From Candidatus Acidiferrum typicum (lineage in GTDB: Bacteria; Acidobacteriota; Terriglobia; Acidiferrales; UBA7541): a stretch of 64,000 bases of DNA. Below, one piece after another: positions 1 through 64,000 of this stretch; position 1 is the first letter of the stretch, and each line of letters starts with the position of its first letter. The position numbers were made by a program, and so were the translations under genes. The notes under the pieces were generated by a model. That model made no database searches, had not been told where the DNA came from, and saw nothing but the letters and a program-made list of their open reading frames with translations. Where the stretch lies: the NCBI GenBank assembly GCA_025463055.1, contig JAOAPV010000122.1, positions 1 through 64,000 of the forward strand, in the 5' to 3' direction.

Positions 1-473
1 AGGTTCGCAACGTCCCGCCCGAGTAGCGGCAGTTCTTCGACCTCTTTGGGCGTAATGTTTTGGCTGACATCTGTCTTCAACTGATCAACGAGTGGAGCCT
101 CGGACGTGACTTCGATGACCTCGCTAGTGGTGCCGGGCTGCAGCTCCACATTGACCGTGGTGGTCTGACCGATCAAGATTTCGATGGTTTCCGCGATGCT
201 GGTGAAGCCAGTCTTGCTGACAGTGACTACGTACGTGCCGACCGGGAGTAGCTCGAACCGGTAGCTACCTGTGTCACTCGTCGCGGTTGTGCGCGTCAAG
301 TCGGTAGCTTTGTTCTTCACCACCACTTGGGACCCTTCGATGACGCCCTTGGATTTATCGGTGATCGTGCCCTGGATCGAGCCGCTAGCCGTGGCTTGTG
401 CGTGCAGCGTTTCGTTGCCGACCGCCAGAACTAGAATTGCGGCGATCAGCAAGTGTGTGAATGTTCTCTTCAT
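1..473 (-). CDS. TonB-dependent receptor, Oar-like (5' part only)
   Basis: Reading the minus strand from the ATG at 473 gives an open frame that runs off the left edge of the window, so only about 157 N-terminal residues are visible. The protein opens with a basic and hydrophobic signal peptide (MKRTFTHLLIAAILVLAVG) ending near an A-Q-A cleavage site. A carboxypeptidase-regulatory-like beta-sandwich follows, with GSIQGTITDKS, GSYRFELLPVGTY and TVNVELQPG. The start of a plug-type segment comes last, with APLVDQLKTDVSQNIT and ELPLLGRDVANL. This order matches the large Oar/SusC-like outer-membrane receptors abundant in Acidobacteriota, which import polymers or sugars with TonB energy. It is a paralogue of the complete receptor at 3602-7147. 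The substrate cannot be inferred, and the missing barrel means integrity cannot be judged. Confidence 0.85.
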   Translation of the reverse strand, partial: MKRTFTHLLIAAILVLAVGNETLHAQATASGSIQGTITDKSKGVIEGSQVVVKNKATDLTRTTATSDTGSYRFELLPVGTYVVTVSKTGFTSIAETIEILIGQTTTVNVELQPGTTSEVIEVTSEAPLVDQLKTDVSQNITPKEVEELPLLGRDVAN

Positions 474-599
474 ATTTGGTATGGATATCTCCTATATGGG
501 TTACTTTCAAGATGCACTCATCCGCACAGAATTCGAGCTATAAGCGCGAAAAGCCACACTTCACCCGTAGTACAGAAGTCAAAAAGAAATGTTTATTTC

Positions 600-618
600 G
601 CTTAACTTCAAGTTAAGC
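600..618. repeat. Perfect 9-bp inverted repeat, possible operator
   Basis: GCTTAACTT and its exact reverse complement AAGTTAAGC are separated by a single C. The near-zero loop favours a protein-binding palindrome over an RNA hairpin. It lies about 130 bases upstream of the receptor start at 473 and 210 bases upstream of the hydrolase. Confidence 0.5.
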
Positions 619-645
619 AACTAGAAGTCCAAATTGGCAGCACTC

Positions 646-670
646 GTAACCTGTTTAATTTGCAGGTTAC
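646..670. repeat. 8-bp inverted repeat with 9-base spacer
   Basis: GTAACCTG (646-653) pairs exactly with CAGGTTAC (663-670) around an A+T-rich spacer. It sits 28 bases after the palindrome at 600-618, in the gap between divergent genes. It could be a second operator or a weak hairpin; no T-run follows on either strand, so a terminator is unlikely. Confidence 0.4.
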
Positions 671-831
671 AAGAATTTTACAAACGGACAGTTCTCCTTT
701 AATTGGAAACTTCGACGACACATTTCTATGGCTTTTCATATTGTTCCCCAAATCGCTGAACGAATGTCGAATTGGGACTCAATACCCAAGCCAGCCTTGT
801 GTGAAGGTTCGAGGTCAAATACAGTTCTCGC

Positions 832-1812
832 ATGGATGCTCCTGGATTTGAGCCGCAAGCGTGGTTGCGGAATGGGCATGCGATGACCATTGCGGCGGCG
901 TATTGGCCGCGGAGGTTTGCGTTGCCGCCGCCGGAGGCGCGGCTGTTTCGCGTTGCGGAGGATTCACAGTTGCTTGCCGCGTGTCACTGGCAGGCAGGTA
1001 AGCGAAAAGACGTGCCGGTGATTGCGATTGTGCATGGGCTGGAGGGGTCTTGCGATTCGAACTATGTGCTGGGTATTGCGGAGAAGGCCTATCAGCGCGG
1101 GTTCCACGTCGTGCGGCTCAATCAGCGGAATTGCGGCGGAACGGAAACACTGACTCCAACGCTTTATAACTCCGGGATGAGCGGCGACTATCGCGCGATT
1201 TTCGAGGAATTGGCGCAGGGCGACGGATTCACGCAAATCTTTTTCGCGGGATATTCGATGGGCGGGAATCTAGTGACCAAGATGGCGGGGGAGTACGGGG
1301 AAGCAGTGCCCCCCGAGCTGCGGGGTGTTTGCGCGATCTGTCCGGCAATGGATTTGGCGGCTTGCGCGGATGCGCTCAACAAACCCGAAAATTATTTTTA
1401 TCAGCGGCACTTTGTAACCGGACTTTTGGGCCGTTATACCCGGAAGGCGGCGCTGTTCCCCAAAATTTATTCGCCGAATGGATTCGGGAAGATCCGGTCG
1501 GTGCGCGGATTTGACGATGCGATTACCGCGCCCTGTTTTGGATATCGCGACGCGCAGGAGTATTACGACGCGGCAGGGGCGCGCAAAGTAGTGGCCAAAG
1601 TGCGCGTGCCGATGCTGATGATTACCGCGCAGGATGATCCGTTTGTGCCTTATGAGTCGTTTTTGGCTGCAATGGTTGCGGAAAATCCCGCGATTCGATT
1701 TGTGGCACCGGAGCACGGCGGCCATTGCGCGTTTATTTCGAGACATCGCGGAGTAGAGCGGTTTTGGGCAGAGGCTCGGGTTGTTGATTTTTGCGAACGA
1801 CTGCGGCGTTAG
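832..1812 (+). CDS. Alpha/beta hydrolase, YheT/ABHD3-type
   Basis: A 326-residue cytoplasmic hydrolase of the YheT (UPF0017) branch of the alpha/beta-hydrolase fold, likely an esterase or lipase of unknown substrate. The opening WLRNGHAMTIAAAYWPR is the typical YheT lead-in. An oxyanion-type HGLEGS lies near residues 69-73, and the nucleophile elbow GYSMGGN places the catalytic Ser at residue 142. The acid is probably in TAQDDPFVP and the catalytic His in EHGGHCAFIS close to the C-terminus, so the triad appears complete. Length and motif order fit the family. The ATG at 832 is chosen because it gives the family N-terminus; no strong ribosome-binding site precedes it. It stands alone, with a convergent peptidase gene downstream. 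Confidence 0.88.
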   Translation: MDAPGFEPQAWLRNGHAMTIAAAYWPRRFALPPPEARLFRVAEDSQLLAACHWQAGKRKDVPVIAIVHGLEGSCDSNYVLGIAEKAYQRGFHVVRLNQRNCGGTETLTPTLYNSGMSGDYRAIFEELAQGDGFTQIFFAGYSMGGNLVTKMAGEYGEAVPPELRGVCAICPAMDLAACADALNKPENYFYQRHFVTGLLGRYTRKAALFPKIYSPNGFGKIRSVRGFDDAITAPCFGYRDAQEYYDAAGARKVVAKVRVPMLMITAQDDPFVPYESFLAAMVAENPAIRFVAPEHGGHCAFISRHRGVERFWAEARVVDFCERLRR

Positions 1813-1911
1813 AACGTTCAGCCTTCTGAGTACTAAAGCCGGAGTTCATTCCGTGATTTGGACTGCCGCGGACCTGCCGCCGCTTGTACGGTCACCACGC
1901 CCCCCGCTCAA

Positions 1912-3246
1912 TTAGGCGAAAGGCTTTTCGAGTGAGTGGGCGAAGCCCTGCGTCAAAAGTTGCGCCGGGCCATCAGCGGCGATGACCATGTCGTCTTCGC
2001 AGCGCAGGCCGAATTCGCCGGGGATGTAGATGCCGGGCTCGTTGGAAAAAGTCATGCCGGGTTGCAGGACCGTTTTACTCCCGCGCACGAGATATGGATG
2101 TTCGTGGCCGTCGAGGCCAATGCCATGGCCGAGCCTGTGCGTGAAGAATTTGTAGTCTGGGCCGAAGCCGCCATTTACGATGACCGCGCGGGCGGCATCA
2201 TCGACCGTGCCCGAAAGATGGCCGGCGCGCGCAGCTTCCAGCGCGGCATCTTGCGCTTTGCGCACCAGTTCGTAGGCGCCCAAGATCTTTTCCGTCGGCT
2301 TGCCGTAAACGCTGGTGCGCGTGACGTCCGACGCATAGCCCTCCACTCCGCATCCTCCATCGATCAAGACGACGTCGCCTTCCTTTAGCTTTTGCGGTTG
2401 CACTGTGCCGTGCGGCAACGCCGCGGACGCGCCGAGAAGCACGAGCGCGCCGCCGTGCAGATTCATCTTTGCAAATCCGGCTTCGATGAGATGCGCAATG
2501 TCGTCCTGTGACATGCCTTCTTTCAGCGAGGCGAACGTGGCGCGAAAAACATCGAACGTGGCGTCACACGCGAGCCGCATGAGCTCCAGTTCGTGCGCGG
2601 ATTTGTGCGCGCGACAGGCGATCGTGACGGGATCGGCGGAGGCGTATTCAAAGCCGGGCGCGGCGTGCCGAAGATGGTCAGAAAACGTGAACCCGGCGGT
2701 TTCCTCGATTCCGATGCGGCCCGTGCGGACGTTCTGGTCTGCTAGCGCTTTGGCTGCGATTTCCGTGGGGCTTTGATCTTCCTGCCAAATGCGAACTTCG
2801 ATAGGCAGATGGAGTTTTTCGCGAAGGCGGCCTTCTTCAAATGCGGGCACGACCAAGACAGGATGGCCCGCGCGAGGGATGACGAGCCCCACAAGGCGTT
2901 CGCTGAGGCCCCACCGAATTCCGGTGAAGTAGTAGAGCGACGTTCCGGGCGCAAAGAAAACCGCGTCGTATTTTGTGGCTTGCGACGGCGAACCGCTGGA
3001 CACGACCGGCGCTCCGGCCATGAGGCTCTGCGCCCGTTCGATGCGGGCACTGAATTCGTCGGATGTGATCGGGCGAACGCGGTCGCCCAGCGGCTTCAGC
3101 CCCGAAAAAGCGCCCGGGAGCATGGAGCGGCCGTCGGAGTCGTCGCCCGGGACTTTGAGCGCGAGGGTTCCCACCGAAAGAACTGCGACCTGAAAGAACC
3201 GCCGACGCGATGGATGCGGAGGCTGGATTGGACGTGGCATCTTCAT
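1912..3246 (-). CDS. Exported M24 family aminopeptidase (Xaa-Pro peptidase type), Tat signal
   Basis: A pita-bread-fold metallopeptidase that would remove N-terminal residues from X-Pro peptides. All five expected metal ligands are visible: Asp in VVLIDGGC, Asp in ASDVTRT, His in HRLGHGIG, Glu in SNEPGIYIPG and Glu in CEDDMVI. The proton-shuttle type His is in ALPHGT. A creatinase-like N-terminal domain fills the first half. The ATG at 3246 is preferred because it puts SRRRFFQVAVLSVGTLAL a few residues from the N-terminus, a good twin-arginine signal (S-R-R-x-F-F). A longer GTG-started form reaching 3321 is open but would bury that signal. Export of this family to the periplasm is uncommon but occurs in Acidobacteriota. 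It is monocistronic and convergent with the hydrolase. Confidence 0.87.
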   Translation of the reverse strand: MKMPRPIQPPHPSRRRFFQVAVLSVGTLALKVPGDDSDGRSMLPGAFSGLKPLGDRVRPITSDEFSARIERAQSLMAGAPVVSSGSPSQATKYDAVFFAPGTSLYYFTGIRWGLSERLVGLVIPRAGHPVLVVPAFEEGRLREKLHLPIEVRIWQEDQSPTEIAAKALADQNVRTGRIGIEETAGFTFSDHLRHAAPGFEYASADPVTIACRAHKSAHELELMRLACDATFDVFRATFASLKEGMSQDDIAHLIEAGFAKMNLHGGALVLLGASAALPHGTVQPQKLKEGDVVLIDGGCGVEGYASDVTRTSVYGKPTEKILGAYELVRKAQDAALEAARAGHLSGTVDDAARAVIVNGGFGPDYKFFTHRLGHGIGLDGHEHPYLVRGSKTVLQPGMTFSNEPGIYIPGEFGLRCEDDMVIAADGPAQLLTQGFAHSLEKPFA

Positions 3247-3601
3247 GGCGCGAAGAGGTTTATCTGGGTGAGCGCCGATTGTCAAGCACAGCAGGAGTGA
3301 GCGCGTGGGGCTCGTGAACACTACAGTGAACTACGTAAGGGCATGCCCAGGATCCTGTAGGCTCGCGATTCGTTTAACAGTAGTCCCTCTGAGGGCATAT
3401 ATGGAATTTTGTATAAAGTAAATCTAAACGGTAAGCCGAAGTCTTCGCATTGCATAGGAAACAATGGGGTTAGATACCTTCTATCTAGAAATTATTTTGT
3501 CGTGACATTGGAAGATGTCGTGCACATGTAGCGCCTGACTGTGGTGATCACTCGAAAATTCTTCAATCTTATTTATCTCGACGCTACCGGGGGCCGATGA
3601 A
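3247..3601. other. Intergenic region between divergent genes
   Basis: These 355 bases (280 if the longer peptidase start is used) lie between the peptidase and the TonB-dependent receptor. They are A+T richer than the genes. A possible -10 (TATAAA at 3412-3417) lies 185 bases before the receptor start, without a convincing -35. No gene, RNA or strong hairpin was seen. Confidence 0.5.
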
Positions 3602-6600
3602 ATGAATTTGCGCGCGAATGTGCTTTTGAAGCGGACTTTTGTCCTGTTGGGATCAAATCGAATGTGGTTGGCGGTGCTCGCCAGTGCGGCTTGCCTGTTG
3701 TTCGCCGCCCCTGCGCTACCGCAGGGCATTGCTACCGGCTCGATCTCGGGTACGATTGCTGACCCTTCCGGCGCGGTTGTCCCTGGCGCTAAGGTTACGG
3801 CCGTGAACACGGCCACGAACACAGCGTCAACCGCGCAAACGAATAACGACGGCGCCTTCGCTCTGCGGTCACTTCCGCCAGGTACTTACAAGATTACAAT
3901 TGAAGCACCGAACTTCCGGACTGCCGTTCTGGACAAGATAGAGGTGTTTGTGTCCCGCGACACCGACTTGGGCACTGCGAAACTCGAACTTGGCAAAGTT
4001 GGTGAAACGGTACAGGTCGAGGGTGCAGCTCCGCTAATCGAGAGCAGCACAGCTCAGGTCACGACCAGCTTTAGCTCAGAGGCCGTGACCGCCCTACCGC
4101 TTAACGGCGGTTTCGACATGCTCACATTGTTCATCCCCGGCGTAGCGGACACTGGAAGCAATAATTTCAGCAATACTAACGGCGTCGGTTTTTCGGCAAA
4201 CGGACTGCGCGGCCGCTCGAACAACTTTCAGATTGACGGCCAATCGAACAACGACAACTCCGTGGCTGGCCCGTCGATTTTCCTGGGTAACCAGGACGCT
4301 TTGGATGAAGTGACTGTTATTACCAACGACTTTGGCGTGGAATACGGTCGCGCTTCGGGTTCAGTGGTCAACTACGTGACCAAGAGCGGCACCAACCAGT
4401 TCCACGGAAGTGCCTTCGACTACTTTACTGGCTCTCATTGGGACTCTCACGACAACTTGGAGACCGCCACAGACCCGATTCCCCGGTATGTTGAAAACCG
4501 TTTCGGCGGCACTTTTGGCGGGCCAATTAAGCAGAACAAGGCTTGGTTTTTCTTCTCCCCGTATTTTGACCGCATCCGTTCGGCGGGCACTCCCTCGAGT
4601 TCGGGTACGAATTTGACTCCCACCCCCAACGGACTGACGCAACTCGCTGCTGCTTTCCCTGGCAACCCGGCGGTCGGCGCGCTAACTACCATCGGTCCAT
4701 ACGCGGTAGCCGCGGGCAATCCGCATATCGACACAAGTAAAGCCCCTGTTCAGACGATCACCGTCACCGACGGCACGACGAGCGCTCCCATCGAGTTCGC
4801 GCCGGTAATACGAAACCCACCTTCTCTATTCAATGACCGCGAATTCACGGGCCGAGTGGACGTGCAGCTCACCAGCAAAGATCGCGTGAGCGCCCGGTAT
4901 ATTTTTCAACAGAACATCCAGACGGCGGCAACGGGCCGATTTGCCGCCGGAGCATGGGTTGACGTCCCAGCTCGCGACCAGCAGATAGCGCTGGACTGGA
5001 CCCGAACCTTTACCAATAACTTTGTGAACCAGGCGCGCTATAGCTTCTCGCGCGCGGGGTTTGGATTTGAAGGTGGATCGTTTCCCGCATGCACCCGGGC
5101 GAATATTTTCGCTTGTCCCACCAGCATCACTCTTAACGGTGGTGTGACGTTCGGGATCGCAAACAACTTGCCGCAAGGCCGCACAATCAACAATACGCAA
5201 GTGCAAGACAATGCCTCGTGGTTCCACGGGCGGCACACGTTCAAGTTCGGCGGAGAGTACTACAAGCAGCGCTCGCCGAATTCGTTCTTGCCCAGCATCA
5301 ATGGAAGCTATACTTTCTCTAGCTCCGGCTCTGCAGCAGGCGGCTCTTGCCGCACCAAATTTCCGACCTTGCCCGCGTATTCCCCAAACATCTGCAGCTT
5401 CTCTCGCTTCTTGTCTGACACTGTCCTGAACTTAGGACTCACGGATGGCCCGCCAAAGTTCAATTTTAGAGAATATGACTTGGCGGCGTACTTTGGTGAT
5501 GACTGGCGAGTGAAAGATAATTTGACGTTGAACCTGGGTCTGCGTTGGGAGTTTTCGAGCCAGGCGATCAACCTGCTTCATGACATCTCGGTAGCAAATC
5601 AGGCAGGTTCCAAACCATTCTGGGATGCCTCACTGCCATCCTCGGTCACGACTGTGCCGCAGATACCGAATCACTTCAAATATTTCGCTCCAAACATTGG
5701 GTTTGCCTGGAAGCCCAAACTTTTCGGAATAACTGGCGACAAAACCGTAATTCGCGGCGGTTTCCGTGTCACCTACGACCCGGCGTACTACAACATGTTC
5801 CTTAATGTGGCCACCGCGGCACCAGTTGTTAACGCTGGCACTCTCGTTCCCGCAACATGCACCGCGCCGTGTCTGCCCACTTCTGGTTTCCTTGGCAGCG
5901 ACGTGCGTGCGGCTCATCTCAGCGATATCCCCACGGGCGCCGGGATTAACCCGGGATCGCGCAACAATACCCGCGTTTCAAATGACTTCCACGAGCCGTA
6001 TACGCTGGGTTGGTCCCTCGGTGTGCAGCAAGAAGTCACCAAGCGTGCGGTTCTAGAAATTCGGTATGTAGGCAACCGGGTTAACGGCAACTTCCAGACC
6101 ATAAACACCAATCCAGAGCTCGACGGACTAATAGCTAATGGGTTTAGTTCCCTAATTCCGGCGGGCGTGACCCCTTGCGCGACCGCTGGGACGCCAGGTT
6201 TTGCCACCCAACGGGCGGATTGCAATTTCACGAACGTCCGTACACGCGAAAACACTGCCTGGTCCGACTATCATGGCTTGCAGACCGAATTGCGCATTCG
6301 CGACTGGCACGGATTGAGCGGCGGTTTCACCTTTACCTTCAGCAAGACTCTGGACAATAGCAGCGAGATCTTCTCCACCTTTTCCGGCGGCAATACAGTT
6401 GCCGGCGCACAGAATCCCTTCGACAATTCCAGAGGAGAGAAGGCGCTAAGCGGGCTGGATTTTCCGAAGATTGCCTCAATCTACTTGGTCTATGACTTGC
6501 CCTTCTACAAGAGTCAGAATGGCTTCTTGGGACATTTGATGGGCGGGTATCAGGTTAATACAACTTGGCGCTACTCGAGCGGTCAGCTCTGGACGCCAGT

Positions 6601-7147
6601 GACTGGTGCGGGTTCCAATAGCTCGTGCCAGACCAGTTATGATGCTAACTTCTTTTCTGGCCTGTCGACTTGCCGTATGTTCAACGGAAATCCATCGGCA
6701 GCCGTCGACACCGTCGGTCAGTGCACGAACGCTGCCTTGGGCGATTGTGGGCTGGTCGACTTCTACACAGGATCTCCGTTAGCCAAAAGCGCGGTACGGT
6801 GGATTTACAATGACGACACGGCTGCTGCTTTCTTCGGAACTCCCTACGGCAATGCCAGCCGCAACGCTGGTTATCGCGGCGACTCTGTAAATACAGTCAA
6901 CTTCAGCCTCGCCAAGACCACCAAATTAACCGAGAGAATGTCCATGCGCATCGAAGCTCAGGCTTATAATCTCTTGAACCATCGCTTCCTCGGTGTTCCT
7001 GATCCCGTCATTGATGACGTCAACCTCGCCAATGGTGGAACGTTCGGCAATAACTTCTCAAACGCCAGCGGAGGGGATTACACCAACGTCACGAACACTG
7101 GGTTGGGTCGCCGCCGCTTGATTCTGGGTGCGAAGTTCATCTTTTAA
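3602..7147 (+). CDS. TonB-dependent receptor, Oar-like, with carboxypeptidase-regulatory domain
   Basis: A complete 1181-residue outer-membrane receptor. A signal peptide covers roughly residues 20-42 (WLAVLASAACLLFAAPALPQ). A carboxypeptidase-regulatory-like domain follows to about residue 130, with GSISGTIADPSGAVVPGAKV and RSLPPGTYKI. The plug spans about 150-260 (TALPLNGGFDMLTLFIPG, NNFQIDGQSNNDNSV, EYGRASGSVVNYVTKSGTN). The remainder is a long beta-barrel rich in aromatic and Asn residues that ends in the outer-membrane signature KFIF. The family imports large substrates, often oligosaccharides or siderophores, using TonB-ExbBD. No SusD-like partner or enzyme cluster is adjacent, so the substrate is unknown. 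The gene is monocistronic and ends at a strong terminator. It is a paralogue of the truncated gene at the left edge. Confidence 0.92.
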   Translation: MNLRANVLLKRTFVLLGSNRMWLAVLASAACLLFAAPALPQGIATGSISGTIADPSGAVVPGAKVTAVNTATNTASTAQTNNDGAFALRSLPPGTYKITIEAPNFRTAVLDKIEVFVSRDTDLGTAKLELGKVGETVQVEGAAPLIESSTAQVTTSFSSEAVTALPLNGGFDMLTLFIPGVADTGSNNFSNTNGVGFSANGLRGRSNNFQIDGQSNNDNSVAGPSIFLGNQDALDEVTVITNDFGVEYGRASGSVVNYVTKSGTNQFHGSAFDYFTGSHWDSHDNLETATDPIPRYVENRFGGTFGGPIKQNKAWFFFSPYFDRIRSAGTPSSSGTNLTPTPNGLTQLAAAFPGNPAVGALTTIGPYAVAAGNPHIDTSKAPVQTITVTDGTTSAPIEFAPVIRNPPSLFNDREFTGRVDVQLTSKDRVSARYIFQQNIQTAATGRFAAGAWVDVPARDQQIALDWTRTFTNNFVNQARYSFSRAGFGFEGGSFPACTRANIFACPTSITLNGGVTFGIANNLPQGRTINNTQVQDNASWFHGRHTFKFGGEYYKQRSPNSFLPSINGSYTFSSSGSAAGGSCRTKFPTLPAYSPNICSFSRFLSDTVLNLGLTDGPPKFNFREYDLAAYFGDDWRVKDNLTLNLGLRWEFSSQAINLLHDISVANQAGSKPFWDASLPSSVTTVPQIPNHFKYFAPNIGFAWKPKLFGITGDKTVIRGGFRVTYDPAYYNMFLNVATAAPVVNAGTLVPATCTAPCLPTSGFLGSDVRAAHLSDIPTGAGINPGSRNNTRVSNDFHEPYTLGWSLGVQQEVTKRAVLEIRYVGNRVNGNFQTINTNPELDGLIANGFSSLIPAGVTPCATAGTPGFATQRADCNFTNVRTRENTAWSDYHGLQTELRIRDWHGLSGGFTFTFSKTLDNSSEIFSTFSGGNTVAGAQNPFDNSRGEKALSGLDFPKIASIYLVYDLPFYKSQNGFLGHLMGGYQVNTTWRYSSGQLWTPVTGAGSNSSCQTSYDANFFSGLSTCRMFNGNPSAAVDTVGQCTNAALGDCGLVDFYTGSPLAKSAVRWIYNDDTAAAFFGTPYGNASRNAGYRGDSVNTVNFSLAKTTKLTERMSMRIEAQAYNLLNHRFLGVPDPVIDDVNLANGGTFGNNFSNASGGDYTNVTNTGLGRRRLILGAKFIF

Positions 7148-7173
7148 GCCACGCAGGCAAGACCAGCAATTCC

Positions 7174-7203
7174 AGGGGTAGCCGAGAAGCTACCCCTTTT
7201 TGT
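7174..7203 (+). terminator. Rho-independent terminator after the TonB-dependent receptor
   Basis: GGGGTAGC (7175-7182) pairs perfectly with GCTACCCC (7189-7196) around a 6-base loop, extended by an A-T pair, and runs directly into TTTTT. It lies 27 bases after the receptor stop codon, with the T-run on the plus strand. Confidence 0.9.
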
Positions 7204-7384
7204 ATTCGGGTCTTTCCTTCAAAGAACTAAGGCAGCCGGTGGAGACAGTTGTCTGACCTTATTCTGGTGTTGGTAACGCTAACTCCCGATGACTACCCTA
7301 AGACCTGTTCTTTACACGAAATTTAGGCGACTCACATAAATTTATGGTAGTTTCTCGCGCGCGGCGCTAGTGCGAGAGGGTTCG

Positions 7385-7714
7385 ATGACGTTTGCGGAGT
7401 TTTGGCCGGTTTATGTGCGGGCGCATAGCCGGTCAGGTACTAGGCTGGTGCACTTGGCTGGGACTCTTGGCGGATGGATGCTGGTGGGAGCCGCCATTGC
7501 GGAGCGGCGGTGGTGGTGGATATTGGCGGCCCTGGCGGTTGCGTACGGCTTAGCATGGCTCGCGCATCTCTTCGTAGAGCACAACATGCCCGCCACATTC
7601 GACCATCCCTTGTACTCGTGGTGGGCCGATCAACGCATGGTATTCCTGATGATTACAGGCCAGATGGGAAAAGAAGTGAAGCGATACGCCGACCCCCCTC
7701 CTTCGATCAATTGA
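7385..7714 (+). CDS. DUF962 (Mpo1-like) membrane protein
   Basis: A 109-residue protein of the DUF962 family, whose yeast member Mpo1 is a dioxygenase of fatty-acid alpha-oxidation. The bacterial role is unproven. Family hallmarks are AHSRSGTRLVHLAGT near the N-terminus and VEHNMPATFDHPLYSWWADQ in the second half, including the conserved His residues. Two hydrophobic segments (GGWMLVGAAIA and WWILAALAVAYGLAWLAHLF) suggest an integral membrane protein. The ATG at 7385 is preferred over an in-frame GTG at 7370 because GAGAGG at 7374-7379 sits at ribosome-binding distance from it. It is convergent with the next gene, with only 23 bases between stop codons. Confidence 0.85.
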   Translation: MTFAEFWPVYVRAHSRSGTRLVHLAGTLGGWMLVGAAIAERRWWWILAALAVAYGLAWLAHLFVEHNMPATFDHPLYSWWADQRMVFLMITGQMGKEVKRYADPPPSIN

Positions 7715-7737
7715 ATTCTCTAAAGCCGAGTGCTTAC

Positions 7738-8427
7738 CTACTCCATCCGCGCAGCCATAATCTGTTTGCCGTGAATCTCAATTTCAATGCCCAGCGGCGG
7801 TCGCAGGTCAGAACCCTGCGCAATCGCCCCACGCACCCAAACGCCCCCCGGAAGATTCATCATTTTAAGTGGGTCAAATACCGCCCGGCTGCAAGGATTG
7901 CCGACCATCGGATGTTTGGCGGCGCGAAAACCATAATCTGTTCGGAGCTTTTCGATATCGGTGACATACTCCAGCGTGCAGTTTCCGAATGGCGCTTTCT
8001 GCGAAAACGCCCAATAACTCGCTGGCTGGCCGGCGGTTCCCACAGGCAAGCGAACCAGCACAGCCGGCAGATTTTCTCCGCTCAAGCGATTCTTGTAAAA
8101 GAAGTCCTTGGTCGCCCAAGGCTGAGCCATCTCGTCAACGCTGGCGATGCCCGGTTGCAATTCGGTGGCGTGGGGCAAAGCCGCGTTGGCGTCAGCAGCC
8201 GGAGGTGGAATGTCGATCTGCGGACTGGGCCTCGCAGGCGAAGCCTCAGGTACTCTCGGGAGCATCATCCAGCGCACTAAGAGCAGGCAGAAAACTAAGG
8301 CGGCGAGGAAGCCGATGAGGCGGACCGGCTTGAAGCCGGGCTGCGTTCGCGGCGGCGTCTGCGCGGAGACGCCAGGAATCTGCGGCATGTCCGTCTTGAA
8401 GCGTTGTGGCGATGGCCGGTCCGGCAT
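7738..8427 (-). CDS. Unknown membrane-anchored protein
   Basis: A 229-residue protein I do not recognise. The N-terminal 33 residues are polar and proline-rich. One transmembrane segment follows (RLIGFLAALVFCLLLVRWMML, about 36-56) and then a Pro/Ala-rich linker to about residue 95. A globular C-terminal domain follows, with a Cys in FGNCTLEYVTDIEKL and another in GNPCSRAVFDP. The order suggests a single-pass protein with the C-terminal domain outside the cytoplasm. The two Cys could form a disulfide. The start at 8427 lacks a clear Shine-Dalgarno, and Met14 is an alternative. It is convergent with the DUF962 gene and divergent from the PilZ gene. Confidence 0.7.
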   Translation of the reverse strand: MPDRPSPQRFKTDMPQIPGVSAQTPPRTQPGFKPVRLIGFLAALVFCLLLVRWMMLPRVPEASPARPSPQIDIPPPAADANAALPHATELQPGIASVDEMAQPWATKDFFYKNRLSGENLPAVLVRLPVGTAGQPASYWAFSQKAPFGNCTLEYVTDIEKLRTDYGFRAAKHPMVGNPCSRAVFDPLKMMNLPGGVWVRGAIAQGSDLRPPLGIEIEIHGKQIMAARME

Positions 8428-8731
8428 TCGGGGGTATCCGTCTGACTAACTCAGGCAGCAACGCACCTTGCGCGGGAAGCCCGGCACAGCACCAGCACTC
8501 CTCGGCAGGCCATTGTAGAGCCAGCGAACCACAGGGAGCAACCTGCGGCCGTCACGCAGGTTCAAAGAGGAAGTTTCTGGGAAGCAAGCTACCAAGGTCA
8601 TATTCTGCGGAAAATGTTATTGAAGTGGGTACAATAAGCCCATATGAGGCTTGTCTCTTCCGCAGGGTCGCCATACTGTAGTAAGAACACTCAAGAGTAC
8701 CCGGGGAAGCGGCTCCGCATTTTCGTAACCT
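8428..8731. other. Intergenic region upstream of the first PilZ/HEAT gene
   Basis: These 304 bases lie between the minus-strand unknown gene and the plus-strand PilZ gene. Promoters for both are expected. I found no convincing promoter pair, hairpin or small gene. Confidence 0.5.
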
Positions 8732-11700
8732 ATGGCTACCGATACAAGAGCTTCAGCACGGGCCTTCGTACGAAGCCTGAATATTCTGCTGAAATTCGCG
8801 CGCCTGTATGAGTTTGGGCACGTGCGCACCGCCGCGCAATTTGAAACAACCTGGAAGGAACTGCGCAGCGCATTGGATGAAAGTGGCGGCAGTGGCGTGC
8901 TGCTCGGCGCGTCCGGCACGCAGATTTTGCTCGACGGCGTTCCGCTAGGGTCCGCCGCGGGCGAGCGCAGCTTCGCGCAACTGCTGATCTCTTCGGGAAT
9001 CGCCAGCATTCACTTCTCACCGACTTTGACCCAGCCGCAGTTGGCGCGCTTTGTGCGCGCTTTCCCCAGCGGCAATTCCAAGCCTACTGCATTGGCGGAG
9101 CAGTTGAAATCCGCGCTCGGCGGCGAAACCAGTATCAAGGTGAACGAGATTCGCTACGTCGCGGAAGATTCTTCCGTCGCTGGAATTAAGGTTGCCGCGC
9201 AGCTCACGGCGAAAGCTCTGGGCGTGCACGGTGACAAGTACCGCGACTTTTTTGAAGATCCCAACAAAATGTTGCAGATGATTCTCGCCGCGGAAAGCAG
9301 CCGTGTGGCCAGTGGCGGGGGAGGCGGAGGTTCGGGACCAGGATTCGGTCTGGGCGGAGGTGTTCCTGGCGGGGGTGGCGGAACGGGCGGGTCCGGCGGT
9401 GGAGGCACCGGTTCGGGCGGACCAGGCGGCGGGAGTGGAGGCGCTAGCGGCTCCGGAGGCGGAGGTGGCGGCGCGGTGGATGCCGGAAATTTGTGGGGCA
9501 CGCCAAGGCAAGGGGGCGGTAGCGGTGGTGGCGGAGGCACCGGCGCTGGCGGTGGAGGTTTTGGCGGTGGTGCAGATGGCGTGGGTGGACCCGGAGGAGG
9601 TAGCGGAGGCACGGGCGGCGTCGGAGGTGGAAGCGGCTCCGGACCAGGCGGCGTCGTCGGAAGTGGCGTCGGAGGTGGAAGCGGCTCCGGACCAGGTGGC
9701 GGCGGAGGTGGCGCGTCAGGAGGTCCTGTCACGTCCGGCAGCACTCCGGGCAAATGGCTAGCCGCGTCGGCGATGCTGCCGCGCGCCGGATCACTACCAG
9801 GTGGTGCCGGTGCGGGAACCGGTGAAACGGGCGGATATGCCGTAGCAGAAGAAGATGTACGAGCGATGCTCGGACTTTTCGCGCAATTGGGCAAGTCGCG
9901 CAAAGACCCCGAAGCGCGAATGGAAGTACCCACGTTTCAATCGAGATTAAGCGCGCTGCCCGTTCGCGCGCAATACACGCTGCAGCAAGCCCTCGCCGGA
10001 CTTGCCTCGCAAGCTCCTAACGAAAAACCTGATAAGCCCATGCTGCTCAAGCTGGCCGAGCACGTGGCCATTCGCTTCGCGCTGGACAGCTATGAACGCG
10101 GCGAGTTGCGTGTGAACGCCGTCAAACAAATGCTCGACCGCATGAATTCGGAAATTGAAGGGCTGCGCAAAATTTTGGCTTCCCAAGAAGACATGATGGC
10201 CAATGCGGGATTGCAGGTGCAGTCTTACACGGAGCTACTGGACCAGGAGTTTTGGGCGCAAGTGCCCGACGAAAACAAAAAGGAAGTGCTGACGTCCGAC
10301 GAATCCTGGTGCGTGCCGCCGCGCAATGTTCGTGCCTACCTGGAAGAGATGCTGCGGCGCGGCGAGCTGAAAACCGTAAATGAAATTTTGATGAAGTATG
10401 CGGCTTGTATCTCCCTGGATAATCCGGAGGCACGCCGCACTACAGCAATTGGCCTCTCGGATTTGGCGGAACTTTACGGAAGCGGTGATGGCAGCGCGCT
10501 CATGGACGCCATCCGCAGACTCGGAAATCAGTTGGCGGTGGAGCGCGAGCCAGAGCTGCAGACACTGGTGAGCGCAGCGTTCGTGCGGCTGAGCCAGGAA
10601 GCCGCGAGTAAGCGGTGTTACCCGGCGATGCAGCAAGCGCTCGCTTCGCTGGATAGCGTGGAAGCACAGCGTCCCGGCTCCACCCAGAGCCTACGGCCGC
10701 GTATCGGCGCCGAAGAGCGCATGCCGGAATTCGTCGAAGAAGCGTTGCGCAGCGGCCAAATTGCGGATGGCATGCTCGACATATTGGCGCTCATGCCTAA
10801 GGCGACCCTGCAGTACGTCACCACCAGGTTCGGCCATTGCGGATTTCGCGATGATTGCGAGCTGCTAAGCGAAATTGTGCGCGGCCTCGGCGAAGATGCC
10901 ACACAGCGTCTGGTGGAGACGCTGCAGACCGCACCTGCATCTGAGGCGGCGGAAACCGTGGGTCTGCTCACGCTGCTTGCGCCTGAGGCGGCCAGCAAGA
11001 TTATTTCCGTTCGTCTCTCACAATGGCCCCGCACGGCGCACGATCGTACCGTCCGGCAGCTATCTTCTGCCCCGCCCAGCCGGCGCGCGCAGCTGCTGGT
11101 GGCGCTCTACGATTCGCTCGATGTGTTGATTCGTCCGCTCGCGATCGACGAAATGGGAATGAGCGGGCAGCCGGAATGCATTCCAAAGATCCTCGAGCTC
11201 GCGGAAAATGAAATGACGTCCGGATTCACGCGCGTAAAGGCTATTGAGGCGTTGGGCCGGCTGCGCGGCACGGCCGCCACTCCGCTGCTGATACGCATCA
11301 TGGACGCGCGCCAGCTCTGGCGCTGGCAGTATCCGGAGGAATTGCGCGTCACATCCGCACAGGCGCTCATGCGCATCGACGCCAACACCGGCTTGGACAA
11401 GCTCGCGCCCTGCGGGTTTGACCGCAAGGATTTGGTCCTGGAACCCACTGATCCGGACCCGAATGTTTCCGTCATTCGTCAGCGCCGCTACGCCCGTCTG
11501 AAGCTGGGCCGCAACCTCGTAGCGACTACAGTAAACCTGCGCGAAAATTTCCGGTTGTCGATCCCGGAGTTAAATCTCGGCGGCGGTGTGGGCACTGGCG
11601 AGCGTCATCTTGCGCCCGGTTCGTTGCTAACTTTGAAAATCGCCGTCGGCGTGCGCCACATCAAGGCCCAGGCGGTAGTGCGTGGAGCGCGGCCGCAAGC

Positions 11701-11845
11701 CATGGCTTTCGAGTTTGTGGAAATGGATTTGGAAGATCGCAGCCGCCTGCGCAAATTATTGATGGAACTTGGCGGTCTGCCCCTCGCGGCGCAAGCCACG
11801 AACCGCACACGCCGGCGCGGCCGCATGGCCTTTTCCAAAAACTAA
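8732..11845 (+). CDS. Large PilZ-domain protein with glycine-rich linker and HEAT-like helices (paralogue 1)
   Basis: A 1037-residue soluble protein in four parts. Residues 1-190 form a conserved N-terminal domain (ARAFVRSLNILLKFARLY, then LLGASGTQILLDGVPL) that I cannot assign to a named family. Residues about 194-332 are an extreme Gly/Ser linker with internal direct repeats. Residues about 365-900 are alpha-helical with HEAT-like repeats such as RVKAIEALGRLRGTAATPLL. The C-terminal 110 residues look like a PilZ domain: an RxxxR-type start RQRRYARLK and a strand pattern ending FEFVEMDLEDRSRLRKLL. The second PilZ motif reads ELNLGGG rather than the classical NxSxxG, so c-di-GMP binding is uncertain. 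No signal peptide or membrane segment is present. It is tandem with a paralogue at 12075-14843 and both precede secA. The role is unknown. Confidence 0.85.
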   Translation: MATDTRASARAFVRSLNILLKFARLYEFGHVRTAAQFETTWKELRSALDESGGSGVLLGASGTQILLDGVPLGSAAGERSFAQLLISSGIASIHFSPTLTQPQLARFVRAFPSGNSKPTALAEQLKSALGGETSIKVNEIRYVAEDSSVAGIKVAAQLTAKALGVHGDKYRDFFEDPNKMLQMILAAESSRVASGGGGGGSGPGFGLGGGVPGGGGGTGGSGGGGTGSGGPGGGSGGASGSGGGGGGAVDAGNLWGTPRQGGGSGGGGGTGAGGGGFGGGADGVGGPGGGSGGTGGVGGGSGSGPGGVVGSGVGGGSGSGPGGGGGGASGGPVTSGSTPGKWLAASAMLPRAGSLPGGAGAGTGETGGYAVAEEDVRAMLGLFAQLGKSRKDPEARMEVPTFQSRLSALPVRAQYTLQQALAGLASQAPNEKPDKPMLLKLAEHVAIRFALDSYERGELRVNAVKQMLDRMNSEIEGLRKILASQEDMMANAGLQVQSYTELLDQEFWAQVPDENKKEVLTSDESWCVPPRNVRAYLEEMLRRGELKTVNEILMKYAACISLDNPEARRTTAIGLSDLAELYGSGDGSALMDAIRRLGNQLAVEREPELQTLVSAAFVRLSQEAASKRCYPAMQQALASLDSVEAQRPGSTQSLRPRIGAEERMPEFVEEALRSGQIADGMLDILALMPKATLQYVTTRFGHCGFRDDCELLSEIVRGLGEDATQRLVETLQTAPASEAAETVGLLTLLAPEAASKIISVRLSQWPRTAHDRTVRQLSSAPPSRRAQLLVALYDSLDVLIRPLAIDEMGMSGQPECIPKILELAENEMTSGFTRVKAIEALGRLRGTAATPLLIRIMDARQLWRWQYPEELRVTSAQALMRIDANTGLDKLAPCGFDRKDLVLEPTDPDPNVSVIRQRRYARLKLGRNLVATTVNLRENFRLSIPELNLGGGVGTGERHLAPGSLLTLKIAVGVRHIKAQAVVRGARPQAMAFEFVEMDLEDRSRLRKLLMELGGLPLAAQATNRTRRRGRMAFSKN
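9617..9696 (+). repeat. 32-bp direct repeat inside the glycine-rich linker
   Basis: The same 32 bases occur at 9617-9648 and 9665-9696, 48 bases (16 codons) apart, so expansion or loss keeps the frame. They encode Gly-Val-Gly-Gly-Gly-Ser-Gly-Ser-Gly-Pro type sequence. This indicates that the linker grew by in-frame duplication. Confidence 0.8.
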
Positions 11846-12074
11846 GCGGTCCACCCGGCTTGACCATACAGAAAAGTTTCTGTAGCCGCCCTGATCCAGT
11901 TCGACGTTGTGCACTGTCCTTCTAAGGAACGAAACCGTACCTTCGGACAGGTTCTTGCTCCGTTCTTTCGGCGTATGCCCCGTGGAGCACATGGAACCTC
12001 TGTACCATTGCCGCCCTCCCGCTATGAAGCTACGGTACTAGTGAGGTAGTCCCATTGGGACGCACCCCACGAAT

Positions 12075-14843
12075 TTGAAAGTAGCCGACCCCAAAACGAC
12101 GGCAGCACGGGCTTTCGTCAGAAGCCTGAACATCCTCCTGAAGTTTGCCCGTTTGTACGGTTTTGACCATGTCCGCACGGTCGAGCGGTTTGATAGCGCC
12201 TGGGGAGAATTGCGCTCGGCCATTCCAGACACGACAAATGCAGGCCTGCTTCTTGCCGCCACAGGTTCGCAGTTGCTGCTGGATGGTGTGCCACTCGAAG
12301 GCGCTCCCGCGGAAAAACAATTTGCAGAGTTGCTTTCCGCCGCGGGTGTCGGCAGCGTGCAGTTTTTCCCCTCCATCGCATATGAGGAACTGGATCGATT
12401 TGTTCGCGCGTTTCCCACCGGCAAATCGAAGCCGGCGGAGCTGGCTTTGCAATTGAAAGAAGCCTTGGCTGGCGTGCGCGGAATTCGCATCAACGAAATT
12501 TGTTTCGTGGCCACGGACTCCCGCATGAAGGACGCCGGCATTGCCGCGCAGTTGGCAGCCGTCACGCTCGGCAGTGACTCTGACCAGTTCAATAGCTGGA
12601 TGAATGACCCTCAAAAACTTTTGGAGATGATCGCTGCGGCGCAAGGATCGAAAGGCGCTGACGCACCTGGCTCGGCCATCGGTTCCACCGGCGGCCCTGC
12701 CAATGGCGGTGCATCCGGTGCCGCGGAGAAGGGCAGCGCCCTTGCGGGAAATGGCCACACCTCCAACGGATCGTCTGCGCAGACCGACGTGTCAGCAGCT
12801 CCCGGACCAGGCGGCAACTCCCTTGATCCTACCGAAGCGGAGATGTACCGCATTCTGACCGCGCTGACAAGTTTCGGGCAAGTCGGCGCAAGCGGCGTCG
12901 CGGGCGCGGGAGTTCCCGGTAATCCGGCTGTCCCTGAAGAACTGGCGCAATTGCCCGTTCGCTCCCAGGATATTCTGAAGCAAGCCCTTGCGGAGCTCGC
13001 CGCAAAAGCGCCCAGTCACAAACCCGATCAATCTGTTCTGATTCAGCTTGCCGAGCATCTGGCCATCCGCTTCGCGCTAGAGCGCTTCGAACGCGGCGAA
13101 GTGAAAGTCAATGCGGTGCGGCAAATGCTCGATCGCATGAACCAGGAAATCGATAGTCTTCGTAAAATACTTGGCGCGCACGAAGACAAAATGAGTGATG
13201 CGGGCCTGCTGACGGAATCGCACCGCGAAATTTTGGATCGCCAATTTTGGGCCGCGGTTCCCGAAAGCGGCAAGCGAGCGGTTCTTCTCTCCCAGGAAGC
13301 CTGGTGCATTCCTCCGAAGAACGTTCAGTCCTACGTCAACGACTTGGTGAAAAAGGGAGATATCGGCGAGGCTGTCAGCATCCTGCAGAATTACGCGGCA
13401 TGCACCGAAAGCGAAGATAGCGAGGCACGCAGGAAATCCGCCACCGGCATATCGCAGCTTGCCGAGCTTTACGCAAGGACCGATCCCAACCTGCTCGGCG
13501 AAGCCATGCGGCATCTCGGTTTGCGTTTGAGCGTTGAGCAAGATGCCGAGTTGCAGGCATTGGTCAGCGCCGCGTTCGTACGTTTGAGCCAGCAAGCGGC
13601 AACCAACCGTTGTTTTCCGGCCATGGAACAGGCCCTGGGTTTGGTCGCCGGTGTCGAGAGCCAGCGTCCGGGCATTGCCCAATCATTGCGTGGGAAGATG
13701 GGTATTGAAGAGCGTATCCCTGAGTTTGTGGAAGAGGCACTGCGGGCACGACAAACCTCGGCAGGGCTCACCAATGTACTGAGGCTGCTGCCGCAAAGCA
13801 CCATGGAGCAGCTTGCCAGCCGCTTTAATCGTTGCAGCTTGCGCGAAGATGCAGAGCACATTGCAAACTTGGCAAGCGATTTGGGTGAGGAAAGCCTGCA
13901 GTACCTGCGCAGCGTAGTGCGCGGCGGTCCCGTGCCGGAAGCCGCCGAAATGGTTGGCCTCCTTAGCAAACTCGATCCGCAAGCTGTCGAAGTTTTTCTT
14001 CCCGGCCGCATCAAGAATTTTCCGCGCATTTCGCAGGATCGTGTTGTCCGCCAGCTTTCTGCCAGCGGCGCGCCAGGGCGATGCCGCATCCTCTTAAACC
14101 TTCTCGATCATGTGGACCCTCTGGTGATGCCGCTAGTCATCGACGAAATCGGTATCGCCGCGGACCGCGAAGCCCTCGGCCGCCTCACGAACATTATCGA
14201 CGGTGATGTACCCGCTGGAGCTGGACCTTTCTTGCGCGTAAGGGCTGCGGAAGCGATGGGCCGCATTCACGCGCCTGAATCAATTACCGCGCTGAAACGC
14301 ATCGTCGAGTCCAAAAAAGTTTTTGGTTGGGCTCATCCTCAGGAGTTGCGCATCGCTGCTTTGCAGTCGCTCGAGAAGCTCGATCCGTCGTGGGCGCGCG
14401 AATTCTTGCCGAAGAGCGGCTTGACCAAAGCGGACCTCACGCTAGCTCCGCTGGAAATGGCGGTCAACTGCAAGTTTGTCCGCCAGCGACGGCATACCCG
14501 CGTCCGCCTGCAAAAACCATTGGTTGCGTACAGCGTCAATCTGAGTCAGAACTGCCGCATGGATATCCGCACGGCCAGCCTGGCGGGCGGGGTCGCCGTT
14601 ATTGATCGCCACTTACCTCCGGGCACGCCAGTTCAATTGAAAATGAATATCGGTTTGCGCAATCTCCAAGCCACCGCTTTGCTGCGCGACTATCGTGGGC
14701 AGGGCATGTCCTTCGAAATCGTGGACATGAATCTGGAAGAACGAGGCAAGCTCCGCCGTTTGCTAGCCGACAATCTCTCTTCAGGTAGCGTGGTGGAAGA
14801 AACCACCAAACCTATCGTAGCCTCGGAAGTAGCCGCCAGATAA
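12075..14843 (+). CDS. Large PilZ-domain protein with HEAT-like helices (paralogue 2)
   Basis: A 922-residue paralogue of the preceding gene with the same N-terminal domain (ARAFVRSLNILLKFARLYGF, LLAATGSQLLLDGVPL), helical middle (MLDRMNQEIDSLRKILG, SAAFVRLSQQAATNRCFPAM) and C-terminal PilZ-like domain. Its linker at about residues 195-275 is only moderately Gly/Ala/Ser-rich, unlike the extreme Gly tract of paralogue 1. Here the PilZ motifs are closer to consensus: RQRRHTRVRL, then TASLAGG, which fits the D/NxSxxG pattern except for its first residue. The start is uncertain. The frame is closed by a stop at 12042, no in-frame ATG or GTG gives the conserved N-terminus, and TTG at 12075 is the likely start. 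It ends about 250 bases before secA. Confidence 0.83.
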   Translation: MKVADPKTTAARAFVRSLNILLKFARLYGFDHVRTVERFDSAWGELRSAIPDTTNAGLLLAATGSQLLLDGVPLEGAPAEKQFAELLSAAGVGSVQFFPSIAYEELDRFVRAFPTGKSKPAELALQLKEALAGVRGIRINEICFVATDSRMKDAGIAAQLAAVTLGSDSDQFNSWMNDPQKLLEMIAAAQGSKGADAPGSAIGSTGGPANGGASGAAEKGSALAGNGHTSNGSSAQTDVSAAPGPGGNSLDPTEAEMYRILTALTSFGQVGASGVAGAGVPGNPAVPEELAQLPVRSQDILKQALAELAAKAPSHKPDQSVLIQLAEHLAIRFALERFERGEVKVNAVRQMLDRMNQEIDSLRKILGAHEDKMSDAGLLTESHREILDRQFWAAVPESGKRAVLLSQEAWCIPPKNVQSYVNDLVKKGDIGEAVSILQNYAACTESEDSEARRKSATGISQLAELYARTDPNLLGEAMRHLGLRLSVEQDAELQALVSAAFVRLSQQAATNRCFPAMEQALGLVAGVESQRPGIAQSLRGKMGIEERIPEFVEEALRARQTSAGLTNVLRLLPQSTMEQLASRFNRCSLREDAEHIANLASDLGEESLQYLRSVVRGGPVPEAAEMVGLLSKLDPQAVEVFLPGRIKNFPRISQDRVVRQLSASGAPGRCRILLNLLDHVDPLVMPLVIDEIGIAADREALGRLTNIIDGDVPAGAGPFLRVRAAEAMGRIHAPESITALKRIVESKKVFGWAHPQELRIAALQSLEKLDPSWAREFLPKSGLTKADLTLAPLEMAVNCKFVRQRRHTRVRLQKPLVAYSVNLSQNCRMDIRTASLAGGVAVIDRHLPPGTPVQLKMNIGLRNLQATALLRDYRGQGMSFEIVDMNLEERGKLRRLLADNLSSGSVVEETTKPIVASEVAAR

Positions 14844-14891
14844 ACTCTGCCATTTCAACTATCCGCCCAGGCGCCATCAAGCGCGCCACCT

Positions 14892-14926
14892 GTAGCGCAC
14901 AGCGCTGAGTCCACGGAGCCCTGCGG
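14892..14926. repeat. GTAG-headed repeat, degenerate copy
   Basis: CCTGTAGCGCA followed after 20-odd bases by GGAGCCCTGCGG closely matches the element at 19238-19270. Its left arm has diverged (CGCACAGC instead of CGCAGGGC), which weakens the hairpin. It lies in the gap between paralogue 2 and secA. I treat it as a decayed member of the REP-like family described in the findings. Confidence 0.55.
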
Positions 14927-15091
14927 CCTTTCCGCCGCCTCTTGGCGCACCTGCCCCTCTTAGATTTGGCGATCCTGCTTCCAGTTTGGCGCTCACGCAT
15001 CTAAACAGATAGAATAAAGTGCTTACGCTGGTGTCTTGTCCGCTTGAGTGGGCACCCGCGCGGTCGAACACGGCAGAAAACGAAGCCATTC

Positions 15092-18079
<2,988 letters not shown>

Positions 18080-18090
18080 TGCTCTTCTTA

Positions 18091-18116
18091 GTAGGGGCGC
18101 AGCACTGCTGTGCCCC
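18091..18116. repeat. GTAG-headed hairpin (REP-like)
   Basis: GTAG at 18091-18094 leads into an 11-bp stem, 18094-18104 with 18106-18116 (GGGGCGCAGCA against TGCTGTGCCCC), with one G-T wobble and almost no loop. It lies between the secA stop and the mrp start and is nearly identical to the copy at 20018-20042. Confidence 0.75.
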
Positions 18117-18148
18117 ATTTCAGCAAGATCTCAGATAGGAACCCGCAA

Positions 18149-18994
18149 ATGCCTCCAGGCGCACCGCAACCGCAACAAATGCCCGAACGCCAGCCCATCC
18201 CCGGCGTAAAAAATCTCGTAGCCGTCGCCAGCGGCAAAGGCGGCGTCGGCAAAACCACGGTCGCAGTCAATCTCGCGCTAGCTCTTTCCAAGCTCGGTCA
18301 CAAAGTCGGCCTCCTCGACGCCGACGTCTACGGCCCCAACGTCCCCATAATGCTCGGCACCACGCAAGAGCCCCTCGCTACCATGGACAAGCGCATCATT
18401 CCGATCGACGTAGCCGGCCTGAAAATGCTCTCCATGGGCCTGCTCAACCCCGGCGACAAGCCCATGATCTGGCGCGGTCCCATGCTGCACAGCGTCATAA
18501 CGCAATTCCTGCGCAGCGCACAGTGGGGCGAGCTCGACCACCTCATCATCGATCTCCCGCCCGGCACCGGCGACGTGCAGCTCACGCTAATCCAAACCGT
18601 AGCAGTCACCGGCGCCGTCGTAGTCACCACGCCGTCCACCGTGGCCCTCGCCGACGTCCGCAAAGCCATCGAAATGTTTCGCCAGGTAAACGTTGAAGTT
18701 CTCGGCGTCGTAGAAAACATGAGCACCTTCACCTGCCCCCACTGCGCCAAGCCCATCGACATCTTCGGCCACGGCGAAGGCGCAAAAACCGCGCAAGCCT
18801 ACGGCGTCCCCATCCTCGGCGAAATCGAAATCGATCCCCGCATCCGCATCGGAGGCGACACCGGCAAACCCGTAGCACTACAAGGGGAGAACGCCATAGG
18901 CGCCAAGAGCCTCTACGACCTAGCCCGAGCCGTAACCACCCGTCTAGACCAACTATCCGGCACACCGAGCGGCCCGTCAGTCCAAATCGACTAA
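18149..18994 (+). CDS. mrp: Mrp/ApbC-type iron-sulfur cluster carrier ATPase
   Basis: A P-loop ATPase of the Mrp/NBP35 family that assembles or carries Fe-S clusters. From the ATG at 18149 it has 281 residues. Visible are the deviant Walker A SGKGGVGKTTVAVNLALAL, LLDADVYGPNVPIMLG, the Walker B-type HLIIDLPPGTGDVQLTLIQ, and the cluster-bridging motif CPHC in STFTCPHCAKPIDIFG. The N-terminal MIP18-like domain found in many Mrp proteins is absent, giving the short form. The ATG at 18149 is chosen because AGGAA lies eight bases upstream. An in-frame GTG at 18110 would overlap the GTAG hairpin. The gene stops exactly where another GTAG hairpin begins. Confidence 0.93.
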   Translation: MPPGAPQPQQMPERQPIPGVKNLVAVASGKGGVGKTTVAVNLALALSKLGHKVGLLDADVYGPNVPIMLGTTQEPLATMDKRIIPIDVAGLKMLSMGLLNPGDKPMIWRGPMLHSVITQFLRSAQWGELDHLIIDLPPGTGDVQLTLIQTVAVTGAVVVTTPSTVALADVRKAIEMFRQVNVEVLGVVENMSTFTCPHCAKPIDIFGHGEGAKTAQAYGVPILGEIEIDPRIRIGGDTGKPVALQGENAIGAKSLYDLARAVTTRLDQLSGTPSGPSVQID

Positions 18995-19019
18995 GTAGCA
19001 CAGGCACTCTTGCCTGTGC
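18995..19019. repeat. GTAG-headed hairpin (REP-like)
   Basis: GTAG at 18995-18998 starts the base after the mrp stop codon. GCACAGGCA (18998-19006) pairs perfectly with TGCCTGTGC (19011-19019) around CTCT. Same layout as the copy after fabI at 27093. Confidence 0.75.
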
Positions 19020-19131
19020 CTCCGTCAATCGTCAACACGGTTTCCACTCGCATGGCGTGCAGCGTGGCCGCTCTGCTAACCTCAGCGCACTCTGCGTCTC
19101 TGCGTTATCTTTCTCCGGATATCATTTTCTT

Positions 19132-19159
19132 TTGAGCGTAAACCGAATTTTGCTATAAT
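19132..19159 (+). promoter_or_regulatory. Predicted sigma-70 promoter for a small transcript
   Basis: TTGAGC (19132-19137) and a perfect TATAAT (19154-19159) are separated by 16 bases. The -35 matches consensus in four of six positions. Transcription would begin near 19166 and run straight into the terminator at 19193-19223. Confidence 0.55.
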
Positions 19160-19165
19160 CACCTC

Positions 19166-19223
19166 CGGGCACATCCAGGTAAAGCCACGGCGTGCGGCAA
19201 CCAAGTTGCCGCATTTTCTTTTT
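19166..19223 (+). ncRNA. Candidate small RNA or terminated leader
   Basis: About 58 bases lie between a predicted promoter and a strong intrinsic terminator, with no open frame of note. The 5' part is unpaired and contains GGTAAAGCCACGG. The 3' part is the terminator hairpin. It could be an independent small RNA or an attenuated leader of the carbonic-anhydrase homologue about 245 bases downstream. I compared it by memory with common riboswitch cores and could not match it to one. The coordinates are inferred. Confidence 0.4.
19193..19223 (+). terminator. Rho-independent terminator
   Basis: TGCGGCAAC (19193-19201) pairs perfectly with GTTGCCGCA (19205-19213) around CAA, followed by TTTTCTTTTT. 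The strength and T-run are those of a true intrinsic terminator on the plus strand. Confidence 0.85.
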
Positions 19224-19237
19224 GACAAGCAAGACCT

Positions 19238-19270
19238 GTAGCGCAGGGCGCAGTCCGCGGAGCCCTGCGG
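19238..19270. repeat. GTAG-headed hairpin (REP-like), long-loop type
   Basis: GTAG at 19238-19241, then CGCAGGGC (19242-19249) pairs with GCCCTGCG (19262-19269) around a 12-base loop. The element at 14892-14926 is a diverged copy of the same sequence. Confidence 0.7.
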
Positions 19271-19327
19271 GTTTTTCCGAGATGCAAGCAAGGTCTTTCG
19301 TACAACCCGGAGATGTTCCGTAAGCCC

Positions 19328-19394
19328 CTTTAGAATCAACACTTCTACAAGTGTTCATTCTAAAGAGACTTAAACTCATTTAGAATCAACACTT
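19328..19394. repeat. 17-bp inverted repeat plus a direct copy 50 bp on
   Basis: The arm at 19328-19344 (CTTTAGAATCAACACTT) pairs with 19349-19365 with a single C-C mismatch and a 4-base loop. The inner 16 bases of the left arm recur exactly at 19379-19394, 50 bp downstream. Three copies of one 16-mer in a 66-base span upstream of a gene suggest a regulator-binding array, though an RNA hairpin is possible. Confidence 0.65.
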
Positions 19395-19466
19395 ACGCAA
19401 AAACGGGGGAGGGGAGGTGTTACGGTTAACTAAGCCCAATCTCTCGCCCCACGCAGGCGGCACAGA

Positions 19467-20006
19467 TTGACTCGACAACCGGACATACGCCCCTACCGCG
19501 GCAAGCGCCCAGAAATCGCCGCCTCCGCCTACATTGACCCTGCCGCCGTGATCATCGGCGACGTAGTCATCGGCGCCGACTCCAGCGTCTGGCCCTCCAC
19601 GGTCGTCCGCGGCGACGTGCACTACATCCGCATCGGCGCCCGCACCAACATTCAAGACGGCTGCGTCCTCCACGTAATGCGCGACGAATACCCTCTGCTC
19701 CTCGGCGACGACGTCACCATCGGCCACAGCGTAACCCTGCACGGCTGCGCCATCGAGTCCCGCTGCCTGGTAGGCATGGGCGCCGTAATCCTAAATGGTG
19801 TAAAAATAGGCGCAGGCAGTATAGTAGCCGCAGGCACCCTGATCCTGGAGCGCACCGAAATCCCACCAGGCAGCCTGGTAGTAGGCCACCCCGGCAAAGT
19901 AAAGCGTCCCCTAACCTCAGTCGACCAAGCCGCAATAGACGCCTACGCCCAGCGCTACGTCGAATACAAAAACATCTACCGCGAGGAACCAACCGATGCG
20001 CGCTAG
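19467..20006 (+). CDS. Gamma-carbonic anhydrase family protein
   Basis: A 179-residue left-handed beta-helix protein of the gamma-carbonic anhydrase/YrdA type. Hexapeptide repeats run through the chain (IGDVVIGADSSVWPSTVV, IGARTNIQDGCVLHV, VKIGAGSIVAAGTLIL). The three zinc-binding His are visible in GDVHYIRIGA and in GHSVTLHG. Whether it hydrates CO2 is open, since many homologues lack activity. The frame starts at TTG 19467, with GGCGG about 10 bases upstream; no better start gives the conserved RPYRGKRPEIAASAYIDP opening. The upstream gap carries unusual repeats. It is followed by a GTAG hairpin and hisS. Confidence 0.9.
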   Translation: MTRQPDIRPYRGKRPEIAASAYIDPAAVIIGDVVIGADSSVWPSTVVRGDVHYIRIGARTNIQDGCVLHVMRDEYPLLLGDDVTIGHSVTLHGCAIESRCLVGMGAVILNGVKIGAGSIVAAGTLILERTEIPPGSLVVGHPGKVKRPLTSVDQAAIDAYAQRYVEYKNIYREEPTDAR

Positions 20007-20017
20007 TGCGATATCTT

Positions 20018-20042
20018 GTAGGGGCACAGCATGCTGTGCCCC
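20018..20042. repeat. GTAG-headed hairpin (REP-like), perfect palindrome
   Basis: GTAG at 20018-20021, then GGGGCACAGCA (20021-20031) directly abuts its exact complement TGCTGTGCCCC (20032-20042). It lies in the gap before hisS. A longer hisS frame that would begin inside this element is therefore unlikely to be used. Confidence 0.8.
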
Positions 20043-20132
20043 AGCTTGCCCGGACGCGCACTTCAAGCAAGGTGGTTCGCGCGATGGCTTCGAGCGCGCA
20101 TTTCCCAGCTTTGTAGGGGGTCGGAACTTCCA

Positions 20133-21752
20133 GTGAGCGACGCCACAGCAAAAAGAGAAGAGCGCCGCAAATTCCAGGCGATCCGTGGCACGCGTGACCT
20201 CTTGCCGCCGGAAACAGCGCTGTGGAACCGCGTCGAGCAAACCGCCCACGAAGTCTTCTCCACCTTCGGCTTCGGCGAAATCCGACTACCCATCTTCGAG
20301 CCCACAGAACTCTTCGCCCGCGCCGTCGGTGGCGAAACCGACATCGTCTCCAAGGAAATGTACACATTTGAAGACCATGGTTTTGTCGAGCTCGAACAAG
20401 TCAGAGCAGCACTTATTATTACGAAAACGTTCGACATCAAGGATGTGTCTTCGTTTTCCGCATTCGAGCGCAACGTACTCAACTATGTGAGCACCCTCCG
20501 GGAACGGTTCAACAGTGCCGAGGTTCCTAAAACCCCCGAAAATGAACGCGTTCTTGACTCGATTCTCAACCTTTTCGAGCGCATGAACCATTTCCTCAAA
20601 AAATATCTTGAAACGCCGGCGGACTCCCACGCCGATATGTTTGACCAGTACCTTTTGGACGTAAAGCACGCCTTGCGTTCTTTTCATTTCGGTGACGTCC
20701 TGAGCCTACGCCCCGAAGCCACCGCCTCCGTCTGCCGCGCCTACATCGAGCACAACATGCAGCAGCTCCCGCAGCCGGTAAAGCTGTACTACATGGGGCC
20801 GATGTTTCGCCGCGAGCGCCCGCAAAAAGGCCGCTACCGCCAGTTCTATCAAATCGGAGCAGAAATACTCGGAGGTTCCGACGCTCCCGCCATCGACGCC
20901 GAAGTCATCGAAATGCTGATGACCTACTTCGACAAGGTTGGCCTGCACGGCGCAACGCTCTACATCAATTCCATCGGCCACAACGCCGAAAATTGCCGCC
21001 GCGGCTACGTCGCAAACCTTAAAGCCGCGCTCGAAAAAGTAAAAGACAAACTATGCCCAGACTCCCAGCGCCGCATCGACACTAATCCGCTCCGTGTCCT
21101 CGACTCCAAGCTCGAAAGCGAGCAACCCATCATCGCCACGCTCCCGCATATCGCCGACCACCTTTGCGATGAATGCAAAACGAACTACGCCGAGGTAAAG
21201 CGCCAACTCGAGGTCCGTGGTGTCCTCTACCAGGAAAACTGGCGCCTGGTCCGCGGCCTCGACTACTACATGCGCACCACCTTTGAAATCACCGCCCCAG
21301 GCCTCGGCTCGCAAAACGCCGTCTGCGGCGGCGGCCGCTACGACGGCTTAGTCGAGCTGCTCGGCGGCCCGCCAACAAAAGGCATCGGCTTCGCGATCGG
21401 CGAGGACCGCCTAATCCTCTCTCTGCAAGAAAGCGGCAAAGCAAAAGTCGAACAAGGCCGCGACGTCTACATCGCATGGATGGGCGAACACGCCTACGCC
21501 GCCGCTATCCGCGCCGCAAAAGATCTGCGCAACGCCGGCTTCAGCGTGGAGCTTCCGCCGCTAGAGCAAAAATTCGGCAAAGCCCTCGGCCAAGCCGACA
21601 AGCTAGGCGCAAAATACGCCCTAATCCTCGGCGACAACGAAGTAAGCGAAGCCCTCTGGACCATCAAGACTTTGTCAACGGGTGAGCAACAAAAACTCCC
21701 CGAGCCAGAATTGCTACAATTTTTGCGCGACCAAAAACCGGAGTCGCAGTAG
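20133..21752 (+). CDS. hisS: Histidyl-tRNA synthetase with an unusual internal insertion
   Basis: Class II synthetase that charges tRNA-His. Motifs present are FQAIRGTRDLLP at the N-terminus, GETDIVSKEMYTFED, SLRPEATASVCRAYIEH, motif 2 MGPMFRRERPQKGRYRQFYQ, the His-specific LVRGLDYYMRTTFE, CGGGRYDGL and GIGFAIGEDRL, then an anticodon-binding domain. The protein is 539 residues against about 430 in the family. The excess is one block, residues about 83-188, between MYTFEDHG and LSLRPEAT, which are normally a few residues apart. The block (20373-20700) has no stop codon and is about 48 percent G+C against 64 percent in its flanks. The GTG at 20133 is chosen because longer frames start inside the upstream repeat. 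Confidence 0.93.
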   Translation: MSDATAKREERRKFQAIRGTRDLLPPETALWNRVEQTAHEVFSTFGFGEIRLPIFEPTELFARAVGGETDIVSKEMYTFEDHGFVELEQVRAALIITKTFDIKDVSSFSAFERNVLNYVSTLRERFNSAEVPKTPENERVLDSILNLFERMNHFLKKYLETPADSHADMFDQYLLDVKHALRSFHFGDVLSLRPEATASVCRAYIEHNMQQLPQPVKLYYMGPMFRRERPQKGRYRQFYQIGAEILGGSDAPAIDAEVIEMLMTYFDKVGLHGATLYINSIGHNAENCRRGYVANLKAALEKVKDKLCPDSQRRIDTNPLRVLDSKLESEQPIIATLPHIADHLCDECKTNYAEVKRQLEVRGVLYQENWRLVRGLDYYMRTTFEITAPGLGSQNAVCGGGRYDGLVELLGGPPTKGIGFAIGEDRLILSLQESGKAKVEQGRDVYIAWMGEHAYAAAIRAAKDLRNAGFSVELPPLEQKFGKALGQADKLGAKYALILGDNEVSEALWTIKTLSTGEQQKLPEPELLQFLRDQKPESQ

Positions 21753-21774
21753 CTAGATCGACGAGTTTGCTCAT

Positions 21775-21801
21775 GTAGCGGCCGCGGACTGTCGCGGGCG
21801 C
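21775..21801. repeat. GTAG-headed hairpin (REP-like)
   Basis: GTAG at 21775-21778, then GCGGCCGCG (21778-21786) pairs with CGCGGGCGC (21793-21801) with one mismatch around GACTGT. It lies 23 bases after the hisS stop codon. Confidence 0.55.
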
Positions 21802-21934
21802 CTTCTGCTGCGCCACTCGGGCCATCACTTTGTGCAAAGTATGAGAAGCCTGTCATCCTGAAGCTGTCGGACGAGGATAGCTGAAGGATCTCAGCGTAAA
21901 ATGAACCGACCTAAGTAAGCGAGGAAGAACCGCC

Positions 21935-23728
21935 GTGCTAGATTTTCTCGGCAACCTAAAACGTACCCACTACTGCGGCGCCCTGCGCGCCCCTGACGCT
22001 GGCAAAAACGCTATCGTAATGGGCTGGGTGCATCGCCGCCGCGACCTCGGCAACTTGCTCTTCCTCGATATCCGCGACCGCACCGGCATCGTCCAAGTCG
22101 TCTTCAACAAAGAAACGCAGCCGCAAGCCCACGCGAAAGCCGAGCAAGCCCGCAGCGAATTCGTCGTCGCGGTCGAGGGTCAGGTAATCAAGCGCCAAAA
22201 ATCTAATCCCGAGCTAACCACCGGCGAAGTCGAGCTAGTCGCCGCCAACCTGCACATCCTAAACAACGCAAAAACTCCGCCGTTCCCCGTAGAAGACGAA
22301 ATCAACGCCGCCGAAGAAACCCGCCTGCGCTACCGCTATATCGATCTCCGCCGCTCAAAGCCGCACCGCAATATCGCCCTACGCCACAAAATCGTTCTCG
22401 AAATCCGCAAAGTCATGGACGAAATGGGCTTCATCGAAGTCGAAACGCCCATGCTCACCCGCTCCACGCCCGAAGGCGCGCGCGATTATCTCGTCCCCAG
22501 CCGCGTGCATCACGGCCAGTTCTACGCGCTGCCGCAGTCGCCGCAAATCTTCAAGCAAATCCTGATGATTGGCGGCCTCGACCGTTACTTCCAAATCGTG
22601 AAATGCTTTCGCGACGAAGATCTCCGCGCCGACCGCCAGCCCGAATTCACCCAGCTCGACCTCGAAATGTCGTTCCCACGCCAGGAAGACATCTTCGAAG
22701 TCATCGAAAACGTGATGGTGCGTGCCTGCGCGGTCGCCGGCGTCAAAGCCGAACGCCCCTTCCCGCACATGCTCTACAAAGACGCTATCCGCAAATTCGG
22801 CAGCGACAAACCCGATCTGCGCTTCGGCATGGAGCTACACGAAGTCACAAGTTGCTTTCCTGAGGAAGCAAAACAAAAGCTGCAAATTGAAGGCAACGTC
22901 TTCGCATTCGCCGCAACCGGCGCAGCAAATTATTCGCGCAAGCAACTAGACGATCTCACAGAAAAAGCAAAATCTCTCGGCGCCCGCGGCGCCTATTTCG
23001 TAAAGGTCGCGCCCGAAGGCACTACCTCAACCGTCGAAAAACTAATCGGCCCGGAAAACGTAAAGAAACTCGCCGAAGCCGCGGGCGCAAAACCGGGCGA
23101 TCTCGTTGTCGCTGTAAGCGCCAAGCAACAAATCAAAGGCACCGAAGCCGCCGCGCTAATCGCCGGCCAGCTCCGCCTGCAACTCGGCGAAGCTCTCAGC
23201 CTGATCGACAAGTCGCAATGGAAATTTCTCTGGATCACCGGCTTCCCACTCTTTGAGTGGAGCGAGTCCGACAAGCAGTGGGTCAGCGCCCAGCACCCCT
23301 TCACCGGCATCGTCGATGAAGATCTGGGAAAACTAGAATCCGCGCCCTGGGAAGTCCGTTCCAAAGGCTATGACCTAGTCTTGAACGGCAACGAGCTAGG
23401 CTCCGGCAGCATCAGAATCCATCGCCAGGATATCCAAGCGCGTCTATTCAAAGCCCTCGGCCTAACCGAAGAGCAGCAGCGCCGCCGCTTCGGCTTCTTC
23501 CTAGACGCCCTAACTTACGGCACGCCACCCCACGGCGGCATAGCCCTAGGCATCGACCGCATAGCCATGCTCTTAGCCGGCGAGCGCTCCCTACGCGAAG
23601 TAATCGCCTTCCCCAAAACCACCGCCGCCCAAGACCTAATGGCCGAATCCCCCAGCGAAGTCGACACCGACCAGCTCGACCAACTAGGCATCGCCATCAA
23701 GCCCAGCGCCAAGAAAGCCGCCGAATGA
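21935..23728 (+). CDS. aspS: Aspartyl-tRNA synthetase, bacterial type
   Basis: A 597-residue class II synthetase of the long bacterial form. An N-terminal OB-fold anticodon domain reads GWVHRRRDLGNLLFLDIRDR. The catalytic core carries FIEVETPMLTRSTPEGARDYLVP (first part of motif 1), FRDEDLRADRQPEFTQLD (motif 2) and GGIALGIDRIAMLL (motif 3). The GAD insertion domain lies between them (about 285-420). GTG at 21935 is the start, with GAGGAAG at ribosome-binding distance. Whether it charges only tRNA-Asp or also tRNA-Asn cannot be read from this window. A small membrane protein gene and mutL follow closely. Confidence 0.96.
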   Translation: MLDFLGNLKRTHYCGALRAPDAGKNAIVMGWVHRRRDLGNLLFLDIRDRTGIVQVVFNKETQPQAHAKAEQARSEFVVAVEGQVIKRQKSNPELTTGEVELVAANLHILNNAKTPPFPVEDEINAAEETRLRYRYIDLRRSKPHRNIALRHKIVLEIRKVMDEMGFIEVETPMLTRSTPEGARDYLVPSRVHHGQFYALPQSPQIFKQILMIGGLDRYFQIVKCFRDEDLRADRQPEFTQLDLEMSFPRQEDIFEVIENVMVRACAVAGVKAERPFPHMLYKDAIRKFGSDKPDLRFGMELHEVTSCFPEEAKQKLQIEGNVFAFAATGAANYSRKQLDDLTEKAKSLGARGAYFVKVAPEGTTSTVEKLIGPENVKKLAEAAGAKPGDLVVAVSAKQQIKGTEAAALIAGQLRLQLGEALSLIDKSQWKFLWITGFPLFEWSESDKQWVSAQHPFTGIVDEDLGKLESAPWEVRSKGYDLVLNGNELGSGSIRIHRQDIQARLFKALGLTEEQQRRRFGFFLDALTYGTPPHGGIALGIDRIAMLLAGERSLREVIAFPKTTAAQDLMAESPSEVDTDQLDQLGIAIKPSAKKAAE

Positions 23729-23746
23729 TATCCTTACCTGCGGTCT

Positions 23747-24250
23747 ATGAACCTTCTCCCAGCAATTCGCGAAGACCACGACCCCTTCGCCATTCCGGCT
23801 CTGCTTCCCGGCCCGCAGCGGTTGCTCATTTTTCTGCGATGGACGAGCTACTGTTGCCCACACTGTAAGACGGTGTTTCATAAAGACTTTTGGCCGTCTA
23901 ACGTTAGGCTAGGTTGTGGAAAGCGTGCGTGCAGAAAATGTGGGAGAGTTTTTGATGACGGCTCACGTGAATGGCCTGAATTGGGACGCGCTCAGAAGTT
24001 TCGGTTTTACTTACCACCGGGCATTCAGGCGATTACAGGGGGACTGTTGTTCTGCGCGATCTTCACCCTCGTCATTGCTCCGCGAGACGTACTCAACATC
24101 CCGGCTGGAGTAATTGTGTTCTTGGTCTTTCTTTCACCTACCTTTGTCTGGTGTCTTGTCCGTCTTCTGTGGGTTCAGAGGTCCAGACATCGTTTTGAGA
24201 ACGATCCCCACGCCATGCAGAGTAAAATGGAGACGCAACAGATTAATTAA
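23747..24250 (+). CDS. Zinc-ribbon membrane protein of unknown function
   Basis: A 167-residue protein I do not recognise. Residues about 36-65 form a Cys4 zinc ribbon (CCPHCKTVFHKDF, then CRKCGRVFDDGSREWPEL). Two transmembrane segments follow: ITGGLLFCAIFTLVIA and IPAGVIVFLVFLSPTFVWCLV. A basic tail ends the protein. The zinc ribbon probably faces the cytoplasm. Its stop TAA overlaps the ATG of mutL by one base, so the two are probably co-transcribed and translationally coupled, 18 bases after aspS. Base composition is less G+C rich than its neighbours. No functional link to mismatch repair is implied beyond position. Confidence 0.75.
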   Translation: MNLLPAIREDHDPFAIPALLPGPQRLLIFLRWTSYCCPHCKTVFHKDFWPSNVRLGCGKRACRKCGRVFDDGSREWPELGRAQKFRFYLPPGIQAITGGLLFCAIFTLVIAPRDVLNIPAGVIVFLVFLSPTFVWCLVRLLWVQRSRHRFENDPHAMQSKMETQQIN

Positions 24251-26244
24251 TGTCCAGAATTCGTATCCTGCCCGAAGCTGTCGCCAACCGCATCGCCGCG
24301 GGCGAAGTCGTTGAGCGCCCCGCCTCCGTCGTCAAGGAGCTGCTCGAAAACGCTCTCGACGCCGGCGCAAAAACCATTCGCGTCGAGGTCGAAGCTGGCG
24401 GCAAGCGCATGATTCGTGTAATCGACGACGGCCACGGTATGGCCCACGACGACGCGCTGCTCGCATTCGAGCGCCACGCCACCAGCAAGCTGCGCTCCGC
24501 CGACGATCTCCTTTCCATCCCTACGCTAGGTTTCCGCGGCGAAGCCCTCCCGACGATCGCGGCCGTCTCCCGCCTGCTCCTCGAATCCCGCGCCGAAGAA
24601 GACGCCGAAGGCACCCGCGTAGAATTCGCTGGAGGCAAACTCGTCAGCGTAAAGCCCGCAGGCCTTCCCGCCGGCACCACCGTCAGCGTCGCCGATCTTT
24701 TTTACTGCGTCCCCGCGCGCCGCAAATTCCTGAAATCCGACACCACCGAACTAGGACACATCGCCTCGCTCGTTACCCACTACGCCCTCGCCAATCCCGG
24801 CAAACAATTCGTCCTCACCACGCCCACGCAGCAAATCGTCGACTGTTCTCCCGTCGAGCGCCTCGCCGAGCGCGTCTACCAACTCTTCGGCAAGCAATCC
24901 TTCGACGAGCTAATCGAAATCCCCGTAGCCAGCGCCGCCTTTCGCGCCGCCATCACCGAACCCGAACTAGAACAAAGCGAAGAAAAAGCGCGGCTCAGCG
25001 TTTACGGTTTCACGTCGCGCCCGGAAGTCCAGCGCCCCAATCGGAACGGTATCTACATCTTCGTCAATCGCCGCCTCGTCCGCGATCGCCTGATTCTCCA
25101 CGCCATCCATGAGGCCTATCGCAACATTCTCCCCAGCAACGTTTTCCCCGCCACGTTACTGTTCCTCGAAATGCCCTACGACGAAGTCGACGTCAACGTC
25201 CACCCCGCAAAAATCGAAGTGCGCTTCCGTCGATCGCAATTCGTGCACGACTTCACGCGCGATTCCATTCGTCAAGCCCTAATGGCCGTCCGCCCAATCG
25301 CCAGTTTCGCCGCCGCAGCCGCTGCATCAGGGCAAAACGCAAACACCTCTGCTGGACAATTGTCGAACGCTCCCTCAATGGACCCCACAGCTCCGTCCAT
25401 CGTTCCGCGTGCCGTCATCCCCGCAATGGAAGAGATCGGCCTAGGCAGCGGCGTGGGCTCCGATGGCGGCTTCGATCTGACATCCGCTCCGATGCAGCCT
25501 GTAGAGCAGCGTTTCGCATTTCCGGCTGGCCCGGAAACTTCGCTCGAACCTGGCGCCGCTTTCGGCGCGTCGAATCTAGCGAGCACAGCAGCCGCGCCCA
25601 ACTGGGCCGGGAATTTCGCGGCAGGCAACGGCAGCGCTCCTGCAACACTTCCGCACCCTGACCAGATCGCCGATTTAAAACCGCTCGGTCAGGTCAGCTC
25701 CAGCTTTATTGTCGCCGTCAACGGCGAAGGCCTCTGGCTCGTCGATCAGCACGTCGCTCACGAGCGTGTTTTGTTCGAGCAGCACCTCGAAGCGCGGCGC
25801 GCAGGCAGAGTCGAAAGCCAGCGCATGCTCATGCCTATGATTCTCGAGCTCTCCCCGCGCCAGCTCGTCATCTACGAAAAAATCGCCGAAGAACTAAGCG
25901 CGAACGGCTTCGAAGTCGAGCCCATGGGTCCGCGCAGCGTCGCCATTCAGGCCGCGCCTGCAGGTATCACCGGCAGCGATGCCGAAAAGCTCCTCACGGA
26001 AATTCTCGATGGCATCGAACGCGAAAACGCCGCCATCTCCATCGAAACGCTGCAAGCTAAAATCGCCGCCTCCACCGCGTGCCACGCCGCCATCAAAGTC
26101 AACATGCCGCTAGATCAAACAAAAATGGAATGGCTCCTGTCGGCGCTAGCGAAAACGGATTGCCCCATGAGCTGTCCCCACGGCCGCCCCGTGGTTCTTC
26201 GCTATTCCGTAAAAGAAATCGAGAAAGCGTTCCACCGCATTTGA
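24250..26244 (+). CDS. mutL: DNA mismatch repair protein MutL
   Basis: A 664-residue GHKL ATPase that couples mismatch recognition by MutS to strand removal. The N-terminal ATPase motifs are intact: VVKELLENALDAG, VIDDGHGM and GFRGEALPTI. The interdomain linker (about 350-465) is rich in Ala, Ser and Pro. The C-terminal domain carries DQHVAHERVLFE, a DQHA(x)2E(x)4E endonuclease motif with Val replacing Ala, plus ACHAAIK and CPHGRPVV. It is therefore of the endonuclease type found in bacteria without MutH. The ATG overlaps the stop of the upstream zinc-ribbon gene. No mutS lies in the window. Confidence 0.95.
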   Translation: MSRIRILPEAVANRIAAGEVVERPASVVKELLENALDAGAKTIRVEVEAGGKRMIRVIDDGHGMAHDDALLAFERHATSKLRSADDLLSIPTLGFRGEALPTIAAVSRLLLESRAEEDAEGTRVEFAGGKLVSVKPAGLPAGTTVSVADLFYCVPARRKFLKSDTTELGHIASLVTHYALANPGKQFVLTTPTQQIVDCSPVERLAERVYQLFGKQSFDELIEIPVASAAFRAAITEPELEQSEEKARLSVYGFTSRPEVQRPNRNGIYIFVNRRLVRDRLILHAIHEAYRNILPSNVFPATLLFLEMPYDEVDVNVHPAKIEVRFRRSQFVHDFTRDSIRQALMAVRPIASFAAAAAASGQNANTSAGQLSNAPSMDPTAPSIVPRAVIPAMEEIGLGSGVGSDGGFDLTSAPMQPVEQRFAFPAGPETSLEPGAAFGASNLASTAAAPNWAGNFAAGNGSAPATLPHPDQIADLKPLGQVSSSFIVAVNGEGLWLVDQHVAHERVLFEQHLEARRAGRVESQRMLMPMILELSPRQLVIYEKIAEELSANGFEVEPMGPRSVAIQAAPAGITGSDAEKLLTEILDGIERENAAISIETLQAKIAASTACHAAIKVNMPLDQTKMEWLLSALAKTDCPMSCPHGRPVVLRYSVKEIEKAFHRI

Positions 26245-26280
26245 GATGAACCGCGTTCACGACGCACTGCATTTGACGAT

Positions 26281-26305
26281 GTAGTGGCCAGTCTTTAGAC
26301 TGGCC
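26281..26305. repeat. GTAG-headed hairpin (REP-like)
   Basis: GTAG at 26281-26284, then GGCCAGTCT (26286-26294) pairs perfectly with AGACTGGCC (26297-26305) around TT. It lies 36 bases after the mutL stop and just before the fabI ribosome-binding site. Confidence 0.75.
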
Positions 26306-26328
26306 GACGTCTACGCCAAGAGGAGAAC

Positions 26329-27093
26329 GTGACCGAAACACAAAAGACCGCGGTGATCTTCGGCCTGGCCAACAAACGCAGCATCGCGTGGGCCATCGCG
26401 CAAAAACTTCAGCAAGCCGGCTGGCAACTCGCCATCACCTACCAAAACGAACGTCTCGAGCAAGAAGCCAAAGACCTAATCACCGATCTTCCCGGCGCCT
26501 CCGGCTTTATGTGCGACGTCTCGTCCGATGAGCAGATCGCGAAATTGTTCGCCGACTTGAAAGAGAAATACGGCGAGCTACATGGCGTGGTGCACAGCGT
26601 CGCGTTCGCGCTCGCCGACGATTTGAAGGGGGAATTCGTAAATACGAGCCGCGAAGGATTCCGCATCGCCCACGACGTCAGCGTCTATTCGCTGATCGCT
26701 GTGGCGCGCGCGGCTGCTCCGCTGATGCCGTCCGGAGGCGGCATCGTGACGATGACTTACTACGGCGCGGAAAAAGTCGTGCCGAAATACAACGTAATGG
26801 GCGTAGCGAAAGCCGCCCTGGAAGCTAGTGTTCGTTATCTGGCCAACGATCTTGGCCCGAAAAGCATTCGCGTCAACGCCATCTCAGCGGGCCCGATCAA
26901 GACGCTGGCGGCGCGCGGAATCTCTGGACTTGGCGAAATGCTCAAATCGCACGCGGAGCGCGCTCCGCTGAAACGTAATGTCGACGCCGCCGAAGTAGGC
27001 GCAACCGCCGCCTTCCTTCTTTCCGACGCCGGCTCCGGCATCACCGGCGAAACCATTTACGTCGACTGCGGCTACAACATCATGGGCTTCTAG
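26329..27093 (+). CDS. fabI: Enoyl-[acyl-carrier-protein] reductase (NADH), FabI
   Basis: A 254-residue short-chain dehydrogenase-like enzyme that performs the last step of each fatty-acid elongation round. FabI-type features are VIFGLANKRSIAWAIAQKLQ (nucleotide binding), HGVVHSVAFA, MTYYGAEKVVPKYNVMGVAK with the catalytic Tyr and Lys, and SAGPIKTLAARGI. The end is DCGYNIMGF. GTG at 26329 follows AGGAG at a good distance. The gene lies between two GTAG hairpins, the second starting on the last base of its stop codon. FabI is the usual triclosan and isoniazid-type target family. Confidence 0.95.
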   Translation: MTETQKTAVIFGLANKRSIAWAIAQKLQQAGWQLAITYQNERLEQEAKDLITDLPGASGFMCDVSSDEQIAKLFADLKEKYGELHGVVHSVAFALADDLKGEFVNTSREGFRIAHDVSVYSLIAVARAAAPLMPSGGGIVTMTYYGAEKVVPKYNVMGVAKAALEASVRYLANDLGPKSIRVNAISAGPIKTLAARGISGLGEMLKSHAERAPLKRNVDAAEVGATAAFLLSDAGSGITGETIYVDCGYNIMGF

Positions 27094-27117
27094 TAGCACG
27101 GACACTCATGTCTGTGC
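27093..27117. repeat. GTAG-headed hairpin (REP-like)
   Basis: GTAG at 27093-27096 shares its first G with the fabI stop codon. GCACGGACA (27096-27104) pairs with TGTCTGTGC (27109-27117) with one G-T wobble around CTCA. Same layout as the copy after mrp at 18995. Confidence 0.75.
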
Positions 27118-27214
27118 TCTTACGATTGACAACTCTGGCGTCTCTGAAAAAATCATCACGTAACGCGAAGGAATTCCCGTAAACTCTTCCCGCGATTCTT
27201 GCGACTCGCGACTC

Positions 27215-27940
27215 ATGTCCAAACTCACCATTGCAATTGACGGTCCAGCCGGCTCCGGCAAAAGTAGCGTAGCGCGTCTCGTCGCGAACGCGCTCGGCTA
27301 CCTTTATCTGGACAGCGGCGCCATGTATCGCGCGCTCGCGCTGAAAGCGCTTCAGCGCGGCGTTTCGCTCGATGACGAAACGCAATTAGCCAAGCTCGCA
27401 AACGAAACGCACATCGAATTAACACCGCCAACTCCAGAGCAAGAACAATCTGGAATAAAAAATCGTGTCTCTCTCGACGGCAAGGAAGTCACGGAGGAAA
27501 TTCGCACACCGGAGGTGGCGCAAGCTGCTTCACGGCTTGCCACCATCGCGCCGGTGCGAGCTGTGCTCGTCGCGGAGCAGCAGCGCGCCGGTGCTGGTGG
27601 CGGTGTCGTAATGGAAGGCCGCGACATCGGCACCGTTGTGTTTCCTAATGCCGAGCTTAAGATTTTTCTCGAGGCGTCGCCCGAAGTTCGCGCAGAGCGG
27701 CGCTGGAAAGAGCATCAAGAAAAAGGCGAAGACATGACCCTCGAGCAAGTGCTGGAAGAAGTTCGCGAACGCGACAAGCGCGACCGCGAGCGAAAAGTTT
27801 CGCCGCTGGTGCGAGCAAGGGACGCCGTCCTCGTCGACAACACGGCAATGGATGCGGCGGAAACCGCGCGGCTGATTGTAATGCTCGCGCGAGAACGCGA
27901 AAGGGAACTGGCCACGGCCGCTGCCGGGAGGAAGGCGTAA
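27215..27940 (+). CDS. cmk: Cytidylate kinase
   Basis: A 241-residue kinase that phosphorylates CMP and dCMP. The P-loop IAIDGPAGSGKSSVARLVA opens the protein, followed by LDSGAMYRALALKAL, MEGRDIGTVVFPNA and the LID-type Arg-rich region RDKRDRERKVSPL. The family order is complete. The C-terminal 25 residues (LARERERELATAAAGRKA) are extra and basic. Its stop TAA overlaps the ATG of the DUF885 gene by one base, so the two are likely translationally coupled. rpsA, which often follows cmk, is not present. Confidence 0.95.
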   Translation: MSKLTIAIDGPAGSGKSSVARLVANALGYLYLDSGAMYRALALKALQRGVSLDDETQLAKLANETHIELTPPTPEQEQSGIKNRVSLDGKEVTEEIRTPEVAQAASRLATIAPVRAVLVAEQQRAGAGGGVVMEGRDIGTVVFPNAELKIFLEASPEVRAERRWKEHQEKGEDMTLEQVLEEVRERDKRDRERKVSPLVRARDAVLVDNTAMDAAETARLIVMLARERERELATAAAGRKA

Positions 27941-29799
27941 TGATCCGCATGCTCGTCATACTCGCGGTCGGAGCTGGCACCGCGATGCTCGTGCTGCCGT
28001 TGCTCGCCTTTGGCCCGGAAAAGAATTCGCAGCAGTCGAACGCGAACGCGTCGTCTGCTGCCGCACAATCTAACGCCGGGCAAATGCTTCGCGCCTTTCT
28101 TGGCGACGACTGGCGGCGCTGGATGACGGAGTATCCGGAAGTCGCTACGCACGTCGGGTTCCCCGGCCAGGACGATCGCTGGACCGACGATTCGCCCGCC
28201 GGCATCACGCAGCGCAAAAAACATTTGGCCGATAGTCTGGCCTCGCTGAAAGCCATTCATCGTGCCGAGCTGCCTGCCAGCGAGCAGCTTAATTTCGATC
28301 TTTATCTCGAGCTGCTCGAGACCGCCAACGAGGGCTTGCAGTATGGCGACGATCCATTTCCGTTCCGCAATGTCGTGCCGCGCAGCCTTTGGATGCCGCT
28401 TAACCAGATGGGCGGCATTCAGCTAGAGTCGGCGGACACCCTGGCGTTGCAGTCGCACCAGACCGTCGCCGGCTACGAAATTATTCTCAAGCGGCTGGCG
28501 GCGCTGCCCGCCGCGGTCGATCAGCAACTCGTATTGCTGCAAGACGGGCTGAAGCGGGGTTACACGCCGCCGAAGATCACACTGCGCGACTTGCCGAAGC
28601 AAATCGCCGATCTGACTCCCGCCGATGCCCTGGCGAGTCCTCTACTGCAGACGTTCACCGAATTTCCGGCAAATTTTCCCGAGGCTGAACGCGCGCGGCT
28701 CACCGAAAAAGCGAAAACCATTTACGCGGCGTCGATCACGCCCGCGTTTCGCAAGCTGCACGATTACGTCGCGTCCACCTATCTACCCGCTTGCCGCGAG
28801 AACATTGCTGCCACCGCACTTCCGAACGGCGCCGCAGCGTACGCTTTTCATATCCGCTGGCAAACGACACTGAATCTCACGCCGCAGCAGATTCACGAAA
28901 TCGGTCTCAGCGAGGTGAAACGCATTCGCGCCGAAATGGATAAGGTGATCGCGTCCACAAAATTTCAGGGCAGCTTTCATCAGTTCACCGAATTCCTGCG
29001 CACCGACGCCCGCTTTTACTACGACAAGCCCGAGGACTTGGTAAACGGCTACCGCATCATCGCCAAGCGCATTGATCCCGGCCTCGCACATCTTTTCGGC
29101 AAACTGCCGCGTTTGCCCTACGGCGTTTGCCCCATTCCTGACTTCAAGGCGCCCTCCCAAACTACTGCTTACTATCAGGGCGGCTCTCCGCAGGCTGGAC
29201 GGCCGGGCTGCTACTTCGTGAATACGTACAATCTGCACGCGCGACCGAAGTACGAGATGGAAGCGCTCTCGCTGCATGAAGCTGTGCCGGGGCACCATTT
29301 GCAGATTTCGCTGGCGCAGGAGATGGAGAATACGCCGGAGTTTCGTAAGCATGTGGGCTACTCCGCGTTCGTGGAAGGCTGGGCGCTGTACAGCGAGGGG
29401 CTCGGCGAAGACGTCGGACTGTACACTGATCCGTACTCGAAATTCGGCCAGCTCAGCTATGAGATGTGGCGGGCGGTGCGCCTCGTGGTCGACACCGGCA
29501 TGCACTCGATGGGCTGGACGCGCGAGCAAGCCATCCAATTCTTCAAGGACAACACCGGCAAGACGGATCAGGACATCACCGTCGAAGTCGATCGATATAT
29601 CGTCTGGCCGGGACAGGCGCTGGCGTACAAGCTCGGCCAGCTCAAGATCCGCGATCTGCGCGCCCAAGCCGAGCGCCGCCTTGGCGCCAAATTCAACATC
29701 CGCACCTTCCACGATGCCGTCCTACAGCAGGGCGCCGTGCCCCTGAGCCTCCTGGAGCCGCACATTGGGCATTGGCTGAACTCCCAAGCCGCTCAGTAA
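27940..29799 (+). CDS. DUF885 family protein, predicted exported metallopeptidase
   Basis: A 619-residue DUF885 protein. The N-terminal hydrophobic segment (MLVILAVGAGTAMLVLPLLA) is a signal peptide or anchor, so it likely acts outside the cytoplasm. The hallmark HEAVPGHH spans residues 446-453 and provides the zinc-binding HExxx-type core expected of this peptidase-like family. TYNLHARPKYEMEALS precedes it and VEGWALYSEGLGED follows, supplying further conserved acidic residues. DUF885 proteins are common and often multicopy in Acidobacteriota. Biochemical knowledge is thin, and dipeptide or carboxypeptidase-type activity is inferred. It overlaps cmk by one base. Confidence 0.88.
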   Translation: MIRMLVILAVGAGTAMLVLPLLAFGPEKNSQQSNANASSAAAQSNAGQMLRAFLGDDWRRWMTEYPEVATHVGFPGQDDRWTDDSPAGITQRKKHLADSLASLKAIHRAELPASEQLNFDLYLELLETANEGLQYGDDPFPFRNVVPRSLWMPLNQMGGIQLESADTLALQSHQTVAGYEIILKRLAALPAAVDQQLVLLQDGLKRGYTPPKITLRDLPKQIADLTPADALASPLLQTFTEFPANFPEAERARLTEKAKTIYAASITPAFRKLHDYVASTYLPACRENIAATALPNGAAAYAFHIRWQTTLNLTPQQIHEIGLSEVKRIRAEMDKVIASTKFQGSFHQFTEFLRTDARFYYDKPEDLVNGYRIIAKRIDPGLAHLFGKLPRLPYGVCPIPDFKAPSQTTAYYQGGSPQAGRPGCYFVNTYNLHARPKYEMEALSLHEAVPGHHLQISLAQEMENTPEFRKHVGYSAFVEGWALYSEGLGEDVGLYTDPYSKFGQLSYEMWRAVRLVVDTGMHSMGWTREQAIQFFKDNTGKTDQDITVEVDRYIVWPGQALAYKLGQLKIRDLRAQAERRLGAKFNIRTFHDAVLQQGAVPLSLLEPHIGHWLNSQAAQ

Positions 29800-29955
29800 G
29801 CGTCTGGCCCCTAGACGGAGCACTGCGGGGTGATGCTCCTGGGCAATTCGGATGATTATCAAAAAAGGACTTGCGGGCGGCAAACGGACGCTCAGGTAGG
29901 GGGCGGCGTTCGGATTCCGGTCACGAACGTCTTGCGGGTGAGCCGAGCGGACTCG

Positions 29956-30243
29956 CTACTCGTCGCTCACGTTCCAGACGTACAAGAAAGAGGCGTCGCT
30001 GGCGGTCGCTACTTTGCGTCCCGCTTTCCGAGTTGCGCGATTCAGCGCGGAACGAACTTTTTCTTTTGCTTGCCCCAAGTCAGCCAAGGGGAGCTTGAGT
30101 GCGGAACCAGCTTTGAGACGGTCGAGGTCCTTGAGGACCGCGGTGACGATCAGTTTGTGCTTTCCATTCCGACCCTGCGGTACATCGGCCTGCACCATGG
30201 TCTTAAAGGTCATTGGCGCAGCCTTGGGGTTCGTGCTTCCCAT
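29956..30243 (-). CDS. Small basic protein of unknown function
   Basis: A 95-residue protein I do not recognise. It is basic, mostly alpha/beta in appearance, without signal or membrane segment: AAPMTFKTMVQADVP, KHKLIVTAVLKDLDRLK, QAKEKVRSALNRATRKAGRK, SDASFLYVWNVSDE. The start at 30243 is strongly supported by an AGGAGGGAGGAG ribosome-binding tract immediately upstream on the minus strand. The longer frame reaching 30546 would ignore it and cross the divergent promoter region. The Lys/Arg-rich helix could bind nucleic acid, which is a guess. It is divergent from the crp-type operon, with an inverted repeat between them. Confidence 0.72.
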   Translation of the reverse strand: MGSTNPKAAPMTFKTMVQADVPQGRNGKHKLIVTAVLKDLDRLKAGSALKLPLADLGQAKEKVRSALNRATRKAGRKVATASDASFLYVWNVSDE

Positions 30244-30261
30244 AGACTCCTCCCTCCTGAT

Positions 30262-30284
30262 GGCATGCTCAATTGAGGCATGCC
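30262..30284. repeat. 7-bp inverted repeat between divergent genes
   Basis: GGCATGC (30262-30268) pairs with GCATGCC (30278-30284) around TCAATTGAG, whose first eight bases are themselves self-complementary. It lies just upstream of the strong ribosome-binding site of the minus-strand gene, in the gap facing the Crp/Fnr operon. It is a candidate operator. Confidence 0.4.
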
Positions 30285-30366
30285 AAACAAGAACGCTAAA
30301 TATACGTACCGTTATCGTATCCTCTCGCAGCGAGTCCTGCAAGTAAAAACAACCGGGGTATGTAGC

Positions 30367-30678
30367 ATGGGGGAGGAGAGGCGTTTTGCCGAGACTAAAT
30401 GCGTGGGTTCGGTTTCCAAAGGATATGACCCGTATGACTTCCGGCCTGATAGCGTTCCGGTAGGGAAGGAACTTGTAATGCTTAAACCTGGAACACATTT
30501 CGAGCAGGTCCCGCTGGAGACAGTCAGAAAGATCATTAAAGAACAAATGCAGCGGGAAGCAAGGACCAGTGACGCAATCGAAGAGGAAAGGCCGGAAACG
30601 GCTTTTGCCGCGATGGAAGAGCCATCGATGGCGGAGCTCGCAGGGTTTCTGACGGGGAGCGATAGAAACGATTCATGA
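30367..30678 (+). CDS. Small acidic protein upstream of a Crp/Fnr regulator
   Basis: A 103-residue protein I do not recognise, co-transcribed with the regulator that follows: its stop overlaps the next ATG (ATGA). It contains MLKPGTHFEQVPLETVRKII followed by an acidic Glu-rich stretch (SDAIEEERPETAF). The start is uncertain. ATG 30367 is given. ATG 30478, which has AAGGAA seven bases upstream and would yield 66 residues starting at MLKPGTHF, is an equally good choice. No membrane or signal segment is present. Coupling suggests it works with the regulator, perhaps as a partner or adaptor, but nothing in the sequence shows how. Confidence 0.6.
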   Translation: MGEERRFAETKCVGSVSKGYDPYDFRPDSVPVGKELVMLKPGTHFEQVPLETVRKIIKEQMQREARTSDAIEEERPETAFAAMEEPSMAELAGFLTGSDRNDS

Positions 30679-31352
30679 AGACCAGCAAGAGAAAGCCCAA
30701 TGGCGTGCCGAAGCTGAAAGCATTCGATGCGCAAGCTTTTCTAGATTCGGCGGGCGTGGATAGGAAAGTTAAACATTTCAAGAAAGCCGAGAGTGTTTTC
30801 TCGCAAGGCTCGGCGGCCGAAAGCGTGATGTATATACAAGAAGGCGCCGTGAAATTAACCGCGCTTAGCGCCTCTGGGAAAGAGGCGATCATTGCGGTTC
30901 TGGGACCCGGCGACTTTTTCGGTGAAGGATGCATGGCGGGCCAGCCGGTTCGCGTGGGAAACGCTACGGCGATCGTGGCCAGCACTGTGCTAATGATTGA
31001 GAAGAATGAAATGGTGCAGGTGCTTCACGAACAACACGGGTTGTCTGACTTGTTCATCAATTTCGTGCTGACACGGAACATTCGGATCGAGGAGGACTTG
31101 ATCGACCAGCTATTCAACTCGACCGAGAAGAGGCTGGCGCGCACGCTGCTGTTGCTTGCCCGGTACGGCAAGCAAGAGCAACCGCAGAGACTGCTCCCAA
31201 AGGTATCGCAAGAGACGCTGGCGGAGATGATTGGCACGACGCGCACGCGAGTGAATTTGTTCATGAACAAATTCAAGAAGCTGGGTTTTATCAAGTACAA
31301 CGGCGGAATTGAAGTCAATACGTCGCTTTTGAGTGTCGTATTGCGGGATTAA
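30675..31352 (+). CDS. Crp/Fnr family transcriptional regulator
   Basis: A 225-residue regulator. Residues about 30-145 form a cyclic-nucleotide-binding-like fold (VFSQGSAAESVMYIQEGAVKL, EAIIAVLGPGDFFGEGCM). A dimerisation helix follows, then a winged HTH (QETLAEMIGTTRTRVNLFMNKFKKLGFIKY). No Cys cluster is present near the N-terminus, so it is not an Fe-S Fnr. The phosphate-binding Arg-Ser of classical CRP is not evident (GEGCMAG), so the ligand may not be cAMP. It overlaps the upstream small gene by four bases. The targets are unknown. Confidence 0.9.
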   Translation: MKTSKRKPNGVPKLKAFDAQAFLDSAGVDRKVKHFKKAESVFSQGSAAESVMYIQEGAVKLTALSASGKEAIIAVLGPGDFFGEGCMAGQPVRVGNATAIVASTVLMIEKNEMVQVLHEQHGLSDLFINFVLTRNIRIEEDLIDQLFNSTEKRLARTLLLLARYGKQEQPQRLLPKVSQETLAEMIGTTRTRVNLFMNKFKKLGFIKYNGGIEVNTSLLSVVLRD

Positions 31353-31392
31353 GGCAGACAGCTCCGGAAGTGAATCTGATAAAAATTTAGCG

Positions 31393-31836
31393 TTAAACCG
31401 AATCGCGCGCGGCGTTGTGCCGTTTGATGGCAACCGCGGCCAGGCACGTGGCCCGTTCAATTAAGCAAATTTCGCCGAGGAATGGGCGGCGCGGGACGCA
31501 ACAGTACATCTCAATGGATCCAAGCGCTTCGTCATTCCCGCCGACAACAGGCGCCGAACAGAACTTATGCAACCCAAAAATTCCCGCGCCCCTGACGATG
31601 GCGGCAAGCCCATCTGCATCGTCATTCGGCAGGGAGGCGAGAGAAATGACATTGCCGATTTCGGAATTCAGAGCGTCGCAGATTTTTTGAAGTATCTCGG
31701 CGAGAGGTATACGGGCAGAAATCGAGTGGAGAAGTTGCTCTTCCGCCCTCAATAAGTATTGAACTTCGGCTCCAGAATCGCGATGCCGAGATGTTAATCG
31801 GAACGTGTTGCGTACTGGGAAATGTTCATCGGCCAT
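31393..31836 (-). CDS. GAF-domain protein with a shortened core
   Basis: A 147-residue single-domain protein. The first helix (LLHSISARIPLAEILQKICDAL) and the last part (APVVGGNDEALGSIEMYC, then LIERATCLAAVAIKRH) are clearly those of the GAF domain found in PAS/GAF sensor kinases. The middle section that normally carries the GxCG and VxDI motifs, about 50 residues, is missing. After ASLPNDDADGLAAIVRGAGI the chain goes directly to the C-terminal strands. The start at 31836 follows GAGGG at good distance. It lies 60 bases downstream of the diguanylate cyclase in the same direction. Ligand binding is doubtful. It may be a decayed sensor or an interaction module. Confidence 0.72.
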   Translation of the reverse strand: MADEHFPVRNTFRLTSRHRDSGAEVQYLLRAEEQLLHSISARIPLAEILQKICDALNSEIGNVISLASLPNDDADGLAAIVRGAGIFGLHKFCSAPVVGGNDEALGSIEMYCCVPRRPFLGEICLIERATCLAAVAIKRHNAARDSV

Positions 31837-31896
31837 TTCGGTTCCCTCGTTTTCGCGTCGCGTTCGATTAAGCTGAGCGAGGTTCGACCGGGAGGG

Positions 31897-33327
31897 CTAG
31901 ACGCGCCCGGCCCGAGCGACTCGCGGCTTCAAGTCCTTTGTGTCGTAGAGATCTCGATCCGCTGCGTAAAGAAGGGTTCCGACGGTATCGGCATCCTTCG
32001 GATAACTTGCGACTCCTACGCTGACGGAGAGAGTTGGCTCCTCAGCGTCTTTGGCGAGAAGATCACAGATTCGGCGTGCTACTAAATTGGCGGCGGCGGC
32101 GCCCGTTTCCGGCAGGACCAAAGCGAACTCGTCGCCACCTTGGCGCGCTGCGGTATCAATCGAGCGGCGACAGTCGGTCAATACCTGCGCCAGCCTGCAA
32201 AGCGCGCGATCTCCAGTCTGATGACCCAATCCATCGTTGATCTCTTTGAGGCCGTCGAGGTCCAGCAAGAGAAGAGAAAATTCCCGATGGGTACGCGTGG
32301 AGCGGGAGATCTCTGCCTGCAATACCTCAAAGAGCCGGCGATGATTGGCCAAACCCGTCAGCGAATCACTGGATGCCTGGCGCCGCAGGTGATCCTCAAG
32401 AGCGCGCTGCTCGGTGATATCAACAACAATAATTTCGTAGCCGACAAAATCTCCATGGTCGTTATAGAAACCGCGACCGCTGAGCCTGGCTTTCAGAGTC
32501 GTGCCGTTTTTTCGCTTCCAATCCATTTCGATTGGCTCGATACGCATCTTCTCGCCGGCTCGGCCTCCGACAGGTGTGGCCGGGCCAAAATCGAGTACGA
32601 TCGACTCCCGATTTGCCATTAAAAGTTCTTCCCTGGTCGCGTAACCGAGCATGGTTACCAGTGCCTGATTGACATCGAGAAACTTTCCTTCGGGGTCGCA
32701 CCGGCAGATTCCGTAAGCCGGATTGTCCACCAGCGCGCGATACAGCGATTGCGAATGTCGCAAGGCCTTTTCGGCTTCGTCGAGCTCCGCGCGAAGTTTC
32801 TGTTCGTTCAAGACGCGGCGAACCGCCATGGGAAGTTGCGCAAGATGCTCGCGTTCGACATAGTCAAACGCGCCATGAGCGGTCAGCTCCGCGATGAGTT
32901 CACTTCCGATGGCGGTAGTTACGAACAAAAGAGGGATGTCTTGGACCGTCTGACGAAGAAGTTGCAACGCCTGTGATCCCTTCCAGTTCGGGCTCGGGTA
33001 CTCCGCAATCACGACGTCATACGTCTGGGAGCGGAGCTGTTCGGTACACTGCGCTATGGTCAAAACCAATTCGGAGCTGACACCAAATCTTGCTTTTTTA
33101 AGCTCTTCCTGGCAGGCGTCTACGACGGCTGCATCACGGTGAATAAAGAGGACATTGATTGGGCGACGCCGGTGAGAAGGCGTGGCGCCTTGAGCGACGC
33201 TCTCCTGATCGGATTGGAGTTCGCTGTGCACAATATTCGAGGCAAAAGTCCGCATTCGGAGCCGCCAAACCCATCCATATAGATAATGGATGAGCGACCA
33301 AGATGAGGAGCCCTGCACAGCGATCAT
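31897..33327 (-). CDS. Diguanylate cyclase with degenerate receiver and PAS domain
   Basis: A 476-residue protein that would make c-di-GMP. Residues about 57-175 form a receiver-like fold in which the phospho-acceptor is Glu109 (VVIAEYPSP) and the usual acidic pair is replaced by HRD. It probably cannot be phosphorylated and may be locked by the Glu. A PAS domain follows (about 190-310; NPAYGICRCDPEGKFLDVNQ, GFYNDHGDFVGYEIIVVDIT). The GGDEF domain is intact, with GGDEF at 397-401 and an RxxD inhibitory site RSID at 388-391. The start at 33327 has AAGG nearby; Met25 is an alternative. It lies between a NarL-type regulator and a GAF protein, all on the minus strand. Confidence 0.9.
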   Translation of the reverse strand: MIAVQGSSSWSLIHYLYGWVWRLRMRTFASNIVHSELQSDQESVAQGATPSHRRRPINVLFIHRDAAVVDACQEELKKARFGVSSELVLTIAQCTEQLRSQTYDVVIAEYPSPNWKGSQALQLLRQTVQDIPLLFVTTAIGSELIAELTAHGAFDYVEREHLAQLPMAVRRVLNEQKLRAELDEAEKALRHSQSLYRALVDNPAYGICRCDPEGKFLDVNQALVTMLGYATREELLMANRESIVLDFGPATPVGGRAGEKMRIEPIEMDWKRKNGTTLKARLSGRGFYNDHGDFVGYEIIVVDITEQRALEDHLRRQASSDSLTGLANHRRLFEVLQAEISRSTRTHREFSLLLLDLDGLKEINDGLGHQTGDRALCRLAQVLTDCRRSIDTAARQGGDEFALVLPETGAAAANLVARRICDLLAKDAEEPTLSVSVGVASYPKDADTVGTLLYAADRDLYDTKDLKPRVARAGRV

Positions 33328-33417
33328 AAGACCTTAGGAATCTCTAATCTGTCCCATTTGAGACATGCACGTAGGTTCAAGGGTTTGTAGGCAGTGGCGC
33401 TGATGTGTCGTAGCGAA

Positions 33418-34074
33418 CTACGCCGGGATGATCTGATTGCGCAGTGCGTAGCGAACCAGCTCAGAAAGCGAGTGACAGGCCAATCGACGCATTAGATTGG
33501 CGCGGTGAGTCTCCGCGGTTTTGATCGAGATGTTGAGCAATGCGGCTACTTCTTTGGTGCTGCGGCCTTTTGCCAAAAGCAGCACTACTTCGCATTGGCG
33601 AGGAGTAAGGCGATCAGCGGGCGACGGACGCGTCTGCGTTCCCGTGGCATTATTTCTAAAGCTGGTCAATATAATATCTGAAACTTTTGCGGTGAAAAAT
33701 GTGTCGTCGGCGTGAACAGCGTTGATGGCGGCGATAAGGTCGCGAGCCGCATCTGTTTTGAAGAGGTAAGCTCGCGCGCCTACCGCCAGCACCTTGTGAA
33801 TCATGGCATCGGAATCGTGCACGGTGAGCATCACGATTTTCGTCCTGGGAAGGCTCTGAATAATCTGGTGCGCGGCCTCCAAACCGTTTAGAACCGGCAT
33901 TCCGATGTCCAGCAACGCCACGTCGGGACGTGTCTCTAGCGCTTTCGCGACCGCCTCGCGGCCGTCAGAGGCTTCTGCTACGACTTCCCATCCGGGCTGA
34001 GCTTCCAACAGACAGCGCAGGCCGGCTCTGACGATGTGGTGATCATCCGCCAGCAACAAACGCAAACTCGCCAT
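33418..34074 (-). CDS. NarL/FixJ-type response regulator
   Basis: A 218-residue two-domain regulator. The receiver has the acidic pair in LLLADDHHIVRAGL, phospho-acceptor Asp56 (VALLDIGMP) and the conserved Lys in LFKTDAARD. A LuxR-type HTH occupies about 150-215 (LTPRQCEVVLLLAKGRSTKEVA, then ISIKTAETHRANLMRRL). GGAG precedes the start at 34074. The gene is divergent from a HisKA_3 histidine kinase at 34336. That class pairs with NarL-type regulators, so the two probably form a two-component system sharing a 261-base control region. Confidence 0.93.
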   Translation of the reverse strand: MASLRLLLADDHHIVRAGLRCLLEAQPGWEVVAEASDGREAVAKALETRPDVALLDIGMPVLNGLEAAHQIIQSLPRTKIVMLTVHDSDAMIHKVLAVGARAYLFKTDAARDLIAAINAVHADDTFFTAKVSDIILTSFRNNATGTQTRPSPADRLTPRQCEVVLLLAKGRSTKEVAALLNISIKTAETHRANLMRRLACHSLSELVRYALRNQIIPA

Positions 34075-34112
34075 GTTCAGCTCCAGCGAAACAGTCGGGA
34101 TCTAGTGAGAAG

Positions 34113-34136
34113 ACGGATATACGGATATATGGATAC
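34113..34136. repeat. Three tandem 8-bp units between divergent regulator and kinase genes
   Basis: ACGGATAT, ACGGATAT and ATGGATAC follow one another without gaps, about 40 bases upstream of the response regulator start. Helically phased short repeats in a shared control region suggest a binding array, possibly for the regulator itself. Confidence 0.45.
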
Positions 34137-34335
34137 ACGAAACACGACAAATGGTGTGTCGCGTTGTGGACACCCGGTGAATCCTCACAGAACAGGGGTC
34201 TGAAGGACAGTGTCTTGGACGAGACAGACACTGAAATTGGAGTCTCCTAATATCAGGGTCCCTTCACAACATTTGCAATAAGGGGGAGAAGGAAGCAGCA
34301 ACTAAGAAGCGAAAAAGATAAGGAGTTCCCAGCTA

Positions 34336-35532
34336 ATGACAACCGAAACGCATCTGCTCGAAATGCTGGGGCACGGCGCCCCGATGTTGGAAGTGCTGAA
34401 TGAACTTTGCAATTTTCTCGATGCGCAGTCGCCGGGAGCGATCTCTACGGTGTTTTTGTTAGATAACGACGGAGTACGGCTGCGGCCAGTGGCTGGGCCG
34501 AACGCCCGAGGAATTTGGAAGGAAGAAATCGATAATCTGGAGGAGGGGCCGTACGAGGGATTCTGCAGCACGGTTGAGGGTCAAGGAAAAGCGCTGACGG
34601 TGGGGGATATCAGCAGCGATCCGATGTTTGTGGTTCATCGCGAAGCGGCTTTGCGCGAGGGCTTGCAAATGGCGTCTTTTCGGCCGATTTTAACGATAGA
34701 AAACCAGATTTTGGGGGCATTGGCGCTCTCTTATCCGCAGCGCGCGACCTGGCCCAAGCCAGACGCAGAAATGATCGAACGGGCCGTGCATCTGGCGGCG
34801 ATCGCGATCGAATGTTATCGAAGCGAGCAAGAGCTGAGGGAATTCTCGAAGCGCCTGAGCCAATCGCAGGATGACGAACGGCGGCGCATTGCACGCGAGT
34901 TGCACGACAGCACCGGACAAAAGCTCTGCGTGCTGGCGATGAATCTGGCCCTGGTGCAAAACCAGGTCAAGTTGTCTGAAACAGCATTGCGCAAGATGCT
35001 TTCGGACTGCTCATCCTTGACAACGGATATTTCCGAAGAAGTTCGGACGCTTTCTTACATGATGCACCCGCCGCTGCTCGACGAATGTGGTTTGGAGACC
35101 TCCATTCAAATGTATTCGAAAGGGATTAACCGGCGAGAGGGCCTTAAAGTTGAACTCGACATACCGCGCCGTCTGGAGCGGCTCTCCGAAGAGGCGGAAC
35201 TGGCGATTTTCCGGATTGTGCAAGCCAGCCTTACGAATATTCACCTGCATTCAGGAAGCGACCAGGCTACGGTCAAGATTGAGCACGTCCTGGAGGGACT
35301 GGCGGTTACGATCCGTGACCGAGGTCGAGGTATACCGAGCGGAGTGCTGGAGCGCTCCCCACTGGGCAAGGGAGCCGGCGTGGGAATCGCAGGAATGAAA
35401 GAAAGAGTGAAATACCTCGGCGGCCGGCTGGAAATCGAAAGCAGCGAGCATGGCACGCAAGTAAAGGCAATAATTCCGAGCTGGCATTTTCGAGGGGCGA
35501 ACTCGGCTGTGGCGGCCGCAAGCGGCGATTGA
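34336..35532 (+). CDS. GAF sensor histidine kinase, HisKA_3 (NarX/DesK) type
   Basis: A 398-residue soluble kinase. A GAF domain covers about 5-165 (FLDAQSPGAISTVFLLDNDG, GFCSTVEGQGKALTVGDI, IENQILGALALSYPQ). The HisKA_3 dimerisation domain has DDERRRIARELHDSTGQK with the phospho-accepting His at 190. The HATPase domain follows (AIFRIVQASLTNIHLHSG, IRDRGRGIP, GVGIAGMKERVKYLGG). No membrane segment is present, so the signal is cytoplasmic. AAGGAG lies 13 to 18 bases before the ATG. It is probably the partner of the divergent NarL-type regulator. Confidence 0.92.
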   Translation: MTTETHLLEMLGHGAPMLEVLNELCNFLDAQSPGAISTVFLLDNDGVRLRPVAGPNARGIWKEEIDNLEEGPYEGFCSTVEGQGKALTVGDISSDPMFVVHREAALREGLQMASFRPILTIENQILGALALSYPQRATWPKPDAEMIERAVHLAAIAIECYRSEQELREFSKRLSQSQDDERRRIARELHDSTGQKLCVLAMNLALVQNQVKLSETALRKMLSDCSSLTTDISEEVRTLSYMMHPPLLDECGLETSIQMYSKGINRREGLKVELDIPRRLERLSEEAELAIFRIVQASLTNIHLHSGSDQATVKIEHVLEGLAVTIRDRGRGIPSGVLERSPLGKGAGVGIAGMKERVKYLGGRLEIESSEHGTQVKAIIPSWHFRGANSAVAAASGD

Positions 35533-35691
35533 GCCACTCAATCAATTCCGTTAAGGTCTGATCCGGGGCCGTTGTATATTTGTTGCTGTTCAACTGATGG
35601 CACCCTTTTCCAGTGAGTCTCGTCGCAAACGTTTCATCTGGCGGCCCTCGCCAGCGCAGGATCGGCGATACCTCCATCTTCCGGCTGAGTC

Positions 35692-36054
35692 GTGATCAAC
35701 GAAGCCTCCAGCCAAATTCCAATAGTGCATGGACTTGAGCTTGATACGCAGACGCGGTGTGTGCATTACCGCTCGGCGTTGGACATTGTCGCGATCAAGA
35801 TGCGGTGTTGCGAGACCTACTATGCTTGCAAGGATTGCCACGAGGCGCTCGCAGGACATGCGATTGCGGTTTGGCCGCGCGCAGAGTGGAATTCGCGGGC
35901 AGTTTTGTGCGGAGCATGCGGAGTGGAGATGACGATTCGGGCATATCTGAAGTCCGAGTCGCAGTGTCCACGGTGCGGGGCGGGGTTTAATCCCGGGTGC
36001 CGCAACCATCATCATTTTTATTTTGAGGGGGAGCAAGAGCAGAAGAAGGGCTAA
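35692..36054 (+). CDS. CHY zinc-finger protein
   Basis: A 120-residue protein of the CHY zinc-finger family. The defining Cys/His series is visible: CVHYRSALDIVAIKMRCC, YYACKDCHEALAGH, LCGACGVEMTI, CPRCGAGFNPGCRNHHHFYF. These would bind three zinc ions. The bacterial role of stand-alone CHY proteins is not established. In eukaryotes the domain occurs in Pirh2-type proteins. The frame starts with GTG at 35692. It is convergent with rho. Confidence 0.9.
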   Translation: MINEASSQIPIVHGLELDTQTRCVHYRSALDIVAIKMRCCETYYACKDCHEALAGHAIAVWPRAEWNSRAVLCGACGVEMTIRAYLKSESQCPRCGAGFNPGCRNHHHFYFEGEQEQKKG

Positions 36055-36178
36055 CGTACCGCTCGAGGCTCACCTAAAGATGCACCGAGAACGCGAAGGT
36101 ACGCAGGAGAAGGAGCCGAAAGAGACTTCTCTCTTCGCGATGCCACGCACAAAGAACTTGCGCCGAAAAAAGCGGAGA

Positions 36179-37471
<1,293 letters not shown>

Positions 37472-37796
37472 ATGTCCTTAACTCTGAGACTTTCCAGCGA
37501 ATTGCAGCTAATTCGAAGCATTCGGATTGTGAAATCGACCTGAAATTCCTGGACTACTCTACGGGGCGCCGCACCGAACTGGCAGATGAACGAGAACCGG
37601 CCAGGATGGTAAACCAGAATTCAGATTTCCGACAAACCGGCGGCAGCGCCGGAGCGGAGCAAACTAGCGGCCGCTTTCGCGAGACGCGATTCGAATCAGA
37701 CTGGCGATCCGAAACTTTTTTCGATCGATTCGACCTTTCGCGATTCGAACCGTATCGAGTGCGCGCGCGGAGCGGGCCGCGCCCGAGCAGCGCTGC
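37472..37796. other. Intergenic region between lon and rho
   Basis: These 325 bases separate the lon stop from the rho start. The palindrome GAGCAGCGCTGCTC at 37785-37798 overlaps the lon stop, without a following T-run. The motif CGATTCGA or near copies occur three times between 37686 and 37750. No gene is supported on either strand. The rho promoter should lie here, but no clear -35/-10 pair stands out. Confidence 0.5.
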
Positions 37797-40208
37797 TCAG
37801 TTGGTCAAACTCTTATCTTTCTCAGTGGCCACGAAAGCATCGGCGACGGGCGCAACGGCGGCGTGCTCGATGGGCACGATAGGCCGCTCAAGCGCAACCT
37901 GCAGCACTTCATCCATGGTCTCGACAAAATTTACCGTAAGGCTCGCGAGGATTTCCTGCGGGATGTCCGCCAGGTCCTTCTCATTGTCCTTCGGAAGGAG
38001 CACGGTACGCAAGCCCATTCGATGGGCGGCGAGGAGTTTCTCCTTGACGCCGCCGATGGGAAGGACTTTGCCGCGGAGCGTGATTTCTCCGGTCATGGTG
38101 ACGTCGCAGCGCACGGGAATCTTTGTGAGCGCACTGACGATGGAGTTGCAGATGGTGATGCCGGCCGAAGGGCCGTCTTTCGGGATGGCGCCCTCTGGGA
38201 CGTGCACGTGGATATCGATGTTGCGGTAGAAGTCTCTGGGAAGCCCAAAAGTGTGCGAACGCGAGCGAATGTAGCTCATGGCGGCTTGCGCGGATTCTTG
38301 CATTACGTCGCCGAGTTTGCCGGTTAGCGTGAGGCGGCCCTTGCCTTCCATCAATGTGGCTTCGGTGGCGAGTACGGAGCCGCCGACTTCGGTCCAGGCG
38401 AGGCCAGTGGTAAGGCCGACTTCGTTGTGCTTTTCCAGCCAGAACTCGCGGAATTTGAGTATGCCGAGGTAATCGTTGGCGTTGACCGGTGTGATTTCCG
38501 CGTTGACCTTGGCTTCCGGGCCCTCCGTGACAACTTTGCGCGCCATCTTGCGCGAGACGTTTTGGATTTCGCGCTCGAGGCTGCGGACGCCGGCTTCATG
38601 CGTATAGTGCCGAATGATGTGCAGCAAGCCTTCGTCGGTGAAGGTAAGATTTTTGTCGGTGAGGCCGGTGGCTTCGCGCGCGCGGCGGACGAGAAAGCGC
38701 TTGGCGATTTCCAGTTTTTCCTGCTCGGTGTAGCCGGGCAGGCGCAGAATCTCCATGCGGTCCTGCAGAGGCTGTGGAATCGTATGCAGCACGTTGGCAG
38801 TGCAGACAAACATTACTTTCGAAAGATCGTATTCGACGTCGAGATAGTGATCGGTGAAGGCGTGATTTAGCTCGGGGTCGAGGACTTCCATTAACGCGGC
38901 GGACGGATCGCCGCGGAAGTCAGTGGACATTTTGTCGACTTCATCGAGAACGAAAATCGGGTTTACGGTGCCGGCCTTCTTCATCATCTGGATGATTTGA
39001 CCGGGGAGCGCGCCGATATAGGTACGGCGGTGACCGCGGATTTCGGCCTCATCGCGCACGCCGCCGAGAGAAACGCGGACGAATTTGCGGCCGGTCGCGT
39101 GACCGATGGACATAGCGAGCGAGGTTTTGCCGACGCCCGGAGGCCCAACGAAGCAGAGAATGGAGCCCTTGGGATTTTTTACGAGCTGGCGGACGGCGAG
39201 GAACTCGAGGATGCGCTCTTTAACCTTTTCCAGGCCATAGTGCTCGTCGTTGAGAATTTTCTCTGCGGCTTTGATGTCGCGGATTTCTTTCGAGCGCTTT
39301 TTCCACGGCACAGCGAGCAGCCAGTCAAGATAGTTGCGGCTCACCGTGGATTCCGCGGACATAGGCGGCATCAGTTCGAGGCGCTTGAGTTCCTGAATGG
39401 CCTTCTCGTGGACTTCCTTGCTCATGCCGGCGGTGTCGATCTTCTTTTTTAGCTCGTCGATTTCGCTTTTTTCACCGCGGCCGAGCTCTTTCTGAATGGC
39501 TTTGAGCTTTTCGTTGAGGTAGTACTCTTTTTGCGCGCGCTCCATTTGGCGCTTGACGCGGGTGTTGATGTTGCGGTCGACGTTGAGCTTTTCGAGCTCG
39601 ATTTCGAGAATGTCGCCGATGCGATTGAGGCGCTCGAGCGGGTCGACAGTCTCGAGGAGATCCTGTTTTTCATCGACGGGAAGCTGAAGATTGGCGGCGA
39701 TGGTATCAGAGAGACGGGCAGGATCGTCGACGCGCGCCGCGGCGATCATAGTGTCGTAATTAAGGCTTTGCGAGAGCTTGATGAACTGTTCGTACAGGCC
39801 GGTAATTTTCTGTACGGTCTGCTCAACTTGCGGCGAAGGTTCGACGCGGGCGCTCAGCAGGCGAACGGTGGCTCGGAAAAAGCCTTCTTCGCTGGCGATG
39901 GAGATGGCACGTGCGCGCTCGACACCTTCGACCAAAACTTTGATATTGCCGTCGGGGAGCTTGACGCTCTGAACGATGTTCGCGAGCGTTCCGACCGCGT
40001 AGATCTCTTCCGGCTTCGGATCGTCGACGGAAGCATCGTGTTGCGTGGACAGGAAAATCTTCTTGTCGCCGGCAAGGGCTTCTTCGAGCGCACGGACGCT
40101 GGCTTCGCGGCCGACGATGAACGGCGTCATCTGCTGCGGGAAGATAACCATGTCGCGGACCGGCATCATAGGTACGCGCTTCATTTCCTGTTTTTCTCGA
40201 TTGAACAT
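37797..40208 (-). CDS. lon: ATP-dependent Lon protease
   Basis: A hexameric AAA+ Ser-Lys protease that degrades damaged and regulatory proteins. From ATG 40208 it has 803 residues. The N-terminal substrate domain begins [20 protein letters not shown]. Walker A is [18 protein letters not shown] and Walker [14 protein letters not shown]. The catalytic Ser lies in [10 protein letters not shown] and the Lys in [17 protein letters not shown] 40208 is chosen because AGGGG sits about five bases upstream and the family N-terminus starts there. A GTG at 40238 would add 10 residues. It is the last gene of the tig-clpP-clpX-lon cluster, 57 bases after clpX. Confidence 0.96.
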
Positions 40209-40265
40209 TCGGACCCCTGAATTTATTTCCGCGGCCACCCCACGCGGCCGCTAAATTGGAAGGGC

Positions 40266-41516
40266 TCAGCCAGCCTTTTCCAGCAAACTCCAATTGATCT
40301 CGCGAGTGCGCACCATGTCCGCACTGACTACAAAATCGCGAACCTTGCGCTGCATGGGCAGGTGATACATCAACTCCAGCATGAGGTCTTCCAGAATCAT
40401 GCGCAAGCCGCGTGCGCCGACCTTGCGCTGAAGAGCCAACTCCGCCACGGTCTCGAGGGCATCGTCGGTAAAGCGAAGGCGGACGTTTTCGAATTCGAAG
40501 AGGCGCTGGTATTGCTTCAGAAGAGCATTTTTTGGCTCGGTGAGAATACGCACCAGCGCATTCTTGTCGAGGTCGTTCATGACGCCTGCGACGGGTAGGC
40601 GGCCGACAAATTCCGGAATCAAACCGTAGCGGATAAGGTCGCCGGGCTGTACCTGCTCGAGCAATTCGGTATTGCGTTTTTGCGGCGTTGTCGCGGCGGC
40701 GTCGGTGTGAAAGCCGAGCGAGCGGCGACCGGCGCGCTTCTCGATAATTTTCTCGAGGCCTACGAATGCGCCACCACAGACGAACAAAATGTTGGTGGTA
40801 TCAACGGGCGTAAATTCCTGATGCGGATGCTTGCGGCCGCCCTGGGGAGGCACATTGGCCACGGTACCTTCCAAAATCTTGAGCAACGCTTGTTGCACGC
40901 CCTCGCCGGAAACATCGCGGGTGATGGAGGGGTTCTCGTCTTTTTTTGCGATCTTATCGATTTCGTCGATATAGATGATGCCTTGCTGGGCCTTCTGCAC
41001 GTCGCCATCGGCGGCTTGCAGCAGTTTCAAAATGATGTTTTCGACGTCTTCGCCTACGTACCCGGCTTCGGTCAGCGTGGTGGCATCGACGATTGCGAAA
41101 GGAACGTCGAGCATGCGCGAGAGGGTTTGCGCCAGAAGCGTCTTGCCGGTTCCTGTAGGCCCAATCAGCAGGATGTTGGACTTGCTTAGCTCCACATCGC
41201 CGGGCTGCTTGTTGAGGAAAATTCGTTTGTAGTGGTTGTACACCGCAACCGCGAGTTTTTTCTTGGTGCGATCCTGGCCAATGACATAGCCATCGAGGAA
41301 CTGCTTGATCTCCGGCGGACGCGGAAGGCGGCGGGCGGGTGCCGCGGCCTGCTCGCGCTTTTCATCCTCAAGAATGGTTTGGCAGACGCTGACACATTCG
41401 TTGCAGATGTAAGCGCGCGGATAGTCGGAAGGCGAACTGATCAGCTTCTCAACTTGCTCCTGAGTCTTATGGCAGAAGGAGCAGCGCAATGGCTCGTCTG
41501 GATTAAATTTTTTCAC
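40266..41516 (-). CDS. clpX: ATP-dependent Clp protease ATP-binding subunit ClpX
   Basis: A 416-residue AAA+ unfoldase that feeds ClpP. The N-terminal zinc-binding domain has [11 protein letters not shown] and ICNECVSVC. Walker A is [16 protein letters not shown], Walker [14 protein letters not shown], and the pore loop GYVG is in [11 protein letters not shown]. An RGF-type ClpP-docking loop is not obvious by eye. The family length is normal. It lies between clpP and lon on the minus strand, 155 bases after clpP. Confidence 0.96.
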
Positions 41517-41671
41517 AGGTGTGAAGGCCCTCGGCCCCGCCGGGCTGCGGACGGAACCACTACCGATATTCTAGGCTGAAAATTCCCCTCAGTGAAAGAA
41601 AAACTGGAACAGCTACTAACTTTTTGGAACCAAGCAATCGCCCCGACAAAACGCGCTTCACCCAGGCGCGT

Positions 41672-42292
41672 TTAACGATGCTTGTAAATAATTTCGTCGA
41701 TCATGCCATATTCCTTGGCTTGCTCGGGATTCATAATGAAATCCCGCTCGACGTCTTTTTCGATGCGCTCAACGGGCTGGCCGCTATGCTGTGCAAGCAG
41801 TTTGTTGATCATGGTACGCATGCGAATAATTTCCTTGGCATGCAGATCGATGTCCGTGGCCTGGCCGCCGAGACCGGAGAGCCAGGGTTGATGAATAAGG
41901 ATGCGGGCATTGGGCAGCGCAAAGCGCTTTTTCGGCGTGCCACCGGCGAGCAGCACGGCGGCGATGGAGGCAGCTTGCCCTACGCAAGTGGTGACCACGT
42001 CTGGTTTCACAAACTGCATAGTGTCGTAAATGGCAAATCCGGCAGTGATGGAGCCGCCGGGAGAATTGATATAAAGCTGGATATCGCGCTCGGGATCTTC
42101 GGCCTGGAGGAAGAGCATCTGTGCGGTGGCGAGGTTTGCGACGTGATCGTCGATCGGCGTGCCGATGAAGATGATGTGCTCTTTGAGGAGCCGCGAATAA
42201 ATGTCGTACGCACGTTCCCCACGGCTGGTCTGTTCGACCACCATGGGTACAAGCGTTGTGTTGAGATAAGCCGGGTCGTCAAAATTTTTCAT
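41672..42292 (-). CDS. clpP: ATP-dependent Clp protease proteolytic subunit ClpP
   Basis: A 206-residue serine peptidase forming the tetradecameric Clp chamber. The catalytic Ser is in [17 protein letters not shown], the His in [12 protein letters not shown] and the Asp in [14 protein letters not shown]. The N-terminus carries [20 protein letters not shown], the start of the mature enzyme after a short propeptide. The usual Met after the catalytic Ser is Ile here, a conservative change. It lies between tig and clpX, 50 bases after tig. Confidence 0.96.
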
Positions 42293-42342
42293 GAGATTTT
42301 TGTGCGGTCAGGCCCGAACTGCCGGACTGCCGGACTGCTTTA

Positions 42343-43632
42343 TCACTTTGCTTCTGCTTCTGCTGCCGCGGCCGCCGTGCGAATTCGGGAGTTCTGCGCG
42401 AGCCAATCGAGAGTTTTATCACTCCGCAGCTTAGCTTTCATCCTATCTAGCGTCCCTTGCTTTGTCAAACGAGCGCGAATTGCTTCCGCGGATTCGCCAC
42501 TGTGCGAAGCGGCATGTTCTAGCTCGTGATTCAGCTCTTCGTCGGTGACATCGATGTTCTCGGTGGAAGCGATGCGGTCGACGATCAGTTCCGCTTTCAC
42601 GTCGTCTGTAGCGCGCTCCTGCTGGCGGCGGCGCAGCGTGACCCAATCCACGTTTACGGCTCGTGGATCAACACCTTGCGCGGCCAAGGAGCGAACTACG
42701 CGTTCGAGGCGTACATCCATTTGATGTTCCACGAGGGATTCGGGTACGGGAAAATCGTGAAGCTTTACAATGGCGGCGAGGACCTTCTCGCGCAGCAGCT
42801 CTTTATGGCGCTGGTCGCGGGCGGCCTCCAGGCTTTGGCGGAGCTTGGTTTTCAGTTCGTCGAGAGAGCCGGCGTCGCTGACATCCTTGGCGAATTCATC
42901 ATTCAGCTCGGGTAGTTTCTTGGTTTTGAGCCCCAGAACTTCGACGGCGTAGTGATAGTTCTTGCCGGCGAGCTTGGCATCGGGATAGTCCGCAGGGTAA
43001 ACAACGTCAAAATTCTTGTTATCGCCGATATTGGCGCCGCGGAGATTTTCGTTGAACGGTTCCATCGTCTCTTCCGCGCCGATATGGCATAGAACGCTGT
43101 CAGCGCGCAGCGGCTCGCCACCACCTTCGGGCGTGCCCACCAGCTTTAATTGCACGAAATCGCCGTTTTCCACGGCGCGGCCTTCGATCGGCGCAAAAGC
43201 CGCGGCGCGCTCGGTCATTTCTTGCAGGGCTTTGTTCACGTCTTCGTCCGTGACGTCCATCACGGGCATTTCGAGCTCAAGGTCCTTGTAATTGCTCAAC
43301 TCGAATTCGGGGAGGACCTCGAAGACGGCCCGGAACTTGAGGGGCTGGCCTTCGGCGAAATCCAGCTTATCGACTTGCGGTTGCGAGACGGGAGTCAGTT
43401 TTTGTTCGGAGACGGCCTTTTCGACACGTTCCGGCACGAGGGACTGCACGACTTCGCCTTTGATGTCGTCGGCGAAGCGGCGCCGGATCAAGGACACGGG
43501 TGCTTTGCCGGGGCGAAACCCAGGAACGCGGGCAACGCGGGCGAATTCCTTAGCGACACGCTCCATCGCTTTGGTGACTTCATCCGCGGGAATCTCGAGG
43601 TCGAGTTCGCGGCGGCAGGTAGCTTCAGCCAT
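42343..43632 (-). CDS. tig: Trigger factor, ribosome-associated chaperone and peptidyl-prolyl isomerase
   Basis: A 429-residue ATP-independent chaperone that binds nascent chains at the ribosome exit. The ribosome-binding signature is present in VARVPGFRPGKAPVSLIRRRF. An FKBP-type domain follows (FAPIEGRAVENGDFVQLKLVG), then the long helical C-terminal chaperone domain. The PPIase region looks degenerate, as often outside Proteobacteria. AAAGGA lies upstream of the ATG at 43632. It is the first gene of tig-clpP-clpX-lon, a conserved order linking nascent-chain folding and protein degradation. Confidence 0.94.
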   Translation of the reverse strand: MAEATCRRELDLEIPADEVTKAMERVAKEFARVARVPGFRPGKAPVSLIRRRFADDIKGEVVQSLVPERVEKAVSEQKLTPVSQPQVDKLDFAEGQPLKFRAVFEVLPEFELSNYKDLELEMPVMDVTDEDVNKALQEMTERAAAFAPIEGRAVENGDFVQLKLVGTPEGGGEPLRADSVLCHIGAEETMEPFNENLRGANIGDNKNFDVVYPADYPDAKLAGKNYHYAVEVLGLKTKKLPELNDEFAKDVSDAGSLDELKTKLRQSLEAARDQRHKELLREKVLAAIVKLHDFPVPESLVEHQMDVRLERVVRSLAAQGVDPRAVNVDWVTLRRRQQERATDDVKAELIVDRIASTENIDVTDEELNHELEHAASHSGESAEAIRARLTKQGTLDRMKAKLRSDKTLDWLAQNSRIRTAAAAAEAEAK

Positions 43633-43946
43633 GCGACAATCCTTTCATTAGGGCCTTTCTTCAGGGACAGGCAGAAGAATTGAAAAGTCGCTGGTGGTCT
43701 CGAGGCAAGCGGCTCCAGAAAAGGCCAACAGGTGAGAATCACACTGCGATTCGGTATTTGAGTATAGGGGAGGGTAGCGGAGGCGTCAAATTGCCGGTCG
43801 CGGTCGCCACGCAGCCCATGAAGTCGAAGACCGCGACTACGGTACTCACGAGCGAGGCCAGCCTTAAAGGTTGTGCTCGCTGTGGGTTGGAATGTTCGGT
43901 ACGCCAGAGATGCCGATATCCACCGTTGCTGGGACTCCGTAAAGCA

Positions 43947-44033
43947 TGGTGCGGGAGAGAGGACTTGAACCTCCACGACCTTTCGGCCACAAGATCCTAA
44001 GTCTTGCGCGTCTGCCAGTTCCGCCACTCCCGC
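43947..44033 (-). tRNA. tRNA-Leu (anticodon UAG)
   Basis: On the minus strand the sequence folds into a class II tRNA. The acceptor stem GCGGGAG pairs with CTCCCGC, the anticodon arm is CAAGA-CTTAGGA-TCTTG with TAG as anticodon, a long variable arm (TGGCCGAAAGGTCG) is present, and the T-arm is GAGGTTCAAGTCCTC. CCA is encoded at 43947-43949. It reads CUA codons. A TATAAT box lies 18 bases upstream of its 5' end. Confidence 0.97.
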
Positions 44034-44051
44034 AGGGTGGACACCTTGTCT

Positions 44052-44057
44052 ATTATA
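44052..44057 (-). promoter_or_regulatory. -10 box for tRNA-Leu
   Basis: A perfect TATAAT on the minus strand, placed so that transcription would start about a dozen bases before the tRNA. The -35 region is poor (TCGCGC at 17-base spacing). Confidence 0.5.
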
Positions 44058-44130
44058 CAGACGGTGCGTCATACGCGCGATGGACCCTGTAGGACGCGGT
44101 CATCTATCAGCGGTGAGTTGGGGGCCGCGA

Positions 44131-44628
44131 TTATATGAGGGGATCGGCATTCCCAGCCGGGGCGGCAGGGTTGAACCGGATCGCAAGGGTTTGGTCGCTG
44201 AAGAAATGACGTCGAGTAGAGCCGCCGGCAGTGATCGGGTCCGCATTAACCGTATAGCTGCTCACCGCGCCGCCTCCGCTGGACGGCGCGTAGGTGAAGG
44301 TGTAACCGCTTTTCGTGCCGCTGGCCAGTGCAGAATCGAGAAGGCAAGCGGAAGTGGCGGTAGCCGGGGTTGGGGGCAGGCAGTTGGCGGCGGCACCACC
44401 GTCGCTGAGCGCGCTGAGCGTCGCGGCGAAACCCGGGCCATAAGTCGATTGATAGACAACTTGGGAAGTATTGATGGAGCGTACCGAGGCGACCGCGGAG
44501 GCTTCATTCGCAGCCGAGCGAGAGCGCAGAAGATTGGGAATGGCAATGGCGGCGACAATCAGGATAACGGATACGACGACTAACAACTCGATTAGGGAAA
44601 AACCCATTTGCTTCGAGCGCATCGTCAT
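44131..44628 (-). CDS. Type IV pilin-like protein (orphan pilin 1)
   Basis: A 165-residue prepilin. A short basic leader ends at the prepilin peptidase site MG-FSLIELLVV, with Glu at +5, followed by the hydrophobic N-terminal helix (LLVVVSVILIVAAIAIPNLL) and a SRSAANEASAVASVRSI stretch. The globular part has two Cys (AANCLPP and SACLLD) that could form a disulfide. GAGGAG precedes the ATG. No pilus assembly genes (pilB, pilC, pilD, pilQ) lie in the window. It is a clear paralogue of the pilin at 54516-55001. It could be a major pilin, minor pilin or type II secretion pseudopilin. Confidence 0.88.
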   Translation of the reverse strand: MTMRSKQMGFSLIELLVVVSVILIVAAIAIPNLLRSRSAANEASAVASVRSINTSQVVYQSTYGPGFAATLSALSDGGAAANCLPPTPATATSACLLDSALASGTKSGYTFTYAPSSGGGAVSSYTVNADPITAGGSTRRHFFSDQTLAIRFNPAAPAGNADPLI

Positions 44629-44959
44629 GAACTCCTCAAAGCCTACCTACCGCTTACCGAGACCGCCTCCGATCAACCAGGCAGTCCTTGTCCCCATGCG
44701 CCTCGACCTGCAAAATCTCACCGGGGGTATTTGCGACATAGTACATGTTTCAGCGGCAGAATGCGGAGTTTTTCTTTTCGGGAGCGAGCACAAGATTTAC
44801 TGCCGCGCTTCCTTGGCGCGATGCTCCTAGCTGGATTACCAGCCGTCCGCGGAGCATAATAATGGGCAATCCTTACAAGGTTGCGGCACCCTGAGCGGTG
44901 CCGTGGCCGCATAAAAAGAACACGAAACCAGGACTGGAGCTGCGAGCGAGGGCAGCAAA

Positions 44960-45805
44960 ATGATCGTTCAAGAACAGGGCGATGAGCTAATTCTAATCCG
45001 GCAAACGGATCACGCGTTGCTGTCGGGCTTTTTTGCGCGCGAGTGGGGCAATGAGCTTTTCCAACGGCCCGAGCCTTTCGAATCATTTGGGCTGGCCGCC
45101 AGCGAGCACGACAACGGGTGGCGAGAATGGGAGCTCGAGCCGGGAATCGATCCGAAAACGCGTCTACCCTATAGCTTCATGTCGCTTGCAACCGACGCGC
45201 ACATCGAGCTGTATCGGCGGGGAATCGAGCGGGTGGTCAAGAGCGATTACTACGCCGGCCTGCTGGTCAGCATGCACGCATCAGGACTGTACGACCGCGC
45301 CCGCGCCACCATTCCAGGCTATTCCGCGAAGTACGTGAAATCCACGGAGGCGGAGCTGGTCAGCGGTTTTCTGCAAGCACTGAAGCTGCAACAATTGAGA
45401 TTGAAAGTGGACCTTCGCGCTAACCCGGCCGGTAAGGAACTTGTTCAGGAGAAAGTGCTGGATAAGAATGCGCGGCGGCTCGAAGCCTTGGACCGGCTGT
45501 CACTATACTTTTGCATGAGCGTTACGCCCCACGACGCGACAATCGACAACGTGCCGGTGGATGATCACGGGAGCGAGGTGGATTGGGAGCTGCGCCAGGA
45601 CGGACCGAATGCGATTTCGCTGGGCCCTTATCCATTCCGCAGGGGACCGCTGAAAGTCAGCATTCTCACCAGGCGGGTTCCGAAGCGCATGTATACCGAT
45701 AGTCTCGATTTCCAGAAGACGCTTGCGCGGGCACCCTATACCGCCCTGACTTTTACGCTGCGCGCCGGTGGCGCTTTGTCGGCAACACACTTTGCCGTCG
45801 CGTAG
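44960..45805 (+). CDS. DUF3891 family protein
   Basis: A 281-residue cytoplasmic protein of the DUF3891 family, whose function is unknown. The family opening is clear: MIVQEQGDELILIRQTDHAL, followed by FFAREWGNELF and the conserved His-Asp pair in AASEHDNGWREWELEPG. Those His and Asp residues recall HD-type phosphohydrolases, but this is only a resemblance. GAGGG lies about eight bases before the ATG. It is convergent with the MFS gene, with one base between the stop codons. Confidence 0.85.
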   Translation: MIVQEQGDELILIRQTDHALLSGFFAREWGNELFQRPEPFESFGLAASEHDNGWREWELEPGIDPKTRLPYSFMSLATDAHIELYRRGIERVVKSDYYAGLLVSMHASGLYDRARATIPGYSAKYVKSTEAELVSGFLQALKLQQLRLKVDLRANPAGKELVQEKVLDKNARRLEALDRLSLYFCMSVTPHDATIDNVPVDDHGSEVDWELRQDGPNAISLGPYPFRRGPLKVSILTRRVPKRMYTDSLDFQKTLARAPYTALTFTLRAGGALSATHFAVA

Positions 45806-45806
45806 C

Positions 45807-47087
45807 CTAAGTCAACTGGCTGCCACGCGTCTCCGGCAGCATTAAAGAAAGCAGAGCGGCGACGAAGAAGGCGCCCGCCTGCAGCAAAAACGCAGGACCG
45901 ATGCCGTGCTTAACGGCCAGAGCGCCGACCGCGAATGGCGCAACCGCTGAAATTCCACGTCCAACGTTGTAACTGAAACCCATGGCGGCCGCACGGATTT
46001 CACCGGGGAAGATTTCACTGGCGATCGCCGCATATCCCGAAAAGAATCCCGTGCCAAAGAATGCGACCAGTGGTCCTAATATCAGCAGCAAGGTCGGGTT
46101 GCTTGTCATTCCGTAGATTGGAACCAGCGCGGCGGCAGTCAGCAGGTATGCGAAATACGGCTTTCTGCGCCCGAATGCGTCCGCGAGAAAGCCGAAGGCT
46201 GAGTATCCCGCGAATTTTCCGGCGCAAAGTACCAGGAAGAATGTCGTTGTCTTAACCAGGCTGAGTCCGCGTCCGCCTTGCGCCGGCGGAAGAGACAAAT
46301 ACGCCGGTATCCACGTAAACAAGCCCCAGTATCCGAAAAGGGCGCAGGTATTCATGGTGGTTGCCAGCAAGCCGGTGCGCAGAACTTTGCCGGAGAGCAG
46401 GCGTCGAAGCGGAGGCCTTTGCACGTTAGCTGAGCGGCGGTCGCTCCACAGGGTTGGCTCGGGGACGCTGGATTGAATCCAGAACACGAGAAGGGCCGGC
46501 AGCACGCCGACCAGGAAAACCGCACGCCAACCAAAGTTTGGAAGCACTAGACGCACTACAAGCGCTGCAATGGCTTCACCGATGGCATAGGCGGATTGCA
46601 TCATGCCGAGCGCCTTGCCGCGATGTTCCGGGCGCCAGGTTTCAGCGATCAGCGCGGCGGCGGCGGTCCATTCGCCACCCATGCCTAGTCCGAGCACAAA
46701 GCGAAACACCGCCAATTGCGTTACGGAGTGCGAGAACGCGCACGCGGCACTGGCCAGCGAATAGACCAAGATGGAGATCATCAAGGAACGTGTGCGGCCG
46801 ATGCGGTCTGCCACAATGCCGAACAATAGCCCACCAATCGCGGAAGCCACCAGCGTGAGTGAGTTGAGAAAGCCGGCCGTACGCGTGTCCATCGAAAATT
46901 CGCGGATCAGGTACGTGAGCACGAGTGAGTACAGCATCACGTCCATGGCGTCCAGCATCCAGCCAAACCCGCCGGCGAGAAGGGATTTGCGCTCCGCCGG
47001 CGTGATCTCGCGCGGCAAGTCGAAGATTCGTGGCGATTTGGCCGGCACTGCGGGTTTTGTTTTGGGCGGATGGAGGATGTCGGGCAT
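45807..47087 (-). CDS. MFS transporter, aromatic-acid/sialic-acid symporter type
   Basis: A 426-residue, 12-helix major facilitator. The first helix carries GGFGWMLDAMDVMLYSLVLT with the acidic residues typical of the AAHS/sialic acid:H+ families. The loop motif GIVADRIGRTRSLM between helices 2 and 3 and ETWRPEHRGKALGMMQSAYA in helix 5 also fit. A cytoplasmic N-terminal stretch of about 35 residues is Pro/Lys-rich. The substrate is unknown; organic acids or sugar acids are likely. The gene stands alone, convergent with DUF3891 and divergent from the DHH gene. Confidence 0.88.
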   Translation of the reverse strand: MPDILHPPKTKPAVPAKSPRIFDLPREITPAERKSLLAGGFGWMLDAMDVMLYSLVLTYLIREFSMDTRTAGFLNSLTLVASAIGGLLFGIVADRIGRTRSLMISILVYSLASAACAFSHSVTQLAVFRFVLGLGMGGEWTAAAALIAETWRPEHRGKALGMMQSAYAIGEAIAALVVRLVLPNFGWRAVFLVGVLPALLVFWIQSSVPEPTLWSDRRSANVQRPPLRRLLSGKVLRTGLLATTMNTCALFGYWGLFTWIPAYLSLPPAQGGRGLSLVKTTTFFLVLCAGKFAGYSAFGFLADAFGRRKPYFAYLLTAAALVPIYGMTSNPTLLLILGPLVAFFGTGFFSGYAAIASEIFPGEIRAAAMGFSYNVGRGISAVAPFAVGALAVKHGIGPAFLLQAGAFFVAALLSLMLPETRGSQLT

Positions 47088-47281
47088 TTCGCGGGATTCT
47101 AGCTGAATATTCGCGAATTGACTCGATTCGTATTCACGGGCACAATCCGGGAAAATCGCTTTTGTAATTTTTGCGGTGCGGGGATTTCTGCTTGACTTCC
47201 GAATGACCTGCTTGCATTGTTAAGAGCTTTGCCCCTCGAAAAATCCGCGCCGAGGGAGAGAAAGGCGCATTCCGGCTCGAC

Positions 47282-48238
47282 ATGACACGCGTACGGCTCT
47301 GTTTCCACGATCGCTGCTTTGATGGCACTGCATCCGCCGCGCTGTTCTATCGCTTTTATCGCGAACGCTTCGACCCCTCCGCCGAGTTCCATTTCAGCGG
47401 CATGACGCACCGCGCAACGCATCCCTGGGAGGGCGGCATATTCGACGGCGATGAGAACGTCATTGTGGACTTCAAGTACTCGAATTCGCCGAAACTGACC
47501 TGGTGGTTTGATCATCACCAAAGCGCGTTTCTTACTCCGGACGATGCACGGCAGTTTCGAGAACATCCCGGGCCGTACATGTTCTATGAGCCGGACTACC
47601 GCTCGTGCACCAAGCTGATCGCCACGGTGGGGAAAGAGAAATTCGGATTTGACACGCGGCCGCTGGAGAATTTGATCCATTGGGGCGACATCATTGATGG
47701 CGCGCAATATCCGACCCCGGAGTCGGCCGTGGAGATCGCGGAGCCAGCCACGCAGCTAGCGCTCGTGATTGAAGCCGCGCCGGAAGATGGATTGCCCGCG
47801 CGCATCATTCCGGAACTCGCCTATCGCCCGCTCGCAGAAATGATCCAGTTGCCACTCGTGGCCAAACATTTGGGCCCGTTGCTCGAGCGCCATCGCCGCT
47901 CGATTGACATTCTTCGTCAACGTGCGGAAGCGCGCGACAACGTAATCTTTTTTGATGTCAGCGACTTGGACCTGGAAGGCTACAACAAATTCATCCCGTA
48001 CCTGCTGCATCCGGAGTGCGTCTATTCGATTAGCGTGAGTTCGTCGGCTTCGCGCGCCAAGGTCAGCTTGGGGACCAATCCGTGGAATCAGGCTACTGCC
48101 GACAAGAATCTGGCGTCGATGGCGGAGAAGTTTGGCGGCGGTGGGCACCCGCGTGTTGCTGCTATCTCGTTTGAGCCCAGCGATCTTCCGCGCGCCCGCG
48201 AAGTCGCGAGAGAGATAACCGCCGTCCTCCGCGCTTAA
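47282..48238 (+). CDS. DHH-family phosphoesterase-like protein
   Basis: A 318-residue protein of the DHH/DHHA1 superfamily of phosphoesterases (RecJ, nanoRNases, exopolyphosphatases). Metal-binding residues are in CFHDRCFDGTASAALFYRF, VIVDFKYSNS and the DHH motif WWFDHHQSAF, with a further His-Asp pair in IHWGDIIDGAQ. The C-terminal DHHA1-type motif FGGGGHPRVAAISF would bind substrate. It resembles small stand-alone nanoRNA/pAp or oligophosphate hydrolases, but the substrate cannot be named. It ends about 90 bases before tRNA-Lys. Confidence 0.85.
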   Translation: MTRVRLCFHDRCFDGTASAALFYRFYRERFDPSAEFHFSGMTHRATHPWEGGIFDGDENVIVDFKYSNSPKLTWWFDHHQSAFLTPDDARQFREHPGPYMFYEPDYRSCTKLIATVGKEKFGFDTRPLENLIHWGDIIDGAQYPTPESAVEIAEPATQLALVIEAAPEDGLPARIIPELAYRPLAEMIQLPLVAKHLGPLLERHRRSIDILRQRAEARDNVIFFDVSDLDLEGYNKFIPYLLHPECVYSISVSSSASRAKVSLGTNPWNQATADKNLASMAEKFGGGGHPRVAAISFEPSDLPRAREVAREITAVLRA

Positions 48239-48284
48239 ATCTATTTTTCGGAACGGGCAGGTAAAAACGCGTGCATCCGCGTGT

Positions 48285-48313
48285 TCGACAAAGATGCGGG
48301 CCGCATGTAAAAT
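48285..48313 (+). promoter_or_regulatory. Promoter of tRNA-Lys
   Basis: TCGACA (48285-48290, five of six to TTGACA) and TAAAAT (48308-48313) are 17 bases apart. The start of transcription would fall near 48320, nine bases before the tRNA. Confidence 0.65.
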
Positions 48314-48328
48314 TCTAAGGTTGTCTTG

Positions 48329-48404
48329 GCGCCGCTAGCTCAATTGGCAGAGCAATGGACTCTTAATCCATAGGTTGTAGGTTCGATTCCTACGCGGCGC
48401 ACCA
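48329..48404 (+). tRNA. tRNA-Lys (anticodon CUU)
   Basis: A 76-base cloverleaf: acceptor GCGCCGC with GCGGCGC, D-arm AGCTCAATTGGCAGAGC, anticodon arm ATGGA-CTCTTAA-TCCAT with CTT as anticodon, T-arm TGTAGGTTCGATTCCTACG, and encoded CCA at 48402-48404. It reads AAG codons. Confidence 0.97.
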
Positions 48405-48417
48405 AACCTCTGTCGGA

Positions 48418-49287
48418 TCAACTTAGAATGTGTGATGAGTCGTGCAGCTTCCGATATGTTGAGAGACAACGCTCGGCGGTTTCCATTTCCGAGTAGTCGC
48501 TGCCCTCCTGTTCGATCAGGTAGTATTCGATCCCGCCTGTACTCTCCGCTGCGGCAAACAACTTCTTCCAGGGTGCTATTCCTTCGCCAAACAACACACG
48601 GTATCCCTTCTGGGGAGACCAATCCTTGCAGTGCATCGAGCGGATGCGTCCCGGGTTTCGCTCGATCCAGGCGACAGGATCGTTTCCCGTTTCCAGGCAA
48701 GTGCCGACATCCAGTTGCAACATGATGCTCTTATCGGTGTTGGCGGCAAGCAGCTCGATCGGCTTCTGCCCCTCGACCGGCTTCCACTCGAGATCGTGGT
48801 TGTGATACCCGGCGTGCAGTCCGTGGCTAGCCAGCGTCGCGTTAGCGGTGTTCAGCATGTCCGCAATCCGGTTCCAGCCGGCAATATCCTTGATTTCACC
48901 GGGATGGGCCAACACGACATAGCGTGAGCCAAGGGCTTGGTTCAGCTCGATAGCCTTGCCGATTCCGTCCGGTGTGAATGATTGAGCGGAATTGTGCGTG
49001 GAGTAGCAGCGAACGCCGAGGGCGTCCAGTTCCTTGCGGACATTCTTCGCGTAATCGAGTGTCCAGTCATAATAAGGTGCATAGAACTCGACGCACTCAT
49101 AGCCCATCTTCGCCACTGCCCGTACCGTTCCCGTCAGGTCGTTTTTAAGGTCGTTGCGAACTGAATAGAGCTCGAGCCCGACGGATATGTGTTTGTTGGC
49201 GGGTAGAGTGGCCCACAATGGCGTCGCAGTGAGAAAAGCGAGGAACGAGCGACGCGAAAAGGTATCGACTATTGGCATAGCGGACAA
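48418..49287 (-). CDS. Exported sugar phosphate isomerase/epimerase-like TIM-barrel protein, Tat signal
   Basis: A 289-residue protein of the xylose-isomerase-like TIM-barrel family. The N-terminus carries a twin-arginine signal, FSRRSFLAFLTATPLWATLPA, so it folds in the cytoplasm and is exported. Barrel motifs include SVGLELYSVRNDL, GYECVEFYAPYYDWTL, AGYHNHDLEWKPV with metal-type His/Glu, LQLDVGTCLETG, IRSMHCKDWSP and YYLIEQEGSDYSEM. The metal ligands expected in this fold appear present. Neighbouring GMC and Gfo/Idh genes suggest a role in 3-keto-sugar or polyol conversion in the periplasm. It is divergent from the GMC operon. Confidence 0.88.
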   Translation of the reverse strand: MSAMPIVDTFSRRSFLAFLTATPLWATLPANKHISVGLELYSVRNDLKNDLTGTVRAVAKMGYECVEFYAPYYDWTLDYAKNVRKELDALGVRCYSTHNSAQSFTPDGIGKAIELNQALGSRYVVLAHPGEIKDIAGWNRIADMLNTANATLASHGLHAGYHNHDLEWKPVEGQKPIELLAANTDKSIMLQLDVGTCLETGNDPVAWIERNPGRIRSMHCKDWSPQKGYRVLFGEGIAPWKKLFAAAESTGGIEYYLIEQEGSDYSEMETAERCLSTYRKLHDSSHILS

Positions 49288-49571
49288 ACGCTATCACAAA
49301 AACGTGGATAGGTAGGAGCCTGAGTGTCGCCAACCACTCGCGTCCCTCCGCGTTCACTGCGGCAACCTTGAATAAGAATCTTGCCACTAACGATCAAGAG
49401 TGCCAGACGTCAGGTTGTGCTGGACAAAGAACGCTGTCCATTGTTGAATGCCGTCGCGCCTGTTCATTTTTTGCGGCCCGCGCGGGCTGCCTTTGGCATA
49501 ATCGACGCTTCGAACAGGGGCGAAGCGGCAGCGAGGGATTCCAATCCGTTTGGTGCGAGGAGAATTCTTTC

Positions 49572-51329
49572 ATGGCGGAGTCAGAAGTAAATCTGACCAA
49601 AACCTACGACGCGATCGTCATCGGGTCTGGCGCAGCGGGTGGGATGGCCGCGCACGTTCTTACCAGTCACGGATTGCAAGTTCTTATGCTCGAGGCCGGG
49701 AAGAAGCTTCCTATTGAAAAGGAATTGCGCTCGATGGAGTGGCCCTACGACAATCCGTACCGCGGACAACTCCCGCCGGATTCGCATTCTCTTTCGTTCA
49801 ACGAATACACCATTCGCAATCCTCCCTACGGGCCCGGTTTCGAAAAAGCCAAGCATCTCAAAAGCTACATTGGCAGCACGGATTATCTGAAAAACATCGT
49901 GGTCGATGAGCGCGAGAATCCGTTCACCGGCACGAATTACGCCTGGGTTCGCGCGCGCTGTCTTGGTGGAAAAACCAATATTTGGGGACGCCTTGCGCTC
50001 CGACTTTCCGACTACGACTTCAAAGCCAAAGATCGCGACGGCTACGGCGAGAACTGGCCGATAAGCTATAGCGACATCGCTCCGTATTATGACAAGGTCG
50101 ACCTATATCTCGGCATTACCGGCGTGAAGGAAAATCTGCCCTATCTTCCCGACAGCATTTTTCAGCGGCCCACGAAACTGAATTGCGCCGAGGTGACGCT
50201 GAAAGAAAGCCTCGCCAAAATGGGCCGCGTGCTAACGCAGTATCGCGCCGGCGTGACCAGCGACGGTCTCAAGCACAATAAATATCGCAGCCGCTGCTAC
50301 GGCCGCGGTGCGTGCGAACGGAAGGGCGGATGCGACATTCACGCCGCATTTGATTCACCGACGGGCTTGATCTATCCGGCGATGGACACCGGAAATCTCA
50401 CGCTTCGCACGAACTCTGTTGCCCGCGAAATCACGGTAGATCCGAAGACCGGCAAAGCGAGCGGTGTTCACTTCATCGATTCGCAGACCATGAAGGATTA
50501 CACTGTCCACGCGAAAGTTGTGATCGTCGCTGCATCAACGCTCGAGTCCGCTCGCCTGCTGCTGCTCTCCAAATCGCACCTCCATCCCAATGGATTGGCA
50601 AACTCCAGCGGCCACGTCGGTCACAATTTTTGCGAACATATCATGGGCCCCGGCGTGGCAGGGCGAGCGAAGAATCTCGTCGGCAAGCCGCCTACGCTCG
50701 ATGACGGCCGACCCGGAGGCTTCTATCTAACTCGCTTCCGTAATTTGGCGGAGAAACATCCTAAATTCATCCGCGGCTATGGCTTCGAAGGCGGCAGCGG
50801 CAGCACCATGTTCCCTCGCGGCACGGACGCGCACGGATTCGGCGCAGCCTTCAAAGAAGAAGTGCGCAAGAATCAGGGCGCATTCGTGGGCATGGGCGCG
50901 TTCGGCGAAGTTCTAGCGCGCTATGAAAATTATGTCGACCTCGATCCTGTGGTGAAGGATAAATGGGGCATCCCCGCGCTTCGCTTTCACTACAAATTCG
51001 GCGATAACGAGCACCGCATGGCCGAGGACATGAAGGAAACTGCGCAGGAAATGTTCGAGGCCGCGGGATTCGAAATCGTCCACGTCAGCAGCCGCGTTCT
51101 GACAGAAGGCTGGTCCATTCATGAACTTGGCACTGCGCGCATGGGCAGCGATTCGAAAACTTCGGTCCTGAACGAATTCCAGCAGTCACACGACGTCAAG
51201 AATCTTTTTGTGGTCGATGGCAGCGCCTTCGTCAACGCCAGTTGCCAGAACCCCACCTGGACCATCATGTCTTTGTGTTGGCGCTCCTGTGACTATTTGG
51301 CGGACGAACTCAAAAAAGGAAATCTGTAG
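49572..51329 (+). CDS. GMC family oxidoreductase, large subunit of a sugar dehydrogenase
   Basis: A 585-residue FAD enzyme of the GMC family. The FAD-binding DAIVIGSGAAGGMAAHVL opens the protein, YAWVRARCLGGKTNIWGR is the second FAD segment, and the C-terminus holds the catalytic-region HELGTARMGSD and VNASCQNPTWTIM. The Cys-containing RSRCYGRGACERKGGCD region (about 240) is typical of bacterial gluconate/glucoside dehydrogenase large subunits. ATG 49572 is chosen because AGGAG lies nine bases upstream; the longer frame to 49368 lacks conservation. The next gene encodes the gluconate-2-dehydrogenase subunit 3-type partner, so the two likely form an oxidoreductase complex acting on a sugar or glycoside. 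Confidence 0.92.
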   Translation: MAESEVNLTKTYDAIVIGSGAAGGMAAHVLTSHGLQVLMLEAGKKLPIEKELRSMEWPYDNPYRGQLPPDSHSLSFNEYTIRNPPYGPGFEKAKHLKSYIGSTDYLKNIVVDERENPFTGTNYAWVRARCLGGKTNIWGRLALRLSDYDFKAKDRDGYGENWPISYSDIAPYYDKVDLYLGITGVKENLPYLPDSIFQRPTKLNCAEVTLKESLAKMGRVLTQYRAGVTSDGLKHNKYRSRCYGRGACERKGGCDIHAAFDSPTGLIYPAMDTGNLTLRTNSVAREITVDPKTGKASGVHFIDSQTMKDYTVHAKVVIVAASTLESARLLLLSKSHLHPNGLANSSGHVGHNFCEHIMGPGVAGRAKNLVGKPPTLDDGRPGGFYLTRFRNLAEKHPKFIRGYGFEGGSGSTMFPRGTDAHGFGAAFKEEVRKNQGAFVGMGAFGEVLARYENYVDLDPVVKDKWGIPALRFHYKFGDNEHRMAEDMKETAQEMFEAAGFEIVHVSSRVLTEGWSIHELGTARMGSDSKTSVLNEFQQSHDVKNLFVVDGSAFVNASCQNPTWTIMSLCWRSCDYLADELKKGNL

Positions 51330-51338
51330 GAGAGGCAA

Positions 51339-51956
51339 ATGTCGACGAATGACCCAACGGATTTGCGGCAAAATCGGCGCGAGTGGTTGAAAACCTCTGC
51401 CGTCGCTATCGGCGCTTCCTTGCTGCCTTTGCCGGTCGTAGCGGCGGAATCGCAGCAAGTGGAGACCGCACCGGCCCCATCGCAGACGAAACCAGTCGAA
51501 GCGAAATCCCCCGCTCGCTTCTTTACCCCCGCACAGCACGCGCTTGTCGACGAGCTGTCAGAAACAATCATCCCCGCCGACAACCATTCCGGGGGAGCAA
51601 AAGCCGCAAAAGTCGCCGACTACATCGACCAAGCCTTGGGGGAAAGCTTCGACGACGCGGATAAAGCACTCTGGCGCGAAGGGCTCCGCCTGGTTGACGT
51701 CATGAGCCAGCACTACAATGGAAAGTCTTTCGTTAACTCAAGCCCCGAAGGAAAGATCGCAGTCGTTAAAGTCCTTTCCGACAATGACCACATGACCGAT
51801 CTTCCCGAAGTTCGGTTTTTCATCGAGCTAAAACGTTTGACCGTACGCGGGTATTACACCTCAAAAATCGGTATTCATGACGAGCTCGAGTACAAGGGCA
51901 ATCGCATCTTGCAGGAATACGTCGGCTGCGACGATCAGGGGCCCGCATCTTCGTAG
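51339..51956 (+). CDS. Gluconate 2-dehydrogenase subunit 3 family protein, Tat-exported
   Basis: A 205-residue small subunit. The Tat signal RQNRREWLKTSAVAIGASLL is followed by a Pro/Ala linker and the family domain: FFTPAQHALVDELSETIIPA, KAAKVADYIDQALGE and VRGYYTSKIGIHDELEYKG. The partner GMC subunit upstream has no signal of its own. In known complexes it is carried out with the small subunit as a hitchhiker. The gene follows nine bases after the GMC gene, in the same operon. The electron acceptor (cytochrome c or quinone) is not encoded here. Confidence 0.9.
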   Translation: MSTNDPTDLRQNRREWLKTSAVAIGASLLPLPVVAAESQQVETAPAPSQTKPVEAKSPARFFTPAQHALVDELSETIIPADNHSGGAKAAKVADYIDQALGESFDDADKALWREGLRLVDVMSQHYNGKSFVNSSPEGKIAVVKVLSDNDHMTDLPEVRFFIELKRLTVRGYYTSKIGIHDELEYKGNRILQEYVGCDDQGPASS

Positions 51957-52000
51957 CCCCCTGGTGAACGCCGGCAATCTGCAAACTCAACGGAGAAGTA

Positions 52001-53122
52001 ATGGCGGAAGGTAAAGTAAAGGTCGGCATCATCGGATCGCAGTTTCAGGCGGATATTCACGCCGCGTCTTTCCAAATCATGCCGCACGAAGCGGAAGTTG
52101 TCGCGATCGCCTCTCCCACACCAGGCAACGCCGCCGCGTTCGCAAAAAGGTTCGGCATTCCGCGAGTATTCACCGATTACCGCGAAATGCTGAAGGAGCG
52201 CGACATCGAAATGGTCACCATCGCCGCGCCAAACAGTCTGCACGCGCAAATGACCAAAGATATCGCCGCCGCCGGCAAACACATCGTCTGCGAAAAGCCC
52301 TTAGCCATGACCATTGCCGAAGGCGAAGAAATGATTGCCGCGGCGAAACAACACGGCGTTTTACTGATGTACGGCGAAGAGCTTTTCTTCACGCCAAAAT
52401 ACTTAAAGGCCAAGGAAATGGCCGATGCCGGAGCGTTCGGTAAGATTTATCTGGTCAAGCAAAGCGAGAAGCATTTCGGTCCGCACAGCCCCTGGTTCTG
52501 GGACGTAAACCGTTCCGGCGGCGGCGCGCTAATGGACCTCGGCTGCCACGGCATCGCGTTCTGCTACTTCTTTCTTGGGCGCTCGCCGATCAAATCCGTC
52601 TACTGCCAAATGGGCACCTACGTTCACGCCGATAAGACAAAAGCCGAAGACGATTCGCTTTGCATTCTGGAATTCGCCAACGGCGCCGTAGGATTGATCG
52701 AAAATAGTTGGGCGCGTCGTGGCGGCATGGATGATCGCATCGAAGTTTTCGGCGAAGCCGGCGTGACCTACGCCAACCTGCACATGGGCAACGCGCTGCC
52801 CACATTCAGCGAAAATGGTTACGGCTACGCGGTCGAGAAAGCTCCCACCACAAAAGGCTGGACGTATCCCGTCTTCGAAGAGCTTTGGAATTACGGCACG
52901 CCGCAAGAGTTGGCGCACTTCGCCCGTTGCGCACGCGGCAAAGAGAATCCGCAAGCCACGGGAGAAGACGGCCTCGTAGTGTTGCACGCGCTGTACGCGG
53001 GCTACGCCTCCGCCGGCGAAGGCCGCAAAATCGCGATGCCATACCAACCGCCGCCGGGCGTGAAGAAGCCGATCGATCTTTGGCTGAATGGTCCCACTCG
53101 CGCCCAAGCTGCGCAGCGATAA
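52001..53122 (+). CDS. Gfo/Idh/MocA family oxidoreductase
   Basis: A 373-residue NAD(P)-dependent oxidoreductase. The Rossmann start is VKVGIIGSQFQADIHAASFQ, and the signature EKP motif lies in IVCEKPLAMTIAEGEEM. SGGGALMDLGCHG with the catalytic-type Asp and His follows, then the beta-sheet domain. No signal peptide is present, so it acts in the cytoplasm. Members oxidise or reduce sugars, inositols or 3-keto sugars. Position 44 bases after the small subunit suggests a shared pathway, such as reducing or rearranging the oxidised sugar after import by the MFS permease downstream. Confidence 0.92.
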   Translation: MAEGKVKVGIIGSQFQADIHAASFQIMPHEAEVVAIASPTPGNAAAFAKRFGIPRVFTDYREMLKERDIEMVTIAAPNSLHAQMTKDIAAAGKHIVCEKPLAMTIAEGEEMIAAAKQHGVLLMYGEELFFTPKYLKAKEMADAGAFGKIYLVKQSEKHFGPHSPWFWDVNRSGGGALMDLGCHGIAFCYFFLGRSPIKSVYCQMGTYVHADKTKAEDDSLCILEFANGAVGLIENSWARRGGMDDRIEVFGEAGVTYANLHMGNALPTFSENGYGYAVEKAPTTKGWTYPVFEELWNYGTPQELAHFARCARGKENPQATGEDGLVVLHALYAGYASAGEGRKIAMPYQPPPGVKKPIDLWLNGPTRAQAAQR

Positions 53123-53174
53123 GGCGCAAGCAAGTTAGCTCGGTAGGTGTGAGTTGTCTTTCGAGAGGTGATGC

Positions 53175-54446
53175 GTGCTCCTGCAAATGAGAGCTCGGTT
53201 GTCCGTAATGATGTTCCTGGAGTACTTCATCTGGGGCGCCTGGTATGTAACGCTCGGTACCTGGCTCGGTCAGACGCTGCACTTCTCCGGCGATCAAATC
53301 GGCATCCTCAGCGGCACCACCACCATTGGTGCCATTGTGTCACCCTTTCTCGTCGGCCTGATGGCCGATGAACTCTTTGCCAATCAACGCCTGCTCGCCG
53401 TGCTCCACGGCGTCGGCGGCGTCCTCCTCTGGTTCGCCTCCACTCAAACTCACTTCGGGCCGATGTACGTGATCCTTCTCATCTATTCGCTTCTTTACAT
53501 GCCGACCATGGCTCTCACCAACGCTCTCGCCTTCCGCCAAATGAAGGACCCCAGCCAGGATTTCGGCTCGATTCGTGTCCTTGGCACTGCCGGCTGGATC
53601 ATCGCCGGACTGACCATCAGCGCCATCAGCCGCTTTCTTGTTCCGAACGCTGAAGCTACCGCGACCCCAATTCGCATGGCTGCTGTGGGTTCGGTCCTCT
53701 TTGGCCTTTATGCTTTGACCCTGCCGCACACACCGCCGCTCCGCACGGCTCATGGTTTCAAAGTCAGCAATATCTTCCCTCCTGACGTCTTCAATCTCTT
53801 CAAGAACCGCAACTTCGCCATCTTCGCGCTGGCTTCCTTCCTCATATGCATCCCGCTGCAGTTCTACTACGCCTTCACCAATCCCTTTTTGAACGAGATC
53901 GGGGTGAAGTACGCCGCAGCCAAGATGACCATGGGCCAGATGTCAGAGCTGCTCTTCATGGTCACCCTGCCCTTCTTCTTCAAACGCCTCGGCATCAAGC
54001 GCACCTTAATGCTCGGCATGTTGGCTTGGGTGGTTCGCTACCTCATGTTCGGCTATGGCAATGCCGGCCCGCTCGTCTGGATGCTCTATATCGGAATCAT
54101 CCTCCACGGCATCTGCTACGACTTCTTCTTCGTCATGGGCCAGATCTACATCGACCGGAAAGCCCCCTCCGCCCTGCGCGCCGCCGCGCAAGGTCTGATG
54201 ACCTTTCTCACCTACGGCATCGGCATGTTCGTGGGCTCGTTGATCTGCGGCCGCATCGTCGACATGTACGCGACGCCTGGCCCGGGCGGAACCCTGCTCC
54301 ACAACTGGCGCAACATCTGGATGGTGCCCGCCCTCGGCGCCGCCATAGTTCTCGTCATTTTCTGGGCCGGTTTTCGCAATGAGGATCGAGCAGCCGACGC
54401 GGCAGTGCCGAAGAGCGAAGTTGTCTCACAAGCTCTATCGGAATGA
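53175..54446 (+). CDS. MFS permease, nucleoside:H+ symporter (NupG) type
   Basis: A 423-residue, 12-helix permease resembling the NupG/XapB nucleoside symporters: ARLSVMMFLEYFIWGAWYV in helix 1, FLVGLMADELFANQRLLAVLHG between helices 2 and 3, and FRQMKDPSQDFGSIRVLGTAG. Homologues in sugar clusters of Acidobacteriota and Planctomycetes probably move sugars rather than nucleosides. GTG 53175 follows GAGAGG; ATG 53187 is an alternative. It is the last gene of the sugar-oxidation operon, 52 bases after the Gfo/Idh gene. Its final codons form the first unit of a tandem repeat that continues past the stop. Confidence 0.88.
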   Translation: MLLQMRARLSVMMFLEYFIWGAWYVTLGTWLGQTLHFSGDQIGILSGTTTIGAIVSPFLVGLMADELFANQRLLAVLHGVGGVLLWFASTQTHFGPMYVILLIYSLLYMPTMALTNALAFRQMKDPSQDFGSIRVLGTAGWIIAGLTISAISRFLVPNAEATATPIRMAAVGSVLFGLYALTLPHTPPLRTAHGFKVSNIFPPDVFNLFKNRNFAIFALASFLICIPLQFYYAFTNPFLNEIGVKYAAAKMTMGQMSELLFMVTLPFFFKRLGIKRTLMLGMLAWVVRYLMFGYGNAGPLVWMLYIGIILHGICYDFFFVMGQIYIDRKAPSALRAAAQGLMTFLTYGIGMFVGSLICGRIVDMYATPGPGGTLLHNWRNIWMVPALGAAIVLVIFWAGFRNEDRAADAAVPKSEVVSQALSE

Positions 54447-54504
54447 AGTTGTCTCGCCCGTTCTGTCGGAATGAGGTTATCTCGTCTCGCGGCTTTGTCG
54501 GAAT
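54417..54504 (+). repeat. Three tandem 28-32 bp units spanning the stop codon of the MFS gene
   Basis: Unit 1 (54417-54444) is the last codons of the permease. Unit 2 (54445-54472, 28 bp) and unit 3 (54473-54504, 32 bp) are diverged copies that keep GAAGTTGTCTC or GAGGTTATCTC at the start and TCGGAAT at the end. The permease stop TGA straddles the unit 1/unit 2 junction. Confidence 0.75.
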
Positions 54505-54515
54505 AATCGTCGCGC

Positions 54516-55001
54516 CTATATGGCCGGGTCGTTGCCCGATGCGGGCGCCGACATATTCGCGCGCACCACGTCAGTAGCATCGGTATAGAAATGGCGCTGT
54601 CCAAAGCCCGCCGCAATCGGATCTGCATTCAACGTGTACGTGGTATTGGCGGCGCCTCCGCTCGGCGCGTACGTAAATAAATATCCACTCTTATTCCCGC
54701 CCGCCAGGATAGGGTCAATCAGGCAAGCCGAGTTCGCCGATGGAATCGCCGGTGGAATACAGTTGGTGGTTGCACCCCCATCACCTAGCGATGGCAGGTC
54801 GCCGGAGAAGCCGACTGTGTACGTAGTGGAAAAGACGATTTCCGCAGTGATGATCGTGCGCACGGAGGCCACGGCCGACGCCTCATTCGCGCTCATTCGT
54901 GAGCGCAATAGGTTCGGGATTGCCACCGCCGCGATGACCAAAACGATCAGCACTACGATCAGCAACTCTATAAGCGAAAATCCTTTCTGTTTACTACCCA
55001 T
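54516..55001 (-). CDS. Type IV pilin-like protein (orphan pilin 2)
   Basis: A 161-residue prepilin with leader MGSKQKG and processing before FSLIELLIVVLIVLVIAAVA, then IPNLLRSRMSANEASAVASV. The C-terminal domain has two Cys (TTNCIPP and SACLID) and the same end pattern as orphan pilin 1: NADPIAAGFGQRHFYTDATD versus NADPITAGGSTRRHFFSDQT. Both belong to one family with a prominent SANEASAVASVR block. No pilus machinery is encoded nearby. A weak purine-rich AGGGG lies about 10 bases before the ATG. It is convergent with the MFS permease. Confidence 0.88.
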   Translation of the reverse strand: MGSKQKGFSLIELLIVVLIVLVIAAVAIPNLLRSRMSANEASAVASVRTIITAEIVFSTTYTVGFSGDLPSLGDGGATTNCIPPAIPSANSACLIDPILAGGNKSGYLFTYAPSGGAANTTYTLNADPIAAGFGQRHFYTDATDVVRANMSAPASGNDPAI

Positions 55002-55537
55002 TAAGGGAACCCCTGGTTACTTCTCGATATAGAAGCACTATCTTTCCCACTCTTTGGGCACTCGCCCACGATGGTATAAGCACGTGCTTGCCCAATCGTT
55101 CTTAGCCCGCAACTATCGGCAGGTGAGCGGCTTACACTCCAATTTCTGGAATCCGCTTGACAGACTGTGTCACCTAAAATGACACAAATTGTCATCCGCC
55201 ATGGCTTATCGCTCCGCCTTTATTACATTACTCTTAGAATATCAACTATTCCTCTCGTTTCCGCCGGCATTAACACCAAAGAACTACCTCGCTAAAGTGC
55301 GCCGAGTTTAAGGGCGATCTTTTCGTCAGGACAGGACCCGCTCTGAGGCAAACAGCAATGCCACTTCCAGAGCTGCTTCGACCCAACTGGAGGCCTTCGA
55401 CAATCCTGCACAGGGAAGCGACCGAAACGCGCCGTGTCCGGAAGTATTGAGAGCAGTTTCGCTCAATTCAATCGTGATACCATCCACCGCGTTCGCTATG
55501 TGCCGCAATCCCCGCGCGATCCGCATAGACTTCGCCC
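55002..55537. other. Intergenic region between divergent pilin and MFS genes
   Basis: These 536 bases are the longest gene-free stretch in the window. The left half is A+T rich and carries an inverted repeat at 55166-55186 and a short GGGC/GCCC hairpin near 55058-55069. I see no convincing gene; one short frame (55326-55526, minus) lacks features. Promoters for both flanking genes are expected. I looked for a sigma-54 site upstream of the pilin and found none. Confidence 0.55.
55166..55186. repeat. 7-bp inverted repeat, possible operator
   Basis: TGTGTCA (55166-55172) pairs with TGACACA (55180-55186) around a 7-base A-rich spacer, and a further half-site TTGTCA follows at 55189-55194. The size and spacing are those of a dimeric regulator site, about 165 bases upstream of the pilin. 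Confidence 0.45.
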
Positions 55538-56845
55538 ATGGACGCCTCCTCGCAAACCGCTGAGAGCGCCAGCGTAGTGCCGGCTGTCGCCGCCGCCAAG
55601 CTCGCGCCGGCCCGCTGGACCCGCATCATTCCCGTCGCGCTCGTGATGTACACCATCGCCTTCATCGATCGCACTAACATTTCCCTCGCGCTTCCGCGCA
55701 TCAGCCGCGACCTGCATCTCGACCCGCAGCAAGCTGGCACGGTCGCCGGAATTTTCTTCTGGGGCTATCTCGCGTTGCAAATTCCGGGGGGCCATCTCGC
55801 CAAGCATTGGAGTCCCAAAAAATTCATCAGTGTTCTGTTGATTGCCTGGTCACTCTTCGCCGTGGGCTGCGGTCTCGCGCGCACCTATCACGAATTGCTT
55901 CTGCTCCGCCTGCTTCTCGGCATAGCCGAAAGCGGCGTCTTTCCCGCCACGCTGATTCTTCTCTCACACTGGTTCTCCCGCGCCGAACGCGCCCGAGCCA
56001 ATGCCATGTGGCTCCTCTGCTTACCCGGCGCAGTAATTCTCTCTTCGCCTTTTTCCGGGTGGATGCTGGATCACTGGGGCTGGCGCATTATGCTTGTTGC
56101 GGAAGGCGCCCTGCCGCTCGCGTGGCTAGCCATCTGGCTCGCCTTCATTCAAGATCATCCCGCGGAAGCTCGCTGGCTACCGCAAGCCGAACGCGAATCT
56201 CTCGTCGCCAAGCTAGGCGCCGAATCCGCCGCGCTCGAAAGTTCTGAGAACGTTCCTTACCTGCGTGCCCTGATGCGCCCGCAAGTTCTCGTTCTTGCCG
56301 CGATCTATTTTTGTTTTGTCAGCGGCCAGATGGGCCTGCTTTTCTGGCTGCCCAGCGCCACCGAAAATTTCAAGAAGCTCAGCAGCCTGCATACCGGAAT
56401 CGTCTACACCTTTCCGTTCATCATCGGCGCCATCGCGCTTCTCGTCGTAGCTCGCCACTCCGATAAAACGTCCGAGCGCCGCAAGCACGCCTCCGTGGCC
56501 ATGTCCCTCGGCGGTCTTTTCATCCTTCTAGCCGTAGCTGTGATTTCGTACTCGCCGCTGCTCGCCTTCGCCTTCCTCACGCTCAGCGGCATCGGAGCCT
56601 ACGCTCCCATGGGCCCCTTCTGGGCAATTCCCACCGAAACGCTGCCCGCCAAAACCGTCGGCTCCGTTATGGGATTCGTCAACGCCATCGGCAACCTCGG
56701 CGCATACTTCGCCCCGCTGATTGTCGGCTACCTGAATAAAATCACCGGAAATTTCGTTTCTGGATTTGCGTACCTTGGAGCCATCACTGTTGTCGGAGGC
56801 GCGCTCTGCCTGCTGCTTCGAGAAAAATCCGCCTCAGGCGTCTAA
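55538..56845 (+). CDS. MFS transporter, anion:cation symporter (ACS) type
   Basis: A 435-residue, 12-helix transporter of the ACS family, which imports sugar acids such as hexuronates, glucarate, galactonate or tartrate. Family features are MYTIAFIDRTNISLALPRI in helix 1, AGIFFWGYLALQIPGGHLAKH in helix 2, and RLLLGIAESGVFPATLILLSHWF in helix 4/5. The N-terminal 28 residues are Ala/Ser-rich and cytoplasmic. It stands alone, and its stop codon overlaps the stop of the convergent kinase gene by four bases. The substrate is not determined. Confidence 0.88.
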   Translation: MDASSQTAESASVVPAVAAAKLAPARWTRIIPVALVMYTIAFIDRTNISLALPRISRDLHLDPQQAGTVAGIFFWGYLALQIPGGHLAKHWSPKKFISVLLIAWSLFAVGCGLARTYHELLLLRLLLGIAESGVFPATLILLSHWFSRAERARANAMWLLCLPGAVILSSPFSGWMLDHWGWRIMLVAEGALPLAWLAIWLAFIQDHPAEARWLPQAERESLVAKLGAESAALESSENVPYLRALMRPQVLVLAAIYFCFVSGQMGLLFWLPSATENFKKLSSLHTGIVYTFPFIIGAIALLVVARHSDKTSERRKHASVAMSLGGLFILLAVAVISYSPLLAFAFLTLSGIGAYAPMGPFWAIPTETLPAKTVGSVMGFVNAIGNLGAYFAPLIVGYLNKITGNFVSGFAYLGAITVVGGALCLLLREKSASGV

Positions 56846-58023
56846 GCGAGCACTACGTCCCGCACCGCTCCGCACACCGCAGCCCGGCTCTCTGTATTCA
56901 GCGTGAAGAAAAATGTTGAGCCAGCGTCCGGCTTCGACTCCACCCACACGCGCCCTTTGTGCTTCTGCACGATCCGTTGCACCGTCGCCAAGCCGATCCC
57001 CGTGCCCTCAAACTCATCGTCCCGGTGCAGGCGCTGGAACGGCACAAACAGCTTACCCGCGTTCTTCATGTCAAAGCCCACGCCGTTATCGCGCACAAAA
57101 AACGTTTTCTCTCCGTCCATGATCATTTCGCCGATCTCGATCACCGCAATCTCACGAGGCCGCGTGTACTTCACCGCGTTTGAGATCAAATTCGCGAACA
57201 CTTGCTTCATCAGCCCGTAATCGCATTCCACAACCGGCAGCGCCCCGATTTGCCATTCAATTGTTCGCTTCTCGCTCTGGCTTCCCAGCTCCCGGACAAC
57301 TTCATCCACCAGCGAACGCAAATCCACTGTCTGCCGCGTCGGTCCCTGCCTGCTCACTTTCGCCAGCCGAATCAGGTCGTCGATCAGCCCCGACATGCGG
57401 AACGCCCCTTCCTGTATTCGTCGCAGGTATTTCTGTCCGACCGCATCCAACTGGGCTTCGTTCTTCAGCGTTAGCAGTTCCGCGAATCCTATCAGGGCCG
57501 AGAGCGGCGCCCGCAAGTCGTGCGACACCGAATAGGAAAACGCCTCCAGCTCACGGTTGCTCGCTTCCAGTTCCGCGGTGCGATCCCTCACCCTCTGTTC
57601 GAGCTCCACATTCAGCTTCCGAAATTCATGCTCCAGCCTCTCGCGCTCTACCGCATACAAAATCGCCCGCGTAAGGTTATTTCCGCTGACGTCCACCTTC
57701 GCCAAAAAGTCCTGCGCGCCTCCTTGCACCAGCTTCAGGGCCAGCGAATCATCGTTCAGCCCGGTCAGGATGATGATCGCAACTCCCAACGCTCGTGCCT
57801 TCGCCCGCGCAAATGTCTCCGCCCCAAAGCTGTCCGGCAATCCCAAATCCAAAAGCATCGCGTCGATTCCGCCGGCGCTGAGCCGTTTCAGCCCCATCTC
57901 TAAAGTGTCCACCGTCTCCAAATCGAACGGTTCATCGCTTCGTTCCGCCAGCGACTCCTGGATCAAGCGCGCGTCGGCCGCGTTGTCTTCCACCAGCAGG
58001 ACTCTCAGGCGAGACGCGGTCAT
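56842..58023 (-). CDS. Receiver-histidine kinase hybrid
   Basis: A 393-residue soluble protein with a receiver first: LRVLLVEDNAADARL, phospho-acceptor Asp59 in AMLLDLGLPDSFG, Lys in FLAKVDVSG. A coiled coil with RDRTAELEASNRELE follows, then HisKA (FSYSVSHDLRAPLSALIGF, His168) and a HATPase domain (NLISNAVKYTRP, VRDNGVGFD, GTGIGLATVQRIV). This is the layout of phytochrome-associated relay kinases. ATG 58023 is chosen because it overlaps the stop of the upstream receiver gene (ATGA), implying translational coupling. It is the last gene of a three-gene signalling operon. Confidence 0.92.
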   Translation of the reverse strand: MTASRLRVLLVEDNAADARLIQESLAERSDEPFDLETVDTLEMGLKRLSAGGIDAMLLDLGLPDSFGAETFARAKARALGVAIIILTGLNDDSLALKLVQGGAQDFLAKVDVSGNNLTRAILYAVERERLEHEFRKLNVELEQRVRDRTAELEASNRELEAFSYSVSHDLRAPLSALIGFAELLTLKNEAQLDAVGQKYLRRIQEGAFRMSGLIDDLIRLAKVSRQGPTRQTVDLRSLVDEVVRELGSQSEKRTIEWQIGALPVVECDYGLMKQVFANLISNAVKYTRPREIAVIEIGEMIMDGEKTFFVRDNGVGFDMKNAGKLFVPFQRLHRDDEFEGTGIGLATVQRIVQKHKGRVWVESKPDAGSTFFFTLNTESRAAVCGAVRDVVLA

Positions 58024-58475
58024 TGTTTGTCGTTTCCTGGCAGTTTCACGATCGCCAGCCAAAAATCCTCGATGTATTTCACCACGGTCACAAACTGTTC
58101 CAGGTCCACAGGTTTTGTGATGTAGCAGTTCGCGTGCAAGTTATAAGTCTTTAGTATGTCTTCTTCTGCTTTCGACGTAGTAAGGACCACTACAGGAATT
58201 CTCTTCAAGTCTGGATCGCTCTTAATTTCCGCTAGCACCTCGCTCCCATTCTTTATCGGTAGATTCAGGTCCAGTAGGATCAGGTCCGGCCGCGGCGACC
58301 CTTTGAATTTCCCCCGTTGTCGTACGCAGTTCAGCGCTTCGACACCATCATTCGCTACCATCAGGTTGTTGTGGACTTTGCTCTCCGCCAGCACTTCTTC
58401 AGTGAGCCGCACATCCGCTAAGTTATCTTCGACAAGCAAGATGTCAATCGGTCGAGGCGCTGACTCGAATTTCAT
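58020..58475 (-). CDS. Single-domain response regulator, Rcp1 type
   Basis: A 151-residue stand-alone receiver resembling the Rcp1 partner of phytochrome kinases: IDILLVEDNLADVRLTEEVL, phospho-acceptor Asp69 in LILLDLNLPIKNG, VVVLTTSKAEEDI, and the Lys-Pro in ANCYITKPVDLEQF. There is no output domain, so it passes phosphate on or acts by binding. ATG 58475 has AAGGAG about 10 bases upstream. It overlaps the end of the CHASE3 kinase gene by 32 bases and the start of the hybrid kinase by four, so it is the middle member of a tightly coupled operon. Confidence 0.92.
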   Translation of the reverse strand: MKFESAPRPIDILLVEDNLADVRLTEEVLAESKVHNNLMVANDGVEALNCVRQRGKFKGSPRPDLILLDLNLPIKNGSEVLAEIKSDPDLKRIPVVVLTTSKAEEDILKTYNLHANCYITKPVDLEQFVTVVKYIEDFWLAIVKLPGNDKQ

Positions 58476-59904
58476 TGGTTTCCTGCTCCTTGGACTCGAA
58501 ACTCTGTGCATCCGCAATCGTGAAACAGAACGTCGTGCCGCCTCGCGGTGTGGCTTCCACCCAGATGCGACCTCCGTGCCGTTCCGCGATCTTCTTGCAA
58601 ATCGCCAAGCCGATCCCCGTGCCCGCATATTGCGTCTTCGTGTGCAGTCGCTGAAAAATCACGAATATCCGTTCATAGTGCTCGCTCGCAATGCCGATCC
58701 CGTTATCTCGCACGGAAATCTTCCAGCCTTCTCCGTTCCGCTCGGCTCCAATGTGGACGCGTGGCGCTGTGTCGGCGTGAAACTTGATCGCATTTCCCAC
58801 CAGGTTTTGCACCAACTGCACCAGTTGCAAATCATCCGCAAGCACCATCGGCAAAGAGTCGCGCGTAATCACCGCGCCGCTATCATCGATTGCCGACTTC
58901 AGGTTTCGCAAAACAGCGTCCAATGTTGCCTCGCAGCTCACCGCAACCAGCGTCTTGCCCTGCGTGCCCACACGCGAAAAAGAAAGCAGGTCGTTGATTA
59001 GCCTTTGCATTCGCTTTGACCCGTCGACCGCAAACCCAATGAACTCCCGCGCCTTGTCATCCAGCTTGTCCGCATAGCGCTTGGCCAGAAGCTGAGTGAA
59101 ACTGGCCACCGTGCGCAGCGGCTCCTGCAAATCGTGCGATGCCACGTAAGCAAATTGCTGCAGCTCCATGTTCGAGCGCTCCAACTCCTTTGCGCGTTTC
59201 GCCAGCTCGGCAACTTTCCCTTCCAGATCCACGTTGAGTTTCCGGACCTCCTCCTCTGCTTTGCTGCGCTGCACCATTTCTCGTTGCGTGATGATTCCTG
59301 CGACCCCCAGGAACACCAGCCCCAAACATTCACCCAACACCAGGACTACCTGCGTTCTCTGCGTACTGGAGGTCAAGTCCATCGATCGCTGCGCGAGCAA
59401 TCGCTCCTCTTCTCCCTTCATCCCCGCGATCCCCGCCCTGATCTGGTTCATGTACCCTTTGCGGCCCCCTTCCCGCACCAGGGCGATGCTCGCACTCAGA
59501 CCTCGTTGCTGGCGAACCGCGACCGGCTCCCTAAGCTCGCCTAATCTCACAACAATTAGCGGCTCCAGCGAATCCAGAGAGCGTTGTTGCTTTGCATTGT
59601 CCGCGGTAAGCTTCCGAACTTGTTCCGTGCTTTGGTGCACCTCCGCGATGCCGTTCTCATAAGGTGTCAGGAAGGAATCGTTTCCCGTTAGGATGTATCC
59701 GCGTTCGCCGGTTTCCGCGTCCGTCATGCCCATGCGGACTTCATCGAGTTGTCCCAGCACTTGATACGTGTGCAATACCCGCTGCCGGTCCTCCGCGTTC
59801 CGAATCAGGCTGAGATAGGACAGGACCGCGACGAGAAGCAGGATTCCCGCAGCCGCAGCTAGCCCGCTGATGAGCTTTCCTTTGAAGGTCATGAATGCAG
59901 CCAT
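58444..59904 (-). CDS. CHASE3-domain sensor histidine kinase
   Basis: A 486-residue membrane kinase. The first transmembrane helix is about 12-34 (SGLAAAAGILLLVAVLSYLS). A periplasmic CHASE3 domain follows (TDAETGERGYILTGNDSFL, about 58-180), then a second membrane helix (VVLVLGECLGLVFLGVAGII, 186-205), a coiled coil, HisKA (FAYVASHDLQEPLRTVASF, His257) and HATPase (NLVGNAIKFHAD, VRDNGIGIA, GTGIGLAICKKIAERHGG). The signal sensed by CHASE3 is unknown. It is the first gene of the kinase, Rcp1-type receiver and hybrid kinase operon. Confidence 0.93.
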   Translation of the reverse strand: MAAFMTFKGKLISGLAAAAGILLLVAVLSYLSLIRNAEDRQRVLHTYQVLGQLDEVRMGMTDAETGERGYILTGNDSFLTPYENGIAEVHQSTEQVRKLTADNAKQQRSLDSLEPLIVVRLGELREPVAVRQQRGLSASIALVREGGRKGYMNQIRAGIAGMKGEEERLLAQRSMDLTSSTQRTQVVLVLGECLGLVFLGVAGIITQREMVQRSKAEEEVRKLNVDLEGKVAELAKRAKELERSNMELQQFAYVASHDLQEPLRTVASFTQLLAKRYADKLDDKAREFIGFAVDGSKRMQRLINDLLSFSRVGTQGKTLVAVSCEATLDAVLRNLKSAIDDSGAVITRDSLPMVLADDLQLVQLVQNLVGNAIKFHADTAPRVHIGAERNGEGWKISVRDNGIGIASEHYERIFVIFQRLHTKTQYAGTGIGLAICKKIAERHGGRIWVEATPRGGTTFCFTIADAQSFESKEQETNEIRVSASTD

Positions 59905-60137
59905 GCATCGCTGTAATCGCGCAGACCGAATGGCCTGGCAGGAAGGGGGTGTCCTATTGTGAAGCGAACGCGCCGCGGCACATCGGCAAAATCGCCGCTA
60001 ATTTCCCAGTCGACAACAGCCCTCAACGTGTATTTCACAGTATTTGGAACTATTAGTGGCGTTCCCGACGCCGAGGAAAAGGCAACAGTCACATACGCAT
60101 GCAGTGTTCTGTCCTCAAAGCGGCAAGCGGCCCACGC

Positions 60138-60824
60138 CTACATCCCCGGTATCAGCGGCAACAAATACTCCTGCAATCTCTGACTGTCTTCCCGCGTCAA
60201 CCTGCCCAGATGAATGCCCATCTCCTCATGTCCATACAGCCGAACCACCGAACCCGCTCCTACCACCGGCCTCATCGCTTGATTCAGATCCAAGCTCACG
60301 CCCACCGATGACCCCACTGGCAATGTCCGCGGCGTCCGGATTAGCATCCCCTCCAGGCTCACGTTCACCGTTTCCCCGACAATCTCCTGCCCACGAAACG
60401 CGATCTGCACCTTCGATTTAACTTCGACTCGTCTCGTCCTCCGGTGCACATCGTCCATGGCCCCTTGTGTCGCCCGCACCAGTCTCAGCAACCGCTCCCG
60501 ATCAATGGGCTTGTAAACAAAAAAGCTGGCGCCCGCCTCAAATCCCTTCGCCATCGCCGCCGGCCTCAGGTCATCGCTGATCAGCACGATCGGCGTCAGC
60601 CGATTCGACCCGAAAGCCCGCATCTGCCTTGCCAGCTCCGGCCCACCCGGAGCCGCCATTCCATAACCCAAAAAAGCCACAGCAAACTTCCCGTGCCGCA
60701 GAATTGCCGGCGCCTCCTCGCTCCTGGTTACGGTCAGCGATTCAAACCCAGCCGAGGTCAACACCTTCTCGATCAATTCGCATGTCGCTGGTTCGTCGTC
60801 CACAATAATTGCGCGTTTTTCCAT
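60138..60824 (-). CDS. Pseudo-receiver-PilZ protein
   Basis: A 228-residue protein. Residues 1-120 form a receiver fold with the acidic pair (AIIVDDEPATCELI) and Lys (FFVYKPIDRERLL), but the phospho-acceptor position is Gly53 (VAFLGYGMAAPGG), so normal phosphorylation is not expected. A PilZ domain fills about 126-225, with RRTRRVEVKSKVQI (RxxxR type) and NVSLEG matching NxSxxG, so c-di-GMP binding is likely. The protein could report c-di-GMP to a partner through the receiver surface. Its start overlaps the end of the upstream PilZ gene by 52 bases. Both are probably translated from one message. Confidence 0.88.
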   Translation of the reverse strand: MEKRAIIVDDEPATCELIEKVLTSAGFESLTVTRSEEAPAILRHGKFAVAFLGYGMAAPGGPELARQMRAFGSNRLTPIVLISDDLRPAAMAKGFEAGASFFVYKPIDRERLLRLVRATQGAMDDVHRRTRRVEVKSKVQIAFRGQEIVGETVNVSLEGMLIRTPRTLPVGSSVGVSLDLNQAMRPVVGAGSVVRLYGHEEMGIHLGRLTREDSQRLQEYLLPLIPGM

Positions 60825-61234
60825 GGTCGGCTTCGACCTCCGTTCGGCGCTAGGTCCGACAACACTCTGACCGGCGCTCCTGTCCCTATCGCCACATCCG
60901 CCGGCTTCGACCTCGACACCTCATAGCAATCAAACTGCACTCCTACTCCCTGTTTCCCGCTCGGCGTGTTGATATCCTCCACTCGTACCACGTGCCCCGT
61001 GCATCGCCACTCGCTCGCCGGCTCCCCGACAATTTCTCGCGGCATGTTGAAAAGTACTTCTACCGTCTCCCCTTTGTGCAGCACGGAATTTATCGCAAAG
61101 TAAATTCCGTGTTGCGAAAGATTCACCGACTCCGCCGAACACTCGGGTATCGCCGATTTCCAAAGCCGTACGCGAAGTGGCGTCTTCATCTTGTAGCGTC
61201 CCGCCAACCGGCGGTCGGTTCGATAACGATTCAT
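60773..61234 (-). CDS. PilZ-domain protein
   Basis: A 153-residue protein with one PilZ domain: DRRLAGRYKMKTPLRVRLW (RxxxR type) and ESVNLSQHGIYFAI (NxSxxG), followed by VEVLFNMPREIVG and WRCTGHVVRVEDIN strands. Both c-di-GMP-binding motifs are present. ATG 61234 is chosen because AAGGA lies seven bases upstream; the longer frame to 61306 lacks conservation. The C-terminal 40 residues are polar and overlap the start of the next gene in another frame. It is the first gene of a two-gene PilZ operon. Confidence 0.87.
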   Translation of the reverse strand: MNRYRTDRRLAGRYKMKTPLRVRLWKSAIPECSAESVNLSQHGIYFAINSVLHKGETVEVLFNMPREIVGEPASEWRCTGHVVRVEDINTPSGKQGVGVQFDCYEVSRSKPADVAIGTGAPVRVLSDLAPNGGRSRPWKNAQLLWTTNQRHAN

Positions 61235-61455
61235 GGCTGCTTCCTTGCTGCGCGGATCGGGGTCGTAAAGGGGGCGGCGCGATAACTGTACGGAGGGCGA
61301 AAACAAACTCTCACGATTTAACGCCTATGCAAATACTCAATTTCGTACTGCCCCACGATGAACCATGTCTCTGTGCCGCTCCGTCCCCGCCGTCCCAATA
61401 CAGGATTCACCCTACTTCCCTTCACGAACCTCCGTGCTATGTTTCCGCTGGTCTC

Positions 61456-61851
61456 ATGCCCAAACGCATCCTCATTGTCGAGGACGAAATCTCCGTACGG
61501 AATGCCGTACGTGCCTTCCTTGAGAACTGTTCCCGCTTCGAGGTTTGCGGCGAAGCTGCCAATGGCGCTGAAGCCATCGAAAAAGCAAGTGCCCTTCAGC
61601 CCGACCTCATCATCTTGGATCTCTCCATGCCCCACATGAATGGCATTGAGGCTGCCTCTCTGCTCCGCGCTAGATTGCCCCGTACGCCAGTCGTCGTTTA
61701 CACCATGTTCGGAGACGTTCTCGGCAAGCAGCTTGCGTCCGCGCTTGGCGTTGCCGCCATCGTCTCCAAGTCTGATGGCTTGGCCACACTCCTCGCCCGC
61801 ATCGAAGCCCTCCTCGAATCCACCACGCTGGCCCAGCCACCCGCCGCCTGA
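61456..61851 (+). CDS. Stand-alone receiver protein (tandem copy 1)
   Basis: A 131-residue receiver with no output domain. The acidic pair is in PKRILIVEDEISVRNAV, the phospho-acceptor is Asp55 (LIILDLSMPHMNG), and VVVYTMFGD supplies the Thr and VSKSDG the Lys, where Ser replaces the usual Pro. ATG 61456 gives the same start as the neighbour and is the family N-terminus; the frame extends to 61177 without similarity. It is about 60 percent similar by eye to the next gene, so they are a tandem duplication. It resembles the receiver half of NarL-type regulators. Confidence 0.9.
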   Translation: MPKRILIVEDEISVRNAVRAFLENCSRFEVCGEAANGAEAIEKASALQPDLIILDLSMPHMNGIEAASLLRARLPRTPVVVYTMFGDVLGKQLASALGVAAIVSKSDGLATLLARIEALLESTTLAQPPAA

Positions 61852-61963
61852 ACAAGGCACGCCTCGTTTTGTTGGCTATCGAACCGTGCCACTTGCATGT
61901 TTTTTGATTTTGTCTCCGCGTAAAGACGGCCCGGTCCTGTATGCTAATGTTTAACCACTTCTG

Positions 61964-62371
61964 ATGCCCAAACGTATCCTCATAGTAGAAGACGAAGCCA
62001 GCGTCCGCCGCGCCATCCACGCCTTTCTTGAGCATCATCACTTCGAGATTTGCGGCGAAGCTGCCGCCGGCGCCGAAGCCCTGGAAAAGGCCGCCACACT
62101 GCATCCCGACCTCATTGTTCTGGATTTGTCCATGCCCGGAATGAACGGGATCGAGGCCGCTTCTATGCTCAAGACTAGAGCGCCCAGCATCCCAGTGGTG
62201 ATTTACACGATGCTCCAGGACAGTCTCGGCAAATCACTTTCCGCTTCACTTGGCGTGAAGGCGGTTGTCTCCAAATCGGACGGCCTTCCGAAGCTCCTCG
62301 CCTGCATTGAAGCCATTCTCGAATCCGACGCGTCCGACTCGCCGGACACTCGCCCTCACATCGGTGACTGA
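61964..62371 (+). CDS. Stand-alone receiver protein (tandem copy 2)
   Basis: A 135-residue receiver, a paralogue of the preceding gene: PKRILIVEDEASVRRAI, phospho-acceptor Asp54 (LIVLDLSMPGMNG), VVIYTMLQDSLGKSL and VSKSDGLPKLLA. The shared YTM and SKSDG features set the pair apart from most receivers in the window. There is no output domain or kinase nearby in the same direction. The C-terminal tail is acidic and proline-containing. About 110 bases separate the two copies. Confidence 0.9.
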   Translation: MPKRILIVEDEASVRRAIHAFLEHHHFEICGEAAAGAEALEKAATLHPDLIVLDLSMPGMNGIEAASMLKTRAPSIPVVIYTMLQDSLGKSLSASLGVKAVVSKSDGLPKLLACIEAILESDASDSPDTRPHIGD

Positions 62372-62596
62372 CATCCCCGTCCAACGGAGGGATGCGCCGT
62401 CCTCGTGGGGCTTTTTCTCCGGCATTTCGCAGGTCACAGATCCGCGGCGAGCGGCTGTACCACCGGACAGGCTTCTGCTTTGCGCAACTATGTCGACATG
62501 GCCTATTGAGCAAACTAACGCCGGCATAACAGGATGGGCTCTCGCCTAAGCCTCACCCCAGACTACCGAGGCCGCACGCGAGACTACGGAGGATTG

Positions 62597-63346
62597 ATGC
62601 GACGCACCCTGTTCTTACCAGTTTTCTCGCTCTTTTTGGCAATAAGCCTGCCGGCTGCAGCGGAAGAAATTCTCTTAAAAGACGGTACGAAAATTGTTGG
62701 ACACATGAGCGCGCTCCAGGCCGACAAGATCGAGGTCGAGACTGCCTACGGAAAAATGCAGCTCAAGCGCGGCGATATCATCGCCATCAACTTTCCCGAA
62801 AATGGCGCCGTCGCCGCTCCTGGGACACCGGCCGCTAAAGACGTTGCGCTGAATATCGACGAGTCCTTGCGCGGCACGCAATATGTCAACAAAACCGGCA
62901 AGTTCACGCTGACTGTTCCTTCAGACTGGAAAATCAATCAGACTCAGCGTTCTGCGCCGGTCGTTACCGCCCTTACCTCGGGCGATGACATGCGCTTCCT
63001 CTTGGTCGCACAAGAGCAGTACAACGGCTCGCTGGAAAGTTACAAAGGTCTGCTCGAGCTCATGTACCGCAAGACGTTTGGGAGTTACGAAGAGCTGTCA
63101 CAGTCTTTAGTGAAAATCGATGGTAAACCCGGCCTGCTGTTTTCGTTTCGTGGGATTTCTACGAAGGCCAACAACTTGCCAGTACAATTTCTTGTGGCCA
63201 TCGTACCTTCAGGCACCACCTACACGCGGATAGCAACCTGGTGCGTGGAACCGCTCTTCCATGAAACGCAGTCAACGTTCGAGAAAATCATGACCTCATA
63301 TCACAGCAACGGGCTTCCCACACTCGCGCAACTCGCGAAGCCATAA
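62597..63346 (+). CDS. Exported protein of unknown function
   Basis: A 249-residue protein I do not recognise by name. A signal peptide (MRRTLFLPVFSLFLAISLP, cleavage near AAAEE) is followed by a small beta domain EILLKDGTKIVGHMSAL to RGDIIAINF, a pattern seen in many exported proteins of planctomycetes and acidobacteria. The main domain begins YVNKTGKFTLTVPSDWKIN and contains RFLLVAQEQYNGSLESY and VQFLVAIVPSGTTYTRIATW, resembling small PsbP/lipid-binding-like folds. ATG 62597 has GGAGG five bases upstream. The longer frame to 62534 would displace the signal. Confidence 0.75.
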   Translation: MRRTLFLPVFSLFLAISLPAAAEEILLKDGTKIVGHMSALQADKIEVETAYGKMQLKRGDIIAINFPENGAVAAPGTPAAKDVALNIDESLRGTQYVNKTGKFTLTVPSDWKINQTQRSAPVVTALTSGDDMRFLLVAQEQYNGSLESYKGLLELMYRKTFGSYEELSQSLVKIDGKPGLLFSFRGISTKANNLPVQFLVAIVPSGTTYTRIATWCVEPLFHETQSTFEKIMTSYHSNGLPTLAQLAKP

Positions 63347-63486
63347 CAGTGGTGTGGCATGAGCCGGGATTAACAGGATTTTTTCTTTTTTTGCCGGAGG
63401 GCTCGAGGAAAGCAAAAGCGGCGTTGCGGGTTCCGTCAGTTTGCTTGAGGATCTTTCATTGCTCCCGTGCCACTGGAGCCCCTCGA

Positions 63487-64000
63487 CTACGCTCGTCTGC
63501 GGCGACGCAGCATTCCCAACCCCACAAGGCCGGCGCCTAAGATCGCGAGCGACGCGGGCTCCGGGACAGGAGTCGTCAGAAGTTGTCCGCGAATCTCCCC
63601 CGACGGATAAAGCGCCGTGTGCAGATCGATATAGACGCCGTTGCTCGTAAACGCGCTTACCAGGGAGGCAAAGTCCGGGAACCCATAGCCATCACCAGCG
63701 CTCAGTTGCAGCACGTTGTGCGCAGTTCCTGTCGCTGGAGCGCAGTTGGTCATCAAGCCACCGCCTGAGAAGCCGCAGGCCACTTGGCTACTCAGCGGCA
63801 CGGACGTGTCATCCAACAGTTCGTGAAAGAAATTGTTATTTGGCGGGGTGAAGCGGCTCTGACCTGCCGGAGCGTCGTGCAAATGTGCCCGATCGGCAGG
63901 ACCAGACAGTCCGGTCCAACTCAGATCGGTCGTGATGGTGAAAAGGGTCGCGTCGATGGTTACGGTGCCAAAGCCCGTGGCAGTCGATGTGCTGCCTCCG
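63487..64000 (-). CDS. CHRD-domain protein with PEP-CTERM anchor (3' part)
   Basis: The frame is open from the right edge of the window to the stop at 63487, so the 5' end is missing and about 170 residues are visible. A CHRD-like beta domain is evident: TITTDLSWTGLSGPADRAHL, then SNGVYIDLHTALYPSGEIRG. The C-terminus is a PEP-CTERM sorting signal, TPVPEPASLAILGAGLVGLG followed by MLRRRRRA: the P-E-P motif, a hydrophobic helix and a basic tail. Such proteins are handled by exosortase and reach the cell surface. No exosortase gene is in the window. Some residues before the HDAP stretch were translated by eye from the sequence edge. Confidence 0.88.
   Translation of the reverse strand, partial: GGSTSTATGFGTVTIDATLFTITTDLSWTGLSGPADRAHLHDAPAGQSRFTPPNNNFFHELLDDTSVPLSSQVACGFSGGGLMTNCAPATGTAHNVLQLSAGDGYGFPDFASLVSAFTSNGVYIDLHTALYPSGEIRGQLLTTPVPEPASLAILGAGLVGLGMLRRRRRA

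Follow-up and report, generated by a model that had tools for sequence, protein, structure and literature searches.

Aminoacyl-tRNA synthetases commonly serve as slowly changing, reliable markers, and the insertion modules that they carry are as a rule regarded as ancient traits of entire families. The accessible part of one account takes this approach (PMC10810186); there, the GlyRS-E module lies within a beta-hairpin of most subclass IIa members, and HisRS belongs to subclass IIc, which is said to have no characteristic insertion module. GlyRS insertion modules are nearest in kind to the HisRS module described here, but they belong to a different enzyme; in the portion of the source at hand, two mycobacterial GlyRS share 79.8% identity, and the insertion domains differ between their two groups (PMC12208437). 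Exchange across genera and empty sites within a genus, both of which we see in HisRS, are not described in the accessible text of either source (PMC12208437, PMC10810186). Among the matches listed for the open-access literature, no title or abstract opening reported a variable HisRS insert.

Recombining allele cassettes of exposed bacterial proteins combine conserved flanks with an exchangeable centre, as does the HisRS site, but they lie in surface proteins under immune or phage pressure, whereas HisRS is a cytoplasmic housekeeping enzyme. Rickettsia palindromic elements are also similar, in that they provide in-frame extra peptides in protein-coding genes (from the accessible part of PMC10969869), and one HisRS insert contains a dispersed repeat (see below). 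However, these elements are multicopy and occur in many genes, whereas the insert studied here is single-copy and its type is found in HisRS only. In the present case, the module within the catalytic domain changes from one close species to the next, is swapped independently of the remainder of the gene, and is found alongside an empty hairpin in close relatives.

The window, a stretch of 64,000 nucleotides from 'Candidatus Acidiferrum typicum' (contig JAOAPV010000122.1), contains hisS within a single open reading frame (20031-21752) that spans the insert (Table 1). The GTG at 20133 was taken as the start because relatives begin there, and the gene probably extends from this codon to the TAG ending at 21752. 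The product scored 465 bits with the HisS model TIGR00442 (curated cut-off 286.75) and 148.9 bits with the HisZ model TIGR00443, below its cut-off of 271.65; hisS is the sole HisRS match in this genome. The motif 2 arginines, LVRGLDYY (which we take to be the histidine-binding signature of HisRS) and motif 3 fall in invariant or nearly invariant columns across 40 aligned HisRS sequences. A comparison of the whole predicted structure, which bears on the HisRS fold and not on the insert, gave Z 39.9 with 1adj (rmsd 4.2, 413 aligned) and Z 38.7 with 4rdx (rmsd 4.0, 406 aligned), and HisRS and its relatives HisZ and Gcn2 were among the 50 best rows.

Table 1. Features of hisS, its insert and the adjacent gene (positions in the window)
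Feature	Position	Strand	Basis or remark
hisS, histidine--tRNA ligase	20133..21752	+	GTG start inferred from relatives; TAG stop
MYTFEDHG, first strand of the hairpin opened by the insert	20358..20381	+	Alignment, model
103-residue insert, long helical type	20382..20690	+	Alignment to solved HisRS, relatives, model
Predicted helix 1 of insert (model residues 91-102)	20391..20426	+	Low to middling confidence
Predicted helix 2 of insert (112-131)	20454..20513	+	Model
VPKTPEN, best conserved motif of long inserts	20523..20543	+	Consensus G-x-I-P-x-T-x-x-N
Predicted helix 3 of insert (139-164)	20535..20612	+	Model
Predicted helix 4 of insert (167-190)	20619..20690	+	Model
GDVLSLRPEAT, return strand and conserved LRPE segment	20691..20723	+	Alignment
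Motif 2 loop FRRERPQKGRYRQF, intact	20805..20846	+	R230, R238, R240 invariant in 40 sequences
LVRGLDYY, intact	21246..21269	+	HisRS alignment
Motif 3 GIGFAIGEDRL, intact	21381..21413	+	G423, R430 invariant
aspS, next gene after hisS, control	21935..23728	+	No comparable insert variation

In the window, the canonical 19-residue hairpin MYTFEDR..SLRPEAT of HisRS is opened by 103 extra residues. Alignment with solved bacterial HisRS gave two pieces (residues ~16-87 and 191-536, counted in frame from 20121) with residues 88-190 unmatched, in the three alignments shown. An earlier note made from the sequence had placed an in-frame insert after the strand that precedes motif 2 and ahead of the LRPE segment, and the one open frame and the two-piece alignment bear this out; the insert lies where the note had put it, but the limits of 20373-20700 given there were slightly too wide. 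The note had also rightly read the insert as mostly helical and as having to loop out of the class II core. The AlphaFold2 model has four predicted helices between the two strands; it was built from 40 sequences, only two of them with an insert, and pLDDT in the block is about 53 to 74, so that the four-helix fold is no more than plausible. The presence of the insert is confirmed. An assembly artefact is unlikely, because the insert lies inside a 120.7-kb contig and related blocks occupy the same codon position in dozens of genomes.

The block was also noted for its low G+C content, and we obtained 0.48 between KEMY and LRPEAT against 0.60 in the flanks; at third codon positions, the values are 0.589 for the insert and 0.732 for the core. 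A recent acquisition in this genome as the meaning of the low value was not supported. Third-position G+C is 0.563 in long inserts of the order against 0.721 in their cores (lower in 40/41) and 0.555 in mid-sized inserts against 0.736 (lower in 15/15). Low third-position G+C is thus general to the inserts and does not point to a recent event in this particular genome; it may reflect a steady influx of sequences, or weaker codon selection or gene conversion within the insert.

A search of the block alone, proposed in the earlier note, returned no accepted match in Pfam, NCBIfam, PHROGs or PDB sequences. The best Pfam match was PSII_Pbs27 (E 0.013-0.014; 16 bits against a cut-off of 25), which is taken as a shared helical pattern, and the best PHROGs match had an E value of 0.15. 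Over 37 long inserts from the order, the best values were E 0.0067 in Pfam (GvpG) and E 0.011 in PHROGs, each in one member, with no accepted or clear match. Within its own genome, the window's insert gave one full match at the DNA level, apart from scraps of 20 and 19 bases, and no second protein match at E values up to 10. Neither these searches nor profiles run against 95 (long) and 52 (mid) genomes of the order found a paralogue or donor other than hisS, none was found in phages or plasmids, and 25 pattern stretches in viral contigs included no relative. A foreign domain acquired recently in this genome only would account for an insert G+C below that of the flanks. However, 39 of the 95 genomes from the order, the window's included, have homologous domains at this position, low G+C is the rule for such inserts, and phages, plasmids, viral contigs and the rest of the genome yielded no donor; we regard this explanation as almost certainly wrong.

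Inteins have Cys, Ser or Thr at the start and His-Asn at the end. The present insert starts with FVELEQ and ends with SFHF before GDV, at variance with this rule, and Pfam gave no intein family, whether for the window (E values up to 5) or for the 37 long inserts (up to 1), in agreement with the earlier note, which had set an intein aside. A selfish in-frame element in general, either an intein or a palindromic element of the Rickettsia type, is scarcely credible: the insert is in frame and low in G+C, and the Rickettsia elements do insert in frame (from the accessible part of PMC10969869), but the insert is about 100 residues long, matches no intein or nuclease family in Pfam, and has no second place in the genomes searched. 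The Rickettsia type was rejected on the single copy of the insert DNA in the genome and on the long-insert profile, which matches hisS only.

We examined the site in 95 genomes of the order, 83 of which have it in readable form (of the other 12, eight gave no match and the rest are broken at the site). Forty-one of the 83 have long inserts (at least 60 extra residues), 15 have mid inserts (20-59), 10 have short ones (2-19) and 17 have none. Long and empty forms are both present in each of genera g1, g26, g31, g32 and g33. The alignment with relatives suggested in the earlier note thus showed related blocks at the same codon position in dozens of genomes and an empty site in others. The view of the insert as lineage-restricted was correct; the outcome named there as contrary, the same block in all close relatives, was not what we found, since relatives carry different blocks or none. 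The insert represents neither a single recent event nor an ancient trait that has become fixed. Among 131 genomes of the class, 105 are from outside the order; 97 of these gave a match, which in 93 continues across the site, as judged by inspection of the rows. The other four matched only from about query residue 62-73 and have 31, 34, 107 (family f11) and 18 (family f8) extra residues, whereas seven other fetched f11 genomes all have six. The site is thus in use beyond the order.

Three further observations concern single genomes. The 107-residue insert of family f11 (G187, L192) lies at the same hairpin and is unrelated to the long type (E 7). G067 has two hisS stretches (L172, L173), one without an insert and one with six extra residues, which represent either contamination or a second gene. 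In G032 (L010 / L052, probably the same contig), LGPEAT replaces the otherwise conserved LRPEAT beside a 74-residue insert, which may be a sequencing error.

The long inserts form a single helical domain, restricted to HisRS and about 70-116 residues in length. Their signature is G-x-I-P-x-T-x-x-N (motif IPKTPEN) with flanking helices and usually a final LGD/E, and one motif and one hydrophobic pattern run through families f1 and f3, although the rows are mostly less than 30% identical. A profile of the 37 long inserts recovered left-out members G063 (E 1.7e-6), G001 (E 1.5e-4) and G038 from family f3 (E 5e-6), but not the 62-residue insert of G025 (E 0.26). Searched against the genomes of the order, it matched at the hisS place only, once in each of the 39 genomes; its 35 matches among PDB sequences, up to E 10, include no GlyRS chain. 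Mid inserts mostly have DP at the start, and their profile also matched at the hisS place only (9/52 genomes). The idea that they are shortened long inserts was not supported (profile E>0.2; hhalign probability 0.1%), and neither they nor the 107-residue insert of G187 showed a relation to the long type. At least three unrelated insert families occupy the position. In G004 (L021:1340-1530), the last approximately 30 bp of the hisS insert are a dispersed repeat, TCGCCACTCGCCACT..., whose in-frame translation is LATRHSPLAT and which has 11 more copies at E<1e-5. Repeat capture can be one visible way for inserts to arise, as seen in G004.

We next compared the history of the inserts with that of the rest of the protein. 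The core tree contained 92 HisRS rows (81 from the order and 11 from other families; four of 96 rows, shorter than 300 residues, were left out). Genera g1 (32 rows), g31 (18), g32, g26, g23 and g30 each formed one side of a branch, while g24 and g33 did not; the rest of HisRS thus mostly follows genera. On this tree, the four length classes require at least 34 changes. The insert tree, with 37 of the 41 long inserts (four left out), is poorly resolved (7/34 inner branches well supported), but a single clade of g1 inserts was rejected (AU test; P = 9e-7, lnL lower by 114). With G067, G067b, G087, G100b and rows with short cores left out, the nearest relative by insert belongs to a different genus for 25 of the 47 species, compared with 1, 0, 2 and 2 of 47 when four control segments from elsewhere in the protein are used, and it is the nearest by core in 3/52, against 11-20/52 for the control segments. 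Some of these nearest-insert partners are noise, the inserts being strongly diverged. Among the 24 species with a strong best insert match (score at least 100), 10 have a partner from a different genus, and for two the partner is the nearest core relative.

Single cases illustrate both replacement and sharing across genera. Among the 45 closest same-genus pairs compared, G063 and G065 are 94.8% identical in the core at the amino acid level (73% of 4-fold sites identical), yet have inserts of 113 and 29 residues without real similarity; G107 and G108 have cores of 93.4% identity and inserts of 18% over 74 residues. The insert of G108 (g32) matches that of G006 (g1) at 49% over 104 residues, with cores at 69%, and similar matches join G030 (g1) with G036 (g2; 45% over 91) and G017 (g1) with G111 (g33; 41% over 97, cores 68%). 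The window's HisRS and that of its nearest relative, G022, are 89-90% identical in the core and 30% in the insert; with a core dS of 0.53, the insert nucleotide identity is 0.43, a greater change than neutral drift should produce over that time. The window's best insert partner, G023, is from its own genus, and G072 and G073 are among the few pairs whose inserts follow the core.

One recent exchange was found. In G029 and G008, dS is 0.16 in the insert and 1.27 in the core, and the two share a 212-bp tract, 93.4% identical inside and 75.0% outside (0/5000 codon permutations), which takes in the insert, 69 bases before it and 8 after it; this is the one pair with known tract ends. Hitch-hiking of the flanks as a general rule was not supported: single pairs among 24 hand-picked ones looked suggestive, but a general test for an N-flank travelling with the insert (14 same-insert, 22 both-empty and 617 different pairs) was not significant (377/2000 permutations), and the residue association in the N-flank was weak (29/500).

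These results bear on the possibility of one old insertion, inherited vertically with fast divergence and many losses. The homology of long inserts over f1 and f3 and the common changes of length class would suit it, and the long domain itself may have originated in this way. As the whole story, it is contradicted by the AU test against a single g1 insert clade, the cross-genus nearest partners with their controls, the recent tract in G029 and G008, and the divergence of the G000 (window) and G022 inserts far above their core dS, and we consider it quite improbable. The data show the position and variability of the insert, replacement greater than point mutation could produce, sharing across genera, one recent tract and purifying selection on the module. 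It is likely, in our judgement, that the site is a recombination hot spot and the insert an exchangeable accessory module, whatever its use. The hot spot in hisS of the order would lie between motif 1 and motif 2, at the beta-hairpin tip, and a module can be placed, removed or exchanged there. We infer that exchange would proceed mainly through homologous recombination over short tracts, with the conserved KEMYTF and LRPEAT codons as anchors, and that the canonical hairpin would be restored when the partner allele is empty. The main module would be the helical domain of about 70-116 residues, projecting from the catalytic domain clear of the motifs, so that the cell's sole HisRS could stay active despite it; unrelated modules would also use the same place.

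Insert dN/dS was 0.12-0.34 in the four of 11 examined pairs with insert dS under 2, against 0.09-0.13 for the core in the same pairs, which shows that the module is translated and constrained; on these ratios, the long insert is under purifying selection. They also bear on the main rival explanation, a passive, permissive loop, in which the hairpin tip tolerates any in-frame sequence, and inserts without function grow, shrink and swap by recombination and are kept as long as they fold harmlessly. The 17 of 83 genomes without an insert and the 10 with a short one, the unrelated sequences at the site, the insert end in G004 made of a repeat with 11 other copies (E<1e-5), an insert dN/dS that reaches about 3.5 times the core value, and the low third-position G+C of the inserts are all consistent with it. 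However, the long domain keeps its motif and hydrophobic pattern across f1 and f3 at mostly less than 30% identity, dN/dS stays at 0.12-0.34 in the four measurable pairs, and decay to short lengths might be expected of such a loop, yet 41 of the 83 sites have long inserts. We regard the passive loop as a serious possibility, with somewhat less than an even chance of being correct.

Concerning function, the module could compensate for an odd tRNA-His or add a tRNA contact, as in GlyRS. Insertion domains of GlyRS near this place are put by the acceptor arm (PMC12208437) or listed as tRNA-binding (PMC10810186), in the accessible parts of these sources, but the tRNA-His found by RF00005 is canonical, with G at -1 opposite C73, which speaks against an altered tRNA-His, and close relatives do without the module; such a role is improbable. 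Because the module sits in the cell's sole HisRS but is absent from close relatives, it should be dispensable for charging in general. We favour a role as an exposed accessory surface. Module diversity might then be kept since the exposed surface of HisRS changes, with recognition of it by a partner or by an antagonist such as a phage protein, a toxin or an antibiotic, a suggestion that we hold to be doubtful but worth stating. In a more specific form, which we find slightly less probable, HisRS would be antigen-like, with an exposed module that is shuffled across species and genera and has a null allele among its forms, and a phage-encoded inhibitor, an injected competitor toxin or a HisRS-directed antibiotic, attacking or docking there, would select new surfaces. 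If the diversity is selected, there would be an unknown HisRS antagonist or partner in soil Acidobacteriota; if it is neutral, the inserts form a natural series of a class II synthetase site accepting whole domains, useful for engineering.

Outside the coding region, a palindromic, repeat-like sequence, GTAGGGGCACAGCATGCTGTGCCCC, lies at 20018-20045, just upstream of the hisS start; the pattern written from it has no further copy in the window, matching once per strand at the same place. In the hisS-aspS intergenic region (21852-21895), there is a GTCATCCTGA...GAAGGATCTCAGC stretch, and the patterns written from it are not above chance in the window. Similar stretches look common in Acidobacteria genomes. 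The adjacent AspRS, the sole control gene, was matched in one piece, spanning residues 8-585 of 597 or more, in 47 of the 52 genomes and had no match in one. In the other four, it is in two pieces, which lie on different contigs in G007, G082 and G096 and on one contig in G035. In this last case (the L036 contig, G035:C147:20268-22121), about 20 extra or diverged residues are found near residue 300, between the two pieces.
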